From assembly GCA_002189035.1 (NCBI GenBank), contig NEEC01000020.1:1736001-1800000 (forward strand): a DNA stretch of 64,000 nucleotides. Reading direction: 5' to 3'. Position 1 is the stretch's first letter. Each line of letters opens with the position of its first letter. The DNA is from Utricularia gibba (taxonomy: Eukaryota; Streptophyta; Magnoliopsida; Lamiales; Lentibulariaceae). Positions 1-64,000 of the stretch are shown here, piece by piece. The notes beneath the pieces were generated by a model. That model had not been told where the DNA came from. It worked only from the letters and a program-made list of their open reading frames with translations, and did no database searches. The position numbers and the translations under genes are program-made.

Positions 1-420
1 CTTTGCATACCATCCACTATTGAAAACTCAAATGTCGTGTGCCGTAAGATTATAGAAAGAATAGACACAAAACATTTTAGCCTGGTAAAATCCAAAAAAT
101 GGGAAAATCCACTAAAGCTTTTCACAAGTACACAACAATGTACAATAAAACAGCAGCCTGCAAGATGTGAACAAATCAGACTTCACGTTTTTCTGTTACG
201 TGGTCATGCTATATGTTCATCTCCATTCTTGCAGCTTATTCATCCTCCACACTAGTCGTATATCAAGCCTCCATGGAACAGCACGTTAGTGGGTGTGCCA
301 CACTTTACATCATGGCTTAACTGTCTACTCTCCTGTAGACCGCAACTTGAATCTTTTGGATATGGCAGTTGTTGTCTCTCCCACCCTTTAAGCCATCTGT
401 CCAACAATCTCTCCTTTTAA
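1..420. other. Flank of copia fragment, no gene recognised
   Basis: This stretch lies downstream of the copia RNase H end (the element reads on the minus strand), so it probably holds 3' untranslated or LTR sequence of that element. I cannot define LTR ends or a second copy inside the window. Short open frames here look incidental. Confidence 0.3.
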
Positions 421-2435
421 GTTGAGATCTGCATACTTCATCAAACAATATCATTCAATCTTGCTTCCTTGAAGTAGAAATGGTGTTTAGACTTAGGCAA
501 CACTTTTGTCAGCATATCCGCAACATTATCTTATATTGCTACTTTTTTTAACACAACTTGATCTTCCTTAACCACATTCCTAATCCAATGAAATCTGACA
601 TCCATATTCTTAGTTCTAGCATGATACACAAGATTTTTAGACAAGGCTAAAACACTTTGATTATCACAATATATCTCTGACTTGCCACTTTTGATCCCCA
701 ATTCCTCAAGTAGTCGACTAATCCACAAAGCATCTTTCCCACCCTCAATGAGATCTATATATTATGCCTCTGTGGATGACAATGCAACACATTTCTATAG
801 TTTGGAGCTCCAACTTACAGCAGTCCCAACTAACTTGGTGATTACCCCTGAGGTGGACCTTCTTGTGTCTATGTCACCGGCCACATTAGAGTCAACGTAC
901 ACTTGAGGTGTCAATGTATTCTCACAATAACATATACCAAACTGATTGGTTCCACTAAGGTAGTGTAATAGCCACTTCAATACCTTCCAATATTCTCTCC
1001 CTAGATTGGACAGAAATTTTCTGTGCTACTCGCAACATAAGCAATATCAGTTCTAGTGCACACCATTAAATACATAATAGAACCCAAAGCTGAAGCAAAC
1101 GACACCTTTTACATCTCAAGCTCTTCTTCAGAATTTGAGGGACACATGTCAACTATTAGCTTCAAGTTCAAAGGCAATGGTGTTTGAACAGTCTTGACAT
1201 CCATCATATTGAATTTCTTCTATATCATATTTATGTATCCTATATGTATGATTGTTAAACTTCTTTGAGATCGGTTTTTGTCTATTTTCTTCCCAAAAAT
1301 CTTGGATGCAGGGCCTAAATCCTTCATGTCAAAACCAGTCTGCAAGAGAGCTTTTAGATCATCTACCAACCGTCTATGTTGACTTGCAGTAAGCATATCG
1401 TCCACATAAAAGAGAAGAATCACAAACTCTTGATCACCAAAACATTTAAAATAAGCACATGGATAAGGCTCCAGCTTTAGATATCAAACTTGGCATTCCA
1501 ATGGCGAGGAGCTTGCTTAAGCTCATATAGACTCTTATTCAATTTACATACCATTGCTTCTATGCCTTTCACTTCACAGTCTAGAATTTGTTTCATGTGT
1601 AGGTCTTCCTGCAAGTCACCATGTAAGAATGCAGTCTTGACATCTAGTTGATCTAATTTCAAATCTAAGAAGGCAATTAAGGCCAAAATGATCCGTATCG
1701 TAGGAAGCTTTACCACAGAAGCAAAGATCTCTTGATAATCGATTCCAGCTTTCTGCCTGAACCCTTTCACAACGATTCTCGCCTTAAACCTTTGAGAGCC
1801 ATCAGGATTAATTTTTAGTTTGTATATCTACTTATTTTCATGTGATTGTCTCCCGGTAGGTAATTCCACTAGATCATAAGTTTTTTTCTTTTTCAAAGAT
1901 TCCATTTCATCATCTATTGCAGCCATCCATTCCTTTTTATGAGATAATTCCATTGCTTTCTCAAACGTTTTAGGCTCTCCATCTTGACTAACCAATAAAT
2001 ATTCCAAAGCTGCATATTTGGTTGAAGGCATGTGAACTCTTGCACTCCTCCTCCTTTGGCCAATATGTTTATCTTGTGTTTGTTGCGGCAAACTTCCAAT
2101 AATAGGAGTATAATGTGCTTCATTATGCATAAAAAGTGGTAGCAAGGAAGGTGGTAATCTGCCAATTTCATTAGCAACTCTTGTCTTGATGGAACAACAT
2201 GACAATTAGCTCCAGAATCAGCATACCAGTCATTTCCTCGAAGCTCATCGGTTTCAGCAGTTAGCAACACCAAAAGTTCTTCTTCTTCAGATGTGATAAA
2301 GGTAGTGGTGCCTTCATTCTTGTTTCTTTCTTTCCACTCTTTTCAACCGTCGATCATTTTCTTGTAATACCTACAATCTTGGTGAACATGACCTTTTCTT
2401 CCACAGTGAAAGAAACTTCTAGTCTTCTTTAACCA
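420..2435 (-). pseudogene. Ty1/copia gag-pol fragment lacking integrase
   Basis: Reading on the minus strand, this decayed Ty1/copia polyprotein has, in order: a gag zinc knuckle (about 2420-2360, HCGRKGHVHQDC, with the first Cys of the CCHC replaced by Phe); the protease motif WYADSGANCHV (about 2235); reverse transcriptase with the catalytic YVDDM (about 1405) and the segment KLDQLDVKTAFLHGDL; then RNase H (about 980-480), ending in ADMLTKVLPKSKHHF. The roughly 1.5 kb that should encode integrase between protease and RT is missing: the protease runs within about 60 bp into pre-RT sequence. Several frameshifts and stops separate the blocks. The family would normally encode a cytoplasmic virus-like-particle polyprotein. 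This copy cannot be autonomous. No LTR pair is visible. Confidence 0.9.
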
Positions 2436-2436
2436 A

Positions 2437-4385
2437 GTTAGTGTAAGTCTCCAAAAAACCAACAACACAAGCAATAGCTCTCTTATAATTTATTATTGCC
2501 ATATCAAGGTCTCCCTTCTCATAATTTATACTAGCCAAATTGCCTGATCCAGATGAAGGATCCAAGGAAAAAAAAGGTGGTGGGATGCCCAAGAGCATCA
2601 AAAACCTCACACCTATTTCACAAGAAAAAATCCAAGGTAGCATGATCTTAAATTTCTCATTTCTCATAAACTGATGAACACTTGTTCTGCCTAGAAGGAC
2701 CAGAATACAATAATTTTAATTCTTAAGATGATCAAGGAAAGTTCTGTATCACAATTTTGAGCCTGTTGATTCTAAGTATTTAAAGAGGATCCTATCGTCC
2801 TCATCCAAGACATATGATATGTGTCTACAACAATTACAATATCAACGAAAATCCTTCAAAAAGATCACCCACCAAAAACCATTGCACTATTCGGCAACAA
2901 CTACAACACTTGCTGATAGCATAGAATAGCCTATTGTAACATGCCCATGGCATACAAAATGGAACGAAAGATTTTCCATTGAATTTCAGTCATTACACTC
3001 GTGTTCCTCAATCGTGCATGCAAAGTTCACATAGTTCACCTTAACTGCTTCCTGAACACACAGTGGAATACCACATGGTAATTGATAAACGAAAAATTTA
3101 TGCAACGTCGTTAAATTGCAATTTTCCCCTATCAAATAAATTGATAACTTAACACACATTTAAGCATAATATAATTATGAGCATAGTGATTACGGTCAAT
3201 CATGAAGAGCAGGTACTTGTCAAATGAAAGTCAATACATGAAATCAGTGTCACATTGGTAAATTTTGTCTTAGCTAGGACTAAAGTAGAACTACGATGGA
3301 ATAAAGTAAATAAAAGTAACAAACTTTGGAACACGGTTGTTTCTAAAATGAAATGGGTGATGCATTGGTACTTATAGGGGATGTATGCTTATCACTAAAC
3401 CATAAATCAAACAATTAACAAACAAGATCTAGGTCTACCTTAATTCTTGTTTTCCCCCTAATCTTTGTTCTACCTCTAATTAGTGCTGTTAAACTGAGTT
3501 TCACTACTTCCCTCTCCTAGATCTATCTTGGTTTGTTAAGAAAGTGGCGTGACTTATGGTTGATTAGGTCTAAAGGTCGATTAGCACATTTCTCCCCTTT
3601 CACCCCAAGGCACCCTTAAGTACTTAGCCACTCATACTTAAGATAAACGAAAATAGAAAAGAAAACAACATTCACATTGTACTCATCTCACAGTTGAATA
3701 TCAGAAAGAAAACAAGCAAGGAATTTAAAATGTCAACAAAAAACTAGAAAATGTCGCTTGCTGTTCTTAGTTAAGAGTAATATTCTTTGAAAACAGAAAA
3801 ATGATCTTCAAACATCTCACACTTAGTCCTCCTTCCTCTCTAGAAACCTTCTCCAGAATGAATGTTCGTGTGTCTTCAATGGGAGAGATCTTTTTTCTCT
3901 CTCCATCTTGTTCCTTTTTTTGTCTAAAATCCTTCTTTTTTTCCTTGGATTTTGTGTGTACTCCTTTTTAGACTTTTTACCCATCTTCCACCATTACACT
4001 ATTCATATTCGACTCCTTCGCAATTGTGTTGTCGACATATACTGCATTCCTCAAAGAAAAGTATTAGAAGGTTGGAACTAGCAACTAAAGGCTTTGTTGA
4101 GATCACCAGATTCCAACATCAAGATTGGACCATGCAACATCAAATGTGGGTTGTATTCGAAAAGCTTCAGCATAGAAATTTTATGCCTTAAATCAAAAAA
4201 AGGGAATAAGATATATATAAATAACTTTGATAGCATACCAAAACGGTAATTTTTTAAAATAAAGAACAAGAACAAACAAAAAATATAGCATTAATCTAGG
4301 TGATGGAAATGAAGATGCACATACCTCTTGTTCCAATCCTTGAGCTTCCATCAAATTTCCAAGATTACTATGAGCATCATCCTAA
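2437..4385 (-). pseudogene. SEC: SECRET AGENT-like O-GlcNAc transferase, TPR exons
   Basis: Minus-strand exon remnants match, in family order, the tetratricopeptide repeats of plant SEC-type O-linked N-acetylglucosamine transferases, which modify nuclear and cytosolic proteins. They are: HSNLGNLMEAQGLEQE (about 4383-4322, followed by a GT donor); FYAEAFRIQPTFDVAWSNL then, after a frameshift, LESGDLNKAF (about 4185-4085); a QEAVKV segment (about 3045); AMGMLQ-stop-AILCYQQVL (about 2960-2880); and NLASINYEKGDLDMAIINYK with AIACVVGFLETYTNL (2560-2437, behind an AG acceptor). Introns are retained, so this is not a processed copy. Stops, frameshifts and the LTR-like insertion at 3085-4075 make it non-functional. 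The last exon runs straight into copia sequence. The catalytic half of the same family lies at 12.5-13.6 kb on the opposite strand. Family assignment rests on motif recall. Confidence 0.8.
3085..4075 (-). mobile_element. Athila-like LTR repeat, copy A
   Basis: This roughly 1 kb segment is a diverged duplicate of 26868-27890. Both begin TGATAAACGAAAAATT on the plus strand and share AAGGCACCCTTA...TACTTAGCCACTCAT and the Gln-codon-poor, polyT-rich right end. Its left end is the reverse complement of the LTR 3' ends at 10428 and 21233 (CGTTTATCA), so it sits in minus orientation. It lies between SEC TPR segments LESGDLNKAF and QEAVKV, which are adjacent in the intact protein family, so it interrupted that exon. 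No internal coding region is present, which suggests a solo LTR. I could not confirm a target-site duplication. Confidence 0.65.
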
Positions 4386-5269
4386 ACGGAATGAAGCAAC
4401 ATGAAACTTCTGAAATGGGCCAATAATACTAAAGAATTTAGGAGGGATGTAACTCCAACATTTTTTATCCTTGCAAATTCAAGGATAGATGTATTGAAAA
4501 TGCACACATCCAAACGAACAAATTTATCATATATAATGGGTCGTATTCCATGTCCCATTTTCTTCCTTTCCCTTCGTTTTTTATCAACTTTTGTTGTTTA
4601 GAGTCAAGCATGCGCATGTGAGGGCTTGTGGCTGAGAATCTACTGTGAAGCCTTGCTTGCGCAAGTTCTGCGCGTGTGATTGTCTTACTATGTTTTTCAG
4701 CATTTAATTTGAGGTCTGATTCTATTTTTCGCAACGTTTTCTTTACCAATGTGATCTTTAGTACCATATAACCCTAAGGGAGTGTGGGAGAATCAAAGAT
4801 TGGCCTCAAGCATCTTACGAGAAGGGCTCAATCGGACATCATTGGTAAGGCACATTCTGTCTAATCTGTCTGCGATGTGTGAGGTGTAGAGGTTAGATTT
4901 GGATGTGGAGAAAACATGGGTTATCACAAGAGGTGAAATGGCTATGGTGGCGTGGTTGATTCCACAAAACAAGGGACGGTGTTATAACGGTCACCGAATA
5001 GCACTACTTTAACACAACACCCCCAAAGCTTGCGCAAGAAGGTCTGTCTTCAAGGTTTGCACACACACAAGGGCGAGTTTCAAGTAAGTTGGATTTTAGA
5101 TCCAAGGCCACTTTTCTTATTGTCTTCAAAACCTAATCTTTCTTTTGTTTTTAGTCTTTTTAAATCTTTGTTTTGAAAGGAAAATTCCAATAACAATTAC
5201 CTGTGGATACAATCTTATTTTATTATTTCGACGGTTCTGTACACTTGCAGAATTACTATCAGAAATATG
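4386..5269. other. Intergenic, nothing recognised
   Basis: This stretch has moderate GC, no repeat shared with other parts of the window and no recognisable protein family. A 100-codon minus-strand frame near 4465-4767 has no family resemblance. It may hold further decayed transferase intron or upstream sequence. Confidence 0.3.
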
Positions 5270-7880
5270 TATTAAATCAAATACATATTTATGAAAACGA
5301 TGTTAATAATATATAATTTCATCAAAAATTGATACAAATTGATTTCAATATATTGAACAAAAATTTATTTAATACTGAAATATATAGTTAAAGAAACAGA
5401 TATTTTAAGAAAATCAATATAAATGATATATTTCTATATATAAATGAATCGATGCAAATTGACTTTAATAAAATTCATGATGATCGGCGTCCACAATATT
5501 TAGGCAAGATTCATCAATTCATCACATTTATCAAAAAATCATATTGCTCAACAAGAGAAATGAAAATGATCATATCAAGATTGAAATTTATTCCAATTCA
5601 CTCTCTATCTTCCATCCTGTTTTTTTCCCAAATTGTATGGTAAAACACATGATTTTGCTGCCTCAACGTGCGACATTGCATACCAACACCCTATTTGTTA
5701 AATTGATTTTAATATAAATTAAATCAAATATATGCTTATGACAATTAATTTTAATATAACAAATCGAAATTCATTGAACAATGAAATGCTGAATGATCAA
5801 ATAAGTATTTTTACAAATCGATATTTGTAATATATTTTTATATCAAAAATTGATACAAATGCATTTAAATATATTTAGTAAAATATTAATATATTTAGCA
5901 AAATAAATAAGTATTCAGGAGAATTTGATATTAATATTATATTTTCCTATAAAAAACTATATAATACGAAATTAGTATACAACTATTTATGAAAATCGAT
6001 AATAATAATTATTTTTATATAAATAATATACAAATTGATTTCAATGTATTAAATCTAATTCACTTAAAATTAAAATATTTAATAAATCAAAAACTTATTC
6101 ATTAAAATAGATATCAATATCATATTTTGATATAAAAAAAATCCATATCAATTTATTGTACAATATTGAAACTAAATTCGTCTAATATTAAAATATTTAG
6201 TGATTAAAGATATTAAATCAAAATGAATTTGACAAAGAAATAATTAGCAAAGTAAATGGGTATTCATCAAAATCAATGTTGAATATTATATTTTTATATT
6301 TTTATATTATATTATTATAAATTAATCTTAATATTTTGAAATTAAATTCATTGAATAATTAAATACAGAATAAATCAAACCAGTATTTATAAAAACTATA
6401 GATAGTGTATTTTTATATCTAAAATTGATACAAAGATATTTAAATATAATGAAATGAAATATTAATATCCTTAATGAAATAAATAAATATTTATGAAATT
6501 CAATATTATTACTATCGAAAATAATTCACTTTCGAATAAAAAACATTCAAAAAAATTCAATCTACCACTTCTGCTTTTTTCGATTGACGAAAATATTATT
6601 ATATTGTATCTAAATTTATATAATAGTAAAATATTTGATGAAACAAGTATTTACATTACATTTTTTATATATTGAATCGAATATTTATCTAATAGTAAAA
6701 TATTAATGAAAATTGATGTTAATATTACAACTTTATTTTAATAAATGATATAAATTTAATTAATCTAACAAGAATTTATAAAAATCGATATATATGTTAT
6801 ATTATTTTATAAAAAAATTATTCAAATCTATTCAAATCTAATGAATTGAAATATTAATATATTTAATGAAATAAATAAATATTTTTCACATTCGATATTA
6901 CTATTATATTTTTGTATAAGAAAAATATATAATAAGAAATTGATGAACAAACTATATATCAAAATCAATATTAATAATATATTTTTATATCAAAAAATTC
7001 AAAAGAGTTTATTTTAGTATATTTCATCTAAATTCTTTTAAACTATTACTATCCTATTTATGATATTCAATATAAAACTATTATATCTTTATATTAGAAA
7101 TCAATATAACTTAATTAGTATTTTGAATCAGCGTTATTTAATGATGATAGATGTATCAAATATATTATTATGAAAATCAGTGTTACTAATATAAACTTTT
7201 ATCAAAAATTGATAAAACTGAATTTAGTATATTGAGTCGAAAAATGGATATTTCAAAAACTCGATATCAATAGTATATTTTTATATAAATAAATTAATAA
7301 AAAATGATATTATAAAAAATTATAATAGTAAATTAGTAAATTTTCAAATGTCATAAAAATAAATATATAACTCTAAAATATATGAACAAATAATCTAACT
7401 TATAATAATAGATATTAATAGTATATTTTTATATCAAAAAAATATTCCTAACAATTTATTTTAATATATTGAATCTAAATTCATCTAATAGCAAGGTAAT
7501 TATATATGAAAATCGATATGAAAATATTATATTTTTATATTAGAAAACGATACAAATTGATTAATATTTAGAATCGAAATTTATTAAAATGATGAGATAT
7601 GTATTAAACCAGATACATGCTTATGAAAATCCATATTAGTGATTAAACATATTGATTCTAAATGAATTTGACAATGACATGTTTCATGAATTAAACATTA
7701 TAAATTGATATATGTAATCATAAATATTAATATCTGTAATATATTATTATATCAAAAATTGAGACAAATGTATTTAAATATATTGAATCGAAATATTAAT
7801 ATATTTAATGAAATAAATAAGTATTTATGAAATTCTATACTATTATTATCAAAGACAATTCCACTTCCTTACAGGTAGAG
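5270..7880. repeat. AT-rich degenerate repeat array, left block
   Basis: This is extremely AT-rich DNA built from recurring related phrases such as TTTTTATATCAAAAATTGATAC, ATTTAAATATATTGAATCGA and AATGAAATAAATAAGTATTT. The last phrase recurs near 5887, 6464, 6856 and 7798 here, and near 10514, 10727 and 11263 in the right block. Spacing is irregular (about 0.2-0.9 kb), so this is either a decayed satellite or a higher-order repeat with many indels. A slightly GC-richer phrase (GTACCGAATCCGACA) near 7893 recurs near 10637 and 11774. There are no genes. Confidence 0.7.
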
Positions 7881-8144
7881 TGTGGTACCGAATCCGACAT
7901 TCACCCATCTAGTAATAAATCCGAGGAATCTAAGGAGTGCGCTCTAGATTATTTTTTATATGAATTGTTGAACTTCATACTCATTGTGGAATAGGTTGCC
8001 AATCACGAAAAAAAGAAAGGTGAATAAAGGGTCAAAGAAAAAAAGAAGAAGAAAAAAAAAAGAAAAAAATTGAGACCTAAGTCCAAAAAAGCAACACATA
8101 TTAAAAGAGTATGTACGGACTCAATAAGTAGTGAAAGAGTGAGG

Positions 8145-10428
8145 GGGATAGCACACAAATTTTCATATTATTAGGATATAAAAATCATGAGTTTTTAATT
8201 ACTTTTAGTTGTTTATTTTATAATTTTAAGTATTTTTATATATAATTTAGGAAAATGTGATTTTTAGTGTGTTAATGGGCTAAATTCTTTGATTTATCCC
8301 ACCCATGTTCTAACCCAATTTTGAGCCTGATAACACTGTTTTTTTTTGTGTTTTTATATATGTTTTTAAGTATGTTTTGTGGGGATAAATATTAATTAGT
8401 ATGCTAAATTGTCTTCTTTTATGTATTGAGTTTGTTAGAATGTGTTTATTGTGAAAATAGGCTAAATTGAAAACAATTGAGGTCTCCGACGACCTTCAGA
8501 TCTGCGTGTCTACACCACCTTTTCGGCCAGAACTTCGATTTTCAGCAGATCTAAAATCCAGCCCACATAAGCATCCTGCAACTTTTATTTGCACATTTAT
8601 GCACTTCCATTTCTGCGTGAACTTGCTATTGTTACTGTTTTTGTTTTCATGCTTTCTGCTGCATTTCGGTACCTTGCTGTGAATGGGAAACTCTTTGTAC
8701 ACCTTGTTTTAGCTTATAAACATGTTTCTGTTTAAGCTCTTCACGTTTGCTTTTAAGCTTAATATGCTATTTACTGTTCTTGCACACCCATACTCTGTTT
8801 TCGCACACTCTTACTCTGTTTTTAAGCGTTTCAAAGCTGTTTTAAGCCTATGGGCTCTCTTGAGTGACACAAGAGCCAGACCCTACTGTAAAACTTAGCC
8901 CAATTACTTTTATTTTATATTTTCTGCAACTTCACGTTAATTTCAGTGCCCCTTGCACTCTTCAACTCGTTTATTTCAGTTACTGTTATTTTAGATCTTT
9001 CCCGCATTAGAAGTACACCCAGAAAACCCCCTGTTTTCAGTAAATGTGTTAAAGTTCAGGAAATTACAACTATTCCCTGCGAATTCAACCCTTGCTTGCC
9101 ACACTACATTAATTCTTGTGATTTGTATAGTAGAATAGCTAAGTTTATAAATTTCTTTTGATGCATTGAATGTGCTAAACCGCGACATTTAGCATCTCAT
9201 TCCAACGTTCATCAGAGCCCAACAGCTACTTGAGAATCATGGAAAAATCAAGGATTTCGTGTAAGTTACCGCGTAGCAGTAAGTAATGAATACACTGTCT
9301 CGACAACAGTCTGCAAGTCAAGGGCAAGAGCAGCAGAACTGTCAGAGAGTGTACTTGTATTGGGCAGTGGGAGGCGAGAAAAAGGGAGAGGAGAGAGAAT
9401 TGCAAGGGGACAACGCGTTTTTCAAAATACACACGGGGGGATTTTTCCCTCCAACATTCAGCAACCCCCAACGGCGGGGAGAAAAACTTCTCCACCGACC
9501 AATACCTCCGACACGAAGAACACTGACCAGAAGAGGAGAAGAAGAACTTCATCAATACCAGCATCAGAACCAATTCAGCACTATTGTTCTAGTCCATGAA
9601 CGGAAACCAGACTTCTTACTGTTTTATTTTAGTTTGTTGATGTTTTTAACTTTTGCACCCAACTTATGTATGATGTTCTTAATAAAATTCAAAGTATGAA
9701 TAGCTAAATCTCTAGGGATGACTTAAGTTGAAGCATGGTGATGTGAGTCTAGGTGTCTTAATAAAATTCATCATTGTTTTTCTTAGCTCGTGCTTCTATC
9801 AAGCCATGGGTAGATCTAAGGAGGGGAAGAAGTAACTTCACAACTTAGATGCTTGATTTAAATGTAGATAAACAAATCAAGACGGGAGCAGTAGATGTTA
9901 GTTTGGGGTAGAACTAGTAGAATCGGGTAGACGTAGTGCTATATGCTTTGCATGTGGGTAGACCTAATTGCAATGTTGGTAATGATATGGGGATTAGCTT
10001 AACCAAAAATATGATGAATGACCTGGTTAGGCTTGGGTTATTTGACGTTGCGAGTGTAGGAATATGATAGATTAAATTAGGAATGTTGGCACCATATCAC
10101 CTGTAAACCTTTAAGGCATCTTAGTGTTTTTGTAAGTTAGAACCAGTACTTGTTACCTTAGTGTTAAGACCTGATATTATTTAATGATCTTGTTTACCAA
10201 ACTTGTTTACCATTGTTGGTCCGACATTAGATTAAGACTTACCATTACTTTGAATTTTGCATCTGCTGAAATACATAACAAACACAAGCTCCTTGTGATC
10301 GACCCGAATTCCACAATACACTTTGTGATTAATTTGTATTTTGTGAGAAGTAGGGATTAAAAATGTATTTAATACGGAAGTTTGCTTTTATTGAAACGAT
10401 ATACTAAAATTTTCGTTTATCAATGAAC
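8145..10428 (+). mobile_element. Athila-like solo LTR, copy D
   Basis: This is homologous to 19864-21233: both share ATAGCACACA(A/G)ATTTTC at the left, the AAAAATCAAGGATTT / AAAAGTCAAGGATTT region, a long GTAGACCTA-rich middle, CTTGTGATC(G/A)ACCCGAA near the right, and the end CGTTTATCA at 10428. It carries about 870 bp (roughly 8340-9205) that copy C lacks. The AT-rich array resumes right after it, so it is an insertion into that array. No gag or pol follows, which fits a solo LTR. The precise left end is uncertain. Open frames at 9286-9699 lie inside the LTR and look incidental. Confidence 0.65.
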
Positions 10429-12010
10429 ATGTATTTATAAAAATTGATATTTAATGTATATATTTTTATATCAAAAATTGATACAAATGTGTTTAAATAT
10501 ATTGAATCGAAATATTAATATATTTAGTAAAATAAAAAAGTACTTATGAAATTCGATATTATTATTATCGAACATAATTCGATCCATCATTTTCATTTTT
10601 TCATTTTTTTTATATCGAGATGATATAGTGCCATACCGAACCCGACAATTATCCCTCTGGTGATGAAACCGATAAGAAAGAATGAGCTATTTTTGTAGTT
10701 GTTTCCCAGCAGCGGAATATAAATATTAATATATTTAACCAAATAAATAAGTATTTATAAACTTCAATATTATTCTCATATTTTTTTATTATAAAACTAT
10801 ACAATAAGAAATTTGTGATCAACTATTTATGAAAATCGATATTAATAACATATTTTTTATATGCAAAAATATATAAATTGATTTTAATTTATATAATTGA
10901 ATTCATTTAATATTTAAAAATTAAATAAATCTAAAACATATTCAGTAAAATCAATATTAATAATATAATTTTATATCAAAAAACTCATATCAATTCATTT
11001 AATAGTAAAATATTTAGTGATTAAAGTAAAATTAATTTGATAATAAAATATTTAGTGAAGTAAATGTGTATTCACAAAAATCAACGTTAATATTATATTT
11101 TTGTGTCAATAAACTTTATAAATTAATTTTAATATATTGTTGAAATTTATTTAATGATTAATGTTTAATGAATCAAACAAGTACTTATAAAAATCATATC
11201 TTTCGCATATTTTTATATATAAAATGTATACAAATGTATTTAAATATATTGAATTAAAATATTAATAGATTTAATGAAATAAGTAGGCATTGATGAAATT
11301 CAATATTATTATTATATTTTTAAATCAGAAAATTGTAGAATATGAAATTGGTGATCAAATATTTATGAAAGCAATATTGATAGTGTATTTTAATATCAAA
11401 AAATATACAAATTAATTTTAATGTATTGAATTGAATTCATTTAATATTGAAATATTGAATAAATCAAAAAGTATTTATGAAAATCGATATTAATAATAAA
11501 TGTTTATATGAAAAAAATTTATATCAATTTATTTGAATATATTGAATCTAAATTTATCTGATAGTAAAATATTTTGTAAGTAAAGTGAATATATATGAGA
11601 ATTTACATAAAATTGAATCTCCGAATGAACAACTACACATTTATCTCCAAATTCAATCTCCGAATTCAATTATTCATTAGAAGTTCAATTTCACATAAAA
11701 AGAACATTCTAACAGATTGAATGTATCATCTCCATCTTTTTTTTTTTTTTTTTTCCTAAGATGATACAATGGCGTACCAAATATAATTGTCGCCCTTACG
11801 GTGATGAATACCATAAAGAAGAATGAGAGATTTAATAAATAAAAAATTTTTAAAAAATTATTAAATATTAATATACATTTTAATATTATATTAATAATTT
11901 ATAGAAAAAAAATTATTATATAAATTATTAATTCATATTATCTATCCTAAAAATAAGATTGTGTAAATAAAATGTATTTAATTTATTCAAAATTAAAATA
12001 ATTATAATTA
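10429..12010. repeat. AT-rich degenerate repeat array, right block
   Basis: This is the continuation of the array at 5270-7880, with the same phrases (for example TATCAAAAATTGATACAAAT at about 10470). It includes two copies of the GC-richer segment (CATACCGAACCCGACA near 10637, CGTACCAAATATAATTG near 11774) and a T homopolymer near 11740. There are no genes. Confidence 0.7.
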
Positions 12011-12480
12011 TAATATATATAAACTTTATTTTTAAATTGATCATAGGTACGTCGGACTTTAAAACCCAAAGTCTAATGTGTCTTGAGGGTTATGGGTTTT
12101 GGGCCAAAAAGTCAGATAATCCTTATCTATGTACAGATTCAAGTATTGATGTTCTTTAGTATCGGACAGAGGCAGCCCACGGACTTGGACTTTAACTGTG
12201 ATCCCTAGTTGGCAAAAGCCAAGAACTAATTGGGCTATTTTCATGGTTGTAGATTTGGTATGTACCATGGAAATAAAGTATCATCCATCCAAATGTGTTG
12301 TATAGCATTGCCGTCAAGCAAGCGCAGAAGATCATGCAAAACATAATGACACAAGAGAGGAAAAGTAAAAAAGAAAGATTCACAACCAAGTAAGTTGAAG
12401 TGTTCTCTTATGAAGTCTCAAAAGAAAAAACACATATATAATATTCTTCACGCACTAAAGAAATAACCCAGAGAGATTAT
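12011..12480. other. Unassigned sequence before transferase exons
   Basis: This stretch has normal base composition. A minus-strand frame (12059-12268) reads plausibly as protein, but I recognise no family. It could be a fragment of an unknown gene or chance. Confidence 0.25.
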
Positions 12481-12490
12481 TGTCCTAGAT

Positions 12491-13577
12491 GTCCAGATTC
12501 CTAGTGTGCAGTCTTTCCATGCAATAGCTTATCCTCTTGATCCTATGCTAGCACTCGATATTAGGTAAAAACTGCAACATGATGTCCAAATATTCATCGA
12601 TTCTCCAGTTGGAAATATGCGACATACTGTTCAATTATTGCATCTTGCTACACAGTTTCACCTTTCAACTATCCAACGCCATTGACTGTTGAGTGTCAGA
12701 ATAGTATTGGTGGTCGTTTGAGAATTGGGTAATACTATTGATCTTGGTCATATTTGTGCACCAAAAATAGGAAATTGACTTTTTTCTCTTACGTCTCCTA
12801 GCTATGTTAGCAGTGATCTCGGGAATACCCTCTATCTCACCTCATGGGTTAAGTGTTTGGTCTACATTGCAGATCAAATGTTGAGGTTTGTACTTGTCTG
12901 GCACAAAGTATTTCTAGCTTTTTTTTTTTTCCTGAGGATGCTCCCTTTTATTGTTTTCGCTTTGTTATGGTACAATGTACAAATGTAGATCTTCTGGTAT
13001 GCTTTAAGCCGAAATGAAGGTATCGAATGGAGGCTCAGAATCCAGTCTGAAGCGGAGCAATTCATTGATGTATCGTCTATATCATCTTATATGATTCCTA
13101 GGATGATCAATGATGACCAGATCCATATTCTGATCAATCTTAATGGGTACACCAAGGTACGACAGTGGTTACAACATTTCATGCTTTGTAATGCATTTTC
13201 TATGATGTAAATAATAATCCATCATCTGCTCTGATCAATGCTACTATCTTCAGGGACAAGAAATGAGATATTCGCCATGCAGACTGCTCCAATTCAAGTT
13301 TCGTACATGGGTTTCCAGGAACAACTGGGGCAGCATACATTCATTATCTGGTCTCAAATGAGGTATCTTTTTTTTTTATCCTTGTTTTTAGTGCTTGTTT
13401 CCAAAAATTCGTTTCTTTATACCTTTCTTGGAGAAGCTGTTTTGGCCACTGATTATCTTCCCCCAAATATTTATTGCTTTTTGCAGTTTGTGTCACCCAT
13501 GTGCTACTCAAATATATATTCTGAGCAGATTGTCCATCTGCCTGCCTCATTGTATTTCGTAAATGACTACAAGAAGG
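12491..13577 (+). pseudogene. SEC: SECRET AGENT-like O-GlcNAc transferase, catalytic exons
   Basis: Plus-strand exon remnants follow the catalytic domain of SEC/SPINDLY-type transferases in order: SVQSFHAIAYPLDPMLALDI (12497-12563, donor AG|GTAAAA); WKYATYCSIIAS (about 12610-12650); GGRLRIG, then GYVSSDLGN (about 12818) and SHLMG-stop-VFGLHCRSNVEV; YALSRNEGIEWRLRIQSEAE (about 12990-13060) through MINDDQIHILINLNGYTK (to 13156, donor GT); RNEIFAMQTAPIQVSYMGF (about 13255-13310); and FVSPMCYSNIYSEQIVHLPA to FVNDYKK (13488-13576, donor GTAAG). Canonical splice borders are kept at most junctions, so this came from a genomic copy and not a cDNA. In-frame stops and at least two indels kill it. The remaining C-terminal catalytic exons are not found downstream. 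The GlcNAc-transfer activity is family knowledge only. Confidence 0.85.
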
Positions 13578-16500
13578 TAAGACTGTCAATCTGGTTTTTA
13601 ATATGAATGTTTCTTGTGGCCTTTCAGTTCAACAAATCTCTTAGTTTATGCAAGATTCTTCTATGGATTTTGAAGGATTTATAGCAGCCATTTTGTCACA
13701 CCCATACTCCGAACCTAAGAGATACGAGATGAGATCAACAAGTTCTAATATATTACCACTAGAATTTAAGCTTCTCAATAGGTCACATGCAAGTTTCTCA
13801 CTATCAACTCTAGTACAAAAGACAACATAAAACACAAGTAACCTAGACACAAGTTTCAACCCTAGCATCAACCGGGCTTCTTGATTATGACATCAACATA
13901 TTTACCCACTTAGGTACTCTCTTTAGGTTGATCACAAGACATTTACTTCTTCTCCTCTCCTGGAATAGTATAGAAATAATGTGGTCACATTATTGGATTA
14001 AAAATAGGCAACTAATAAGAAAGTACAAGAAGAACAACAAAATATATTTTAAGGAATAACACAAGCACATTTGGAGTCCCTTAGCCTATTTTTTCTTATT
14101 TATTACAATCCTTAGGCCTTTGTTTGACCATCAAACTGTCACAAATGATTCAAGATGCCTTTGCTCATGAAACAAGACCAGAAGTGCCACCTATTGGCTA
14201 CAATTTCACAAACTCCAGCCTTGAAATGGTAATACATGTCTTACTATAGCAATAATCCTGTTAGTTTGTCTTTTCTTGCTTTAATATTGTCCTTAACTGT
14301 TATAACTGTTAAGTGTGTAAATAAATCCAGCTACATAAGTTGGACGAACATTGCTTCGGGGAAGCTAAGTACATACATTTTGAATTGCTATCTTCATTTG
14401 TTTTCAAGATCCGTTCGCTTGTTCCCATTCGTACATCATGAATACCACATGAAAATAATTAAAACATTTATAGCCCCAAAAAAATTGGGGAGCCTACAAA
14501 ATACAAGTTTCGTAGTATACAAAATAAAAATATACAAAAAGAAGAATGCAAAAGTCAAACAAATGTATTCAGAAATTTTTAAGTCATGGTTTCATAGGCT
14601 CGACCCGCCATAAAGAAGTTATACTACAAAACTTATAATTTTTAATTGAGATTGGATGGGGCTATTCGGCATTGATCTGGATACAATTATTGCTATTGGA
14701 CTATGTCTATCTGAATTTTGTAGTCATTATTTTTTAATACAAATGGATTTCAAATTAAAATGAAAACAAGATTATTATCCCCTACTTCTTTTTTTGGAGT
14801 AACTAATTAAAAACCTAATTTCTTTAGATCCTAAAGTTATTTTTTAAAGTTTTATACAACAAGTGTTTTTATATGATGAAACACATTTTATTAGTTTTTT
14901 TAGGTTATAAAATTGAGATATTTAATAATATAATTAGGAATTTTAATTAAAATTTTTAATATTTTATTAATTGTAGTATTATTTGTATTTTTATATATAA
15001 TATAAACTAAATTGATGATTTAATATATATTATGATTTCTAATATTTTATTAAGTGTTAGTAGTAGCATTATGGATCATATTTGACTACTTTATAAGCAC
15101 AAGTCTATGGATACAAGACACACCGAGAAGATATAATTGATATTCAATCATCTGTAGTCTGTAGGTTCAAATCAAGAAGAGTATAAATGTTAAAGAAGAG
15201 TGCATTGACTTTGAAAAATGAGGAAAAGAGAAGTAAAGATATTTTGGAGAGAGAGAAGAGGTAGAAAAGGGGACTAGACCTCAGGTGGGGGTGGAAGAAG
15301 ATGACGAAAGTAAGAAGAAAACCAAGACGTTTGATTTAAAAGTATACCTGTATATTCTATTATATATTTAATTAAAAATTTAATATGGTAGTCATTTAGA
15401 AAAGTGACTTGTATATTCTATCACATATTAAATTAAAAAATTTATATTATGGATGCTCACTTTTCTTACATAATGTATGACACATGATCAGATTTCTAAT
15501 TCATTTGAGTTAATATGTGGAATACCAGAATGCCTATAAATAACATGTCTTTTTTATTTTTTTCATTCTCTTATTTTTTAAATTGCTTAGGAACATAAAA
15601 TAGTCTAATCCTTTATGATGTGGAATGAATAAGTTACCTTAATATTATTGACCACTTCACTCAACATTTAAGTAGTGTTCTAAAGAATTTTTAAATCTAT
15701 TTTTACTTTTTAAATGTAAAAATAGTTTTATTCTAGAACACTTTTAATTGTAAAAGTAATTCTATAAAAAACACTTTTAAAATTATAACTATAAAAGTAA
15801 AGAGTTAGTTAATTTTACTTTTTATTTCTATTTTTCAAAAGTAATTGTGAAAAGTAAAAATAAGTTTCAAAAATTTTCCAAAATACTGTTTTAAAGAATG
15901 TTATGCTCTACTTTTCTTTTTTCATTTTAATTCTTCTCCTGATTCTACGAAGTAAAATGCACATGTAATATATTCATAACAATATAAATGACATTTTTTC
16001 TAAATAACACAATGTCTTTTTCAAGAATACTCCTTAATTTCTTCTGCAACCCAATCCAAATAAAAACCAGATTAAATAAATAGATCTCCAAGAATAACAC
16101 AGTGTTTTATTGATGACTTTCATTGAAGGTTTAGTACAACGGCTCACTGCCCACTTAAATCTTAATGGAAGGTCATTGTTCGAGACATATTTTACATTCT
16201 GAGGATTGTTGTTTCTTACATCTTGCTTATCGTCTAAATAATCTCATAGTATCTAATTATCATAGCAGAGATAGCACACATATGCAACTTGCAAAGGACA
16301 AGCATATTTTAAGTTCGCTAACAAGTGTCTCTAATAGACTTATTACATTAAAAAGTGATGTGATATTTTTTAATTATAAAATAAATATAATATTTTTTTT
16401 AAAAAAAAAAACACAAGTCGGGTGGTGCAAATTCCATTAAATCCAACTCAATTTATAAAAGCTTCACCTATCCTTCAGCACCCGTTGACCGGGATAGTGG

Positions 16501-16589
16501 CGGGTTCACGATTCTCTTCATAAATCCAACTCAATTTATAGAGAGAATAAAATGGGCAGGCATTGAAAATTGAAAATACATATTCGTAT
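13578..16589. other. AT-rich intergenic, no gene
   Basis: This is AT-rich sequence with no supported gene. An exon-like stretch at 14137-14226 (reads MIQDAFAHETRPEVPPIGYN, followed by GTAATAC) has protein-like composition but no family I recognise. A 125-codon frame at 14236-14613 looks incidental. A region around 15660-15890 of TTTTACTTTT / AAAAGTAA motifs resembles 49600-49880 and may be a small decayed MITE. Confidence 0.3.
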
Positions 16590-19100
16590 TGTTTGTGATA
16601 TTTTTATTTTTATATAAAAAAGCATAAACACCGCAATGCACATTTGCAGTACTTGCAATTCTTTTATAAATGGACAAGCACAACAAACGCACATTTGCAG
16701 TGCTCACAATATTTTTAATTTTTTAATTAAAAAAACATGAGCACCACATTGTAACTTTGTTAGGAAAAATGGGAAATTAATGCCAATGCACATTTGTTGT
16801 GATATTTTTAATTTGAGAAAATGGGGGTCGTACAATTTAATGCAATCCATGAAGCTAATAACAATATGCAACTTTTGTATGTTCATCACACCATCACATC
16901 GGCTTTTTTTATTAAAATACTTGTGTCACACAATTTTTTATTAAATTATCTATTTTTCTTTTTACTATTATCCAAATACATGTACTTTATAGTATTCTTG
17001 CTAAAATCCTCATATTTTTATCTCAAGATCATTTTGGATTTGTCTTCTCCTCTGTTATAAATGAATTTAAATTTTTTTAAATAATACAACTTTGTTTTTT
17101 AAAAAATAAAAATAATAAATTTGTGTAAATCCACAACTCTGACAATAGCTTTCAATTGCATTTGACTCAATCAGCATGATATTAAATAAATGGATAGAAA
17201 TTCAAATAAACAATAACTGCTCCAATTTTTTTAAATGGAGATTTTACATTTTGTCGTTGAAATTTCAAATTTTTGGCAGAATTTTGATTAAAATTTGAAT
17301 TGTGTAAATCTATTAAGTTAATATTTAAATTAAATTTTATTATCTTTCTGAAAAAAATATTTTTTGAGAAATAATCAATAAAATAGAAGTTAAATTTTTA
17401 TATTTCATAACAATGAAATACTATTCAAATAGTTTTAGTATTAATAGAATAGAATTCAATTATATTCGAAAAAAAAACTCTTTAAAATGTTCTTAATTAA
17501 TATTTTTAATTTTTGATTAAAAATAAGATTAAAAGATATGATCGAACTATAGGTATTTTGATTAATAAAAAAACAACAAACATTTTGAAAAAAAAACATT
17601 CTGATGATACAAACAATATAATAAATTTATTCATACACATCATTCTCATTCTAGAAGCATTAAAGAAAGGTAACAACAACATTAAGATAATAAAAAACAT
17701 CAACATATCTAATGGACTTTCTATTTGAGTGGGAAATTAGATTGAATCTATGAAAGCATATTGAGAACTTGCTTAGTGATCCTTCAGCCATAAGAGATGG
17801 CCTGCATCACCCTTGAGGCACAAGAACCTTTCACTATGAACTGATTCCGTGAGCAAATGAAGAGTAACGCACCATAAAGGATCTATTTCCTTAGCATACC
17901 ATCCATTGATTTGAAATCAACATTTCTCATATAAAATATTGTTGTTTGAGAAGTAGAATATAAATTTAATAACAATATGAATAATATTTTGTCATAATAA
18001 CAGAATGTCTTTTTCAAGAATGGTCCTTGAATTGGGAGGTCATTGTTAGAGAACAATGTTCAAGAACAACACAATGTTTTATTGATAAACCAGTTGGAGC
18101 TTTCATCTGAATGTAGGGCCATTGTTAGAGACCTACCTTAGTCATCGAACTGTGTGGGGGTTATTGTTTGTCACTATCTCGCTCATCGTTTGTAATGTTT
18201 ATGATATTTTAAATATTTTATAAAAAAAAATTGCAAGCACCAAAAATGTGCATTGGTGGTGCTTGCAATTTTTCTATAAATGGACCATCACCGCAAATGC
18301 ACATTTGCAATATTTGTTGTACTACAAATTTGAGAGAATAGGATCCTGCGACCTAGTGCATCCTGCACAATCTCAACTTTTTTTTTTAAATACTTTTGTT
18401 TATAAATGTGAAAATATTGCACAATACTTGTGATTTTTCTAATTTTAATATAAAAATGCATAACCACCACAATGCACATTTGTGGGCCTTGTAATTTCTT
18501 TTTATAAATGAGGAACTAGCGCGATGCACATTTGCAATGCTTGTGATATTATCAAATTGAGAGAATCTGATCATGTGATTTAGTGCAATCTCCATGATCC
18601 CAACTTATTATTTTTAAATAATATTTTTTTTATAAATGGACAAGTACTCAAATGCATATTTGTATTGTTTTTGATATTTTTTTAAAAAAGTGTCTGCATC
18701 ACAATGCACATTCATAGTACTTGCAATTTTTTGTTATGAATTGTCAGTCACTACAAACATACATTTGCAGTGCTAGTAATATTTTTAATTTTTTTTATAA
18801 AAAAACATAAGCACTGCACGTAATTTTTTTTTTTTTTGAAAAAAAGGGAACGCACTTCCAATGTGTTGTGATATTTTTAATTTGAGAGAATGGGGTCGTG
18901 CGGTCTAGCGTAATTACCATGTCTATTTACAACAAAAACATTTGCAGGACCTTCGTTATAATTTATGAATTGTTGCACTAAATTATAAGAGAAAACAATA
19001 AATATAATTCTTTGGTTTTGGGGACCGTGTGTCACCTACGCCCTGCTTGGGGGCCAATGAATTGCTAATTTGAAAGAATGGAATCTTGTGGTTTGGTGCA
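16590..19100. repeat. Short palindromic repeats around GCACATTTGC
   Basis: A near-palindromic motif close to GCACCGCAAATGCACATTTGCG recurs in diverged form near 16640, 16690, 16745, 18245, 18290, 18470, 18520 and 18700. It is commonly followed by a T-tract and TATAAATGGAC. A second phrase, GAGAGAATGGGGTCGTGC, recurs near 16815, 18332, 18560 and 18883, with a further variant near 19070, followed by a TTTAGTGCAAT-like element. This could be a decayed tandem family or the terminal region of a DNA transposon. There is no coding sequence. Confidence 0.55.
17690..17930 (-). repeat. Dispersed repeat X, copy 1
   Basis: This shares with 19200-19580, and in reverse with 52500-52900, a run that includes GTGATCCTTCAGCCATAAGA and CACCATAAAGGATC...TACCATCCATTGATT. 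Function is unknown. Reading frames are broken in all copies. Confidence 0.55.
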
Positions 19101-19199
19101 ATCCATGGAGCTAATAAACGTAAACAGACCCTTAGATGTTCATCACATGATGCACACTATTCTCATTCTCAAAGGATTAAAACAGGTAAACAATATGAA

Positions 19200-19740
19200 G
19201 CTACTCAAAATACCAACATATCCAATGGAATTTTTACTTGAATGGTTAGTTAGCTTTTGAAGGATCTATGAAAGCCAAAAAAGATCAAGAACTTGCTAAA
19301 TGATCCTTCAACCATAAGATGCCGTCTGCATTATGCTTGATACATAAAAACAGTGAATGATGAACTAATTTTGTGAACTAATGAGAAGCAATGCACCATA
19401 AAGGATCTCCTTCCTCAATACCATCCATTGATTCCCAAACCTGATCTCTTCCTTCAAGTTAATATGGCAAACGTTGGAATCAGCAATTTACCAAATGAAT
19501 TTGGCAAGTGAATCACTGTTGTAGGAGCAGCCTTTCTTTATAAAAGATGTGAATTGCTGTTGTTTTCCTTGTTCAAATGAATGGAGGCTTGCTTCAAAGG
19601 AGTACAAACCTATTTCTTCACAGATTTCTACATCTGAATCATTAATTTCACATGGTAGAATTCTTACAATGAATCTACTGGACGGTATGCAATTCCATGT
19701 AAGGTGAGGGTCCTTCGTGAATCTTTTTGGCATCATGATT
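19200..19740 (-). repeat. Dispersed repeat X, copy 2
   Basis: This is the longest plus-orientation copy of repeat X. An 82-codon minus-strand frame (19488-19736) overlaps it. Its counterpart in the copy at 52.5 kb is broken, so I do not call it a gene. The shared CAACAGTGATTCACTTGC segment marks the homology. Confidence 0.55.
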
Positions 19741-19863
19741 TTTCTTAAATATCACATCATAAAATTGTTAAGAAGGAATTATGCTGCTAAGAATTTCAGA
19801 TTCATAAGAGAAATTGCTGCATGCTTCAAAGAGACACACAAAAAAACACCCACATGATTACTT

Positions 19864-21233
19864 ATAGCACACAGATTTTCCTACTTTTAGGATAACAAAA
19901 TTACAAATTTTAATTATGTTTAGTTGTATATTTTATAATTTTGAGTATTTTTATATATAATTTAGGAAAATGTGGTATTTAGTATGTTAGTTAGCCCACC
20001 CCATGTTCTAACTCTATTTTTGAGTCTAGCAGCAGTCCCAAAATTATGAAAAAGTCAAGGATTTTATGCAAGTCATCGTGCAGCATGGAGCAATGAGTAT
20101 ACTGTTGCGGCGGCAGTCTACAAGTCAGGGGCAAGAGCAGTAGAGTTATCATAGATTGTACTTGCTTTGAGAAATGCGAGATAGAGAAAAAAAAATGGAG
20201 GAGAGAGAGTCGCAAGGGGGGGCTTGGCCAGCCTCAGCACTAGTTTTTGCAAGAACGCACACAAGGGGGTTTCTCTCCCAACCCCAACACGATAAGTACT
20301 GAACCAGGAGAGGAGAAGAAGAATTTCATCCTCAAGAACAGCATCAGAGCCCAATCTAGTGCTACTATTCCGGCCCGGGAATAGTAGTAGACGGAATCCA
20401 GAACCCTTACTGCTTTATTTTCGTTAGTTTACGTTTTTAGCTTCTGCAACCAACTTTTGCATGATGTTCTTATCATTTTCGCTGCTTTATGTTAATGCCA
20501 TTACATTTTGCCTTCAAAGCATTAGTAGCTAAACCCTAGGGGTGCCTTAAGGTAAAGCATGGTGGTGGATCTAAGATTTTTAATAAAATTCATCATTGTT
20601 TCTTAACTCTTGTTCCTATCAATCCGTGGGTAAACCTAAAGAGGGGAATAAGTAGCTTCACAACTGAGATGCTTGGTTTAGAGGTAGACCAACAAATCAA
20701 GGTGGGAGCAGTAGGTGTTAGTCCAGGATAGAACTAGTAGAACCGGGTAGACCTAGTTCTATATGCTTTGCATGCGGGTAGACCTAATTGCAATGTTGGT
20801 TATGATATTGGGGACTAGCTTAGTCGAAAATATGATGAGTGACCTAGGTAGACCTAGGTTATTCCAAGTTGTGAGTATAAGAACATGGTAATTTAAATTA
20901 GACATTTTAGCACCATACCACCTGCAGATCCTTAAGACATCTTCGTATTATTCTGAGTTAGAATCTGTACTTGTTACCTTTCGCATTGAAACCTGATTTC
21001 GTTTACTGAACTTGCTTACCTATGTTAGTTCGAGCTTAGACTAAGACCACTATATTCCGAATTATGCATCTACTAAAATATTCAGCAAGTACAAGTTCCT
21101 TGTGATCAACCCGAAATCCACTATACACTTTGTGTTTAATTTGTATTTTGTGAGGATTAGAGACTATAAATTTATTTGATACGGAGATTTGATTTATTTG
21201 CAACGACATTGCTAAAATTCCCGTTTATCAAAT
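19864..21233 (+). mobile_element. Athila-like 5' LTR, copy C
   Basis: This is homologous to copy D (8145-10428) and, in reverse, more distantly to copies A and B. The right end, CCCGTTTATCA at 21233, is followed by a degenerate AATTAGCGGTGTTTAA that could be a ruined tRNA-Asp primer-binding site. Gag coding starts about 30 bp further on, as expected for a 5' LTR. The left end is not sharply defined. It lacks the 870 bp present in copy D. Confidence 0.65.
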
Positions 21234-21263
21234 TAGCGGTGTTTAATTTTTTTGTGTTTCTAG

Positions 21264-22830
21264 TTGATGCATTTACATTCTTCTAGTGTAGTTAATGTCA
21301 CTTTCTTACTAGAAGTTGAGAGAGCTATAAGCAAGAATAGGATAAGAATTAGGGAAGTGAACAGATTGAGGCAGCTCCCACCTGAGCCTGATAGCAATTT
21401 CAGAATGGTTGAACCTGAGAAGACCTTGAACGAATTAGATACTGCTGGTCATACTTATAGGGGTCTGTGCATCAAATTTCCAGAGGATGAAGCAAATGAG
21501 CCGAATCCGGTGATGATCAATTTTTTGTCCAAGTTCTATAGGAAAATTGGAGAGAACCCCCATGAGCATTTAGACAATGTGACAGCGGTATGCACTTCAT
21601 TCAAGGGAGCTGGAATGACTAAAGATTCCATTTGTTTGAGAGCCTTCCAATTTACATTGGAAGGAGGAGCGAAAACGTGGTTCAACTCACTAAGGCCGGG
21701 AAGCATAACCGATTGGGCTGGAATGAAGGTGTTTTTGAGCAAATATTTTCCACTTCCAAGGCTGAAGGAATTAGAAAAGAAATTAGCGATATTGAACAAA
21801 TGAGTGGAGAATCATTGCACGAATATTGGGAGAGATTTAATCATCTTTTGGGTTCCTGCCCACACCATGTTTTTCAGACCAATGTCTTGATCAAATACTT
21901 TTATGATGGATTGTTATGCACTGACCGAGCCATGATAGATTCGGCGGCGGGAGGATTTTTAAGGAAGAAGACACCAATCGAAGCTCTTTCCTTACTTGAG
22001 GAGTCGGCTGAGCATTCAAGACATATTATCAGGAAGCAAGCCTCAAACAAGAGGGTGTATGAAGTGAAGAGCAAGCCCAGGGTTTCAGAGATTGAACTCA
22101 CGAAAAATGTTGCTGCTATGTCTGAAATGATGAAGGAGTTGTTCTTATTCCAAGCTAAGAACATGCCATGCAGAAACTGTCACAGAACAGTGCATGTTGC
22201 GGACAAATGCCCAGATTTATTTGAGGAAGAGCATGTCAAGGCTATGAGATATTTGGAACCCCAGTAGAGGTAGAAATATGATCCATATTCAAATACTTCC
22301 AACCCAGGCTGGAGGGATCATCCAAATTTTCATTGGAGCAACAACAAAAATTCTTACAGAGGAGAAAGTTCAAATATGGGGTAGCAGAATTTCTAGGAGA
22401 AAAGATCTTTTCAGGCACCTCCATTTCGAAGGCAAAATCAATAGACCCAGCAGCCATTTCAAGCCTCAAATCAAGGCAATGCTAGAGGGAATTCTGAAAA
22501 TTCTTTAGAAGAGATGCTGAAAATGTTTGTGGTACAATCAACCAAAAATGAAGTGGAGAATCGACAAGCCATCAAGAATTTGGAGACTCAATTGACTCAA
22601 TTGACACTAGAGCTTGGAGAATTAAAGAAGAAAGAAGAACCAACAACATCATATTCAAATTCTGGTGGAAGAATGAATTGCAGCGCCATGACATAAAGGG
22701 GAAGCCAGACGGGAATTTAGTCCAACCTGGGACTAAAATTGATGAGAAGCAGGAATTTTGTGTTGCGGTTGTGTTAACTGGCCTTGAATCAGAACATGTT
22801 TGCTTAAATAAAATGCTCAAGAAATTCTAG
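21264..22830 (+). pseudogene. Athila-like gag, broken
   Basis: This is a Ty3/gypsy gag of the Athila/Tat type, which forms the virus-like particle. The first block (21264 to about 21750) includes NPHEHLDNVTAVCTSF and TWFNSLRPGSITDWAGMK. A frameshift near 21740 leads to a second block (to 22267) with IRKEISDIEQMSGESLHEYW and a defective zinc knuckle (CRNCHRTVHVADKC: one ligand spacing is intact, the central His is shifted). Beyond 22267 the frame shifts again. RYDPYSNTSNPGWRDHPNF and coiled-coil ETQLTQLTLELGELKKKEE are still legible, and the reading ends near 22830 with LNKMLKKF. Protease and pol of this element are absent, so it is 3'-truncated. Confidence 0.85.
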
Positions 22831-23619
22831 TAAGTGATTTTGCTTAGAAAGATCCCTAGTTTTCTTAGAGAGTTTTCTTTTTTTGTTGTTATCACCTGCA
22901 AACATGTTATCAAACCCTGTTTAATTTAACTTATGCATAAAACTTACAGTTAAAAACATATTACTTTTTTGGTTCAACCTAAACTTTTTATAACTATATT
23001 TATTTTCTAGTAGGATATTTGTGAGATACTTGTTTAATATATAAATGATTTTATGAGGAACGATTTCTGGATCCACGACTACTAGAGAAATTTCTATCTA
23101 CTAGACATCCTGTGAATTTTTAGAATGATTCATCAAGGAGAAAATTATATGCGAAAATCATTTGAGAAGATGAGCGATTTTGAAATGACTTACAACAATA
23201 CAAATGATCCAGTCTCAAAAGAGCTGAAATAAGAGGAGCATTAACATCATGATTTGGGGATCTGGATATGAATTTCTTGTGGTAGGGCTGTGATGTTTTT
23301 AAGCAATTTGAGAAAGTTATAGACATAAACGTATATTCATGTATTATTTCTAGCAAGAAGTCAAAATGAGAAGGGAAAATGTGTCAATTGTGTTCCAAAG
23401 GGAGAGGAATGTATGGAGATGAAGAAAGAAAATTTTAAAAAGAGGAAAAAAGGTGTATTATTATGATAACACTTACATTTTCTCCTGGTTGAAAAACAAG
23501 AAGTAACGAAAAAAACAGTGTGGAGCATCCTCTAAAATTATTGTTGCATTCTCAACTTGGTTGAGTCCATCTTGTTACAATCGAACAAATATACTAATAT
23601 AATAAAAATACTGATTATT
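22831..23619. other. No gene seen
   Basis: This is AT-rich sequence after the gag break. A 78-codon minus-strand frame at 23120-23356 has no recognised family. Confidence 0.25.
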
Positions 23620-23882
23620 ATTTCAAATACTTTACTTTTTTTTGTTCACAGATAGATACAACAATACCATCAAATGTTTACAAAAATGTTTAAATGTGTA
23701 TTTTTACTCCAGACGTTTCAAAATGTGCACTTACCCCATACTTGTTTTTTATTATGGTATCAATCATCATCATCATATTGAAATGCATGTAATAATACAG
23801 AAAAAATTATTTATTTTTTGTCTTTATTTGTTTTGGGTTTATGAGATTTAACAAGAGTTAAAGGTTTCATCACCATTATTAC

Positions 23883-23921
<39 letters not shown>

Positions 23922-24080
23922 ATTATTGATAATAATAAAAAAACCAGTATGCAACAAAAGTGCATACTTTGAAACATTTGCAGCAAAATACTCATTTAAA
24001 TGTGTTTGTAAATATATGGGGGTATTATTACATCTATATGTGAACTTTAGGGGCAAATTTGCACTACAACAAACTATTGA
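23620..24080. repeat. Foldback inverted repeat, MITE-like
   Basis: The left arm (about 23625-23790) and right arm (about 23930-24075) are imperfect inverted copies. The pairs are CACAGATAGATACAACAATA / CACATATAGATGTAATAATA, TTTACAAAAATGTTTAAATG / TTTACAAACACATTTAAATG, and ACGTTTCAAAATGTGCACTT / ATGTTTCAAAGTATGCACTT, the second of each pair read on the minus strand. The loop contains the trinucleotide run below. The shape fits a foldback element or MITE. I could not fix its termini or a target duplication. Confidence 0.65.
23884..23920. repeat. (TTA)n microsatellite
   Basis: This is an uninterrupted run of about 12 TTA triplets lying in the loop of the foldback repeat. Confidence 0.95.
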
Positions 24081-24499
24081 GATAAAAATGATTGTATGTA
24101 TAAACAATTGGGGGCATTTCTACAGATTTTCTTGTCTAATTATCTAAACCCTACTTATTATCCAAAAATGAAGAATATTTTTAATGACCCCAACAAAAGT
24201 TTTAAAAACTTTAATAAAAAATCATCGTGAACATTACTTCTTATTATTGTACACACCGTCTATCGAGTTAGTGGTACTGGAAGGTGTGAATTGATCATTT
24301 CCTGTATAGGAGACCTAATACTTGTTAGGTATTTTGGTTTAATGAATAATATATTGCCTTCTTTTCTTGGTAAATTTGTTGGTGGAACATATATGTTTAC
24401 TTTGAATTGTTAATTGTATTAAGAAAAAACTGTTTGTATGCTAACATAAAGAAGTGCAAATTTTTCATAAACAAAATCTTTTTTCTTAACTATATTGTG

Positions 24500-26390
24500 A
24501 GTGATGCAGGAATTTCAATGAATAAACAAAAGGTAAAGGCAATCAATGCATAGCCATCCCCTATCATTGAAGGATAAGTACGTAGCTTTCAAGTATTGGC
24601 TAGTTTCTACTGTCGTTTTGTCAAGGATTTTATGACTCTTGCTGCACCATTGAACAAAAAAACAAAGAAAAATGCTGAAGTTTGTTGGAGAGAAGTACAA
24701 GAGCTCGCATTCAAGCAAATTAATGATAAACTTAGCTTAGTTACTTTACATGCATTACCTGATTTTTCAAAAATATTTAAAATTAAATGTGATGCTTTTG
24801 AAATAGAAATAGCTACTATTATGATACAAAGAGGGCAACCTATTGAACACTCCAATGAAACATTGGGTGAAACGATGCTTAATTACCCAACTTATAATAA
24901 AGAATTATATTCATTGAAAAAATATTAGACTTCAAAATATTATTTTTTATATAAAAAATTTGTCATCAATACCGATTACAAGAGTTTGAAGTATGTAAAA
25001 GGTCATTATTGAAGGATATCTAGCTTTCTTACTAGTATAAACCTTCTGACACTCACTATTGGGAAGATGATTTATTTTTCAAGAACATGTTATCCATCCC
25101 TCAATATTCCATTTGTGAGTATTTAGTGAAAGATGCTCATGATGGAGAAGATATTGGACATTTTGGGATCACCAAGATGATCAATATGATCCAACAACAT
25201 TTTTATTTGTCACACATCAAAAGAGATGTGGAAATGCCCCGTTGACGATGCTTAGTGTGCAAGAGGGCTAAATCTAAATCTGTTTCTAAAGGATTTTACA
25301 CCCCTCTTCCTACCGCTATTCACTTTTGGATTAATCTTTTTATGAATTTTGTGTTAGATTACCAAGGAGTTAAATGAAAAGGGATTCAATATTTGTAGTA
25401 GTTGATAGATTCTCAAAGACGGTACATTTCATTCCTTGCAACTAGGCTAATGATGTAGCTTATGTTACTGACTTATTCTTTAGGAAGATTGTTAGGGTTC
25501 ATGACTTACCATTATGCATGATCAAGAGACCAAGTTTCTTAACCATTTAAGGTGCACATTTCGGAGTAAGTTGGGAACCAAGCTCCTATTCTAAACCACC
25601 TTTCATCCACAAAGTGATAGACAAACTGAGGTAATAAATCAAATCCTATCTACTTTACTTCATGCCATCATAAAAAGGAATATTGGAACATGAAAAAACT
25701 ACTTGCCTCATGTGGAGTTTGCATATAATAGAGCTATAAATTCTTATTCTCGGTTCTCTCATTTTGAAATTTTTATATGAATTTAATCCTCATGCTCCTA
25801 TAGTGTTATTACCATTGCCATCTGATTAATTTTGTAGCTTTGATGTTGTCAAGAGAAAAATGCCATCATAACACATCATGAGAAGATTTGAGTCCAGCTT
25901 GAAGCTAAAAACAAATAATATGCAACGAAAACGAATAAATATCGAGAAAAGGTCTAAGCCAAGAGATTGGGTTTTGCTTCATTTCTACAAAGAAATATTT
26001 CCAAATAAGAGAATCGAAACTTTCGCCCTAAGGGGATAGACCATTTAGAGTAATTGAAAAAAATCAATGACAATGCTTCTAAAATTGATTTACTAAGTTA
26101 GTTTGCTATGCATTCTATATTAAACATTGCTGACTTGATTATTTGTGATGTAAATGATGATGATTCAATGCTGAATCTGTTAAAAGAAAAAGGGAGGGGG
26201 GAAGGCGGATAATGAGTTCAAAGATAAATATAATGAAGATAATGAAAAGAAGGTCACTAATCCTCCATTAATTTTACTTGGATGAATCATAAGAACAAGA
26301 GCATGAAAGAATCAAGAGTTATTGAAGGAATTATGAGCCTATCAACAAAATTTTAAAGTATATGACATTGAGGTCAACCTATTCAAAATG
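24500..26390 (+). pseudogene. Chromovirus-type Ty3/gypsy pol fragment
   Basis: Only the end of reverse transcriptase survives, leading into RNase H: FYCRFVKDFMTLAAPLNKK (24610), LHALPDFSKIFKIKCDAFE and YPTYNKELYSLKKY (to 24928). Integrase remains follow: DAHDGEDIGHFGITKM (25135), a zinc-binding CLVCKRAKS (25250), a degraded core, and a C-terminal tail with IRTRARKNQELLKEL-like sequence near 26290 after removing stops. The RT palm with its catalytic aspartates is absent. Many stops and frameshifts are present. RT chemistry and integration are family knowledge. This copy is dead. An in-frame stretch of 110 codons (24596-24928) is the longest open piece. Confidence 0.85.
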
Positions 26391-26867
26391 TTAATCAACT
26401 TGGTTCATAATTTCTTAGCTCACTACTAATACTTTTCTTTTCAATAAATCTATTTTTCTACCTATATAAAAAAAGGCCTCAGCCGTGATGAATAATTTTG
26501 GTTGTAATATATTATAAGAGCAATTCTTCTACTTTGAGTTCATAAAAAAATTAAATTTTTCAAGTTTTACTTGTGATGTTTAGTATAGTGCATTACTCTC
26601 ATGATCTTTGTGAGTCCAACTTGCTTCTTTTGAAAAATTGCTTCATTAGAACTAAAAGATGTGATTTACCAAACACTTATTGTTTGGAGAGTTGCATCAT
26701 ATACCCAACTAATATTGACCACAAGTCACAAGAACTTTTTCAATCATAGTGAGAGAGTGAAGATTCAAGGAACCCTAGATATTATCGGAGTAAATTATCA
26801 TCAGCAAGAGTATCTATGCCGGTTAGATCCCACCGATCCTTGAAATAAACAACTCTCACACACTCCC
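26391..26867. other. Tail of chromovirus fragment, unassigned
   Basis: This is AT-rich sequence with a CTATATAAAAAAAGGCCTC stretch at about 26462 that could be a TATA-bearing LTR remnant of the chromovirus. A 60-codon frame at 26661-26843 is not a recognised protein. Confidence 0.3.
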
Positions 26868-27890
26868 TGATAAACGAAAAATTCATGCAACGTCGTTAAA
26901 ATCGTAAATTTCTCCTATCAAATAAAATTTATAAACCTAATTCACATCAAATCATATGAAAAATATGAGCATAGTGGACTAGGGTCGAACACAAGGAGTT
27001 AGGTGCTTACTATGTGAAAGTCAATACATGCAATCAATGTCACGTTGATAGATTTGGTCTCAACTAGAACTAAGTCAGAGTTGCGATAAAATATAGTAAA
27101 GAAAAGTAACAAACTTTTAAACTCGTTTATTCCTGGATTGCAATGGATGATGCCTTGGGACTCCTAGGGAATGTATATTTATCATTAAATACGCTTACAC
27201 AAACTATAAATCAAACAACTCATAAACAAAGTCTAGGTCTACCCGGACTCTTGTTTTCCCCCTAATAATTAGAGTTGTTAAGATGGATTTCACTATTTCC
27301 TCCTCCTGGATCTATCCTGATTTGTTAAGAAAGTGGTGTGATTTATGGTTGATTAGGTCTAAAGATTGATTAGCACATTTCTCGTACTTTCACCCCAAGG
27401 CACCCTTAGGTACTTAGCCACTCATAGCAAGGGAAAATAAAGTATTTTCATAACATATTCTAAGCAACATTTTGATCTCAAATTTAAACAACAACAAATA
27501 GTGCATAACAAAAACAAAGAAGGTAAATAGTTCACGCAATAAAACTAAGATAAGACTATTTTAAGCTAAGAATAGTGTGCTTCAAGAACGAAAGGAAATT
27601 TTTAAGGGAAAAGCTTTTTCTTTTGGATCGTCATCCCCTCCCCTTTAGGTGTTCTTGCGATGGGGAATGTTTTTTCGGAAGTCTCTATCCTCGTTCAAAA
27701 ATCATTCTCCCCCCTTCTCCCTCTTCCATCATTTCCAAAAATCTCTTTTTTTTTCTCTTCCTTGGATTTTGTATACTTTTTTTAGACTTTTGCCTTATCC
27801 TCTGCTACTGCACAGTTCATATCCGGCTACTTGAGACTTATGCTGGCTGTCAATCGTTGCATTGCTCAAAGTAACTATTAGAAACAAGGC
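26868..27890 (-). mobile_element. Athila-like LTR repeat, copy B
   Basis: This is the better-preserved partner of copy A, starting TGATAAACGAAAAATTCATGC. Read on the minus strand, its final 150 bp parallel the end of copy C (CTCCTTGTG-TTCGACCC...CACTATG, then TTTTCGTTTATCA), so it is a minus-oriented LTR of the same class. No coding region adjoins it on the minus strand, so it is likely solo. Open frames at 27575-27874 are incidental. Confidence 0.65.
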
Positions 27891-29289
27891 TGGGACGAAA
27901 TCATACAACTAGGAATAAAACACACGACTACGGTGTTAGTCATAAAAACATAGGAATTCATGCTAGAACTTGAGGTTTTTGATAAATATTAGACATTTTA
28001 CTACTCTTTAATACTCAAAAATATGTGTTATCACTACCTTTCCCAAAAAAATTAATACACCAATTACTACACAGATTTATTAGATTTGTTGCTAAAATAT
28101 CAATATTAGATTTGGTTCAAAAAAACGAAAGAATCAGTTATATTTTTCATTGAATATCCTCTTCTGTTATACATATACTAAAAATCAACAAGAATTTTTT
28201 TTCTATCATTCTTATTTATTCTTTTTAACAAAAAAATATTCAAGTTACAATGATTTTTTTTTAGTTAAAAAGAATTCAATCCCCCTTCATTGTTGCAACA
28301 CCTCATAAAAAGAACTTCTTGTGTAGTACGAATGGGAAGGATGAAAGGGGGTTGGTATGGTAATTCTTCATAAGTTTAAGTTATTTTTTTAACCCAAAAA
28401 AAAGGTATTTTAGGAATCAGCCATTAGATTCAATTATATTTGAGAGCCAATCCTTTTTTAAGGACTCTTGTTTTTTAATTAATATGCAATAGTTCATTTT
28501 TACCAATTGTTGAATAAAATACATTGTAAATTTCATGTTGAATTTTTTATTTTGTTTTTAGTTAGTGACATGTTGTAAACGTATATTGTATTGAAATTTT
28601 CCTTTGAATAAAAAGATTAGCAATATTATAAAATATGTCCCTTGTAAATTGAGTCACAATATTAACATAGAAATTCAAAATTTTCACTTGTTTCTCCATC
28701 TCTTCTAACTTTTGAAATATAATTCTATAATGACCATACATCTTCATTTGCAATGTTTACACTTATTTCATTTTCCAATTTCAAGTTTCAAGAATCTAAA
28801 ATAAGCATTAGTGGAGTCAATACAAATAATTATTATGAATATATAATCAAAATATCATTCTAACAATCAAGAAGATTGTGAAAACTTGTAGTCTTAAGTC
28901 GTTGTCATAGTAAAATTGTCGACTTGTCTTTTCCAAACTTGATTTTCGTTGATATTGGTTGATTTTCGCTGTTCAGATACAAAATATTAGGTTCCAAAGG
29001 AATTGTAAAAGTGGGGAAAAGTTTCTACTGAATTGCAAAAGTGAGGAAAAGTTTTAGCTGAATTGCAGTAGGAAAAAATAGGGTGACCCATGGAATATTA
29101 GGGTTGAATTTGAGTGTTTTTTTATATGGGAAAAAGGATAAACAGTAGTGAATTACATATTTTAATATTAAATTAATAAATTATATTAATTTATTATATT
29201 TCGACATAGTGTGCACGTATCATGTATTAAGTACTTGTCGATACTCTTTAAAAAAAAAAAAAAACAGTAACATGTCCGACAACTCAGGT
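27891..29289. other. AT-rich intergenic, no gene
   Basis: I see no conserved coding or RNA gene. There is an A homopolymer near 29250-29264. Confidence 0.3.
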
Positions 29290-29555
29290 GCTGTGGCTAA
29301 GTACATTGTAAAGCTGTTGCCTTTGTATGGTGTAACCAAGAAATAATGAATTGTTCCTACATTGGATTTTACCAGGCTAATTCTGGTGTTTTGTATTTAG
29401 CTTTATTTGATTATACAGGTATCAGTGATCCATTAAGGAAGCAGGGACGGGTGGTGATCCTCTGCTTAACAACTCATTGCGGGCTTGTGCAGAAGATTGG
29501 GCATCATCATGCGAAGGCCAACAAAGAGAACTAAAGATATTCCTGAAAAGTCATC
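29290..29555 (+). other. Unidentified exon-like stretch
   Basis: A pyrimidine-rich run ending TTATACAG (29419) precedes a stretch that reads GTGGDPLLNNSLRACAEDWA and SSCEGQQRELKIFLKSHQL in one frame. The base composition is unlike its surroundings. I do not recognise the family. It directly abuts the plastid atpI remnant and could be part of a captured nuclear exon. Confidence 0.3.
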
Positions 29556-29559
29556 AACT

Positions 29560-30028
29560 AAGTGATGACGGCTTTGTGAAATCTTCTAAGATACTAATGG
29601 GTTAAAAGGATTGGAGTTGATTGAATATAGTTACAGAAATAGCTTCATCCTTTTAGGGTAAGACCTGCATAGCAATATGCTCCTGATGTAAGTATTTAAT
29701 ATCATTCATTAGTGGAACCAACCAGCCATGAGGTAGTTCTGTATGATTTTTGAAGGTAAAATAGCCCCCGAAAAATTAGAAGCAAAAATAAATAGGAACA
29801 TAGTTCCAATAAAAGGCACCCAAGGGCGTATTCTTCTCCAATTTGGGTTTTACTCACATTTGGAATGAACTGAATAACATATTTAGAGAAATTGTGATCC
29901 TACTTTCAAAAAGTGATAAGTACTGACCATGAACTTGAAAACCGCCCATTTGCTAATGTAAATGTTGGCCTACTTCCACACTGGTTGTATAAAACTTGTG
30001 AGTTGATAGAATATGATAGCACATTCAT
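29560..30028 (-). pseudogene. atpI: Plastid atpI fragment in nuclear DNA
   Basis: The minus strand encodes diverged pieces of the chloroplast ATP synthase CF0 subunit a. They are the start NVLSYSIN (ATG at 30028), SVEVGQHLH-stop-QMGGFQVHGQ, KTQIGEEY-like sequence, then [20 protein letters not shown] (about 29825-29766), LPSKIIQ, GAYCYAGLTLKG and NYIQSTPILL. An internal deletion after the QVH segment, frameshifts and stops make it non-functional. In plastids it would conduct protons through the thylakoid ATP synthase. It sits in chloroplast order and strand just downstream of rps2 sequence (30178-30366), which identifies a plastid-derived insertion. Confidence 0.85.
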
Positions 30029-30177
30029 ATTTCCCTATGAAAATAAATCGAACTAAAAAAATTATTTTGATTCAACTATCATTTTGATCTACTAGGTCTT
30101 TTTTATTTGAATACTAATTAATCACATAATGTTCCTAGTTATTTTGAAACATAAGTTTTTATCTTATAATATGATTA

Positions 30178-30366
30178 ATTTAATTGAGTATTTCTAAGAT
30201 ACCTTGAAAGGCCCTGACAAATCGCAAATAGTAATTTATTAAGAATTAAATGGATTGAATGTATTGCATGATCATTCGCTAGAATAGGAATTCCTATAGT
30301 GATACACGCTCCCAGAGACGTACATTCTTCCTGGTGATGAACGATGATTACAATAATTTCAGCCTT
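30178..30366 (-). pseudogene. rps2: Plastid rps2 3' fragment in nuclear DNA
   Basis: The minus strand reads [26 protein letters not shown], then after an in-frame deletion [20 protein letters not shown] and [10 protein letters not shown]. This is the C-terminal part of chloroplast ribosomal protein S2. The 149 bp to the atpI start matches the expected rps2-atpI gene order. The copy is 5'-truncated at about 30366-30387, where it meets rps7 sequence of opposite orientation. It is an old insertion, not a functional gene. Confidence 0.85.
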
Positions 30367-30387
30367 TATAAAATGAAAACAGATTCT

Positions 30388-30759
30388 TAAACCCCCTTTA
30401 ACGCCGAGGCACTGCAGAAGAAAAATCAGAAAATTTTGATCTAATTTATGTGAATCAGTATTTAACATGTTCGTTAACCGTATTATGAAACATAAAAAAT
30501 AAATCATTGGCTTATCAAATTTTCAATTTAGCCCTCAAAAAAATTCATCAAACGAGGGACTCCCAATGTAACAGTAAAAGCAAGATATGTAGTTGGGTAT
30601 ACTCGTCAAGTCTCCATTGAAATTGGATTCAAATGAGGGAAAGCATTTGAGGTTCATTGGTTATTAGCAGATCCCAAAGGGAGTGACGATGCCATATGCA
30701 AAAAGGAAGAGACTCATAAAATGGCGGAGGCAAATAGAACTTTTGCATATTTTCATTAA
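30388..30759 (+). pseudogene. rps7: Plastid rps7 fragment in nuclear DNA
   Basis: The plus strand carries diverged chloroplast rps7. A GCCGAGGCACTGCAGAAGAA start region leads into sequence that once encoded NMLVNRI and [15 protein letters not shown], a segment matching VAVKARYVVG-like coding with indels, and an end region for [18 protein letters not shown] and stop TAA at 30757. Two internal deletions and several frameshifts are visible. It precedes ndhB as in the plastid inverted repeat. Confidence 0.85.
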
Positions 30760-31965
30760 TCCATGACGATGATCTATACGCCTTGATCAAAACATAAATC
30801 ATGGATCAAGTAAGCACTCTTAGGGATTTTGATGAAGTAAAGACGAGCCTCGTGTAAATTCCATGGAATAAGGTTTGATATTGATCTTATTTGATTCCAA
30901 AAATGAAAAGTTTGATACTAATGGGATTTTTCTTTAAAATTGGATGTGGTCACTAATTGAAGATTTGGCATGTACAGAATAAAAACTTCATTCTTCATTC
31001 TACGAGAATTATGAAAGCATTTTATTTGCTTCTCTTCAATGGAAGTTTGCTATTTCAAGAATGTATCCTATATTTTGAACTAATTCTTTTTCTGATGATC
31101 GCTTGAACCTTTGATCAAAAAGATATACCTTCGTTATGTTTCATCTATTCAACAAGTTTAGTTTAGTTATGAGCATAACGACACTATTCTGAATGAGAGA
31201 AGAACCCATGATTAACTTTTCAAGAAATTTCCAAATAAAAAATTTCAATAAAATCTTTTAATTTCTCATTGTACTAAAATTGCTATAACTGAGTTCCCCT
31301 TATTCGTATTAATAGCTACTCTAGGAGGAATGCCTTTATAAAGCGCTGATGATTTAATAATTATCTTTGTAACTCTGCAATGTTTTAGTTTATGCTCCGA
31401 CATATTATTTGGATATACCAAGAAAGATGTACCATCTAATTTGGCTACAATGAAATATTTTTCGTGGGCGGGAGAAGCTTATCCGAGGGAAAGTCGAGCA
31501 TCAAGAAATAGTGAATGTCCTTCTCAATACACAAATGTATAACTCCCTAAAAATTCCAGGTAAACATATATTCAAGGAATTGGGTTCAAGCTCTCCCCAC
31601 CCCCTTCTCATTAATGGATTCCTGACGTACCTTAGGGACTGTGGTTTGTTCAAAAACTCCGACTTCTCATTAACAAGAATTTTTACTTATTCAAATAAAA
31701 ATTAAGGTGAAGTTGGGTCCATGAACAAAGAATCTCTTTGGTCTCGTTTGATTGGTACCTAAATTTTCATTAAAGGAGCATATGAAATGCCAATAAAAAC
31801 ACGACAAAGAGATGTATTTCATTAAATGATTCAATCACACAGTTAGAAAATCCTGAAGGATCGAAGGGATTTACAGGAGTTCACCAAGTGGCACTTGATA
31901 TAGCGTTCATGACAACTTAGGGGCCAGATATTTGAGTACAACCACACATCAGCTCAAAGACCCGC
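30760..31965 (+). pseudogene. ndhB: Plastid ndhB 5' exon and intron in nuclear DNA
   Basis: After the rps7-ndhB spacer, the plus strand shows chloroplast NAD(P)H dehydrogenase subunit 2. The start codon is mutated to AAG (30960), followed by [16 protein letters not shown] and [19 protein letters not shown]. Then come damaged middle parts, AITEFPLFVLIATLGGM (31286 on), [30 protein letters not shown] and [14 protein letters not shown]. The reading breaks near 31640 at a GTGG that corresponds to the ndhB group II intron start. Sequence to about 31965 is compatible with that intron, which is inference from collinearity. Frameshifts and stops are frequent. Confidence 0.85.
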
Positions 31966-32139
31966 AACTGAAAAAAAAAGAGTACTATTTTTTAATAGAT
32001 TTATTGTCAGATCTGGCACTGGTTTCAATTACAACACTAATATCCTAAACGTCGAATGAATTAGATCATGTAATGATTTTCATTTTATTGTAACTGAATT
32101 TTTTTCTCATTCCAATACATAATACATTTATCTAAATAT
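31966..32139. other. Junction between plastid DNA and Tat element
   Basis: This is AT-rich sequence. I cannot assign it to either neighbour. Confidence 0.3.
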
Positions 32140-35100
32140 GACCTAGAATTATCTGAGGTTGCATGCATTGAGATTCCCAACATCGAAGGGCATTTGCATG
32201 ATGGGCATCGACCAACCAACCGCCCGGTCCTGTTATGTATCTTCCTGTCAGGACCCCTGCGCGAAAAAACCGAGAGTGATGATAGTAGAAAAGGAACCCT
32301 GAGAACCCCCTAGACAAGCAATGGAACCGGTTGTGTACAAGTCAGTGCAACTAGTACCAGAAGATGCGCAGAAAGCCACCCGCATTGGTGCCAATCTGGA
32401 CACCAGATTTGAGAAGAGGTTAGTTGAACTTTGGATGAAGAACGCCGATATTTTTGCCTGGACTGCTGCAGACTTTTTAGGCATTGATCGATCCGTTGCC
32501 GAGCATCACATTGATACCTACCCGGGGGCAAAACCGGTTCGGCAGAAGCAACGGCATTTCTCAGAGGAAAATGCCGAATTATCAAAGAAAAAACAAGGGA
32601 GCTCCTGGAAGTTGGTTATGTGAAGGAGATCCAGTACTCCGAGTGGGTAGCCATCCCAGTCGTCGTCTCGAAGCCCGGGGGAAAATGGAGGATGTGCATT
32701 GACTTCATCGACCTCAACGCCTGCTGCGAAAGGGACCCTTATCCTTTGCCAAAGATTGACAAGCCAGTGGATGCCATTGCCGGATCCCGATTCCTGAGCA
32801 TCATGGATGCCTATTCGGAATACCATCAAATTTTCGTTGCCGAGAGAGACCAACCGAAAACCACCTTCTACACCAAGGATGGAGTTTACTGCTACGTGGC
32901 CATGCCTTTCGGTTTAACGAATGTTGGGGCGACTTATCAGAGGTTGGTAAATAAAATATTCTCTTCTGAAATCGGTACCTCGATGGAGGTGTATGTGGAC
33001 GATATGATCGTAAAATCTATGAATGAAGAAGACCACTTGGCGTATTTGGATTCTTGTTTCTCTCTATGCCGGTCATATGGGTTAAAACTCATCCCACTGA
33101 AATGTTGTTTTGGGGTGCAAAGTGGAAAATTCCTGGGGCATTACGTATCGGAGAGAGGAATCGAGGCTAACCCCGAGAAGATTAAGGCAATATGCGAAAT
33201 GCAACCCCAAGGACAATCAAGGAGTACCAGAGCCTCACGGGTAAATTGGCTGCCCTCAGCCGTTTCATATCTCGGTCAGCCGATAAGTCGGCATCCTTCT
33301 TCAAGGCCTTGCGAAAGGGAAACGCTTTGGAATGGAACGAGGATTGCCGGATTGCCTTTGAAAAACTCAAGGAATATCTCTCATCACCCCCGCTTCTTGT
33401 GGCTCCGAAAGCAAGAGAGCTCTTAGGACTATATCTGTCTATATCGCCCGTTGCAGTCAGCACAGTCTTGACAACCATCTCGGCAGATAAGCACTTGCCG
33501 GTGTATTATGTGAGCAAGGTTCTGTTACCGGCCGAAACCCGGTATACGGTGACAGAAAAAGTCATCTTGGCTCTGAATATGGCAGCCAAAAAACTGAGGT
33601 CATATTTCCAATATCGGCACATCATTGTATTCACCAATCAGCCTCTGAAGAATATCCTATCTCGACCAGAGATTTCGGAAGGGTTGTCAAATGGGCGGTC
33701 GAATTGAGTACAATGGATATTGAGTTTAAATCGAGAACAGCAATCAAGGCCCAACCTCTTGCCGATTTTGTGGTCGAAATGACAAGGTCTATAGACCGTT
33801 TTGTGGAAGTCAATGATCGATGGGCCATGCACGTTGATGGCTCGACATACAACGGTGCTGGAGGAGGAATAGACATCCGAACCCAGGACGGGGAACACAT
33901 TTATATCACGGTGAAATTCTTATTCCCAGCCTCCAACAATGTGGCCGAATATGAAGCCTTGATTAAAGGAATGAAAATTGCCAAGGAACTAGGAGTTGCG
34001 GAGCTCGACGTCTACACCGATTCACGACTTATGCAAGGACAGTTTTCGGGTGAATACGAAACCCATAACTCTCTCATGGCTCTGTACCATATTCAGGTAA
34101 AGGAACTGGCAAAGACCTTCAAGGAATTCACCCTGTCGCACGTGGCACGCGAGAAAAACTGATCCGCAGATAGCCTCGCCCGATTTTCTGCAGGGTTTCA
34201 TGAGCTGAGGGAAGGAAGTGTGACGATTCGGTTGCGGGATCAACCTTCAGTGACCTTGCGAGCCATGAATTATATTACCCAGCAACCAGGAAATGATATC
34301 TCTCCACAGCTGAGTCATCTCGATGATTGGACATCACTCTACGTCCGGTATCTACGAAATGGAGAAACACCATCTGATAAATCCAAAGCCCGACATTTAG
34401 AGATTAAAGCAAAGAGATATACACTGGTAAATGGAATTCTCTATCGCAGATCCTTAGATGGACCCCTCTTGAGGTGTATCGGGGCAAAGCATTCTCAAGA
34501 ACTTATAACTGATATGCATGAAGGGGAATGAGGCAGCCACGTCGGGATATGATCTTTATGCAGGAAAGCCTTGAGAACCGGGTATTATTGGCCAACTATG
34601 GAGCGGGACATTACCGAAATGGTGAAGAAATGCAAAGTATGCCAATACCATGCAAGTACACCGAGAAAGCCGGTAAATAACCTGACCTCTCTTCCATTCT
34701 TATGCCCGTTCAATCGATGGGGAGTGGATATTATGGGGACGTTCCCCCAAACCTCGGGCCAAAGGAAATTTTTCATCGTGGGAGTCGAGTATTTCTCCAA
34801 ATGGGTGGAGGCTGAAGCCGTGGCAAAAATATAAGAGGAGACCGTTATTCGATTTCTATGGAGAAATATCTTCATCCGGTTCGGGATCCCTCAAGAACTA
34901 GTGACCGATAATGGAAGCCAATTCGTTGGAGGAAGAATGGAGGCATTCCTGGATAAATATACGGTCAAGCACAACTTCACCTCGGTGTATCACCCGCAGA
35001 GCAATGGTCTCACAGAGGTAACGAATTGAACGCTCAGGCTATGTATGAAGACTAAGCTTGAAGATTTTGGAGGGTCATGGGCAGATCGCTTGGATGAAGT

Positions 35101-35560
35101 GATGTGGTCATATCGCACCACCGCTCGGACCACCACGGAAGAATCCCCATTCTTATTGGTTTATGGTTCAGAAGCCGTATGCCCTATCGAACTAACCCTG
35201 AAAAGCTACCGGGTGGAACATTATAATGAAGAAGAAAATGCTGACCTGCGAAAACTGAAGTTGGAGCTGTTGGAAGAAAAACGGCAAAGTGTCTATAGCC
35301 GACTAGGGGCTCATCAGAGAAGAACGGACAAGAGATATATCAAGTCGGTATCCCCAAGGGAATTCTCCGAGGGAGATTTGGCCGAGTCGCGTAAGCCCAG
35401 GCAGACCCTCAAAGATCTAAATCACAAGCTCTGTCCAAGTAACGTAAGCCCAAGCGAATCTCCCAAATCGGCATCCCCTGCGGGATACAGCAAATCAACT
35501 CGGGGTCTCCCCCGATATATATGTGATCCCCCAAACCCAGGCATAAGTCGGTGACAAGAA
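32140..35560 (+). pseudogene. Tat-lineage Ty3/gypsy pol, 5'-truncated and broken
   Basis: This is a pol polyprotein of the Tat/Ogre lineage. The order is: an RT N-terminal region (32321 on, ADIFAWTAADFLGID); RT with VYVDDMIVKS (about 32990) and MDAYSEYHQIF; a first RNase H (33460-33690); a second archaeal-type RNase H starting WAMHVDGSTYNGAGG (33820), the lineage hallmark; integrase with CKVCQYH (34637), RWGVDIMGTFP (34716), TDNGSQF and NGLTEVTN; and a C-terminal region to 35554. I count three frameshifts (near 32585, 33190, 33695) and five in-frame stops (34160, 34529, about 34547, 34832, 35027). Gag, protease, 5' LTR and primer site are absent. GC is clearly higher than the flanks. It reads toward the convergent antisense gene at 36074-37973. 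Confidence 0.93.
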
Positions 35561-36073
35561 TAAGCCCTGGTATAATTTGGGAACCGGTTCCCGTAAACCG
35601 CACGCGTAAGCCCCGAAAAGCCCTTAAGTATTGACCTGATTGTCGAAATCTCGAGACGGCAAGAGCACCCAAAGCAAATCCACCCATGTTCAAAACAATG
35701 GGGTTTGGCCAGAAGAGGGCCGTTTCGGATTGGGGAAGTCGCTCAACCCATGAGGGTTTCCGACATGCTTCCCTAGCAACGGTTCAGCTCGCATGAGGAA
35801 ATACTAAGGCAAACTGAAATCAAAAAGTCCAACCAAAGGGTTGGCGAAGAGACACCCACCCCCGAATTACAAAAGCATAGGCGAACCTTCCAAGTCTAAG
35901 CACGTAACAAACATAACAAACCAGCTCAGGGCTTCCCCCGAAATGTGATATCATCAAAGGCAAAAGTGATGCGCAAAAATGGAGTAAATTAGAAGGAAAT
36001 CCTGATCCAGGATATCAAAAATGTTCAAGAAGCCCCACAGTAGGGGGGAAAATACACCAAGTTAAAAAAGTCA
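35561..36073. other. Spacer between pol and antisense gene
   Basis: This is non-coding, GC-moderate internal sequence of the Tat element. It would hold the 3' ends of both the sense pol and the antisense transcript. Confidence 0.5.
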
Positions 36074-37973
36074 CTAAAGTGCAGGAGGAGATGGAGGATT
36101 AACGGGAGGATTGGCAGAGGAACCGGTATGTCGCTCCATCCTAGCTCTCAACATGGCGTCATTCTCTCGCCCTATCCTTGCCCGAATCAGCGCCATCAGC
36201 TGCTCCCGATCAGCTTCAAACCCGAGTTCCGGGGCTTGGAACGTATCCGCGATAACGTCTAGCATGTTCTCATCCTTCGTCAGGGGATTTATCCTATCGA
36301 AGCGCGGATCCATGATTGAAAGCCCGAACTCTCGGCTGAACTGTCGCCTCTGGCGGTATAGAAGAAGGCCGATTAAGTCTCCGGCATAAATATCCAATAA
36401 TTCGGAAAAGCAGGCCGAGTTCACGAAATCTTCACAAAGCCTTCTGTGAGATGCCTCCATATTGAGCAGCTCCGCCTCCAGGGCCGAAATGCGATCCATG
36501 GATTGTTTCAACTCTACCTCCGCTTCCTCGAGTTGCACTTTGAAACTCTCTTTCTCAAAGTTGGCATCATCAATTGCCTTTCCCATTTCACCAACCAAGG
36601 TCTGCAACTCCTCTTCTCGGTGGGTACGCTTCCCGAGTATGCTTCTCAATGCGCTCCCTTCTTCCCCCAACGACTTTATCTTGGCATCCTGAGCCATGAT
36701 TTGAGCTTGAAGCCGAGAGACTTCCTCAGAATGGGATCCCATTTCCTTGGCCATCCCCCATCTGAAGGTCAAAGCCTATGGTAAAATCGGCAAGCGAGGA
36801 ATCAAATATATTTGCTTACCCAAAAAAAAAAAAAGAGAAAGAAAGAAGAAGAAGAAAGAAGAAGAATAGAAGAAGGGAAGGAAGAGAGTACACCTGCCAA
36901 ATCCCTTTGAGTATAACTTCTGGTTGAATTCCCGAAAGGTTGGGGGTAGCCTCTTCTAAGGCTTTTCGCAGCTCCAAGGGGAAGGAAGAGGGGGGGAGAG
37001 CAGGATCCTCCCTTATCTGAATCGGAGGGGTGGAAATTCCCCCTATGTCACTTGGAGGGACCGAGGTTGAAGCTCCGGCCGAAATCTGCCCAATGCCGGG
37101 AGCCGGGAGCCTTTCTTTTCCTTTTCCCGACGGAGGAGGAGTTGATTCCCGAGTCCCGGGAACCTCAACCACTTGACCCTCCGGGAGGTGACCGGCAGCA
37201 TCTGAGTGAGCTGAGGCTGAATCGGCCTGGGGGGAAAGTTAAAATGTTAGAGTCAAATACTCTTAGCAACGGGCCACCAGAAATAAGACAGACCTGTGCA
37301 GGGGAGGGCACCTCAGGTTCCTGCATCCTCTGCATCTCGGCGGAGAACCGCGCCATCACCAAATCTTCCAGGGAGCTTCTTCGAGCCATCTCTTCAGCTG
37401 CAAACGAAAGTAGGAAAAGCAATAAGGCATAGTGCCGATTCTAAGACTTGGGTAAGCTGAACCCAACTACCTCTTTGCCTCTTTGAGGGTTTGTGCGCAA
37501 GTACCTTAACCCTTTTCTTTTTCTTGGGAGCCCCGGTTTGAACAGGTGGGGGGGATTAGGGATGAAGCCGAAACAAGAGAAAAGGATGGAGAGAGGTTAA
37601 GAGGAAGGTTTCTCAAATCGGTGCCGTCGAAAGGAATGATATCGGGCCAATGGGGGTCTCGAGAACCACCAATAATACCTGATCTTTTCAGCGACGCACC
37701 CGAGAACATCAAGGCACAAGACTCGTACCCAACCGAGCCTCGACTAAGCCTCTCATAGAGAACTTCACGAGATTCGGAAGAAGACCGATACGCACCAAAG
37801 ATTTTGACCCTGAAAGGAGTTGGGGGATCGACTAGGAAGTTCCACCGAAAACCCAAAGGGGGAGCTACCCAAACAAAAGAAGACCACCAATCATGGTGGG
37901 TATCGGGGGCTTTAACAACAAAGTTGGAGTTATCTTCAAATCGGCAGCATTGAAAATGAGATCGGCCATCCAT
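36074..37973 (-). CDS. Intact four-exon antisense gene of Tat element
   Basis: Minus-strand gene with exons 37973-37511, 37397-37294, 37226-36894 and 36775-36074. Together they total 1602 bp, exactly 534 codons with the stop (533 aa). Every junction keeps frame (phases 1, 0, 0) and has GT-AG borders: GTTAAG/TTTGCAG, CAG|GTCTGT/CCCCCCAG, CAG|GTGTAC/ACCATAG. Introns are 113, 67 and 118 bp, the last with a long pyrimidine tract. Residues 1-154 include DTHHDWWSSFVWVAPPLGF, reminiscent of the gag-like domain found in extra ORFs of plant gypsy elements. Residues 190-300 are Pro/Ser-rich. About 317-414 is a strong heptad coiled coil. The C-terminus is acidic to Pro-rich. No membrane segment is seen. 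Antisense ORFs between pol and 3' LTR are known in Tat elements (Grande gene 23 type), but their function is not established. This one is unbroken although the adjacent pol is dead. The start could lie further upstream, since the frame stays open to about 38100. Confidence 0.75.
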
Positions 37974-38454
37974 CGGGGACTTAGAAGCCCCAAACCCTAG
38001 AACGAGGCGAAAGTCAGAAAGGGTAAACGACTTAGAAAGGCGGTAAGTACCCGTCCAAAATTCTTGAAGACCTAAAGGGGAGTTAAGAAATCGTAGAGAT
38101 GCAAAAAGTCACGGAGAAGGAGCGGATACCTGGGAAATCTGTAATCTCCAGTGGATAACATGGCGGCAAGCACGGCGGAGTTCAGAGAGCGCTGGAATCT
38201 CGTGAGCGAACGAAGAAAGCAAAGGGGAGAAATGACAATGGGTGCGGATATTTATAATGGAAGGAGTCGGGAGACGAAGCGACGTGAGATTTGAGGTGCC
38301 CAAAAATGAGCGGGAAAAAATGTGGCGTGTTTATGAGCCGACGCGTGGCAGAGGTATCGGTACAAGGCGGTTTGTGGCTCATGCGAACAAGGCGGCACCT
38401 CAGAAGTCGGCATTGTGGTGATTCTGATTCCCCGACTTACCCCGGAAGGGCCAA
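37974..38454 (-). promoter_or_regulatory. Upstream region and TATA-like box of antisense gene
   Basis: On the minus strand the sequence ATTATAAATA (38258-38249) is a good plant TATA box about 275 bp before the assigned ATG, which would place transcription start near 38220. Between them the coding frame is open for about 100 bp (FWTGTYRLSKSFTLSDFRL precedes the ATG in frame), following a pyrimidine-rich CCCCTTTAG that looks like a splice acceptor (38072). An additional 5' exon is therefore possible. No upstream ATG I tested joins in frame. Confidence 0.5.
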
Positions 38455-38585
38455 TGTTGGCAAATCAGAGGGGCTAAATGATAGGGGATAAATCGATCAA
38501 GGGTAACCGGTTCCTAAAAGGCTGCCAAAAGAGACCTTGAGGGGATAATGCCAGTCGATAGACCGATATTTGTAAGAAATCTGAG
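38455..38585 (+). mobile_element. Truncated 3' LTR start of Tat element
   Basis: TGTTGGCAAATCAGAGGG at 38455, preceded by a purine-rich GGAAGGGCCAA, is a plausible 3' LTR start for the Tat element. It is cut off near 38585, where Athila LTR sequence begins. No second copy exists in the window, so the call rests on position and the TG end only. Confidence 0.4.
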
Positions 38586-39361
38586 TTTCTTTTCGTTTCT
38601 GTTTTCCATGGCCCTTTCGGGCTAAAACCTTTAGTTTCTGGGAAGTAGATGAAGTTTTCTTCCAAGTCCTGAGCAATACACTCGGTTCTTCACTGAATTC
38701 CATTTGGATTCCGCATAATTCCACGCGTCTTGTTACAGTCTTTCTGTAACGACTCTTAGTCAAGGTCCATGGGTAGCAGGCCACTTCTCGCGGATTTTGG
38801 TGAAGATCAAGGTGAAGAGCACCAACTCCAACCCTGCTGGTTCGAGGGAAGTAGCAGATTGTTTGTGGCCTAGGTACCACGACAGTGGATAGGTTGTGAC
38901 CTCGGACCTACCACTGGCCATTGGCAACAGCTGGCGCACAATTCGGTTTTAAAGGCAATCGAAGGCAATCCTCTTGTCTTCCTAATCGTCCAAGGGGGAA
39001 TCACATGAGGCTATTCCCGTGCCTCCTTGTCAATCAGAGTGTAAGGGAGAGTAGCTATTCCTTGCTCCTATAACCAGCTATTCGGAAGAAATCAGTGAAA
39101 ATCAAGGCAAGGATGGACAAAGGAAGGAGATGGAGTCTTATTCCCAGGAACTGTGTCTTGTAGTCAAGGCCCATTACTTAGGTTGTATCTTTCATTTATG
39201 CATCTTAAAAACCCCCTTTTACAAAACCGTGACATTTTGTAGAAGTTGCTTGCAAACACTTTTCACGAAAAACAACTCCCTGAGATCGATACTCGTACTA
39301 CGCTTTCTAGTGTTTTACGTTTTAAAATATTTAAAATTTGTTGAGGAAATGACACGCAATA
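38586..39361 (+). mobile_element. Athila 5' LTR, 5'-truncated
   Basis: This aligns without gaps to 47893-48670 of the 3' LTR over about 770 bp, with roughly 34 differences by eye (about 4-5%), mostly transitions. It ends ACACGCAATA against ACACGCAACA in the 3' copy. The first about 520 bp of the LTR, present in the 3' copy, are missing at the junction with the Tat element. Confidence 0.9.
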
Positions 39362-39367
39362 AATTTT

Positions 39368-39385
39368 TGGCGCCGTTTCCGAGGA
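39368..39385 (+). promoter_or_regulatory. Primer-binding site, tRNA-Asp type
   Basis: TGGCGCCGTTTCCGAGGA starts 6 bp after the 5' LTR. It resembles the complement of the plant tRNA-Asp 3' end used by Athila and Tat elements, with two apparent mismatches. Confidence 0.8.
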
Positions 39386-39498
39386 GTTGTATATTTTTGT
39401 GTTTAGTGTTGTGTATAGTTTTTCTTTTTCTTTTCTTTTTCTTTCTTTCTTCTTGTTTTTCTTTTATTTTCGTTTTGCTGCTGTTTTTCTATGTTTTT

Positions 39499-41728
39499 AT
39501 GCATTCAGCTCCACCAAAAGGACACCGAAGCTTAAGATCATACCGAGACATCTTGTGCCCTTTAGATCCGGAGATTGAGCGCACATTTCTGGCGAAAAAG
39601 AGGGAACTAACTTCAAATCTACCTCCTGACGAAGAAATGGATGCTCAACCACCTACTGGAGTCCCCACAATGCATGGAGAACAGGAGCAACAGCATCCGC
39701 AATTTTTTCCAGTTCTACCGATCACTAATCATGGCCCAGCACTAAGGACCATAAAAGAAGAAATCACTGGCAGCCATGCTGACCGACCACTTTGTATCAT
39801 CTTTGACGCGGAAGAGGACATTGAGCTTCGACCATATTTGTTCTAGACACTTCCTAAGTTCGTTGGGAGAGAAAATGACGACCCAAATCGTCATCTTAGA
39901 GAGTTGCACACGGCTTGTGCATCCATGCGCCCAAAAGGTGCTACGAAGAACCAAGTCAAGTTGTGGGTCTTCCCTTTCAGTCTCACTGAGCGAGCCCTGG
40001 GGTGGCTGTATGCACTACCTCCGTCCTCTATTGCAACCTGGTAGCAAATGGTTCAAAAGTTTCTTGATAGATATGCGCCCCTAGGAAGAGCCTCTGCGAG
40101 AAGAAGAGCTTTAGCCACCATGCTACAAAGTGAACGAGAGAATTTACAGGAGTATTATGACAGATTCAACCGGATCTGTAATACTTATCCACAACATGGG
40201 CTTACTGAAGGTCAAATTTTACAACATTTCTATGAACAGAGGACAAATGGATGCCGCTTGTAATGGGTCATTACTAGAGAACCGCCACAGTGCTGATGCC
40301 CGAAGATTGATAGAACAAATGGCTGCCAACTCTTATTCTACTTCCAGCCGTTATGACTACTCATACCGAGCCCCTGGAGGAGATTCTCAGCCTGTAAAAT
40401 CAGTGCACGAAGTGGATAATTCTGAAGTTTTAGCTCAACTTACTGCTATGAGTGATACCTTGAAGCTTGGCTTCCAATCACTTCTCCAACAACAAGGAAG
40501 GTATCAAGGATCTTCAACCTCTCATTATTTTGATCCAAGACCTATGATACATGAGGTGCCAACAGAAGAGGTGAATGCACTGCCATCCCAACCAGTGAAG
40601 AACCCAGAGCACATCAACGCTATATCTTTAAGAAGTGGGAAGGATCTATCGGAACCTTACCCATGGTTCATAACTAAGGTGGACAGATCTGACGAAAAAG
40701 AACTTGAAGTCTTGGACGACGATGATGATGTGGATGAGGAGATTATTTTAGAGCATCCTGATGATTCTCCAGCTCAGAACATTCCTATACCAACGCCTCC
40801 TAAAGAAGTAAAGGAGAAGGAGCCACAAGAAGTTGATCAACCCAAGTCTCTAGTCATTCCACCTCCTTTTCCTATGAGACTTCGAAGGAAGAGCAAGGAC
40901 AAACGTGGACTGAAAGCATTCATGGAGGTGATGAAGAAGGTGAAAGTGAATATTCCCTTGCTGGACATGATAGATCAAGTGCCGAAATATGCGAAAATGT
41001 TGAAGGATTTATGTGACCCCAAGAAGAAGGAAAAAGTGGAAGAGGTAATTCCCTTGACTGAAAATATTTCAGCAATTATTCAGAGAAGGCTTTCAAGAAA
41101 GTGTAAGGATCCAGGTATGTTTTCCATACCTGTTACTATTGATGAGACCAAAATTTCAATGGCCATGTGTGATTTAGGAGCATCGGTTAATGTTATGCCT
41201 AGATCCCTCTATCTTTCTCTTGCATCTAAGCTAGGTAAACTTGAACCTACTAGTGTTGTTTGTCAATTAGCTGATAGATCACATGTGAAGCCTGATGGTA
41301 GAGTTGATGATGTGTTTGTGCATGTTGAAAATTTGATTTTTACTGTTGATTTTTTAGTTATTCCAATGGAGAGCAAAAATCCCATGATTTCGAAGTCCAT
41401 CATTTTGGGACGACCGTTTATGGCTACTGCAAGCACCAAAATTGATGTCCAAGCCGGCACAATTTCTCTACAGTTTGATGGACAGGTGCTGGACTTTAGC
41501 CTGGACAAAGCCATGCAATATCCGGACCAGATTAACAAGATTTGCTCAATATCTACATCTGACGTAGATGTAGAACACTTAGCGATGGTCCATGAGCAAG
41601 ATCCCTTGCTCAAATGTCTTACTGAAAACTTTGATTCTGATCGTATTTCCTTTTCTGATTCCGAACTTTTAAATTATCTTGATTATTTTCCTGAAAAACC
41701 TGAATTTTCTGAGTTTAGAAATGCTTGA
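39499..41728 (+). pseudogene. Athila gag and protease
   Basis: Gag begins at ATG 39499 (MHSAPPKGHRSLRSYRD), behind a pyrimidine-rich leader (39410-39475). The capsid region contains two in-frame stops (39844 and about 40042) within otherwise open sequence (KFVGRENDDPNRHLRELHTA, ALGWLYALPPSSIATW, SERENLQEYYDRFNRICNTY). It shifts frame near 40230-40260 into a 532-codon frame that ends at 41728. That frame carries the gag C-terminus, an acidic linker (DDDDDVDEEII) and an aspartic protease core CDLGASVNVMPRSLY (about 41168), with ILGRPFMAT downstream. The gag would assemble particles and the protease would cut the polyprotein. Lesions are few, which fits a relatively young element. Confidence 0.92.
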
Positions 41729-44640
41729 GAAACTGCTGATTCCCTCCGTTATTCATGCCCCATTACTAGAGTTAAAAACACTGCCTAAACATTTGAAATA
41801 TTTATTTCTGGGCGAAAATGAGACTTCACCTGTTATTATCTCTAGTACACTAACCCTGGAATAGGAGGAAAAACTCAGGAGTGTGCTCCAGGAGCACAAA
41901 CAGGCAATTGGGTGGACATTGGCGGATATCAAAGGAATAAGCCCCTCCATATGCACTCACCGCATCTATTTGGAGGAGGGAACAAAGCCAATTCGCCAAC
42001 CCGAGAGGAGATTGAATCCACCTATGATTGAAGTGGTCAAGAAGGAGATTCTGAAGTTATTGGCTGCTGGTATAATCTATCCTATTTCTGATAGTGAGTG
42101 GGTTAGCCTGTGCAGGTTGTCCCGAAGAAAACAGGTATCACAGTCATGGCCAATGACCAAGTGGAACTCCTGCCTACAAGAGTGCAAAATGGCTGGCGAA
42201 TGTGCATAGATTACCGAAAATTGAACGCAGCCACCAAGGACCACTACCCACTTCCATTCATCGACCAAATGTTGGAAAGACTTGCTGGAAGGAGCCATTA
42301 TTGCTGCTTGGATGGATACTCCAGTTTCCATCAAATACCCATGGCTCTTGAGGATCAATCTAAGGTTGTTTTCGTTTGCCCCTTTGGTACTTTTGCTTAC
42401 CATAAAATGCCTTTTGGACTTTGCAATGCACCAGCAACATTTCATAGATGCATGGTTAGTATTTTTTCTGAATATGTTGAAAATATTATAGAGGTTTTTA
42501 TGGATGACTTTACGGTTTATGGAAATAGCTTTGATGAATGTCTTGCTAATTTTTCTTTGATTCTGAAACGTTGTGTAGAGACTAACCTTGTTTTGAATTA
42601 TGAGAAATGCCATTTCATAGTAGAACAAGGTATCATTTTAGGACATGTTTCCCAAAAAGGAATTGAGGTTGACAAGGCCAAAATTGAGGTAATCCAAAAA
42701 TTACCTTATCCTACTTGTGTGAGAGATGTACGTTCTTTCCTTGGACATGTTGGATTTTATCATAGGTTTATTCAAGATTTTTCGAAAATTGCATCTCCTC
42801 TATGTGCCTTATTGCATAAAGATGTTGAGTTTCATTTTGATGAAAAATGCATGCACACCTTTGATGTTTTGAAAGAGAAGCTTGTTTCCGCTCCCATTAT
42901 TCAGGCTCCCATTTGAACTAATGTGTGATGCAAGTGATGTAGCTCTAGGTGTGGTTTTGGGACAAAAGGTGGATAAACAATCCCATGTTATCCACTATGC
43001 GTCCAAGTGTCTTGATGATGCCAAAAAGAGCTACACCACTACAGAGAAGGAGCTGCTGGCCATTGTGTTTGCCTTGGAAAAATTTCGATCTTATTTGCTA
43101 GGAGCCAAAGTCATAGTCTATTCAGACCATGCCGCCTTGAGATATCTCCTCACCAAGAAGGATTCGAAGCCTAGACTCATAAGATGGATCTTATTGCTTC
43201 AAGAATTTGATTTGGAGATCAGGGACAAGAAAGGATGCGAGAATTTAGTTGTAGACCATCTCAGCCTCATCACTTCTGGAGAAAAATCAAGTCTTATCGA
43301 TGACAGTTTCCCGGACGAACACTTATTCATGATCCATGACGAGAGTCCCTGGTACGCTGACATCGTTAACTTTTTAGTGACTGGACAGTTCTTTGCAGAT
43401 TTCCAGCACTACCAGAAGGAGAAATTGAGGAGTGATAGCCTGAATTTCATCTGGGATGATCCATACCTCTGGAAAATCGGAACTGATCAGATTATTAGGA
43501 GATGCATCCCCCAAGATGAAGTGCACTCTATTCTTTCACATTGCCATGAGCTACCTTGCGGTGGATATTTTGGTGCAAAAGTTACTGCAAAGAAGGTTCT
43601 GGAGGCTGGATTTTATTGGCCTACCATATTCAAGGATGCCTACCTTCATTGCAAGGCGTGCCCAAATTGTCAAAGAGGAGGAAATTTGGGATACAAGGAT
43701 CAAATGCCCCTTCAACCCATTATCATGTGTGAGATCTTTGATGCATGGGACATTGACATCATGGGACCATTTCCGCCTTCTCAAGGGAAGCTCTACATAC
43801 TTCTTGCTGTTGATTATGTTTCTAAATGGGTGGAGGCCATTGCTTGTGAAAGGGATGATGCCAAAACCGTGGGTAATTTCTTGACTAATATTTTGTTCCC
43901 TAGGTTTGGACATCCCAAGATCATTATTTCAGATCGTGGCACCCATTTCGTGAATCATGCCATCAAGAGTGCATTGGCCAAATATGGAGTCAACCACCGC
44001 CTATCCACAGCTAGGCATCCGCAAACAAATGGCATGGCGGAAATATCAAATAGAGAGGTGAAAAGGATCTTGGAGCGTACCGTGAACCCAAATAGGCGAG
44101 ATTGGAGCTCAAGGCTCAATGATGCACTATAGGCATACCGTACAGCTTACAAGAATCCTATAGGAATGTCTCCAACAGAATGATCTATGGTAAGGCATGT
44201 CATCTACCTTTTGAATTGCATCACAAGGCATACTGGGCCATCAAGTCATGCAACCTGACTAGTGATCAAGCTGGGGAGAACAGACTTTTAGACCTAAAAG
44301 GGCTGGATGAAATTCGCCTCAATGCCTACACTAACCAGCTCCTGCACAAGGAAAAGGTAAAACGCTACCATGACAGTAAGTTACATGGGAAGCAATTTTT
44401 TGTAGGTCAAAAAGTTCTCTTATTTAATACTACCTTGAAACTCTTTCCCGGTAAATTGCGTTGTAAGTTGCTTGGATCTTATGAAGTTGTGAATGTTTTT
44501 CCCTCTGGTGCTGTTATTATTCGCTCATTTGAGACAGGGAAAAGCATTAAGGTGAATGGACACCGATTGAAGCCATTTTATGAGAAGTTTAAGCCGCACA
44601 GTGTGTGCAGCTTACTGCTAGTCGAGGGCCATTAACAGAT
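41729..44640 (+). pseudogene. Athila pol: RT, RNase H, integrase
   Basis: RT begins in frame fragments (41679-42209), with an indel-disrupted patch near 42110-42190, then runs openly to 42916 with WRMCIDYRKLNAATKDHYPL, CLDGYSSFHQIP and the active site VFMDDFTVYG (42499). A frameshift near 42910 leads to RNase H ([34 protein letters not shown]) and integrase: [47 protein letters not shown] stop at 44130 and a frameshift near 44178 separate the C-terminal part, which ends GHRLKPFYEKFKPH near 44610. A single Ty3-type RNase H without the second archaeal-type domain, and FMDDF instead of YVDDM, fit Athila rather than Tat. Confidence 0.92.
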
Positions 44641-44925
44641 GTCACAGTCGGCCAATGACTGTAAATTGGCGCTGCATGGGAGGCAACCCATGACTTTAAT
44701 TTCGTAACCGTTACTAGTTCCTCGTTTTTATCACCCACTACTCCAAGTGACTTTACTTTCACCTGCCCCACGCCACCACTTACTCCCTTAACCGTTTCTA
44801 CACTCAATCTCCCTTTTTCTCTTTTGGCATTCCCATTTTTACTGACCGTTACCCCACTTCGCTGTTGTGCCTATGCTCCAATTCTTCCTTCTCTCGCCTG
44901 AAATTCTCTGATTTTCCAACCCACA
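44641..44925 (+). other. Spacer between pol and env-like ORF
   Basis: This is C/T-rich non-coding sequence, consistent with the leader of a spliced message for the downstream ORF. Confidence 0.5.
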
Positions 44926-46575
44926 ATGTCTGGACGCCCCACATCTCCGGTTACCCGAAGCGCAAGTGCTGCTAAGGCAGCAACTCGAAAGCGTCAACCT
45001 GCTGCTGCTGGACCATCCAGAAGAACCCAGCGTCGCCACACCAACAACCCAGCAGATGCTTCTATTCCCACTGCTCATGATCCATCTCTAGGCGCTGCGA
45101 CGGAGTCTGTTCCGATTGAAGCCACGCCTTTTACCATTGTGTCTCCGGTGCTGTACCTGGAGTGGTACCCAGTCCCTGCTGCCGCTACTGTTGCTGCCGA
45201 CGCACCTGAGTCCTCAGAACCAAATTCCCCAGCAGCAATTTCTGCTCCCGAGAGCCCGCAGCCCATACAACCGGAAGAACTTGCTGGAGAAAAAGGTACG
45301 GAAAAAGAAATTCCTCATCCCCTTCTCCAGCACAGGACGAAGATTCCCCTGAAGAATTCAACATCCACGAAGAGGTCGATCTCTGGATTTTTGAAATAGA
45401 GCGTGCTGCTAATGAAGGGCCATGCCTAGAGTTCCTTCCCGGAAAACAGGATGTAGATGAAGCAACTCAGCCCACACAGCGAGGTAAAGGACAGCGCGAT
45501 CGCACAAAATTCTAGCGAGACCGAGCATTGGAGTCCCCTTCTTGGACTCAGCTGAAAAACACTGTGAAATTTTTAGATAAGAATGCTCAACTTCTATTTA
45601 ATCTCTTTACCTCACGCAGAATTTTGTTTGATTTTAAGTTGCATACGCCTACTTTGGTGCATCTGAATCTACTTGCTGATATTAATCGCTTATTTGATGC
45701 TTCTCCTGAGTGGCGAAAATTTTTCTGAAATTAGTCTCCCAGTTTATCCCAAACTTGTTTTTGAATTTTACACTACTTTTGTGTTTGAGGATGTGGCTGG
45801 AAATCCCCTTGCTGAAAATTTGATTTCTTTCCGCCTTGAAGGCAAAAATTTTCGTATGTCTATCAATGATTTTAATGTGGCTTTAGGCTTTGTTTCTGAA
45901 TCTGATTTAGCCACTACTCGTTACCTCCAAGCCTTCTGCGATTATCCTGAACATTTTAATGTGCTGAATGCATATGCTTCAATGTCTGTCTGTGAGCCCC
46001 CATATTCTGTACGCAAACTCAAGGCCCATTACTTGAGGGCACCTGCTCTTTTAGTTCTTAACAGGTATTTGGGAGGCTGTTACAGCGCAACCCGACAAGG
46101 CACTAGCACCATTGCCAAGGTTATTGTGTTCTTTCTGTGGGCAATGATGAAGAAGCTCCCCATTAATTTAGGATGGTGGATTGCAACTCAAATGCACTCC
46201 ATCACCGCTAAAAATGAAAGAGTGCTCCCATTTGCTTCTCTCATCACCAAGCTCACCCAACACCTGAAAGTGAACCTGGAAAAACAGACCCTTAAGGTAG
46301 ATAATCATCTCCATTATCTAGATTTAGATGACCTGTTTTCTTGCAGCTACCTGTTTTCAAGCGGGTACCAAAAGTACCATTACTTCTATGCCTCCTTCCA
46401 TTGTGAATCCATATGGTACGCCAATAGACATTCCTTTGAGCACTGCACCCACTAGCCCCACCAAGCACACCCTACTGCTAGCTATTCAGAGTCTCTAGGC
46501 GCAAGTTTCTGCGCTTTCCACGAAGCTGAACACTCTTATGGCTACTGCTTCACACTACCGCATGCCCCATGATTA
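44926..46575 (+). pseudogene. Athila third ORF, env-like position
   Basis: The ORF starts at ATG 44926 with a basic, Ser/Thr/Pro/Ala-rich N-terminus (MSGRPTSPVTRSASAAKAAT). It shifts frame near 45290-45390, continues through LDKNAQLLFNLFTSRRILFD (45570 on), shifts again near 45710, and then runs to 46455 with YPKLVFEFYTTFVFEDVAGN, FRMSINDFNVALGFVSESDL and WWIATQMHSI. A coiled-coil-like tail (QVSALSTKLNTLMATA) follows to about 46575 after another break. This matches the Athila ORF1-type protein family (DUF-like, no proven function) sitting where infectious elements keep env. I see no convincing signal peptide or C-terminal membrane anchor, so an envelope role is not supported by this copy. Confidence 0.85.
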
Positions 46576-47355
46576 AGGTACCCTCCGCTGCACTTGATGA
46601 TGAGGACATCCTCAAAATTAAGTGTGGGGGAGGAGTTTATGTTTCTTTTTATTTTCTAGTATTTTCTGGGCATTAGGACGTTTATGTGAAACTTTGTTGA
46701 ATTTTTTCTGTTTTCGTGCTTCATGTTTTTATTTTCCTTTTTGTTTTTGTTTGTGAAAAATCCCCACTATGCTCCTCAAGTACATTTGCTCCCACGAATA
46801 AGACTAGAATTTTTAGAATTGATCATGCTTAGGTTCATGAATTCCTTGCTGCTAGGAAAATACTCCAATTATTTTTCTTCCTAGATATCAAGCTTTTGTT
46901 GCATGTTTTAGGAAAGATTACACCGTGGCTATGATTACATTTTCAGTCCTTGTATATATTATGTTGTGAATAAATTTTTGCTGCTCCTATAGTGACCAAA
47001 TCGAGACCAAAAAAAATAGGGGTGCCAAAGGTAAGGATGTTTGGCGAAACCGTGGTTAACACCACACATGAGGTTTTGTAATCCAAATATTCTTCCCCAA
47101 AGCGGGGACCTCTATCAAAAAAGGAAAAAAAAAAGAAAGAAAGAAAATGGTCTTGAGTCACTATAGTGTATGTTCTTTGCTGTTTCTACCTTGATATTGT
47201 TAGTGTATAAGTAGTCATTGGTTAAAGGATAGGAAAAAGAATTGGAGTAAATACCTACTGTAGGAATGAGTGTACCTTAGTAATGCATCATGACTTAGGT
47301 TCTGCCCTTTTTCGTGGACTGCTATGATTTTCATACTTGAGGACAAGCATGATTT
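46576..47355 (+). other. Athila 3' untranslated region
   Basis: This is a long non-coding stretch containing a G-rich AAGTGTGGGGGAGGAG (46619) that looks like a second, internal polypurine tract, typical of Athila elements. A 72-codon reverse frame (46943-47161) is incidental. Confidence 0.6.
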
Positions 47356-47371
47356 AAGTATGGGGGGAATA
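47356..47371 (+). promoter_or_regulatory. Polypurine tract
   Basis: AAGTATGGGGGGAATA lies immediately before the TG of the 3' LTR, as expected for the plus-strand DNA primer. Confidence 0.85.
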
Positions 47372-48670
47372 TGTTAAGTGTCATTTTCTAGTTATTATTT
47401 AGGTATAATTATGTATTAATTAAGTACTAAGTCGCCCAATTAGGAGTCTTATTATTAAGTATTTGATTTTTACTAGAAAATTCCTATTTTCCCATTTTGT
47501 ATATATTTTATGCATTTTTTCTCACACTTTGACCGAGGCATGTCAAGAGACTGTCAGGAGTGTTGCAGGAGGATTGCAGGTGGTCACACTCTGAGTTTTC
47601 GTGCCTTGTACGCGAGTTGGAATGATTGTGGGCGGAAGACTGACACTGGTCAACGCCCATGACTTACGGCATGTCAGAGTCTGCAGCAATTATTGGGCGC
47701 AAACTTGCACGCAAAGAAAGTCTATTGGCGCACACAAGACAGAAAAAATGATGGGAAGGAGACCCAAAGGAGTTAATACACGTGGGAAGTCATATAAAAA
47801 CCACTTGGAGCACTTAGTTTCGGACTTTTGAACATTTTCCCTTGTACTTAGAACTTTTGAGTTCTTCCTCCCCTCAAGGAGGAAGAACACTTAGTTTCCT
47901 TTCGTTTCTGTTTTCCATGGCCCTTTCGGGCTAAAACCTTTAGTTTCTGGGAAGTAGATGAAGTTTCCTTCCAAGTGCTGAGCAATACACTCGGTTCTTC
48001 ACTGAATTCCATTCGGATTCCGCATACTTCCACGCGTCTTGTTATAGTCTTTCTGTAACGACTCTTAGTCAAGGTTCATGAGTAGTAGGCCACTTCTCAC
48101 GGATTTTGGTGAAGATCAAGGTGAAGAGCATCAACTCCAACACTGCTGGTTCGAGGGAAGTAGCAGATTGTTTGTGGCCTAGGTACCACGACAGTGGACA
48201 GGTTGTGACCTCGGACTTGCCACTAGTCATTGGCATCAGCTGGCGCACAATTCGGTTTTGAAGGCAATCGAAGGCAATTCTCTTGTCTTCCTAATCGTCC
48301 AAGGGGGAATCACATGAGCCTATTCCCATGCCTCCTTGTCAATCAGAGTATAAGGGAGAGTAGCTATTCCTTGCTCCTATAACCAGCTATTCGGAAGAAA
48401 TCAGTGAAAATCGAGGCAAGGACGGACAAAGGAAGGAGATGGAGTCTTATTCCCAGGAACTGTGTACCGTAGTCAAGGCCCATTACTTAGGTTGTATCTT
48501 TTATTTCTGCATCTTAAAAACCCCCTTTTACAAAACCGTGACATTTTGTAGAAGTTGCTTGCAAACACTTTTCACGAAAAACAACTCCCTGAGATCAATA
48601 CTTGTACTACGCTTTCTAGTGTTTTACGTTTTAAAATTTTTAAAATTTGTTGAGGAAACGACACGCAACA
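47372..48670 (+). mobile_element. Athila 3' LTR, complete
   Basis: This is a 1299 bp LTR from TGTTAAGTGTCATTTTCTAG to ACACGCAACA, so it has TG...CA ends. The first 500 bp are repeated at 63504-64000 and the last 770 bp at 38586-39361. CATATAAAAACC (47791) is a likely TATA box. The flank after the LTR is AGTAG. A target duplication cannot be tested because the 5' LTR is truncated. Confidence 0.93.
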
Positions 48671-50079
48671 AGTAGCTCCGTGGTTTTTCCGTTTTCCGGC
48701 GGTTTCCACGTAAAAATCTTCGCTCACTCTTATTTCAATTGAACCAACCGTGAAAACACGACTTAGTGTGGCATTCACGATCGCACCTATCACCTTAAAT
48801 CAGCCTTCAACCGGATACCGATTTTACCCATAACAACTTTAATCTAAAAAAATATAAAAGAAATGAAAACATTTATATTTTTAGTATTGGGATATTTTAG
48901 TCATTTATCCAACATATTTATTTTACATTCTCATTAACTAACAGAATATTATTATTACACATTTTACATTATATAAAAAACTCATTCTCATTTTTAATTT
49001 AATTAAAAAAAATGAGAAACACAAAGGGTGTTTCAATCTTAGGACTTCATGAAGAGCAAAACAGGAATTGAGAGGCCCGATTCAGATAAAGCCACCCAAT
49101 TTATCGAAACCAGAAGGGGATTTTTTTACTTGCATGGAACACATTAAGCAAACATGATGTATAACTAAACCTGACTCTAAACCCACGTAAAATACAATCC
49201 AAACTATCCCATTATGGTGCTCCATTATCCGAAACGAAACTTCTAAAAAACTGGTTGACATACAATATTCAAATAAAATCATATTTCTTTTCTATTTGAA
49301 ACCTTGGCACAAATCTAAATTACGATTCAATCAAAGAAATGTAATCAAGAATATAAAAGAAAAAGATACTTTTTGTTTTAAAACCATTTGGACAATGGAA
49401 TGCCACTTACCTTTTGATGCCTCCAAAATCACCCAAAACATTTATACCAACTTTTAAACAACTTGAAAAGAAAAACATATACAAAGACAAAGTAATTTGA
49501 TTTTTTTGGTTAAAAGACCTATTTAAAATTAATGTAATGCAAAAATAAATCATATTAGTAATATTAGAAGTAAAAAAAATTCTTAAAATGAGAAATAATA
49601 CAAATAATAAATCTAAAACAATATTTTCAAAAATTTTTAGAATCTATTTCTAATTTTTCAAAATAACTTTAGTAAAATAGAAATAATTGTAAGTATTCTA
49701 AAAAAACTATATTAATTAAAAAGTAAAAATAAAATGAAAAAATAATCCATTGCTTATGTTTTCAAAAAGTAATTTTCATAGTATAATTTTAAAACTACTT
49801 TTAATAGAATTATTTTAACAAATGATAGTATTTTACAATAAAACTATTTCTTTAAAAAAAAGTAAAAATAAACTTCAAAAATATTATTAAATAACCAAAA
49901 CAATTAATTAAATAATAAAGTTTTTTTATCAAATTAAAATATCATATTAATATTAATGTTTAATATTTCATTATTATATATTACGTATTCAGGTAATACT
50001 GCATCCATTCTGAAAAATGATTAGTTATATCAAAGTATATTGTCTCCTACTTAAACTAATGGATCTAAAGGGATTACCT
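48671..50079. other. AT-rich intergenic, no gene
   Basis: No supported gene. 49600-49880 has alternating AAAAGTAA / TTTTACTT phrases shared loosely with 15660-15890. A 66-codon minus frame (49082-49282) is unassigned. Confidence 0.3.
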
Positions 50080-51290
50080 AGAGGTGGACGCAAGTCTGAA
50101 TCATACGAGTTCGAGTTGAGTCATATGAGTCAAAAGTGAATATATAGACTCATCGAGTCGAACCCGTCATGGGTTGACCTCTGACTCGACTCATGGACGA
50201 GTTAATGACCAATCCTATAAACAAAATTCAAGAACAAGCATGCAATTTAAGAACAATGAACCTTATTATAGAGAATAAAACACATTGTTATGAAAAACTC
50301 ATATTCTAAAAAAAATATAATTAATACAGATGAGAAAAAGTATTTAGAGTAGTTGCAAGTCAAATAATTCAATCAATTAATTTAAAATAATATGAGCACA
50401 AAAAATCAAATCTTTCAAGTTTTCTCTAATCCTTTATCTAGGCTTGAAGATTGACAGTGATTATCATTAATGGAGTTCAAAAAAATTTTTAGGAAAAAAA
50501 AGAAAAAAAAACTATCCGATACATACTTAAGCCCTTCAGCCCCTTCTTTATCATCCTCGTCAACTGTTATTAGGTTTTGTAACTTATGTTAAGTTTGCAA
50601 TCAATCCTTTTAGTGTGCACAAGCCTCCAAAGTTATTGATGCCAAATACAATCTTTTGTTACAAGAACTCTTCCAGCAACACTAAAAGTGCTCTTAGAAG
50701 CAACCATCAAAGCTGCAGGTGCAAAAATATCCTTGACAACTTGTGACAAAATAGGATAATGTGAGAATTGATTCTTCCATCAATCAAGTATATCAAAGTT
50801 GTCCCCCTATCGCCATGTAGTTAATGCATTTCATTCTACAATGCAACCTCACTCGCTCTTAGTCCCATGATAAAAGAAGGAGAATTATGCACCATAGACC
50901 AATAATTGTCTATGGTCGATGCCATGACATTGTCATTCTCAGACCCTAATTGGCCAGATTTCACAGTATTCGCATTAAGATATACAACACACATAAGTGA
51001 TCTAAAGTTGAAAGAGTAGTTTAATACATATTTTTAACACTTAAATCCACACCAATCATGTTAAGAGAATCATAAAAGTCACAATATACATTCAAGCCAT
51101 CAAGGAAGCCTAATCTTTTAACTCAAGTATCAATCATGTTGGCCACAAATAACAAAGAAGGAATAGGATCATAATATTACAAAAACTTTGGAATCATTTT
51201 TTGGATAATGGATCCAAGAAAAGGTCACAAATGGTAAAAAGCAGCAAAATAGAAGAAAAAAGCGCTTTGAAAATTCCACTAAAAATGTGC
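50080..51290 (-). pseudogene. hAT-type transposase remnant
   Basis: Near 50085 the sequence AGAGGTGGACGCAAGTC, followed by repeated GACTCGACTCATG-like subterminal motifs, resembles a hAT element end. On the minus strand around 50600-50760 the frame reads ILSQVVKDI, then APAALMVASKSTFSVAGRVL. This matches the C-terminal dimerisation domain of hAT transposases (normally a P-STVASES-FS-GRVL pattern). Further upstream (about 50950-51200) broken pieces such as VKRLGFLDGLNVYCDFYDSL are compatible with the same family. Stops are dense. I did not find the other terminal repeat. Confidence 0.6.
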
Positions 51291-51529
51291 AGAAAATGAT
51301 AGAAGTGAAACTCTTTTAAACACTAGATCTGAGATTTGAAAAGTGAAGATCAAATGGTCTGGCTTGGACCTAATAAAGGAGCACTCATTATATAATCCAT
51401 TCATCTATTCGTTTGGAAAAAAAGCCGAATAGTTTATTATGAATCGTAAATATTAGATTGGTTCATAAGTTAAGTACAACTAATGAACTTATGATTGCAC
51501 TACATACAAGAATGATTCAGGAAAAAACT
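51291..51529. other. Spacer, no gene
   Basis: AT-rich. It may contain plastid rps15-ndhH spacer close to 51530. Confidence 0.3.
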
Positions 51530-52058
51530 TATGATTGCACCAACAATGAAAGAAAAGCTCATGATAATCGATGCGAGACCTCATTACCGCTCAATGCATG
51601 GTGTTCTACTTATTGTTACTCTTCAAATAGAAGGATGAAAAAAATTGTAGAAATGGGACAATCATATAATATTTGCATTATGTAACATGTTGGGATTATT
51701 TAGGCACTATGTTCGAAGAAGCCTTAAGCGTAAATGGATGGATCCAAACAGCTAGAAAATATTCAAGCACCTAAAAAGGCTAGTTATATAAGAGCTATTA
51801 TGCTAGAGTTAAGTTGCACCACTTCACATTTGTTTTCGTAGATGCTAACAAGATGCACATGATGCATATTTATTTTCATATGGGAGGAGTGCTACTAATC
51901 TACCACGTAGATGGATTGATAAGTGTTTGGATTTTTGTGATTATTTTTTCATAGAAATAGTTGAATATCAAAAATTTATTACATAGAATCCTATTTTTTT
52001 GTCAAGCTGTAGGTATGATTGGGGTTTTTTTCGGGTCCAATGCTCCAGGCTTGCCAAA
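51530..52058 (+). pseudogene. ndhH: Plastid ndhH fragment in nuclear DNA
   Basis: From the ATG near 51531 the plus strand follows chloroplast ndhH (NAD(P)H dehydrogenase subunit H). It shows a GAGACCTCATTACCGCTCAATG segment, KIVEM, YLHYVTCWDYLGTMFEEAL and SVNG. It continues with [16 protein letters not shown], a deletion, [19 protein letters not shown] and EYQKFIT-like sequence, ending near SNAPGLPN. Several indels shift the frame and a roughly 120 bp internal deletion removes the central part. An LTR-like fragment begins directly at 52059. It is a dead plastid-derived insertion. Confidence 0.85.
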
Positions 52059-52490
52059 TTGATAATCAAAAATTTATAAATTATTGTAAAAAATTAAAAT
52101 TTCATATTGAATAAGTATATAAACCTTTGGCACATAATTTACAAGTCTAAATAACAAGTATGATGGTTTTGAAGTTGAACACAAGAAGTCAGTGCTTGTA
52201 ATGTAAATGTTCATACATTTTTGTATCAAATGTTATTTAAATTTTAATGGAAATTGACAGGAATTTAACATTAATTACAAAAATGAAAGCTTCATACAAA
52301 ATATCATAACTCTAAAAATCAACAAATACAAATGTTATTTAGTCTACTTAATTGAACATACTCTCCAACGTACCAATTAATTCCAGTCTACCTAGACCAT
52401 CCCTTTGATTTTTGGGTATTCATTTCTTTGAATTTACTAAATCATCTTACACTAAGATCTATAAGTCAGTGAAGAAATAGGTTTGAATAC
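52059..52490 (-). mobile_element. Athila-like LTR fragment, copy E
   Basis: TTGATAATCAAAAATTTATA at 52059, then GAACACAAGAAGTCAGTGCTT and TTCCAGTCTACCTAGACC, parallel the left ends of copies A and B in order. It is strongly decayed and shorter than they are. It is inserted at the end of the ndhH remnant. Confidence 0.45.
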
Positions 52491-52499
52491 TAAACTAAC

Positions 52500-52930
52500 A
52501 ACTTGTCTTGATGATTTCTGTACTCTTTGCAAATTTGAATAAGGAGAGCAGCTGCAATTCACATCTTCCAAAAAAAAAGAAAGCATGCTCTAGCAACAGT
52601 GATTCACTTGCTGAATTTATAAGGCAAATTGATGATTTCAATATTTACCATATTACTTTAAAGGAGATGTTATAATGGAGAAATGTTGTTTAGGTTTTGA
52701 ATCAATAGATGGAATCAAGGAATTCTTTATGGTGCATTGCTCTTCATTTGTTCACGAAATCAGTTCATCATGAAATGCTTTTGTTTCTCAAGTGATTCAG
52801 GTCATATCTTATGGCTGAAGGATCGTGTAGCAAGTTTTAGATCTTCTTTGGATTCAATAGTTACTTCAAAGCCAGCTCACTACTCAAGTAAAAATTCTTT
52901 TAAAAAATTGCGAGCACCACAAATGTTGCA
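52500..52930 (+). repeat. Dispersed repeat X, copy 3
   Basis: This is an inverted-orientation copy of 19200-19580: CAACAGTGATTCACTTGC, TATGGTGCATTGCTCTTCAT and ATCTTATGGCTGAAGGATCG occur in the same order. It ends in TTGCGAGCACCACAAATGTTGC, a relative of the palindromic repeat of 16.6-19.1 kb, so the two repeat types travel together. A 70-codon frame lies inside it, and I do not consider it a gene. Confidence 0.55.
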
Positions 52931-53446
52931 TTCAATAGTTACTTTTTAATAATTAAGAAGGTTTGGGTCATTATATTTATTTTCTAATTAAAAAATACCA
53001 CATTTGTTTTTTTATATAATAACACCATATTACATTTATCGAGGGTAAAGTTGAGCCATCTCAAAATATATTTTCCATTTGCAATTTAAATATGTGATTT
53101 GTCTTCGTTGTCGTCAGGTATAAAAATATAAGTCATGATAATTGAGGTAAGGTACAAGAATGATTTTCACGTTAGCAATATATAGTGGATAAATAGGATC
53201 ATTTTCTTCAGGGAACTCGTAACTTTGTTTTCTCATGTGGGAGTTATAATTAATTCTCGTGTATTTATATGGGTAGGAGAAAAATGCTCTGATTCTATAT
53301 ACTATACGGGGTTCATTTTTTCTTTTAATGAGAGTTTTGTGCATTGGTCTATACAGTCCTACTGAATTAGCATTAACCTTCGAAATATCGTCTGGTTTGG
53401 ACTTGGAAATCATATTTTATATTGCATTTTTTAATGAATTTGCATA

Positions 53447-53454
53447 TTCATGGA
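53447..53454. repeat. Left 8-bp target-site duplication
   Basis: TTCATGGA flanks the MITE on the left. The right copy is GTCATGGA at 54027-54034 (7 of 8 match). Confidence 0.7.
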
Positions 53455-54026
53455 TATGGATGTTATATCGAACGAACGAACACGAACATCTATATTTGTG
53501 TTCGTTTGTTTAACTTTATCAAACAAAATAATTGTTCATGTTCGTTTATTTAAGTTAATCGAATAAAAATTTTGTTCATGCTCATTTATTTAAAATTCAC
53601 GAATATTCATGAACAAATATAATATATTTATATTTTAATATAAAAATAAACAAATTAATATTTTAATATAAATATAAACATAATATTTTAAATATAAATT
53701 TATATTTCATATATTTTAATCGAGAAAAATAATTGAAAATCATGAAAAACCTAACTACTAACATAAAAAATAATTTTTAGTATTATATATATTTTAAAAT
53801 AATTATAGTATATTTATATATTGATTAATATAATATATTTTATATTAAAATGCATAATATTAATATGATATTATGTATTATAATCGAACATAATCAAACA
53901 TTAATCTTGTTTGTGTTCATTTAATAAATTAATTGAACATAGATTTTATTTGTGTTCGTTTATTTATTAAAGTAATCAAGTCGAATTCAATTCGAACATA
54001 AGTTGTTTGTTCGTTATGACATCCTA
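53455..54026. mobile_element. hAT-like MITE inside ndhD remnant
   Basis: This is a 572 bp non-coding element with imperfect terminal inverted repeats: TATGGATGTTATATCGAAC on the left, and on the right (read on the minus strand) TAGGATGTCATAACGAAC. Subterminal GTTCGTTT / AAACGAAC repeats are frequent. The 8 bp target duplication is the hAT signature. Removing it restores contiguous ndhD coding order. Confidence 0.8.
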
Positions 54027-54235
54027 GTCATGGAGAAACCCATTATGTATGTATCATTAATAAGTAATTATGTTTTTAGCCAGAATATTATTAAAAATTG
54101 GATGTTATGGATTAATTCGCATTAATATGAAATTATCTCCTCAAGCCTATTTTATATTTGCTCCTTGGTTGCTGATAGTAGGTATAATACAAATAATTTA
54201 TCCAGTTTTATCATCTCTCGATCTAGGATAGAAGC

Positions 54236-54783
54236 TACCCTCCCCCGGTTACACAAGCTTTTTGATTTTCGAAATTCACCGCTGTAAAAAATTATTTAAG
54301 GATTTTTTTTGTATACAATGAATCAAGATAACCTTAATATCTTATATGGGCATCTTTATCCATTTACATAAATTTATAAATCCACATCAAATTAATAATT
54401 TTTCTGAAATCCAATAAATGATTTTCTATCTTTCTTCACATTCATTTTCGATAATTATTAATAAAATAAGAAAAGTTAAATTTTACCCTATAATGAAAAG
54501 CACTATAAACTTGAAATATTATACATAACACAAATTGAATAATTAGAACTAACCAACATACAAAATATTAATTGAACATCATTCAAATATGTTTGATCAA
54601 TCTTTTATTAAACATCGATAAAATATTGCATCATATGAATTGACATTCTACTCAAATAATTTTATGTATTCAACACAATATTGAATATTTCGCATATTCA
54701 TTTTCAATATTACCTTTAGTAATAACATGACCTTCGTATTGTACCACCACCCAAGAACAAAGATGACCGAACCTGCTTCCTAC
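54236..54783. other. AT-rich spacer, no gene
   Basis: No supported feature. The part next to 54784 would be the retained intron of the dehydrogenase pseudogene. Confidence 0.3.
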
Positions 54784-55560
54784 CTTTAGTCTACGGGATA
54801 GCTCGTTTGCATGCAGAATGTTTGCTAACTTGGACTGACCATAGGCCTTCTTCTCGTCATATCTGCAAACCAGTACCTTGTAGGAAAGCAATGGCAACAC
54901 GAACAAGACCTGCTTCCATCATTAATCTTATCGAAGATAATACCACCTGGTAAGTGTAGACGTGAGCTACAGATGACACGTTTACAATTCTACCCTCAAC
55001 CCAGAACTGTTAGCGGTCTCCTTCATCTTGCCTATTAGAAGGTTGGTCAAATAGAAGTGACCTGCAGATGCAGAAACGAAGTCATGAGAGCAAAGAATGC
55101 AGTCCAGAGATGTGCGAAAAAGAATTGCTGTGCAGAAATGTGTTGCTACCGATATGATTCGTTGCGAATTGGGTCTCAATCCCATCTTCACAGAGCTGAA
55201 GAGGGCAGAACATGACCCCAGCATTGTTTCTGCAACAACTAGCACTAGTCATTCTGATGGAGTGGATGAAAAAAACGAATGAACATACATTGCCGCCTAC
55301 ATTAAGATGTTGAGGGGGAGATTAAGAGCTATGAAATTTTCTGCAAAGGTTTTGATGGAGTTGAGTGAATTCAAGTCGCGTTTGAGCACAGCAATCCGCG
55401 CATCCTTGTTATCGTTGAGAATCAGCTACTTAGCTTCATTTGCAGCTTCCATATTTCTAGCCCCGATGATGACATGAGCATTTCTTTGTGCTAAAACTCT
55501 TGCTGTTTCCAATCCTATCCCACTTGCACCGCCTAAGTTAGAAATCATTAGTCACATTCA
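54784..55560 (-). pseudogene. Short-chain dehydrogenase (TIC32-like) pseudogene
   Basis: The minus strand holds four consecutive exons of a short-chain dehydrogenase/reductase of the TIC32/retinol-dehydrogenase-like group. Exon 1 (about 55560-55313) reads [20 protein letters not shown], with the NADP-binding Gly-rich motif but Gly replacing the usual Thr, then SLNSIKTFAENFIALNLPLN. Exon 2 (55209-55153) reads NNAGVMFCPLQLCEDGIETQ and FATNHIG. Exon 3 (about 55065-54953) reads GHFYLTNLLIGKMKETANSS, a 1-nt frameshift, then GRIVNVSSVAHVYTYQ. Exon 4 (54862-54784) reads YDEKKAYGQSKLANILHANE and LSRRLK, including the catalytic YxxxK. GT-AG borders between exons are intact. A stop (TAG, 55428-55426) after ANEAK, the frameshift and the missing N- and C-terminal exons make it a pseudogene. 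Confidence 0.87.
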
Positions 55561-57170
55561 CGATTCCCCAAGAGATTCTCCCTTGAAAAATATATCAAAG
55601 AGGGACAGGGCAGAAGAAGTTGAAGATGATGACATATTTGACGCATAAAAATTTATTTTCGACACTTTTAATACATAAAATATTATAACGGAACATATTT
55701 GACCCAACAAAAAGTCAAAAAACTTCACAATGTAGTTCATTTGACCCAATAAGTTTACCGTTGGTCTGATGTACATTGTAGATTTGGTATATTCAATCTA
55801 AGAATTTAACATATTTGACCCTTATAGTTTAATAAATTGATATTATTGATCCTTGAATTTGTTAAATTTGCATATTTAACCCACAAATTGTGATAAAATA
55901 ACATAATTAACCCAATAATTTCTCAAATTGGTATAATTAACTCATAAAGTTTATCAAAATTTTTAAAAAATTAAATCATTTTTTAAATAAATGTTGGTCA
56001 ATAAATGTTTGTCTAGATGGGCACAACAGTCAATACATGTATCCATTATTTCAACCCGCTATGAGTTGAACCTGTAATTCGTAAAAATAAATTTCAATCC
56101 TTGATTGTGTGACACACGGGTTATGGTAACCCACGCCTGTGTGCCATACTTCACACGAGGTGACACACGGATGTGGGTTATGCCCATATGCCATGCTCCA
56201 CGAGGGGCATGGGTCCCATGTGGTATATTCTATGACTTTCTACACACTTGTATTTATTTTTTTCGTAGACGTAATTAGAATGATAGTAATTAGAATGCAA
56301 ATAAATTAATTTTCAAAAAATACGGAAATCATTAACATATTATGAATTCTTCGTATAATATTTGTTTAAAAATTAAAGAAACAAATAAAACGCATAAATA
56401 GTGTCAAAGACAAATAACAAAATCTACAAGTTCATACTAACAAACAAGTTCAATATCTGCATTTTTGTTTAGAGACCTATATGCTGATCACATTAAAATA
56501 AGAAAAAAATAATATCAGCAAAGTCATATTAACCTCTGGTTAAAAAATAGCTTCACACAAATCATCCCAACCATTTTAAAAATGGAGTTCACTAATCTAT
56601 AAATCATGCATAATAAAAAGATTAATAGAGATTAATAATAAAACACAATATAACACAAGGTATTAAAACACATTACTTACTTCCGAAAATTACTTGTTAT
56701 ATGAGTGAACATGCTATGCATCTAATCCAAGAAGAGAATTCACTGTTGGTATTTTTCTTCAAGATTGCACAATATGACAAGGGTGTAATGACTACTACGA
56801 GACATAGAGACAATGCAAAGTGACACATATTCCAATGGCAAATGAGGAATATATATGTATAGGAAAGCTTATTTCATGTTAATTGGCAAGAAGATGTAAC
56901 GAGTGTTGCATGGATTATGCCTCACAAACCACCTTTCAATCATTTCCAAGTCAAATGTTTTCTCCATAGCATGTTGCATCCATGGTTTGTGGGTCAATGC
57001 AACAGTCATTAGATGACCCAATGGTTGTAATGCCATGATTTTCCTTTAGATAATTTATACTCGTTAGATTCATATCTATTGACTTACTCAATGATGTCAT
57101 CCATTATATTGTCCATCAACTCACCATACAACTGTAGATGAGGAGCCTTACAACTTCATTTATTTTTTTA
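55561..57170. other. MULE 3' flank region, mostly unassigned
   Basis: Repeated TTGACCC / TTAACCC phrases at 55700-55930 and a GC-richer stretch with internal inverted segments (56100-56225, ACACGGGTTATGGTAACCC) lie here. A minus-strand stretch at about 56880-57010 (MEKTFDLEMIERWFVRHNP) looks protein-like and may be a further ORF carried by the MULE, but I cannot name it. Confidence 0.35.
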
Positions 57171-57849
57171 AATCGGTTAAATTTCGGAAGCATCCGAGTT
57201 GCTGCTAACTTCCACCCACACATTCATGCAACTATTGAAGATAACTTTTTTGTTGTTAGTTTGACTATATGAAATGTTGTACACCACACTTATCGTGACT
57301 ATCTTCAAAGGTATTTCTTGATATGGTTTAGCATTTTCTTTCTTCACTTCCATAGGGCTTTGGTAAGAAGTCTCACCAACTTCCTCATTACCCATCAAAC
57401 TACAATAATCAGCATGGCTCCGGTAGCATGGGTGTTACAGCCTCTTCCATTCGTTGAGCTCTATCCTCATTTAATTCACTTTCTTTGCAGTCTTTTTTCT
57501 TGTAGCCTTTCTTGCCATATGTGGAACATGATAATTACATTCAATCGACTATAAATCCAAAACCAATCCATACAAAAAAGAGTGTGATGGACAAAACCTA
57601 TAGGATTTGCTCTTTTGTGAAGTAGATGGCTGATTGGGTTTCCTATGCTTCTATTTACGAGGAAGTAGTGGTAAGTCAGCCATAGAAGGCCATTCTTCAG
57701 CTCCCGTAATCTTGCACACATCACTGTCATACATTCTTTGATAGGCCATACGTGTATATCTAGAGTCCGTGTATTCAACTAAAGTATGGCTCTCGAAAAG
57801 GATAGCAACGGCCACATGTTTGTAAGGTATACCTAAACATACAATAGAC

Positions 57850-58290
57850 AAAAATACAAAACACATAATAGAATACAAAATATTCATACTCAAAAATACT
57901 ATACATATAATATCAATTCTTATAATAAAACTAACAATAAAATAAAAAATATTCATATTAAAATATACTACACATATAACATCAATTCTCATAATAAAAC
58001 TAACAATAGAATACAAAATATTCATATTAAAAAATACTATACCTTAACATCACTTTTTATAATAAAACTAACAATAGAATACAAAATATTCATATTAAAA
58101 AATACTATACATTAACATCAATTCTTATAATAAAACTAACAATAGAATACAAAATATTCATATTCAAAAATATTACACATATAACATCCATTCTTATAAT
58201 AAAACTAACAATAGAATATAAAATATTTATATTCAAAATACTACACATATAACATTAATTCTTATAATAAAACAATAGAAATAAAAAATA
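57850..58290. repeat. 68-69 bp minisatellite in MULE intron
   Basis: About six head-to-tail copies of a unit containing AACTAACAATAGAATACAAA and ATATTCATATTAAAAAATAC. The CTAAC anchor recurs at 57931, 58000, 58068, 58136 and 58205, so the period alternates between 68 and 69 bp. Copies are about 90% alike by eye. The array sits between the two halves of the SWIM finger. Confidence 0.9.
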
Positions 58291-59820
58291 TACATATATA
58301 TATATATGTAATTTTCCATGCTCTACAATCACATAAATGTGTGGTCAACCAAATGGTGTATTTTTTTGTTCCCTCTGACCACCGATAATTACTTCGATCA
58401 CAAACGTCCACATGCCCCTTTCTTCCATCTTCCAATGCTTGTCTTATAATATTCTCTATTCTTGGACATAAATCTCCATGCCATCTTTATAATGCTTAAA
58501 AAACCAATCGCAAACCTTGTCATTAATCCATTCCAAAAGCTTGATTAGCTCCAGCCTCCTAGTATCCTTGAGAGTCGAATTAAGAGACTCTGAGTTGTTG
58601 TTCGTCAAAATGGCACACTTGTTACCTACATCAAAAAATGTTTGACAACATTGGAATGGTGGGATACGATCCATATACTCGTATGCATTCCTTAAGCGCA
58701 TCCATGGCACACCTAAACTGACTAGGCGTTGTAGCTCAAGCGGCAGATCACACATGGCACTTCAAAATGATTGTCAACTTCACTGAAATACTCTTATTAA
58801 GATTCTTGACCAAATGCAAGACACAATGACGGATCTATAAAGTACAATAGCCAAGTGTCAAATAAACATCGTTATTTTACAATTTATAACATATATGACT
58901 CAATGCATTATCTTTTGGGATGTAAGTATCTCAAAACGAATAATATTGTAGAAGCTCTATCTGCAACTATGGTAAATGATTCTTGCATCTCCTCCGAAAT
59001 ACCATAGTTTTCGCCAATCAATTTCATGAACCAAATCCAAGCCATCAAAGTTTCACCATCAACAACACCCCATGCAAGGGGGAAAACTCCATTGTTCGGA
59101 TCTAAGGCCGTTGCCACTAGCACTTTTCTGTTCAATTTACTCAATGTATGCGTGTCATCAACTCCGATCACATTATGGCCACACATACAGAATCCTACTT
59201 TACAAGCCTATAATTAGCATATAAACCTATAATTAGCATATAAATCATGAAATACTAAAAAAAATGAACCAAATATTATCACATAATCCAATAAACCAAA
59301 TATAACTAAATGCTAATTTATCATTATATAATAAATAAGGTACACTTCTAACATACAATGTTCAATAATAAACCAATCAAAAATATATAGGAAAAAAACA
59401 AAATATTGAAAATAATTCCATAAATATGTAACAAAAATGCTTCAAAAATACATACCTTTGAACAAAAATAAACTCCTTCGCATATTTTGTGTTTTCCATC
59501 TTCACCACCATCTACGTCTAAAATTGCCACAATAGCACCTTCATTCGATATCCGATATTGTTCACAATAACTTCGTAGCCACTCGAAATCATTCTTCATA
59601 ATTCCCACCATCATCTTCTGTGCATTCTCTTTCGCTCTCCTCACAATAATCACGCTTTATATCCGTAAGTAGATTCGCAACCTTGGTCAACGGATGATCA
59701 ATGAGCCTATCCATATACATCTTCCCAAGTCAACGTGCATTCACCTATTTGTTGTTCACATGTGGCCAGCAATGGTCTCCATGTGGAGTGACTTCATGAA
59801 CACTCCAAGTCGTTATCGGT

Positions 59821-61262
59821 GTGTTGGGTTTCTCGTAGACATCGTATGTCTCAAAAGCAGCAGAATTTTTAAAATTTTGAGAAACCCCCAACGCAGATCT
59901 TGGAATACGGTATACATCAGACAAAAGGGATGCTGAAAATACCTTTCAGATGACTCCGTTGTTCACCAACCACCAATAGCAGACGGCCTCTATGGTATCC
60001 ACACGTGGAGCACTCCGCCGATAACCTTCTCAAGACTCTTGAATGCTGTTCGAATTTCTCAGGTGCTAGTAGAGAAAAACGCCTCCTTGTGGATCAGTCT
60101 CCACGAAGACCTAGGAGCCGATCACAAGATCTAAATCTTTTTTATAGATATATGGTAACATATCAAATCATATCTCTATAAAGATCTTATCTTGTGGAGA
60201 TATGTATTTGTTCCAAATCTTATCTATATATGATCTTTTATTTTGAGTTTAATCAATATTAATCTCAAAATAACTCTCAATTTAATTTATCCACTTTACT
60301 AATTACATCTCATTTAATTGTGTCATTCTATTTTATATCGATTAGTGACCCCACTATTGTGTGTGACCCTATAGGCTTCTTCAATCAAAGCCATAATAAT
60401 AGATTTATTAATTAACTCTTAATTAATCAAATCCATCATTATCGATCATGAGTGATGTCTAGCAATATATTATGATCCCCAAAATTAAAGAATAATCAGG
60501 TGAACTGATTGAGTATTTCCTTGACCAGCCACCATGCAATGAACAGCTTTCATCATATTATAATTGCATTCAAGCACTAACACTCAATGACCTACTCAAA
60601 CAATTCGAGTGTCATTACCCTGGGCCCAGGACTTACTGTTCGGGCTTTGATGCAATTATTTGAGATATGATCTCATCGCTAACATGAGTGATAAATCCTT
60701 TATTGATCAATCAACTATCTCCAACCTTAAGCAGTCACATCCCTACTATCCATACTAGGCAAGCCATGTTTAGGCTCCTATTAGCAATGAGCGAAAATGT
60801 GAACTTAAGATCAAAATAACTTTGTTGATCTCAAGTCTAAGCTTACTTGCACGGCTGTCATATTCGAGATCTTGCTACTGACACTTGGTTAGCTTCCCAT
60901 AATAGCATCTCAAAGATGAGTCATCCAGTGAATCGATTCTCTAATCGACACCTACACATAGGTTCTTGTAATCTCATTATATTAATTGTGAGAACCATTG
61001 CTTAAACTGTTTAGAGAACTCAATGTGTGCCAGCTTATCCGTATTTATGATATCCTCATTTCACAAATACTCCAGCCAAGGAGTTTTAACTTGATCATGA
61101 GTGCTTGAAGAATCTCACATTATGATCTCATCATAATTTCTATAGCACATAGATCAAGTAGAGGATTTTATCAATGATATAAATTTGATCATAATTCAAA
61201 GTAAATATCAAAAGACAAGATTTGTCAATAAGTTGATTGTCTCTAGAACACATATACTAACA
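59821..61262. mobile_element. Solo LTR inserted in MULE transposase
   Basis: This is a 1442 bp segment with TG...CA ends (TGTTGGGTTTCTCGTAGACA to ACACATATACTAACA), flanked by CGGTG on the left and CAGTG on the right, a 5 bp target duplication with one change. The MULE DNA-binding domain reads directly across it. It has no coding potential, so it is a solo LTR. The superfamily is not certain from the LTR alone; the GTTGGGTTTCTC end is common in plant copia LTRs. Confidence 0.8.
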
Positions 61263-61848
61263 CAGTGTACCTTCACGTACACCTTCCATGGGCATGTTAA
61301 CCCTTCACTACCTCAGCAACGAGCAATTAAATGATGCTCATCATTCTTCTCAAACCAAAACTGGATTCTTTTCCAGACACAATAGTTTTTAAGTGTATCT
61401 TTAGCCTCAGCTTTGGATTGAAATACTATCCATTTCCTATAAATGATACACAATTTAAATGCTGAAAATTACAATAATACAATTTAATCAAAACAAACTA
61501 TACTCACACATGTTCTAATATTCGAACACTATCACTTTCTATCCTAGAAATGTTCAAAAGACCTTCACTGCAAGGAGTTTCCGATTGTACTCCTTCAAAC
61601 ACGGGGAATTAGTCATTGAGAATTTCATAGTTATCCATTTCGCTTCCCTAGTCGAATTCGAAGTCACTGTCATACTGCACATGAGTATCAATACTGACAA
61701 ATACAATGGCTACTAGGAAATCAAAACAACAGTAAGGAGGACAATCAACACCCGTTATTTTGGTGGAACTAACAGGAAGCATAGCAAAAGCTACATGGAA
61801 AATCTGCATATCATCATACAAAGAACATAACATAACCAAAGAGCACAT

Positions 61849-63480
61849 AATGTAGTAGCAAAAATAAGACTAATCTATAAAAAATTAGGTTAAGGCGGCA
61901 CATTTTAATAATCTCATAATGAACAACATTACACAAGAACATATTACATGTTTTATCCAAAACCAATGCAAACCATCTGAAACTCACACCATTCTCGAAG
62001 GAAAGAGAATGAACAAGTTGCCACACGAAAAGGGTAGAAGAAACCTGAATGAAAACTTTCAATGACGGCGATTTGGAAAATGGATCATAAAAATACAGCA
62101 TAAACTCCATCATTCCAAGAACCCCAATAAAATCTTGGAAGCACCAGAATCAACCAGAAAAATCCATACAGCATGACTCGAATCCTCATTGTTTAAACTT
62201 ACTTGCTCTATTTTCCGTGCTCCAAAATTGAAGGGGAGATGTAAACAGCGAAGCGCCACCCAAAGGGGCTTCACATTTCAAAAGGGATAAGTTGCAATAC
62301 GAAAGCACTAGAAGAAACTTACAATGAAATCGAAAGACCTACCACCACACCCACAAATAACAGACAGCAACCATCCGGAAGAACATATTACATATTAATC
62401 CACCTAAAGGCTGTAAAACTAGGTGTTCCAAATCTATAAAAAGTACATGGCCAGAAACAAAAGAAAAGGAAGGTTGGTTCTTGGAGTTGTTATATAAAAG
62501 CCTCAAAAAGTAAGCAGTAAGTAGACAGCTTCTAGAAAAATGGCAAAAAAAATAACAAGAGGAAATAGCACATCAGCTTCATACACGTGCATACTAAACA
62601 GGCCAGAAACCAAAGGTAATAAATTTTCATAGTTTCTAGAATAATACCCTCTTTCTCCAACAAATATGTGCCAAGGAAAACCATCATTCACAAGCAAATA
62701 GAATTTTTGCACAAAAGTTCAACAACATTAATCTTGCAAACAAGAAATAAATGCAATAATACAGTGAAGCAAAAAAAAGAAAGACTAAAGCCATACCTTA
62801 AGATCCAGAGCAACTCCTCTTCTACAATTTTCTTCCACTTTTTTCAAATCCCAAGAAAAAAAAACAAACTTTAACCTACTTAGAACCAGAAAAAAAGAAA
62901 AACATATCCAATCTTCATGTCTTTCCAAATGGTATCTCTACTTCCAAGGAGTTATATTGTAATTGCAACTCCACAATTTAGGAAGCCCAGAACATAGATG
63001 GGATGGGAGGTGGCCAACGAAACTGTTTATCCCCAATCTTGATGCCTTTCCAGTTGTTCGGAAATCTCGAGCTCTTCCTTTACCAGCAAGAGAAGAATGG
63101 GCCATCCTCAATTCGATTTAGGGTTAATGCAGGAATAATCAAATATAAAAAACTTTAAATTTTTTTATTAATTATTATATATTATTAAATAATATTATTA
63201 TTAAACCGGATTCAATTGTGTGGGTCAAATATGCTGAATCGATAAACTATTTGGATCAAATAAATCAAAATCTAAACTTTATCGGGGAAATCTATCATTA
63301 TTGAATGGGTGACTTCTACAGTAACAAAGATTCATGAAATAAATTTGTCAATTTATAAAATATGTGTCAAATACTATTCATGAAACTGCATTGGTCCGTT
63401 ATGCCCATTATAAAAATATATGAATCCGTTATGCCCCAAACCCTTGATTTTTAGGTCAAATATGTAATTATCTCTTTTTT
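61849..63480. other. MULE 5' region, no gene recognised
   Basis: This is probably the 5' untranslated and terminal region of the MULE. A minus stretch near 63000-63060 (GIKIGDKQFRWPPPIPSMFW) has coding character but no family I recognise. GTCAAATATG phrases at 63217 and 63452 mirror those left of the MULE. Confidence 0.35.
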
Positions 63481-63503
63481 TATATTTATTTTTAGAAAAT
63501 AAC

Positions 63504-64000
63504 TATTAAGTGTTATTTTCTAGTTAATTATCAGGTATTATTATGTGTTAATTATATATTAAGTTGCTCGATTAGGAATTATATTGATAAGTAATTGATT
63601 TTCCTTAGAAAAACTCTATTTTCCTATATTGTATATATTTTCTGTTTTTTTTCATGCTCTTTGATTGTGACATGTCAGGAGACTGTCGTGGAGTATCGTA
63701 GGAGTATTACAGGAGGTCAGACTCTGACTTTTCGTGCCTTTTACGTGACTTGGAACGACTGTGGGCGGAAGAGTGGCACTGATCAAGGCCCCTGACTTAT
63801 GACATGTTAGAGTCTGCAGCAATGATTGGGCGCTAACTTACACGCAAAGGAAAGCTACTGGCGCACACAAGATAGAATGAATTATAGGAAGGGGACCCAA
63901 AGGAGTTAATGCATATGGGGAGTGAGATAAAAACCGACTTGGAACACTTGTTTAAGAACTTTTGAACTTTTTCGCACTTAGCCTTTGTACTTAGAACTTT
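63504..64000 (+). mobile_element. Start of a second Athila-family LTR
   Basis: This aligns along its whole length with the first about 500 bp of the LTR at 47372 (TTAAGTGTTATTTTCTAGTT onward, GTGGGCGGAAGA, GCAAAGGAAAGCTACTGGCG). The first bases are TA instead of TG. It is clearly more diverged from the 47.4 kb LTR than the two LTRs of that element are from each other. It continues beyond the window, so solo LTR versus full element is undecided. Confidence 0.9.

Follow-up and report, generated by a model that had tools for sequence, protein, structure and literature searches.

The window analysed here, a stretch of 64,000 nucleotides of the Utricularia gibba genome (contig NEEC01000020.1, positions 1,736,001 to 1,800,000), carries on its forward strand the broken pol gene of a Tat retrotransposon (32173..35381) and, downstream of pol and in antisense orientation to it, a gene on the minus strand (36074-38256). 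The Pfam domain order of pol is RVT_1, RT_RNaseH, RVT_3, i.e. reverse transcriptase, RNase H and a second RNase H of the RVT_3 type, with no integrase family being found by Pfam in the two downstream pol pieces scanned. A comparison with the 20 best-scoring pol copies revealed three one-base deletions in the window pol relative to at least 80% of these copies and six in-frame stops, four of them present in 0 of the 20 copies and two in one of the 20 each. A sequence-only reading of this DNA had described pol as broken by roughly eight lesions; the decay stands, while the count rises to nine. Most pol matches in the genome begin at window base 32173, and the window's Tat element is therefore probably cut or interrupted upstream. 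About 240-330 nt present in the copies viewed are absent from the window between the end of pol (35379-35381) and the antisense gene's 3' end. The Tat element carries a nested Athila-like element (38574-48671) whose two LTRs (38574-39362 and 47883-48671) share 95.2% identity; compared to the copies viewed, the window lacks about 200-270 nt of Tat sequence between the flanks of this insertion. A comparison of the window with itself reveals matches offset by about 68-70 nt at 57858-58297, a pattern resembling that of a short tandem array.

The sequence-only reading had assembled the antisense gene on the minus strand from four blocks (37973-37511, 37397-37294, 37226-36894 and 36775-36074; 463 + 104 + 333 + 702, i.e. 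1602 nt) separated by three GT...AG gaps of 113, 67 and 118 nt. This join is exact, resulting, under this splice model, in a frame of 534 codons including a single terminal stop and thus in 533 residues. A DNA search of 100 Mb of the same genome (40 of 142 candidates scored) revealed many copies of the element. We compared 40 copy regions, 39 from this search and one (L052) from a profile search with PF04195, all turned to the strand of the antisense gene and then aligned. The gene model obtained in this way starts with a TATA-like site at 38249..38256, which reads TATAAATA in the window; 32 of the 36 copies covering the site likewise have TATAAATA or TATTAATA. The remainder of exon 1 in the family frame (37471..37982), ending in a basic stretch, is defined by the 40-copy alignment and is followed by intron 1 with the family donor (37398..37470), by exon 2 (37294..37397; window join and copy alignment) and by intron 2 (37227..37293; donor kept in 37 and acceptor in 35 of 40 copies). 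Exon 3 (36894..37226), a Pro/Ser-rich linker, is supported by the window join, by the copies and by dN/dS, intron 3 (36776..36893) by a donor kept in 37 of 37 and an acceptor kept in 35 of 38 covering copies, and exon 4 (36074..36775), a predicted coiled coil with C-terminal helices, ends in the stop codon at 36074-36076. Introns 2 and 3 as well as the acceptor of intron 1 as originally proposed are therefore kept across the family.

The first donor has to be moved. The family donor, AAAGAG/GTAGT at 37470 (GT in 37/40 copies, with the acceptor AG likewise in 37/40), lies 40 nt beyond the donor at 37510 assumed before, and the assignment follows frame logic. In L021 and L028, the two copies in which exon 1 is open throughout, the donor at 37470 joins exons 1 and 2 in frame, giving spliced frames of 395 and 313 codons, whereas the donor at 37510 results in a stop after codon 288 in both. 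The GT at 37510 is kept in 39 of 40 copies, being part of a codon there, and part of the previously assumed intron 1 encodes a lysine/arginine-rich peptide in the family frame; this basic stretch, scored as at least eight K/R per 20 residues, is present in 35/40 copies, a few of them having an internal stop. Spliced with the family donor, the window sequence has a frameshift ahead of the end of exon 1 and, owing to it, runs into a stop after 155 codons. Read against the family frame, it is the donor at 37510 that masks the break of exon 1 in the window.

The second defect of the window copy is a deletion at 37982..37983, where 344-371 nt carried by all 38 covering copies are gone (L048 and L049 have no alignment at this site). 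The family ATG is located near the start of this missing segment, at the same place in 35 of the 38 covering copies, and the ATG at 37973, regarded before as the start, is an internal methionine codon of the family gene. The missing segment encodes the Pfam domain PF04195 (Transposase_28, TRP28). In the profile search (150 of 211 candidates scored) PF04195 was above cut-off in 12 of the 40 regions and gave no match in the window itself; the 367-residue ORF of L028 reached an E-value of 3.8e-4 and 21.1 bits, which is under the curated cut-off of 26.2 bits. The frame had been described as open without lesion, a view that does not survive the exon 1 frameshift and the loss of the start codon together with the TRP28 domain. 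With the segment absent and no TRP28 match in the window, the window copy is, by these comparisons, a degraded relative and not a complete member of the Retand TRP28 antisense genes.

For the remaining parts, domain searches gave little. With Pfam, the three window exon ORFs scanned yielded sub-threshold matches of coiled-coil type for exon 4 and none for the other two, and a search of a large protein collection with the 533 residues returned no match at E <= 0.001 (8000 candidates scored), plant proteins possibly being scarce in this collection. A single-sequence structure model of exon 4 consists mostly of one helix (residues 2-117 of 232; pTM 0.39), which fits a predicted coiled coil. The profile search and structure prediction suggested earlier yielded a long modelled helix in exon 4, but no above-threshold Pfam match in the three exon ORFs.

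Selection was assessed at the level of the family and for the window copy separately. The dN/dS and private-change analyses of the exons used 38 of the 40 copies (L048 and L052 left out) and that of the missing segment 38 copies (L048 and L049 left out); exon 2 is below the length threshold of the dN/dS script, and the values cover exons 1, 3, 4 and the missing segment. Mean dN/mean dS in subfamilies A, B and C is 0.29, 0.30 and 0.16 for exon 1, 0.30, 0.47 and 0.52 for exon 3, and 0.13, 0.34 and 0.22 for exon 4, compared to 0.73 to 1.85 for these exons in the two shifted frames. The missing segment shows 0.08-0.18 within subfamilies versus 1.2-2.3 in the other two frames, being constrained at least as strongly as any other part of the gene. 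Overall, in-frame values of 0.08-0.52 stand against 0.73-2.30 in shifted frames, a contrast between frames that is uniform though the pairs are not independent. Judged by this contrast, the family gene is a real coding sequence under purifying selection. The family-level splice sites and dN/dS bear out the original recognition of a spliced antisense gene of a Tat element.

The window's own branch presents a different picture from the family. Its 39 private changes comprise 29 amino-acid-changing ones versus 26.9 expected if the same base changes are placed at random, and they are distributed over the codon positions as 13, 15 and 11; an excess of silent changes was not found among these 39. 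None of the 39 is a stop gain, for which P = 0.42 if the 38 other copies set the rate (93/4172), and the comparison of the window gene (0/39) with the window pol (4/65) gives a Fisher P of 0.29. The changes of the window copy look neutral and thus give no hint that, after insertion, it came under selection or was co-opted by the host. The sequence-only reading had proposed a selected, parasite-borne factor and a check of dN/dS across copies: at the family level the frame-specific, purifying values of 0.08-0.52 agree with such selection, but the window branch, with its neutral private changes, lacks this sign.

The same data bear on the possibility, also raised before, that the host has co-opted the truncated copy, i.e. 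a coiled-coil protein devoid of TRP28, as a gene of its own. Such a co-option would be in line with the 534-codon frame being open with the donor at 37510, with the retained TATA-like site, and with the window being the only one among 41 sequences in which exons 2-4 are all open with intact splice sites, an observation that counts against regarding the copy as neutral wreckage. Against it, the private changes are neutral both by class and by codon position, and the open frame depends on the donor at 37510, which in the family does not give an in-frame join, the window frame being broken with the donor that the family does use. Moreover, exon 2 is open in 19/40, exon 3 in 18/40 and exon 4 in 4/40 of the other copies, so that, given independent failure of the exons, 40 copies should include about one (0.9) in which exons 2-4 are all open; the window, besides, had been chosen for its open frame. 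We consider co-option highly improbable.

We also rejected the idea that the frame has stayed open against the odds. Two lesions in about 2.03 kb of original coding sequence compared to nine in 3.21 kb of pol correspond to a binomial P of 0.14, and one lesion in the retained 1.6 kb of the gene to P = 0.10; the zero lesions in 1.6 kb assumed earlier would give P = 0.03. Neither the lesion counts (P = 0.14) nor the stop gains (P = 0.42) support an exceptional preservation. The window copy looks, on these comparisons, like ordinary neutral-looking retrotransposon wreckage, and nothing in them suggests that it functions in its own right.

An open frame could alternatively result from exchange of the segment into the element at a time more recent than the decay of pol, and the gene has in fact a composite structure. 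In an 80-nt profile of identity to 21 copies, the median identity to subfamily B (11 copies), 89% ahead of intron 2, drops to 50% where this intron starts and has recovered to 80-90% by 36410-36251, and subfamily C (5 copies) shows 47-75% from 38010 to 37291 and 78-89% from 37291 to the middle of exon 4, intron 3 excepted. Judged by this profile, the antisense gene is a mosaic (36400-37290), with exons 1-2 and the end of exon 4 resembling subfamily B and the part from intron 2 to the middle of exon 4 resembling subfamily C; the identity break marks intron 2 as the site at which subfamilies exchanged modules long ago. This composite structure is what favours a recent exchange, but subfamily A has the same arrangement, and the exchange is therefore older than the window copy. 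The identities to the nearest copy point in the same direction: exon 1 reaches 93.9%, as does intron 1 together with exon 2, the stretch running from intron 2 to intron 3 has 88.5%, and exon 4, taken in two parts, has 90.5% and 93.6%. The range of 88.5-93.9% does not exceed the 94% of pol, so that, against the copies compared, none of the gene's segments appears more recent than pol, contrary to what had been suggested. A recent exchange as the source of the open frame is accordingly very unlikely. In the copy with the nearest pol (L053, 94%), pol adjoins an antisense gene (L048) with an identity of only 62.7% in exon 1 and of 93.6% at the end of exon 4, which on these values is module mixing along one element.

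The family gene contains, in this order, a TATA-like site, a start codon with TRP28, a basic stretch ending exon 1, a linker rich in Pro and Ser, and a last exon with a predicted coiled coil. According to the model proposed here, active elements would transcribe the antisense gene from its own promoter and the protein would enter the nucleus, pair through its coiled coil and bind DNA via TRP28, thereby regulating transcription or integration of the element itself. The persistence of introns in a retroelement would be explained by their antisense orientation relative to the genomic RNA, copying via RNA thus sparing them. As another possibility, the antisense transcript could act as RNA, i.e. 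as double-stranded RNA for silencing, and not via a protein, a role raised as a possibility in the available part of PMC7264820. The frame-specific purifying selection on exons 1, 3 and 4 and on the missing segment points to a protein, making an RNA function as the sole role extremely unlikely; it might be an additional one. Returning to the protein model, we lean, by a modest degree, toward the TRP28 accessory gene of this family being a true four-exon gene with its own promoter, its introns kept as they are antisense and its modules, i.e. the TRP28-bearing exons 1-2 versus the linker and coiled-coil exons, exchanged through intron 2, so that surveys of uninterrupted ORFs miss the complete protein of roughly 670-680 codons. 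The data suggest that such surveys see mere fragments of genes of this kind.

As a summary, the window copy gives no reason to be pursued as a co-opted gene. The family data provide a model of splicing, a start codon, the order of the domains and a frame-specific signature of purifying selection, with which transcripts and full-length proteins can be sought. The four-exon structure and the old module exchange at intron 2 may be novel, the TRP28 antisense ORF itself being known: no description of a four-exon TRP28 gene was found in the literature searched, part of it available in excerpt, which is no proof of absence. The four-exon layout is, on the loci compared, documented within this family only. 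In four further TRP28 loci (L009-L012), inspected for this arrangement, the rule used found no basic stretch. L010 (1285-2076), belonging to a second TRP28 family, has an open stretch of 264 codons with a DWW.SFVWV motif after TRP28 as in exon 1 of the window, and L012 carries this motif after TRP28 as well.

It is very probable that the window copy is a decayed form of the antisense accessory gene carried by Retand-type Tat elements between pol and the 3' LTR. A reverse transcriptase, an RNase H and a second (archaeal-type) RNase H preceding the integrase constitute the Ogre/Retand layout within Tat, as stated in the available part of PMC6317226, and the grounds for assigning the element to the Retand type rather than to Ogre are TRP28, the antisense position of the gene and agreement with the published pattern. 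According to the accessible portion of PMC11963269 (Vicient 2025), TRP28 antisense ORFs are present in 97% of the recently active Retand clusters, their function being unknown and DNA binding being predicted. The earlier claim of an undescribed function therefore remains valid for the role of the gene, but not for the gene class, which that source already describes. The family gene resembles these Retand ORFs in being antisense, downstream of pol and, in the family copies, equipped with TRP28, for which a nuclear/DNA role is predicted. It differs in consisting of four exons, whereas the ORFs of PMC11963269 are uninterrupted, as obtained with ORF Finder, and the word intron does not appear in the available main text; the window copy differs from them further by its lack of TRP28. 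A likeness, by description only, exists to gene23 of maize Grande and to the antisense ORFs of RIRE2 and Silene Retand, which are accessory genes downstream of pol. The accessible part of PMC7264820, reviewing Retand-like antisense ORFs, calls for a search for antisense and spliced transcripts and reports for gene23 of maize Grande both a promoter of its own and a nuclear product.
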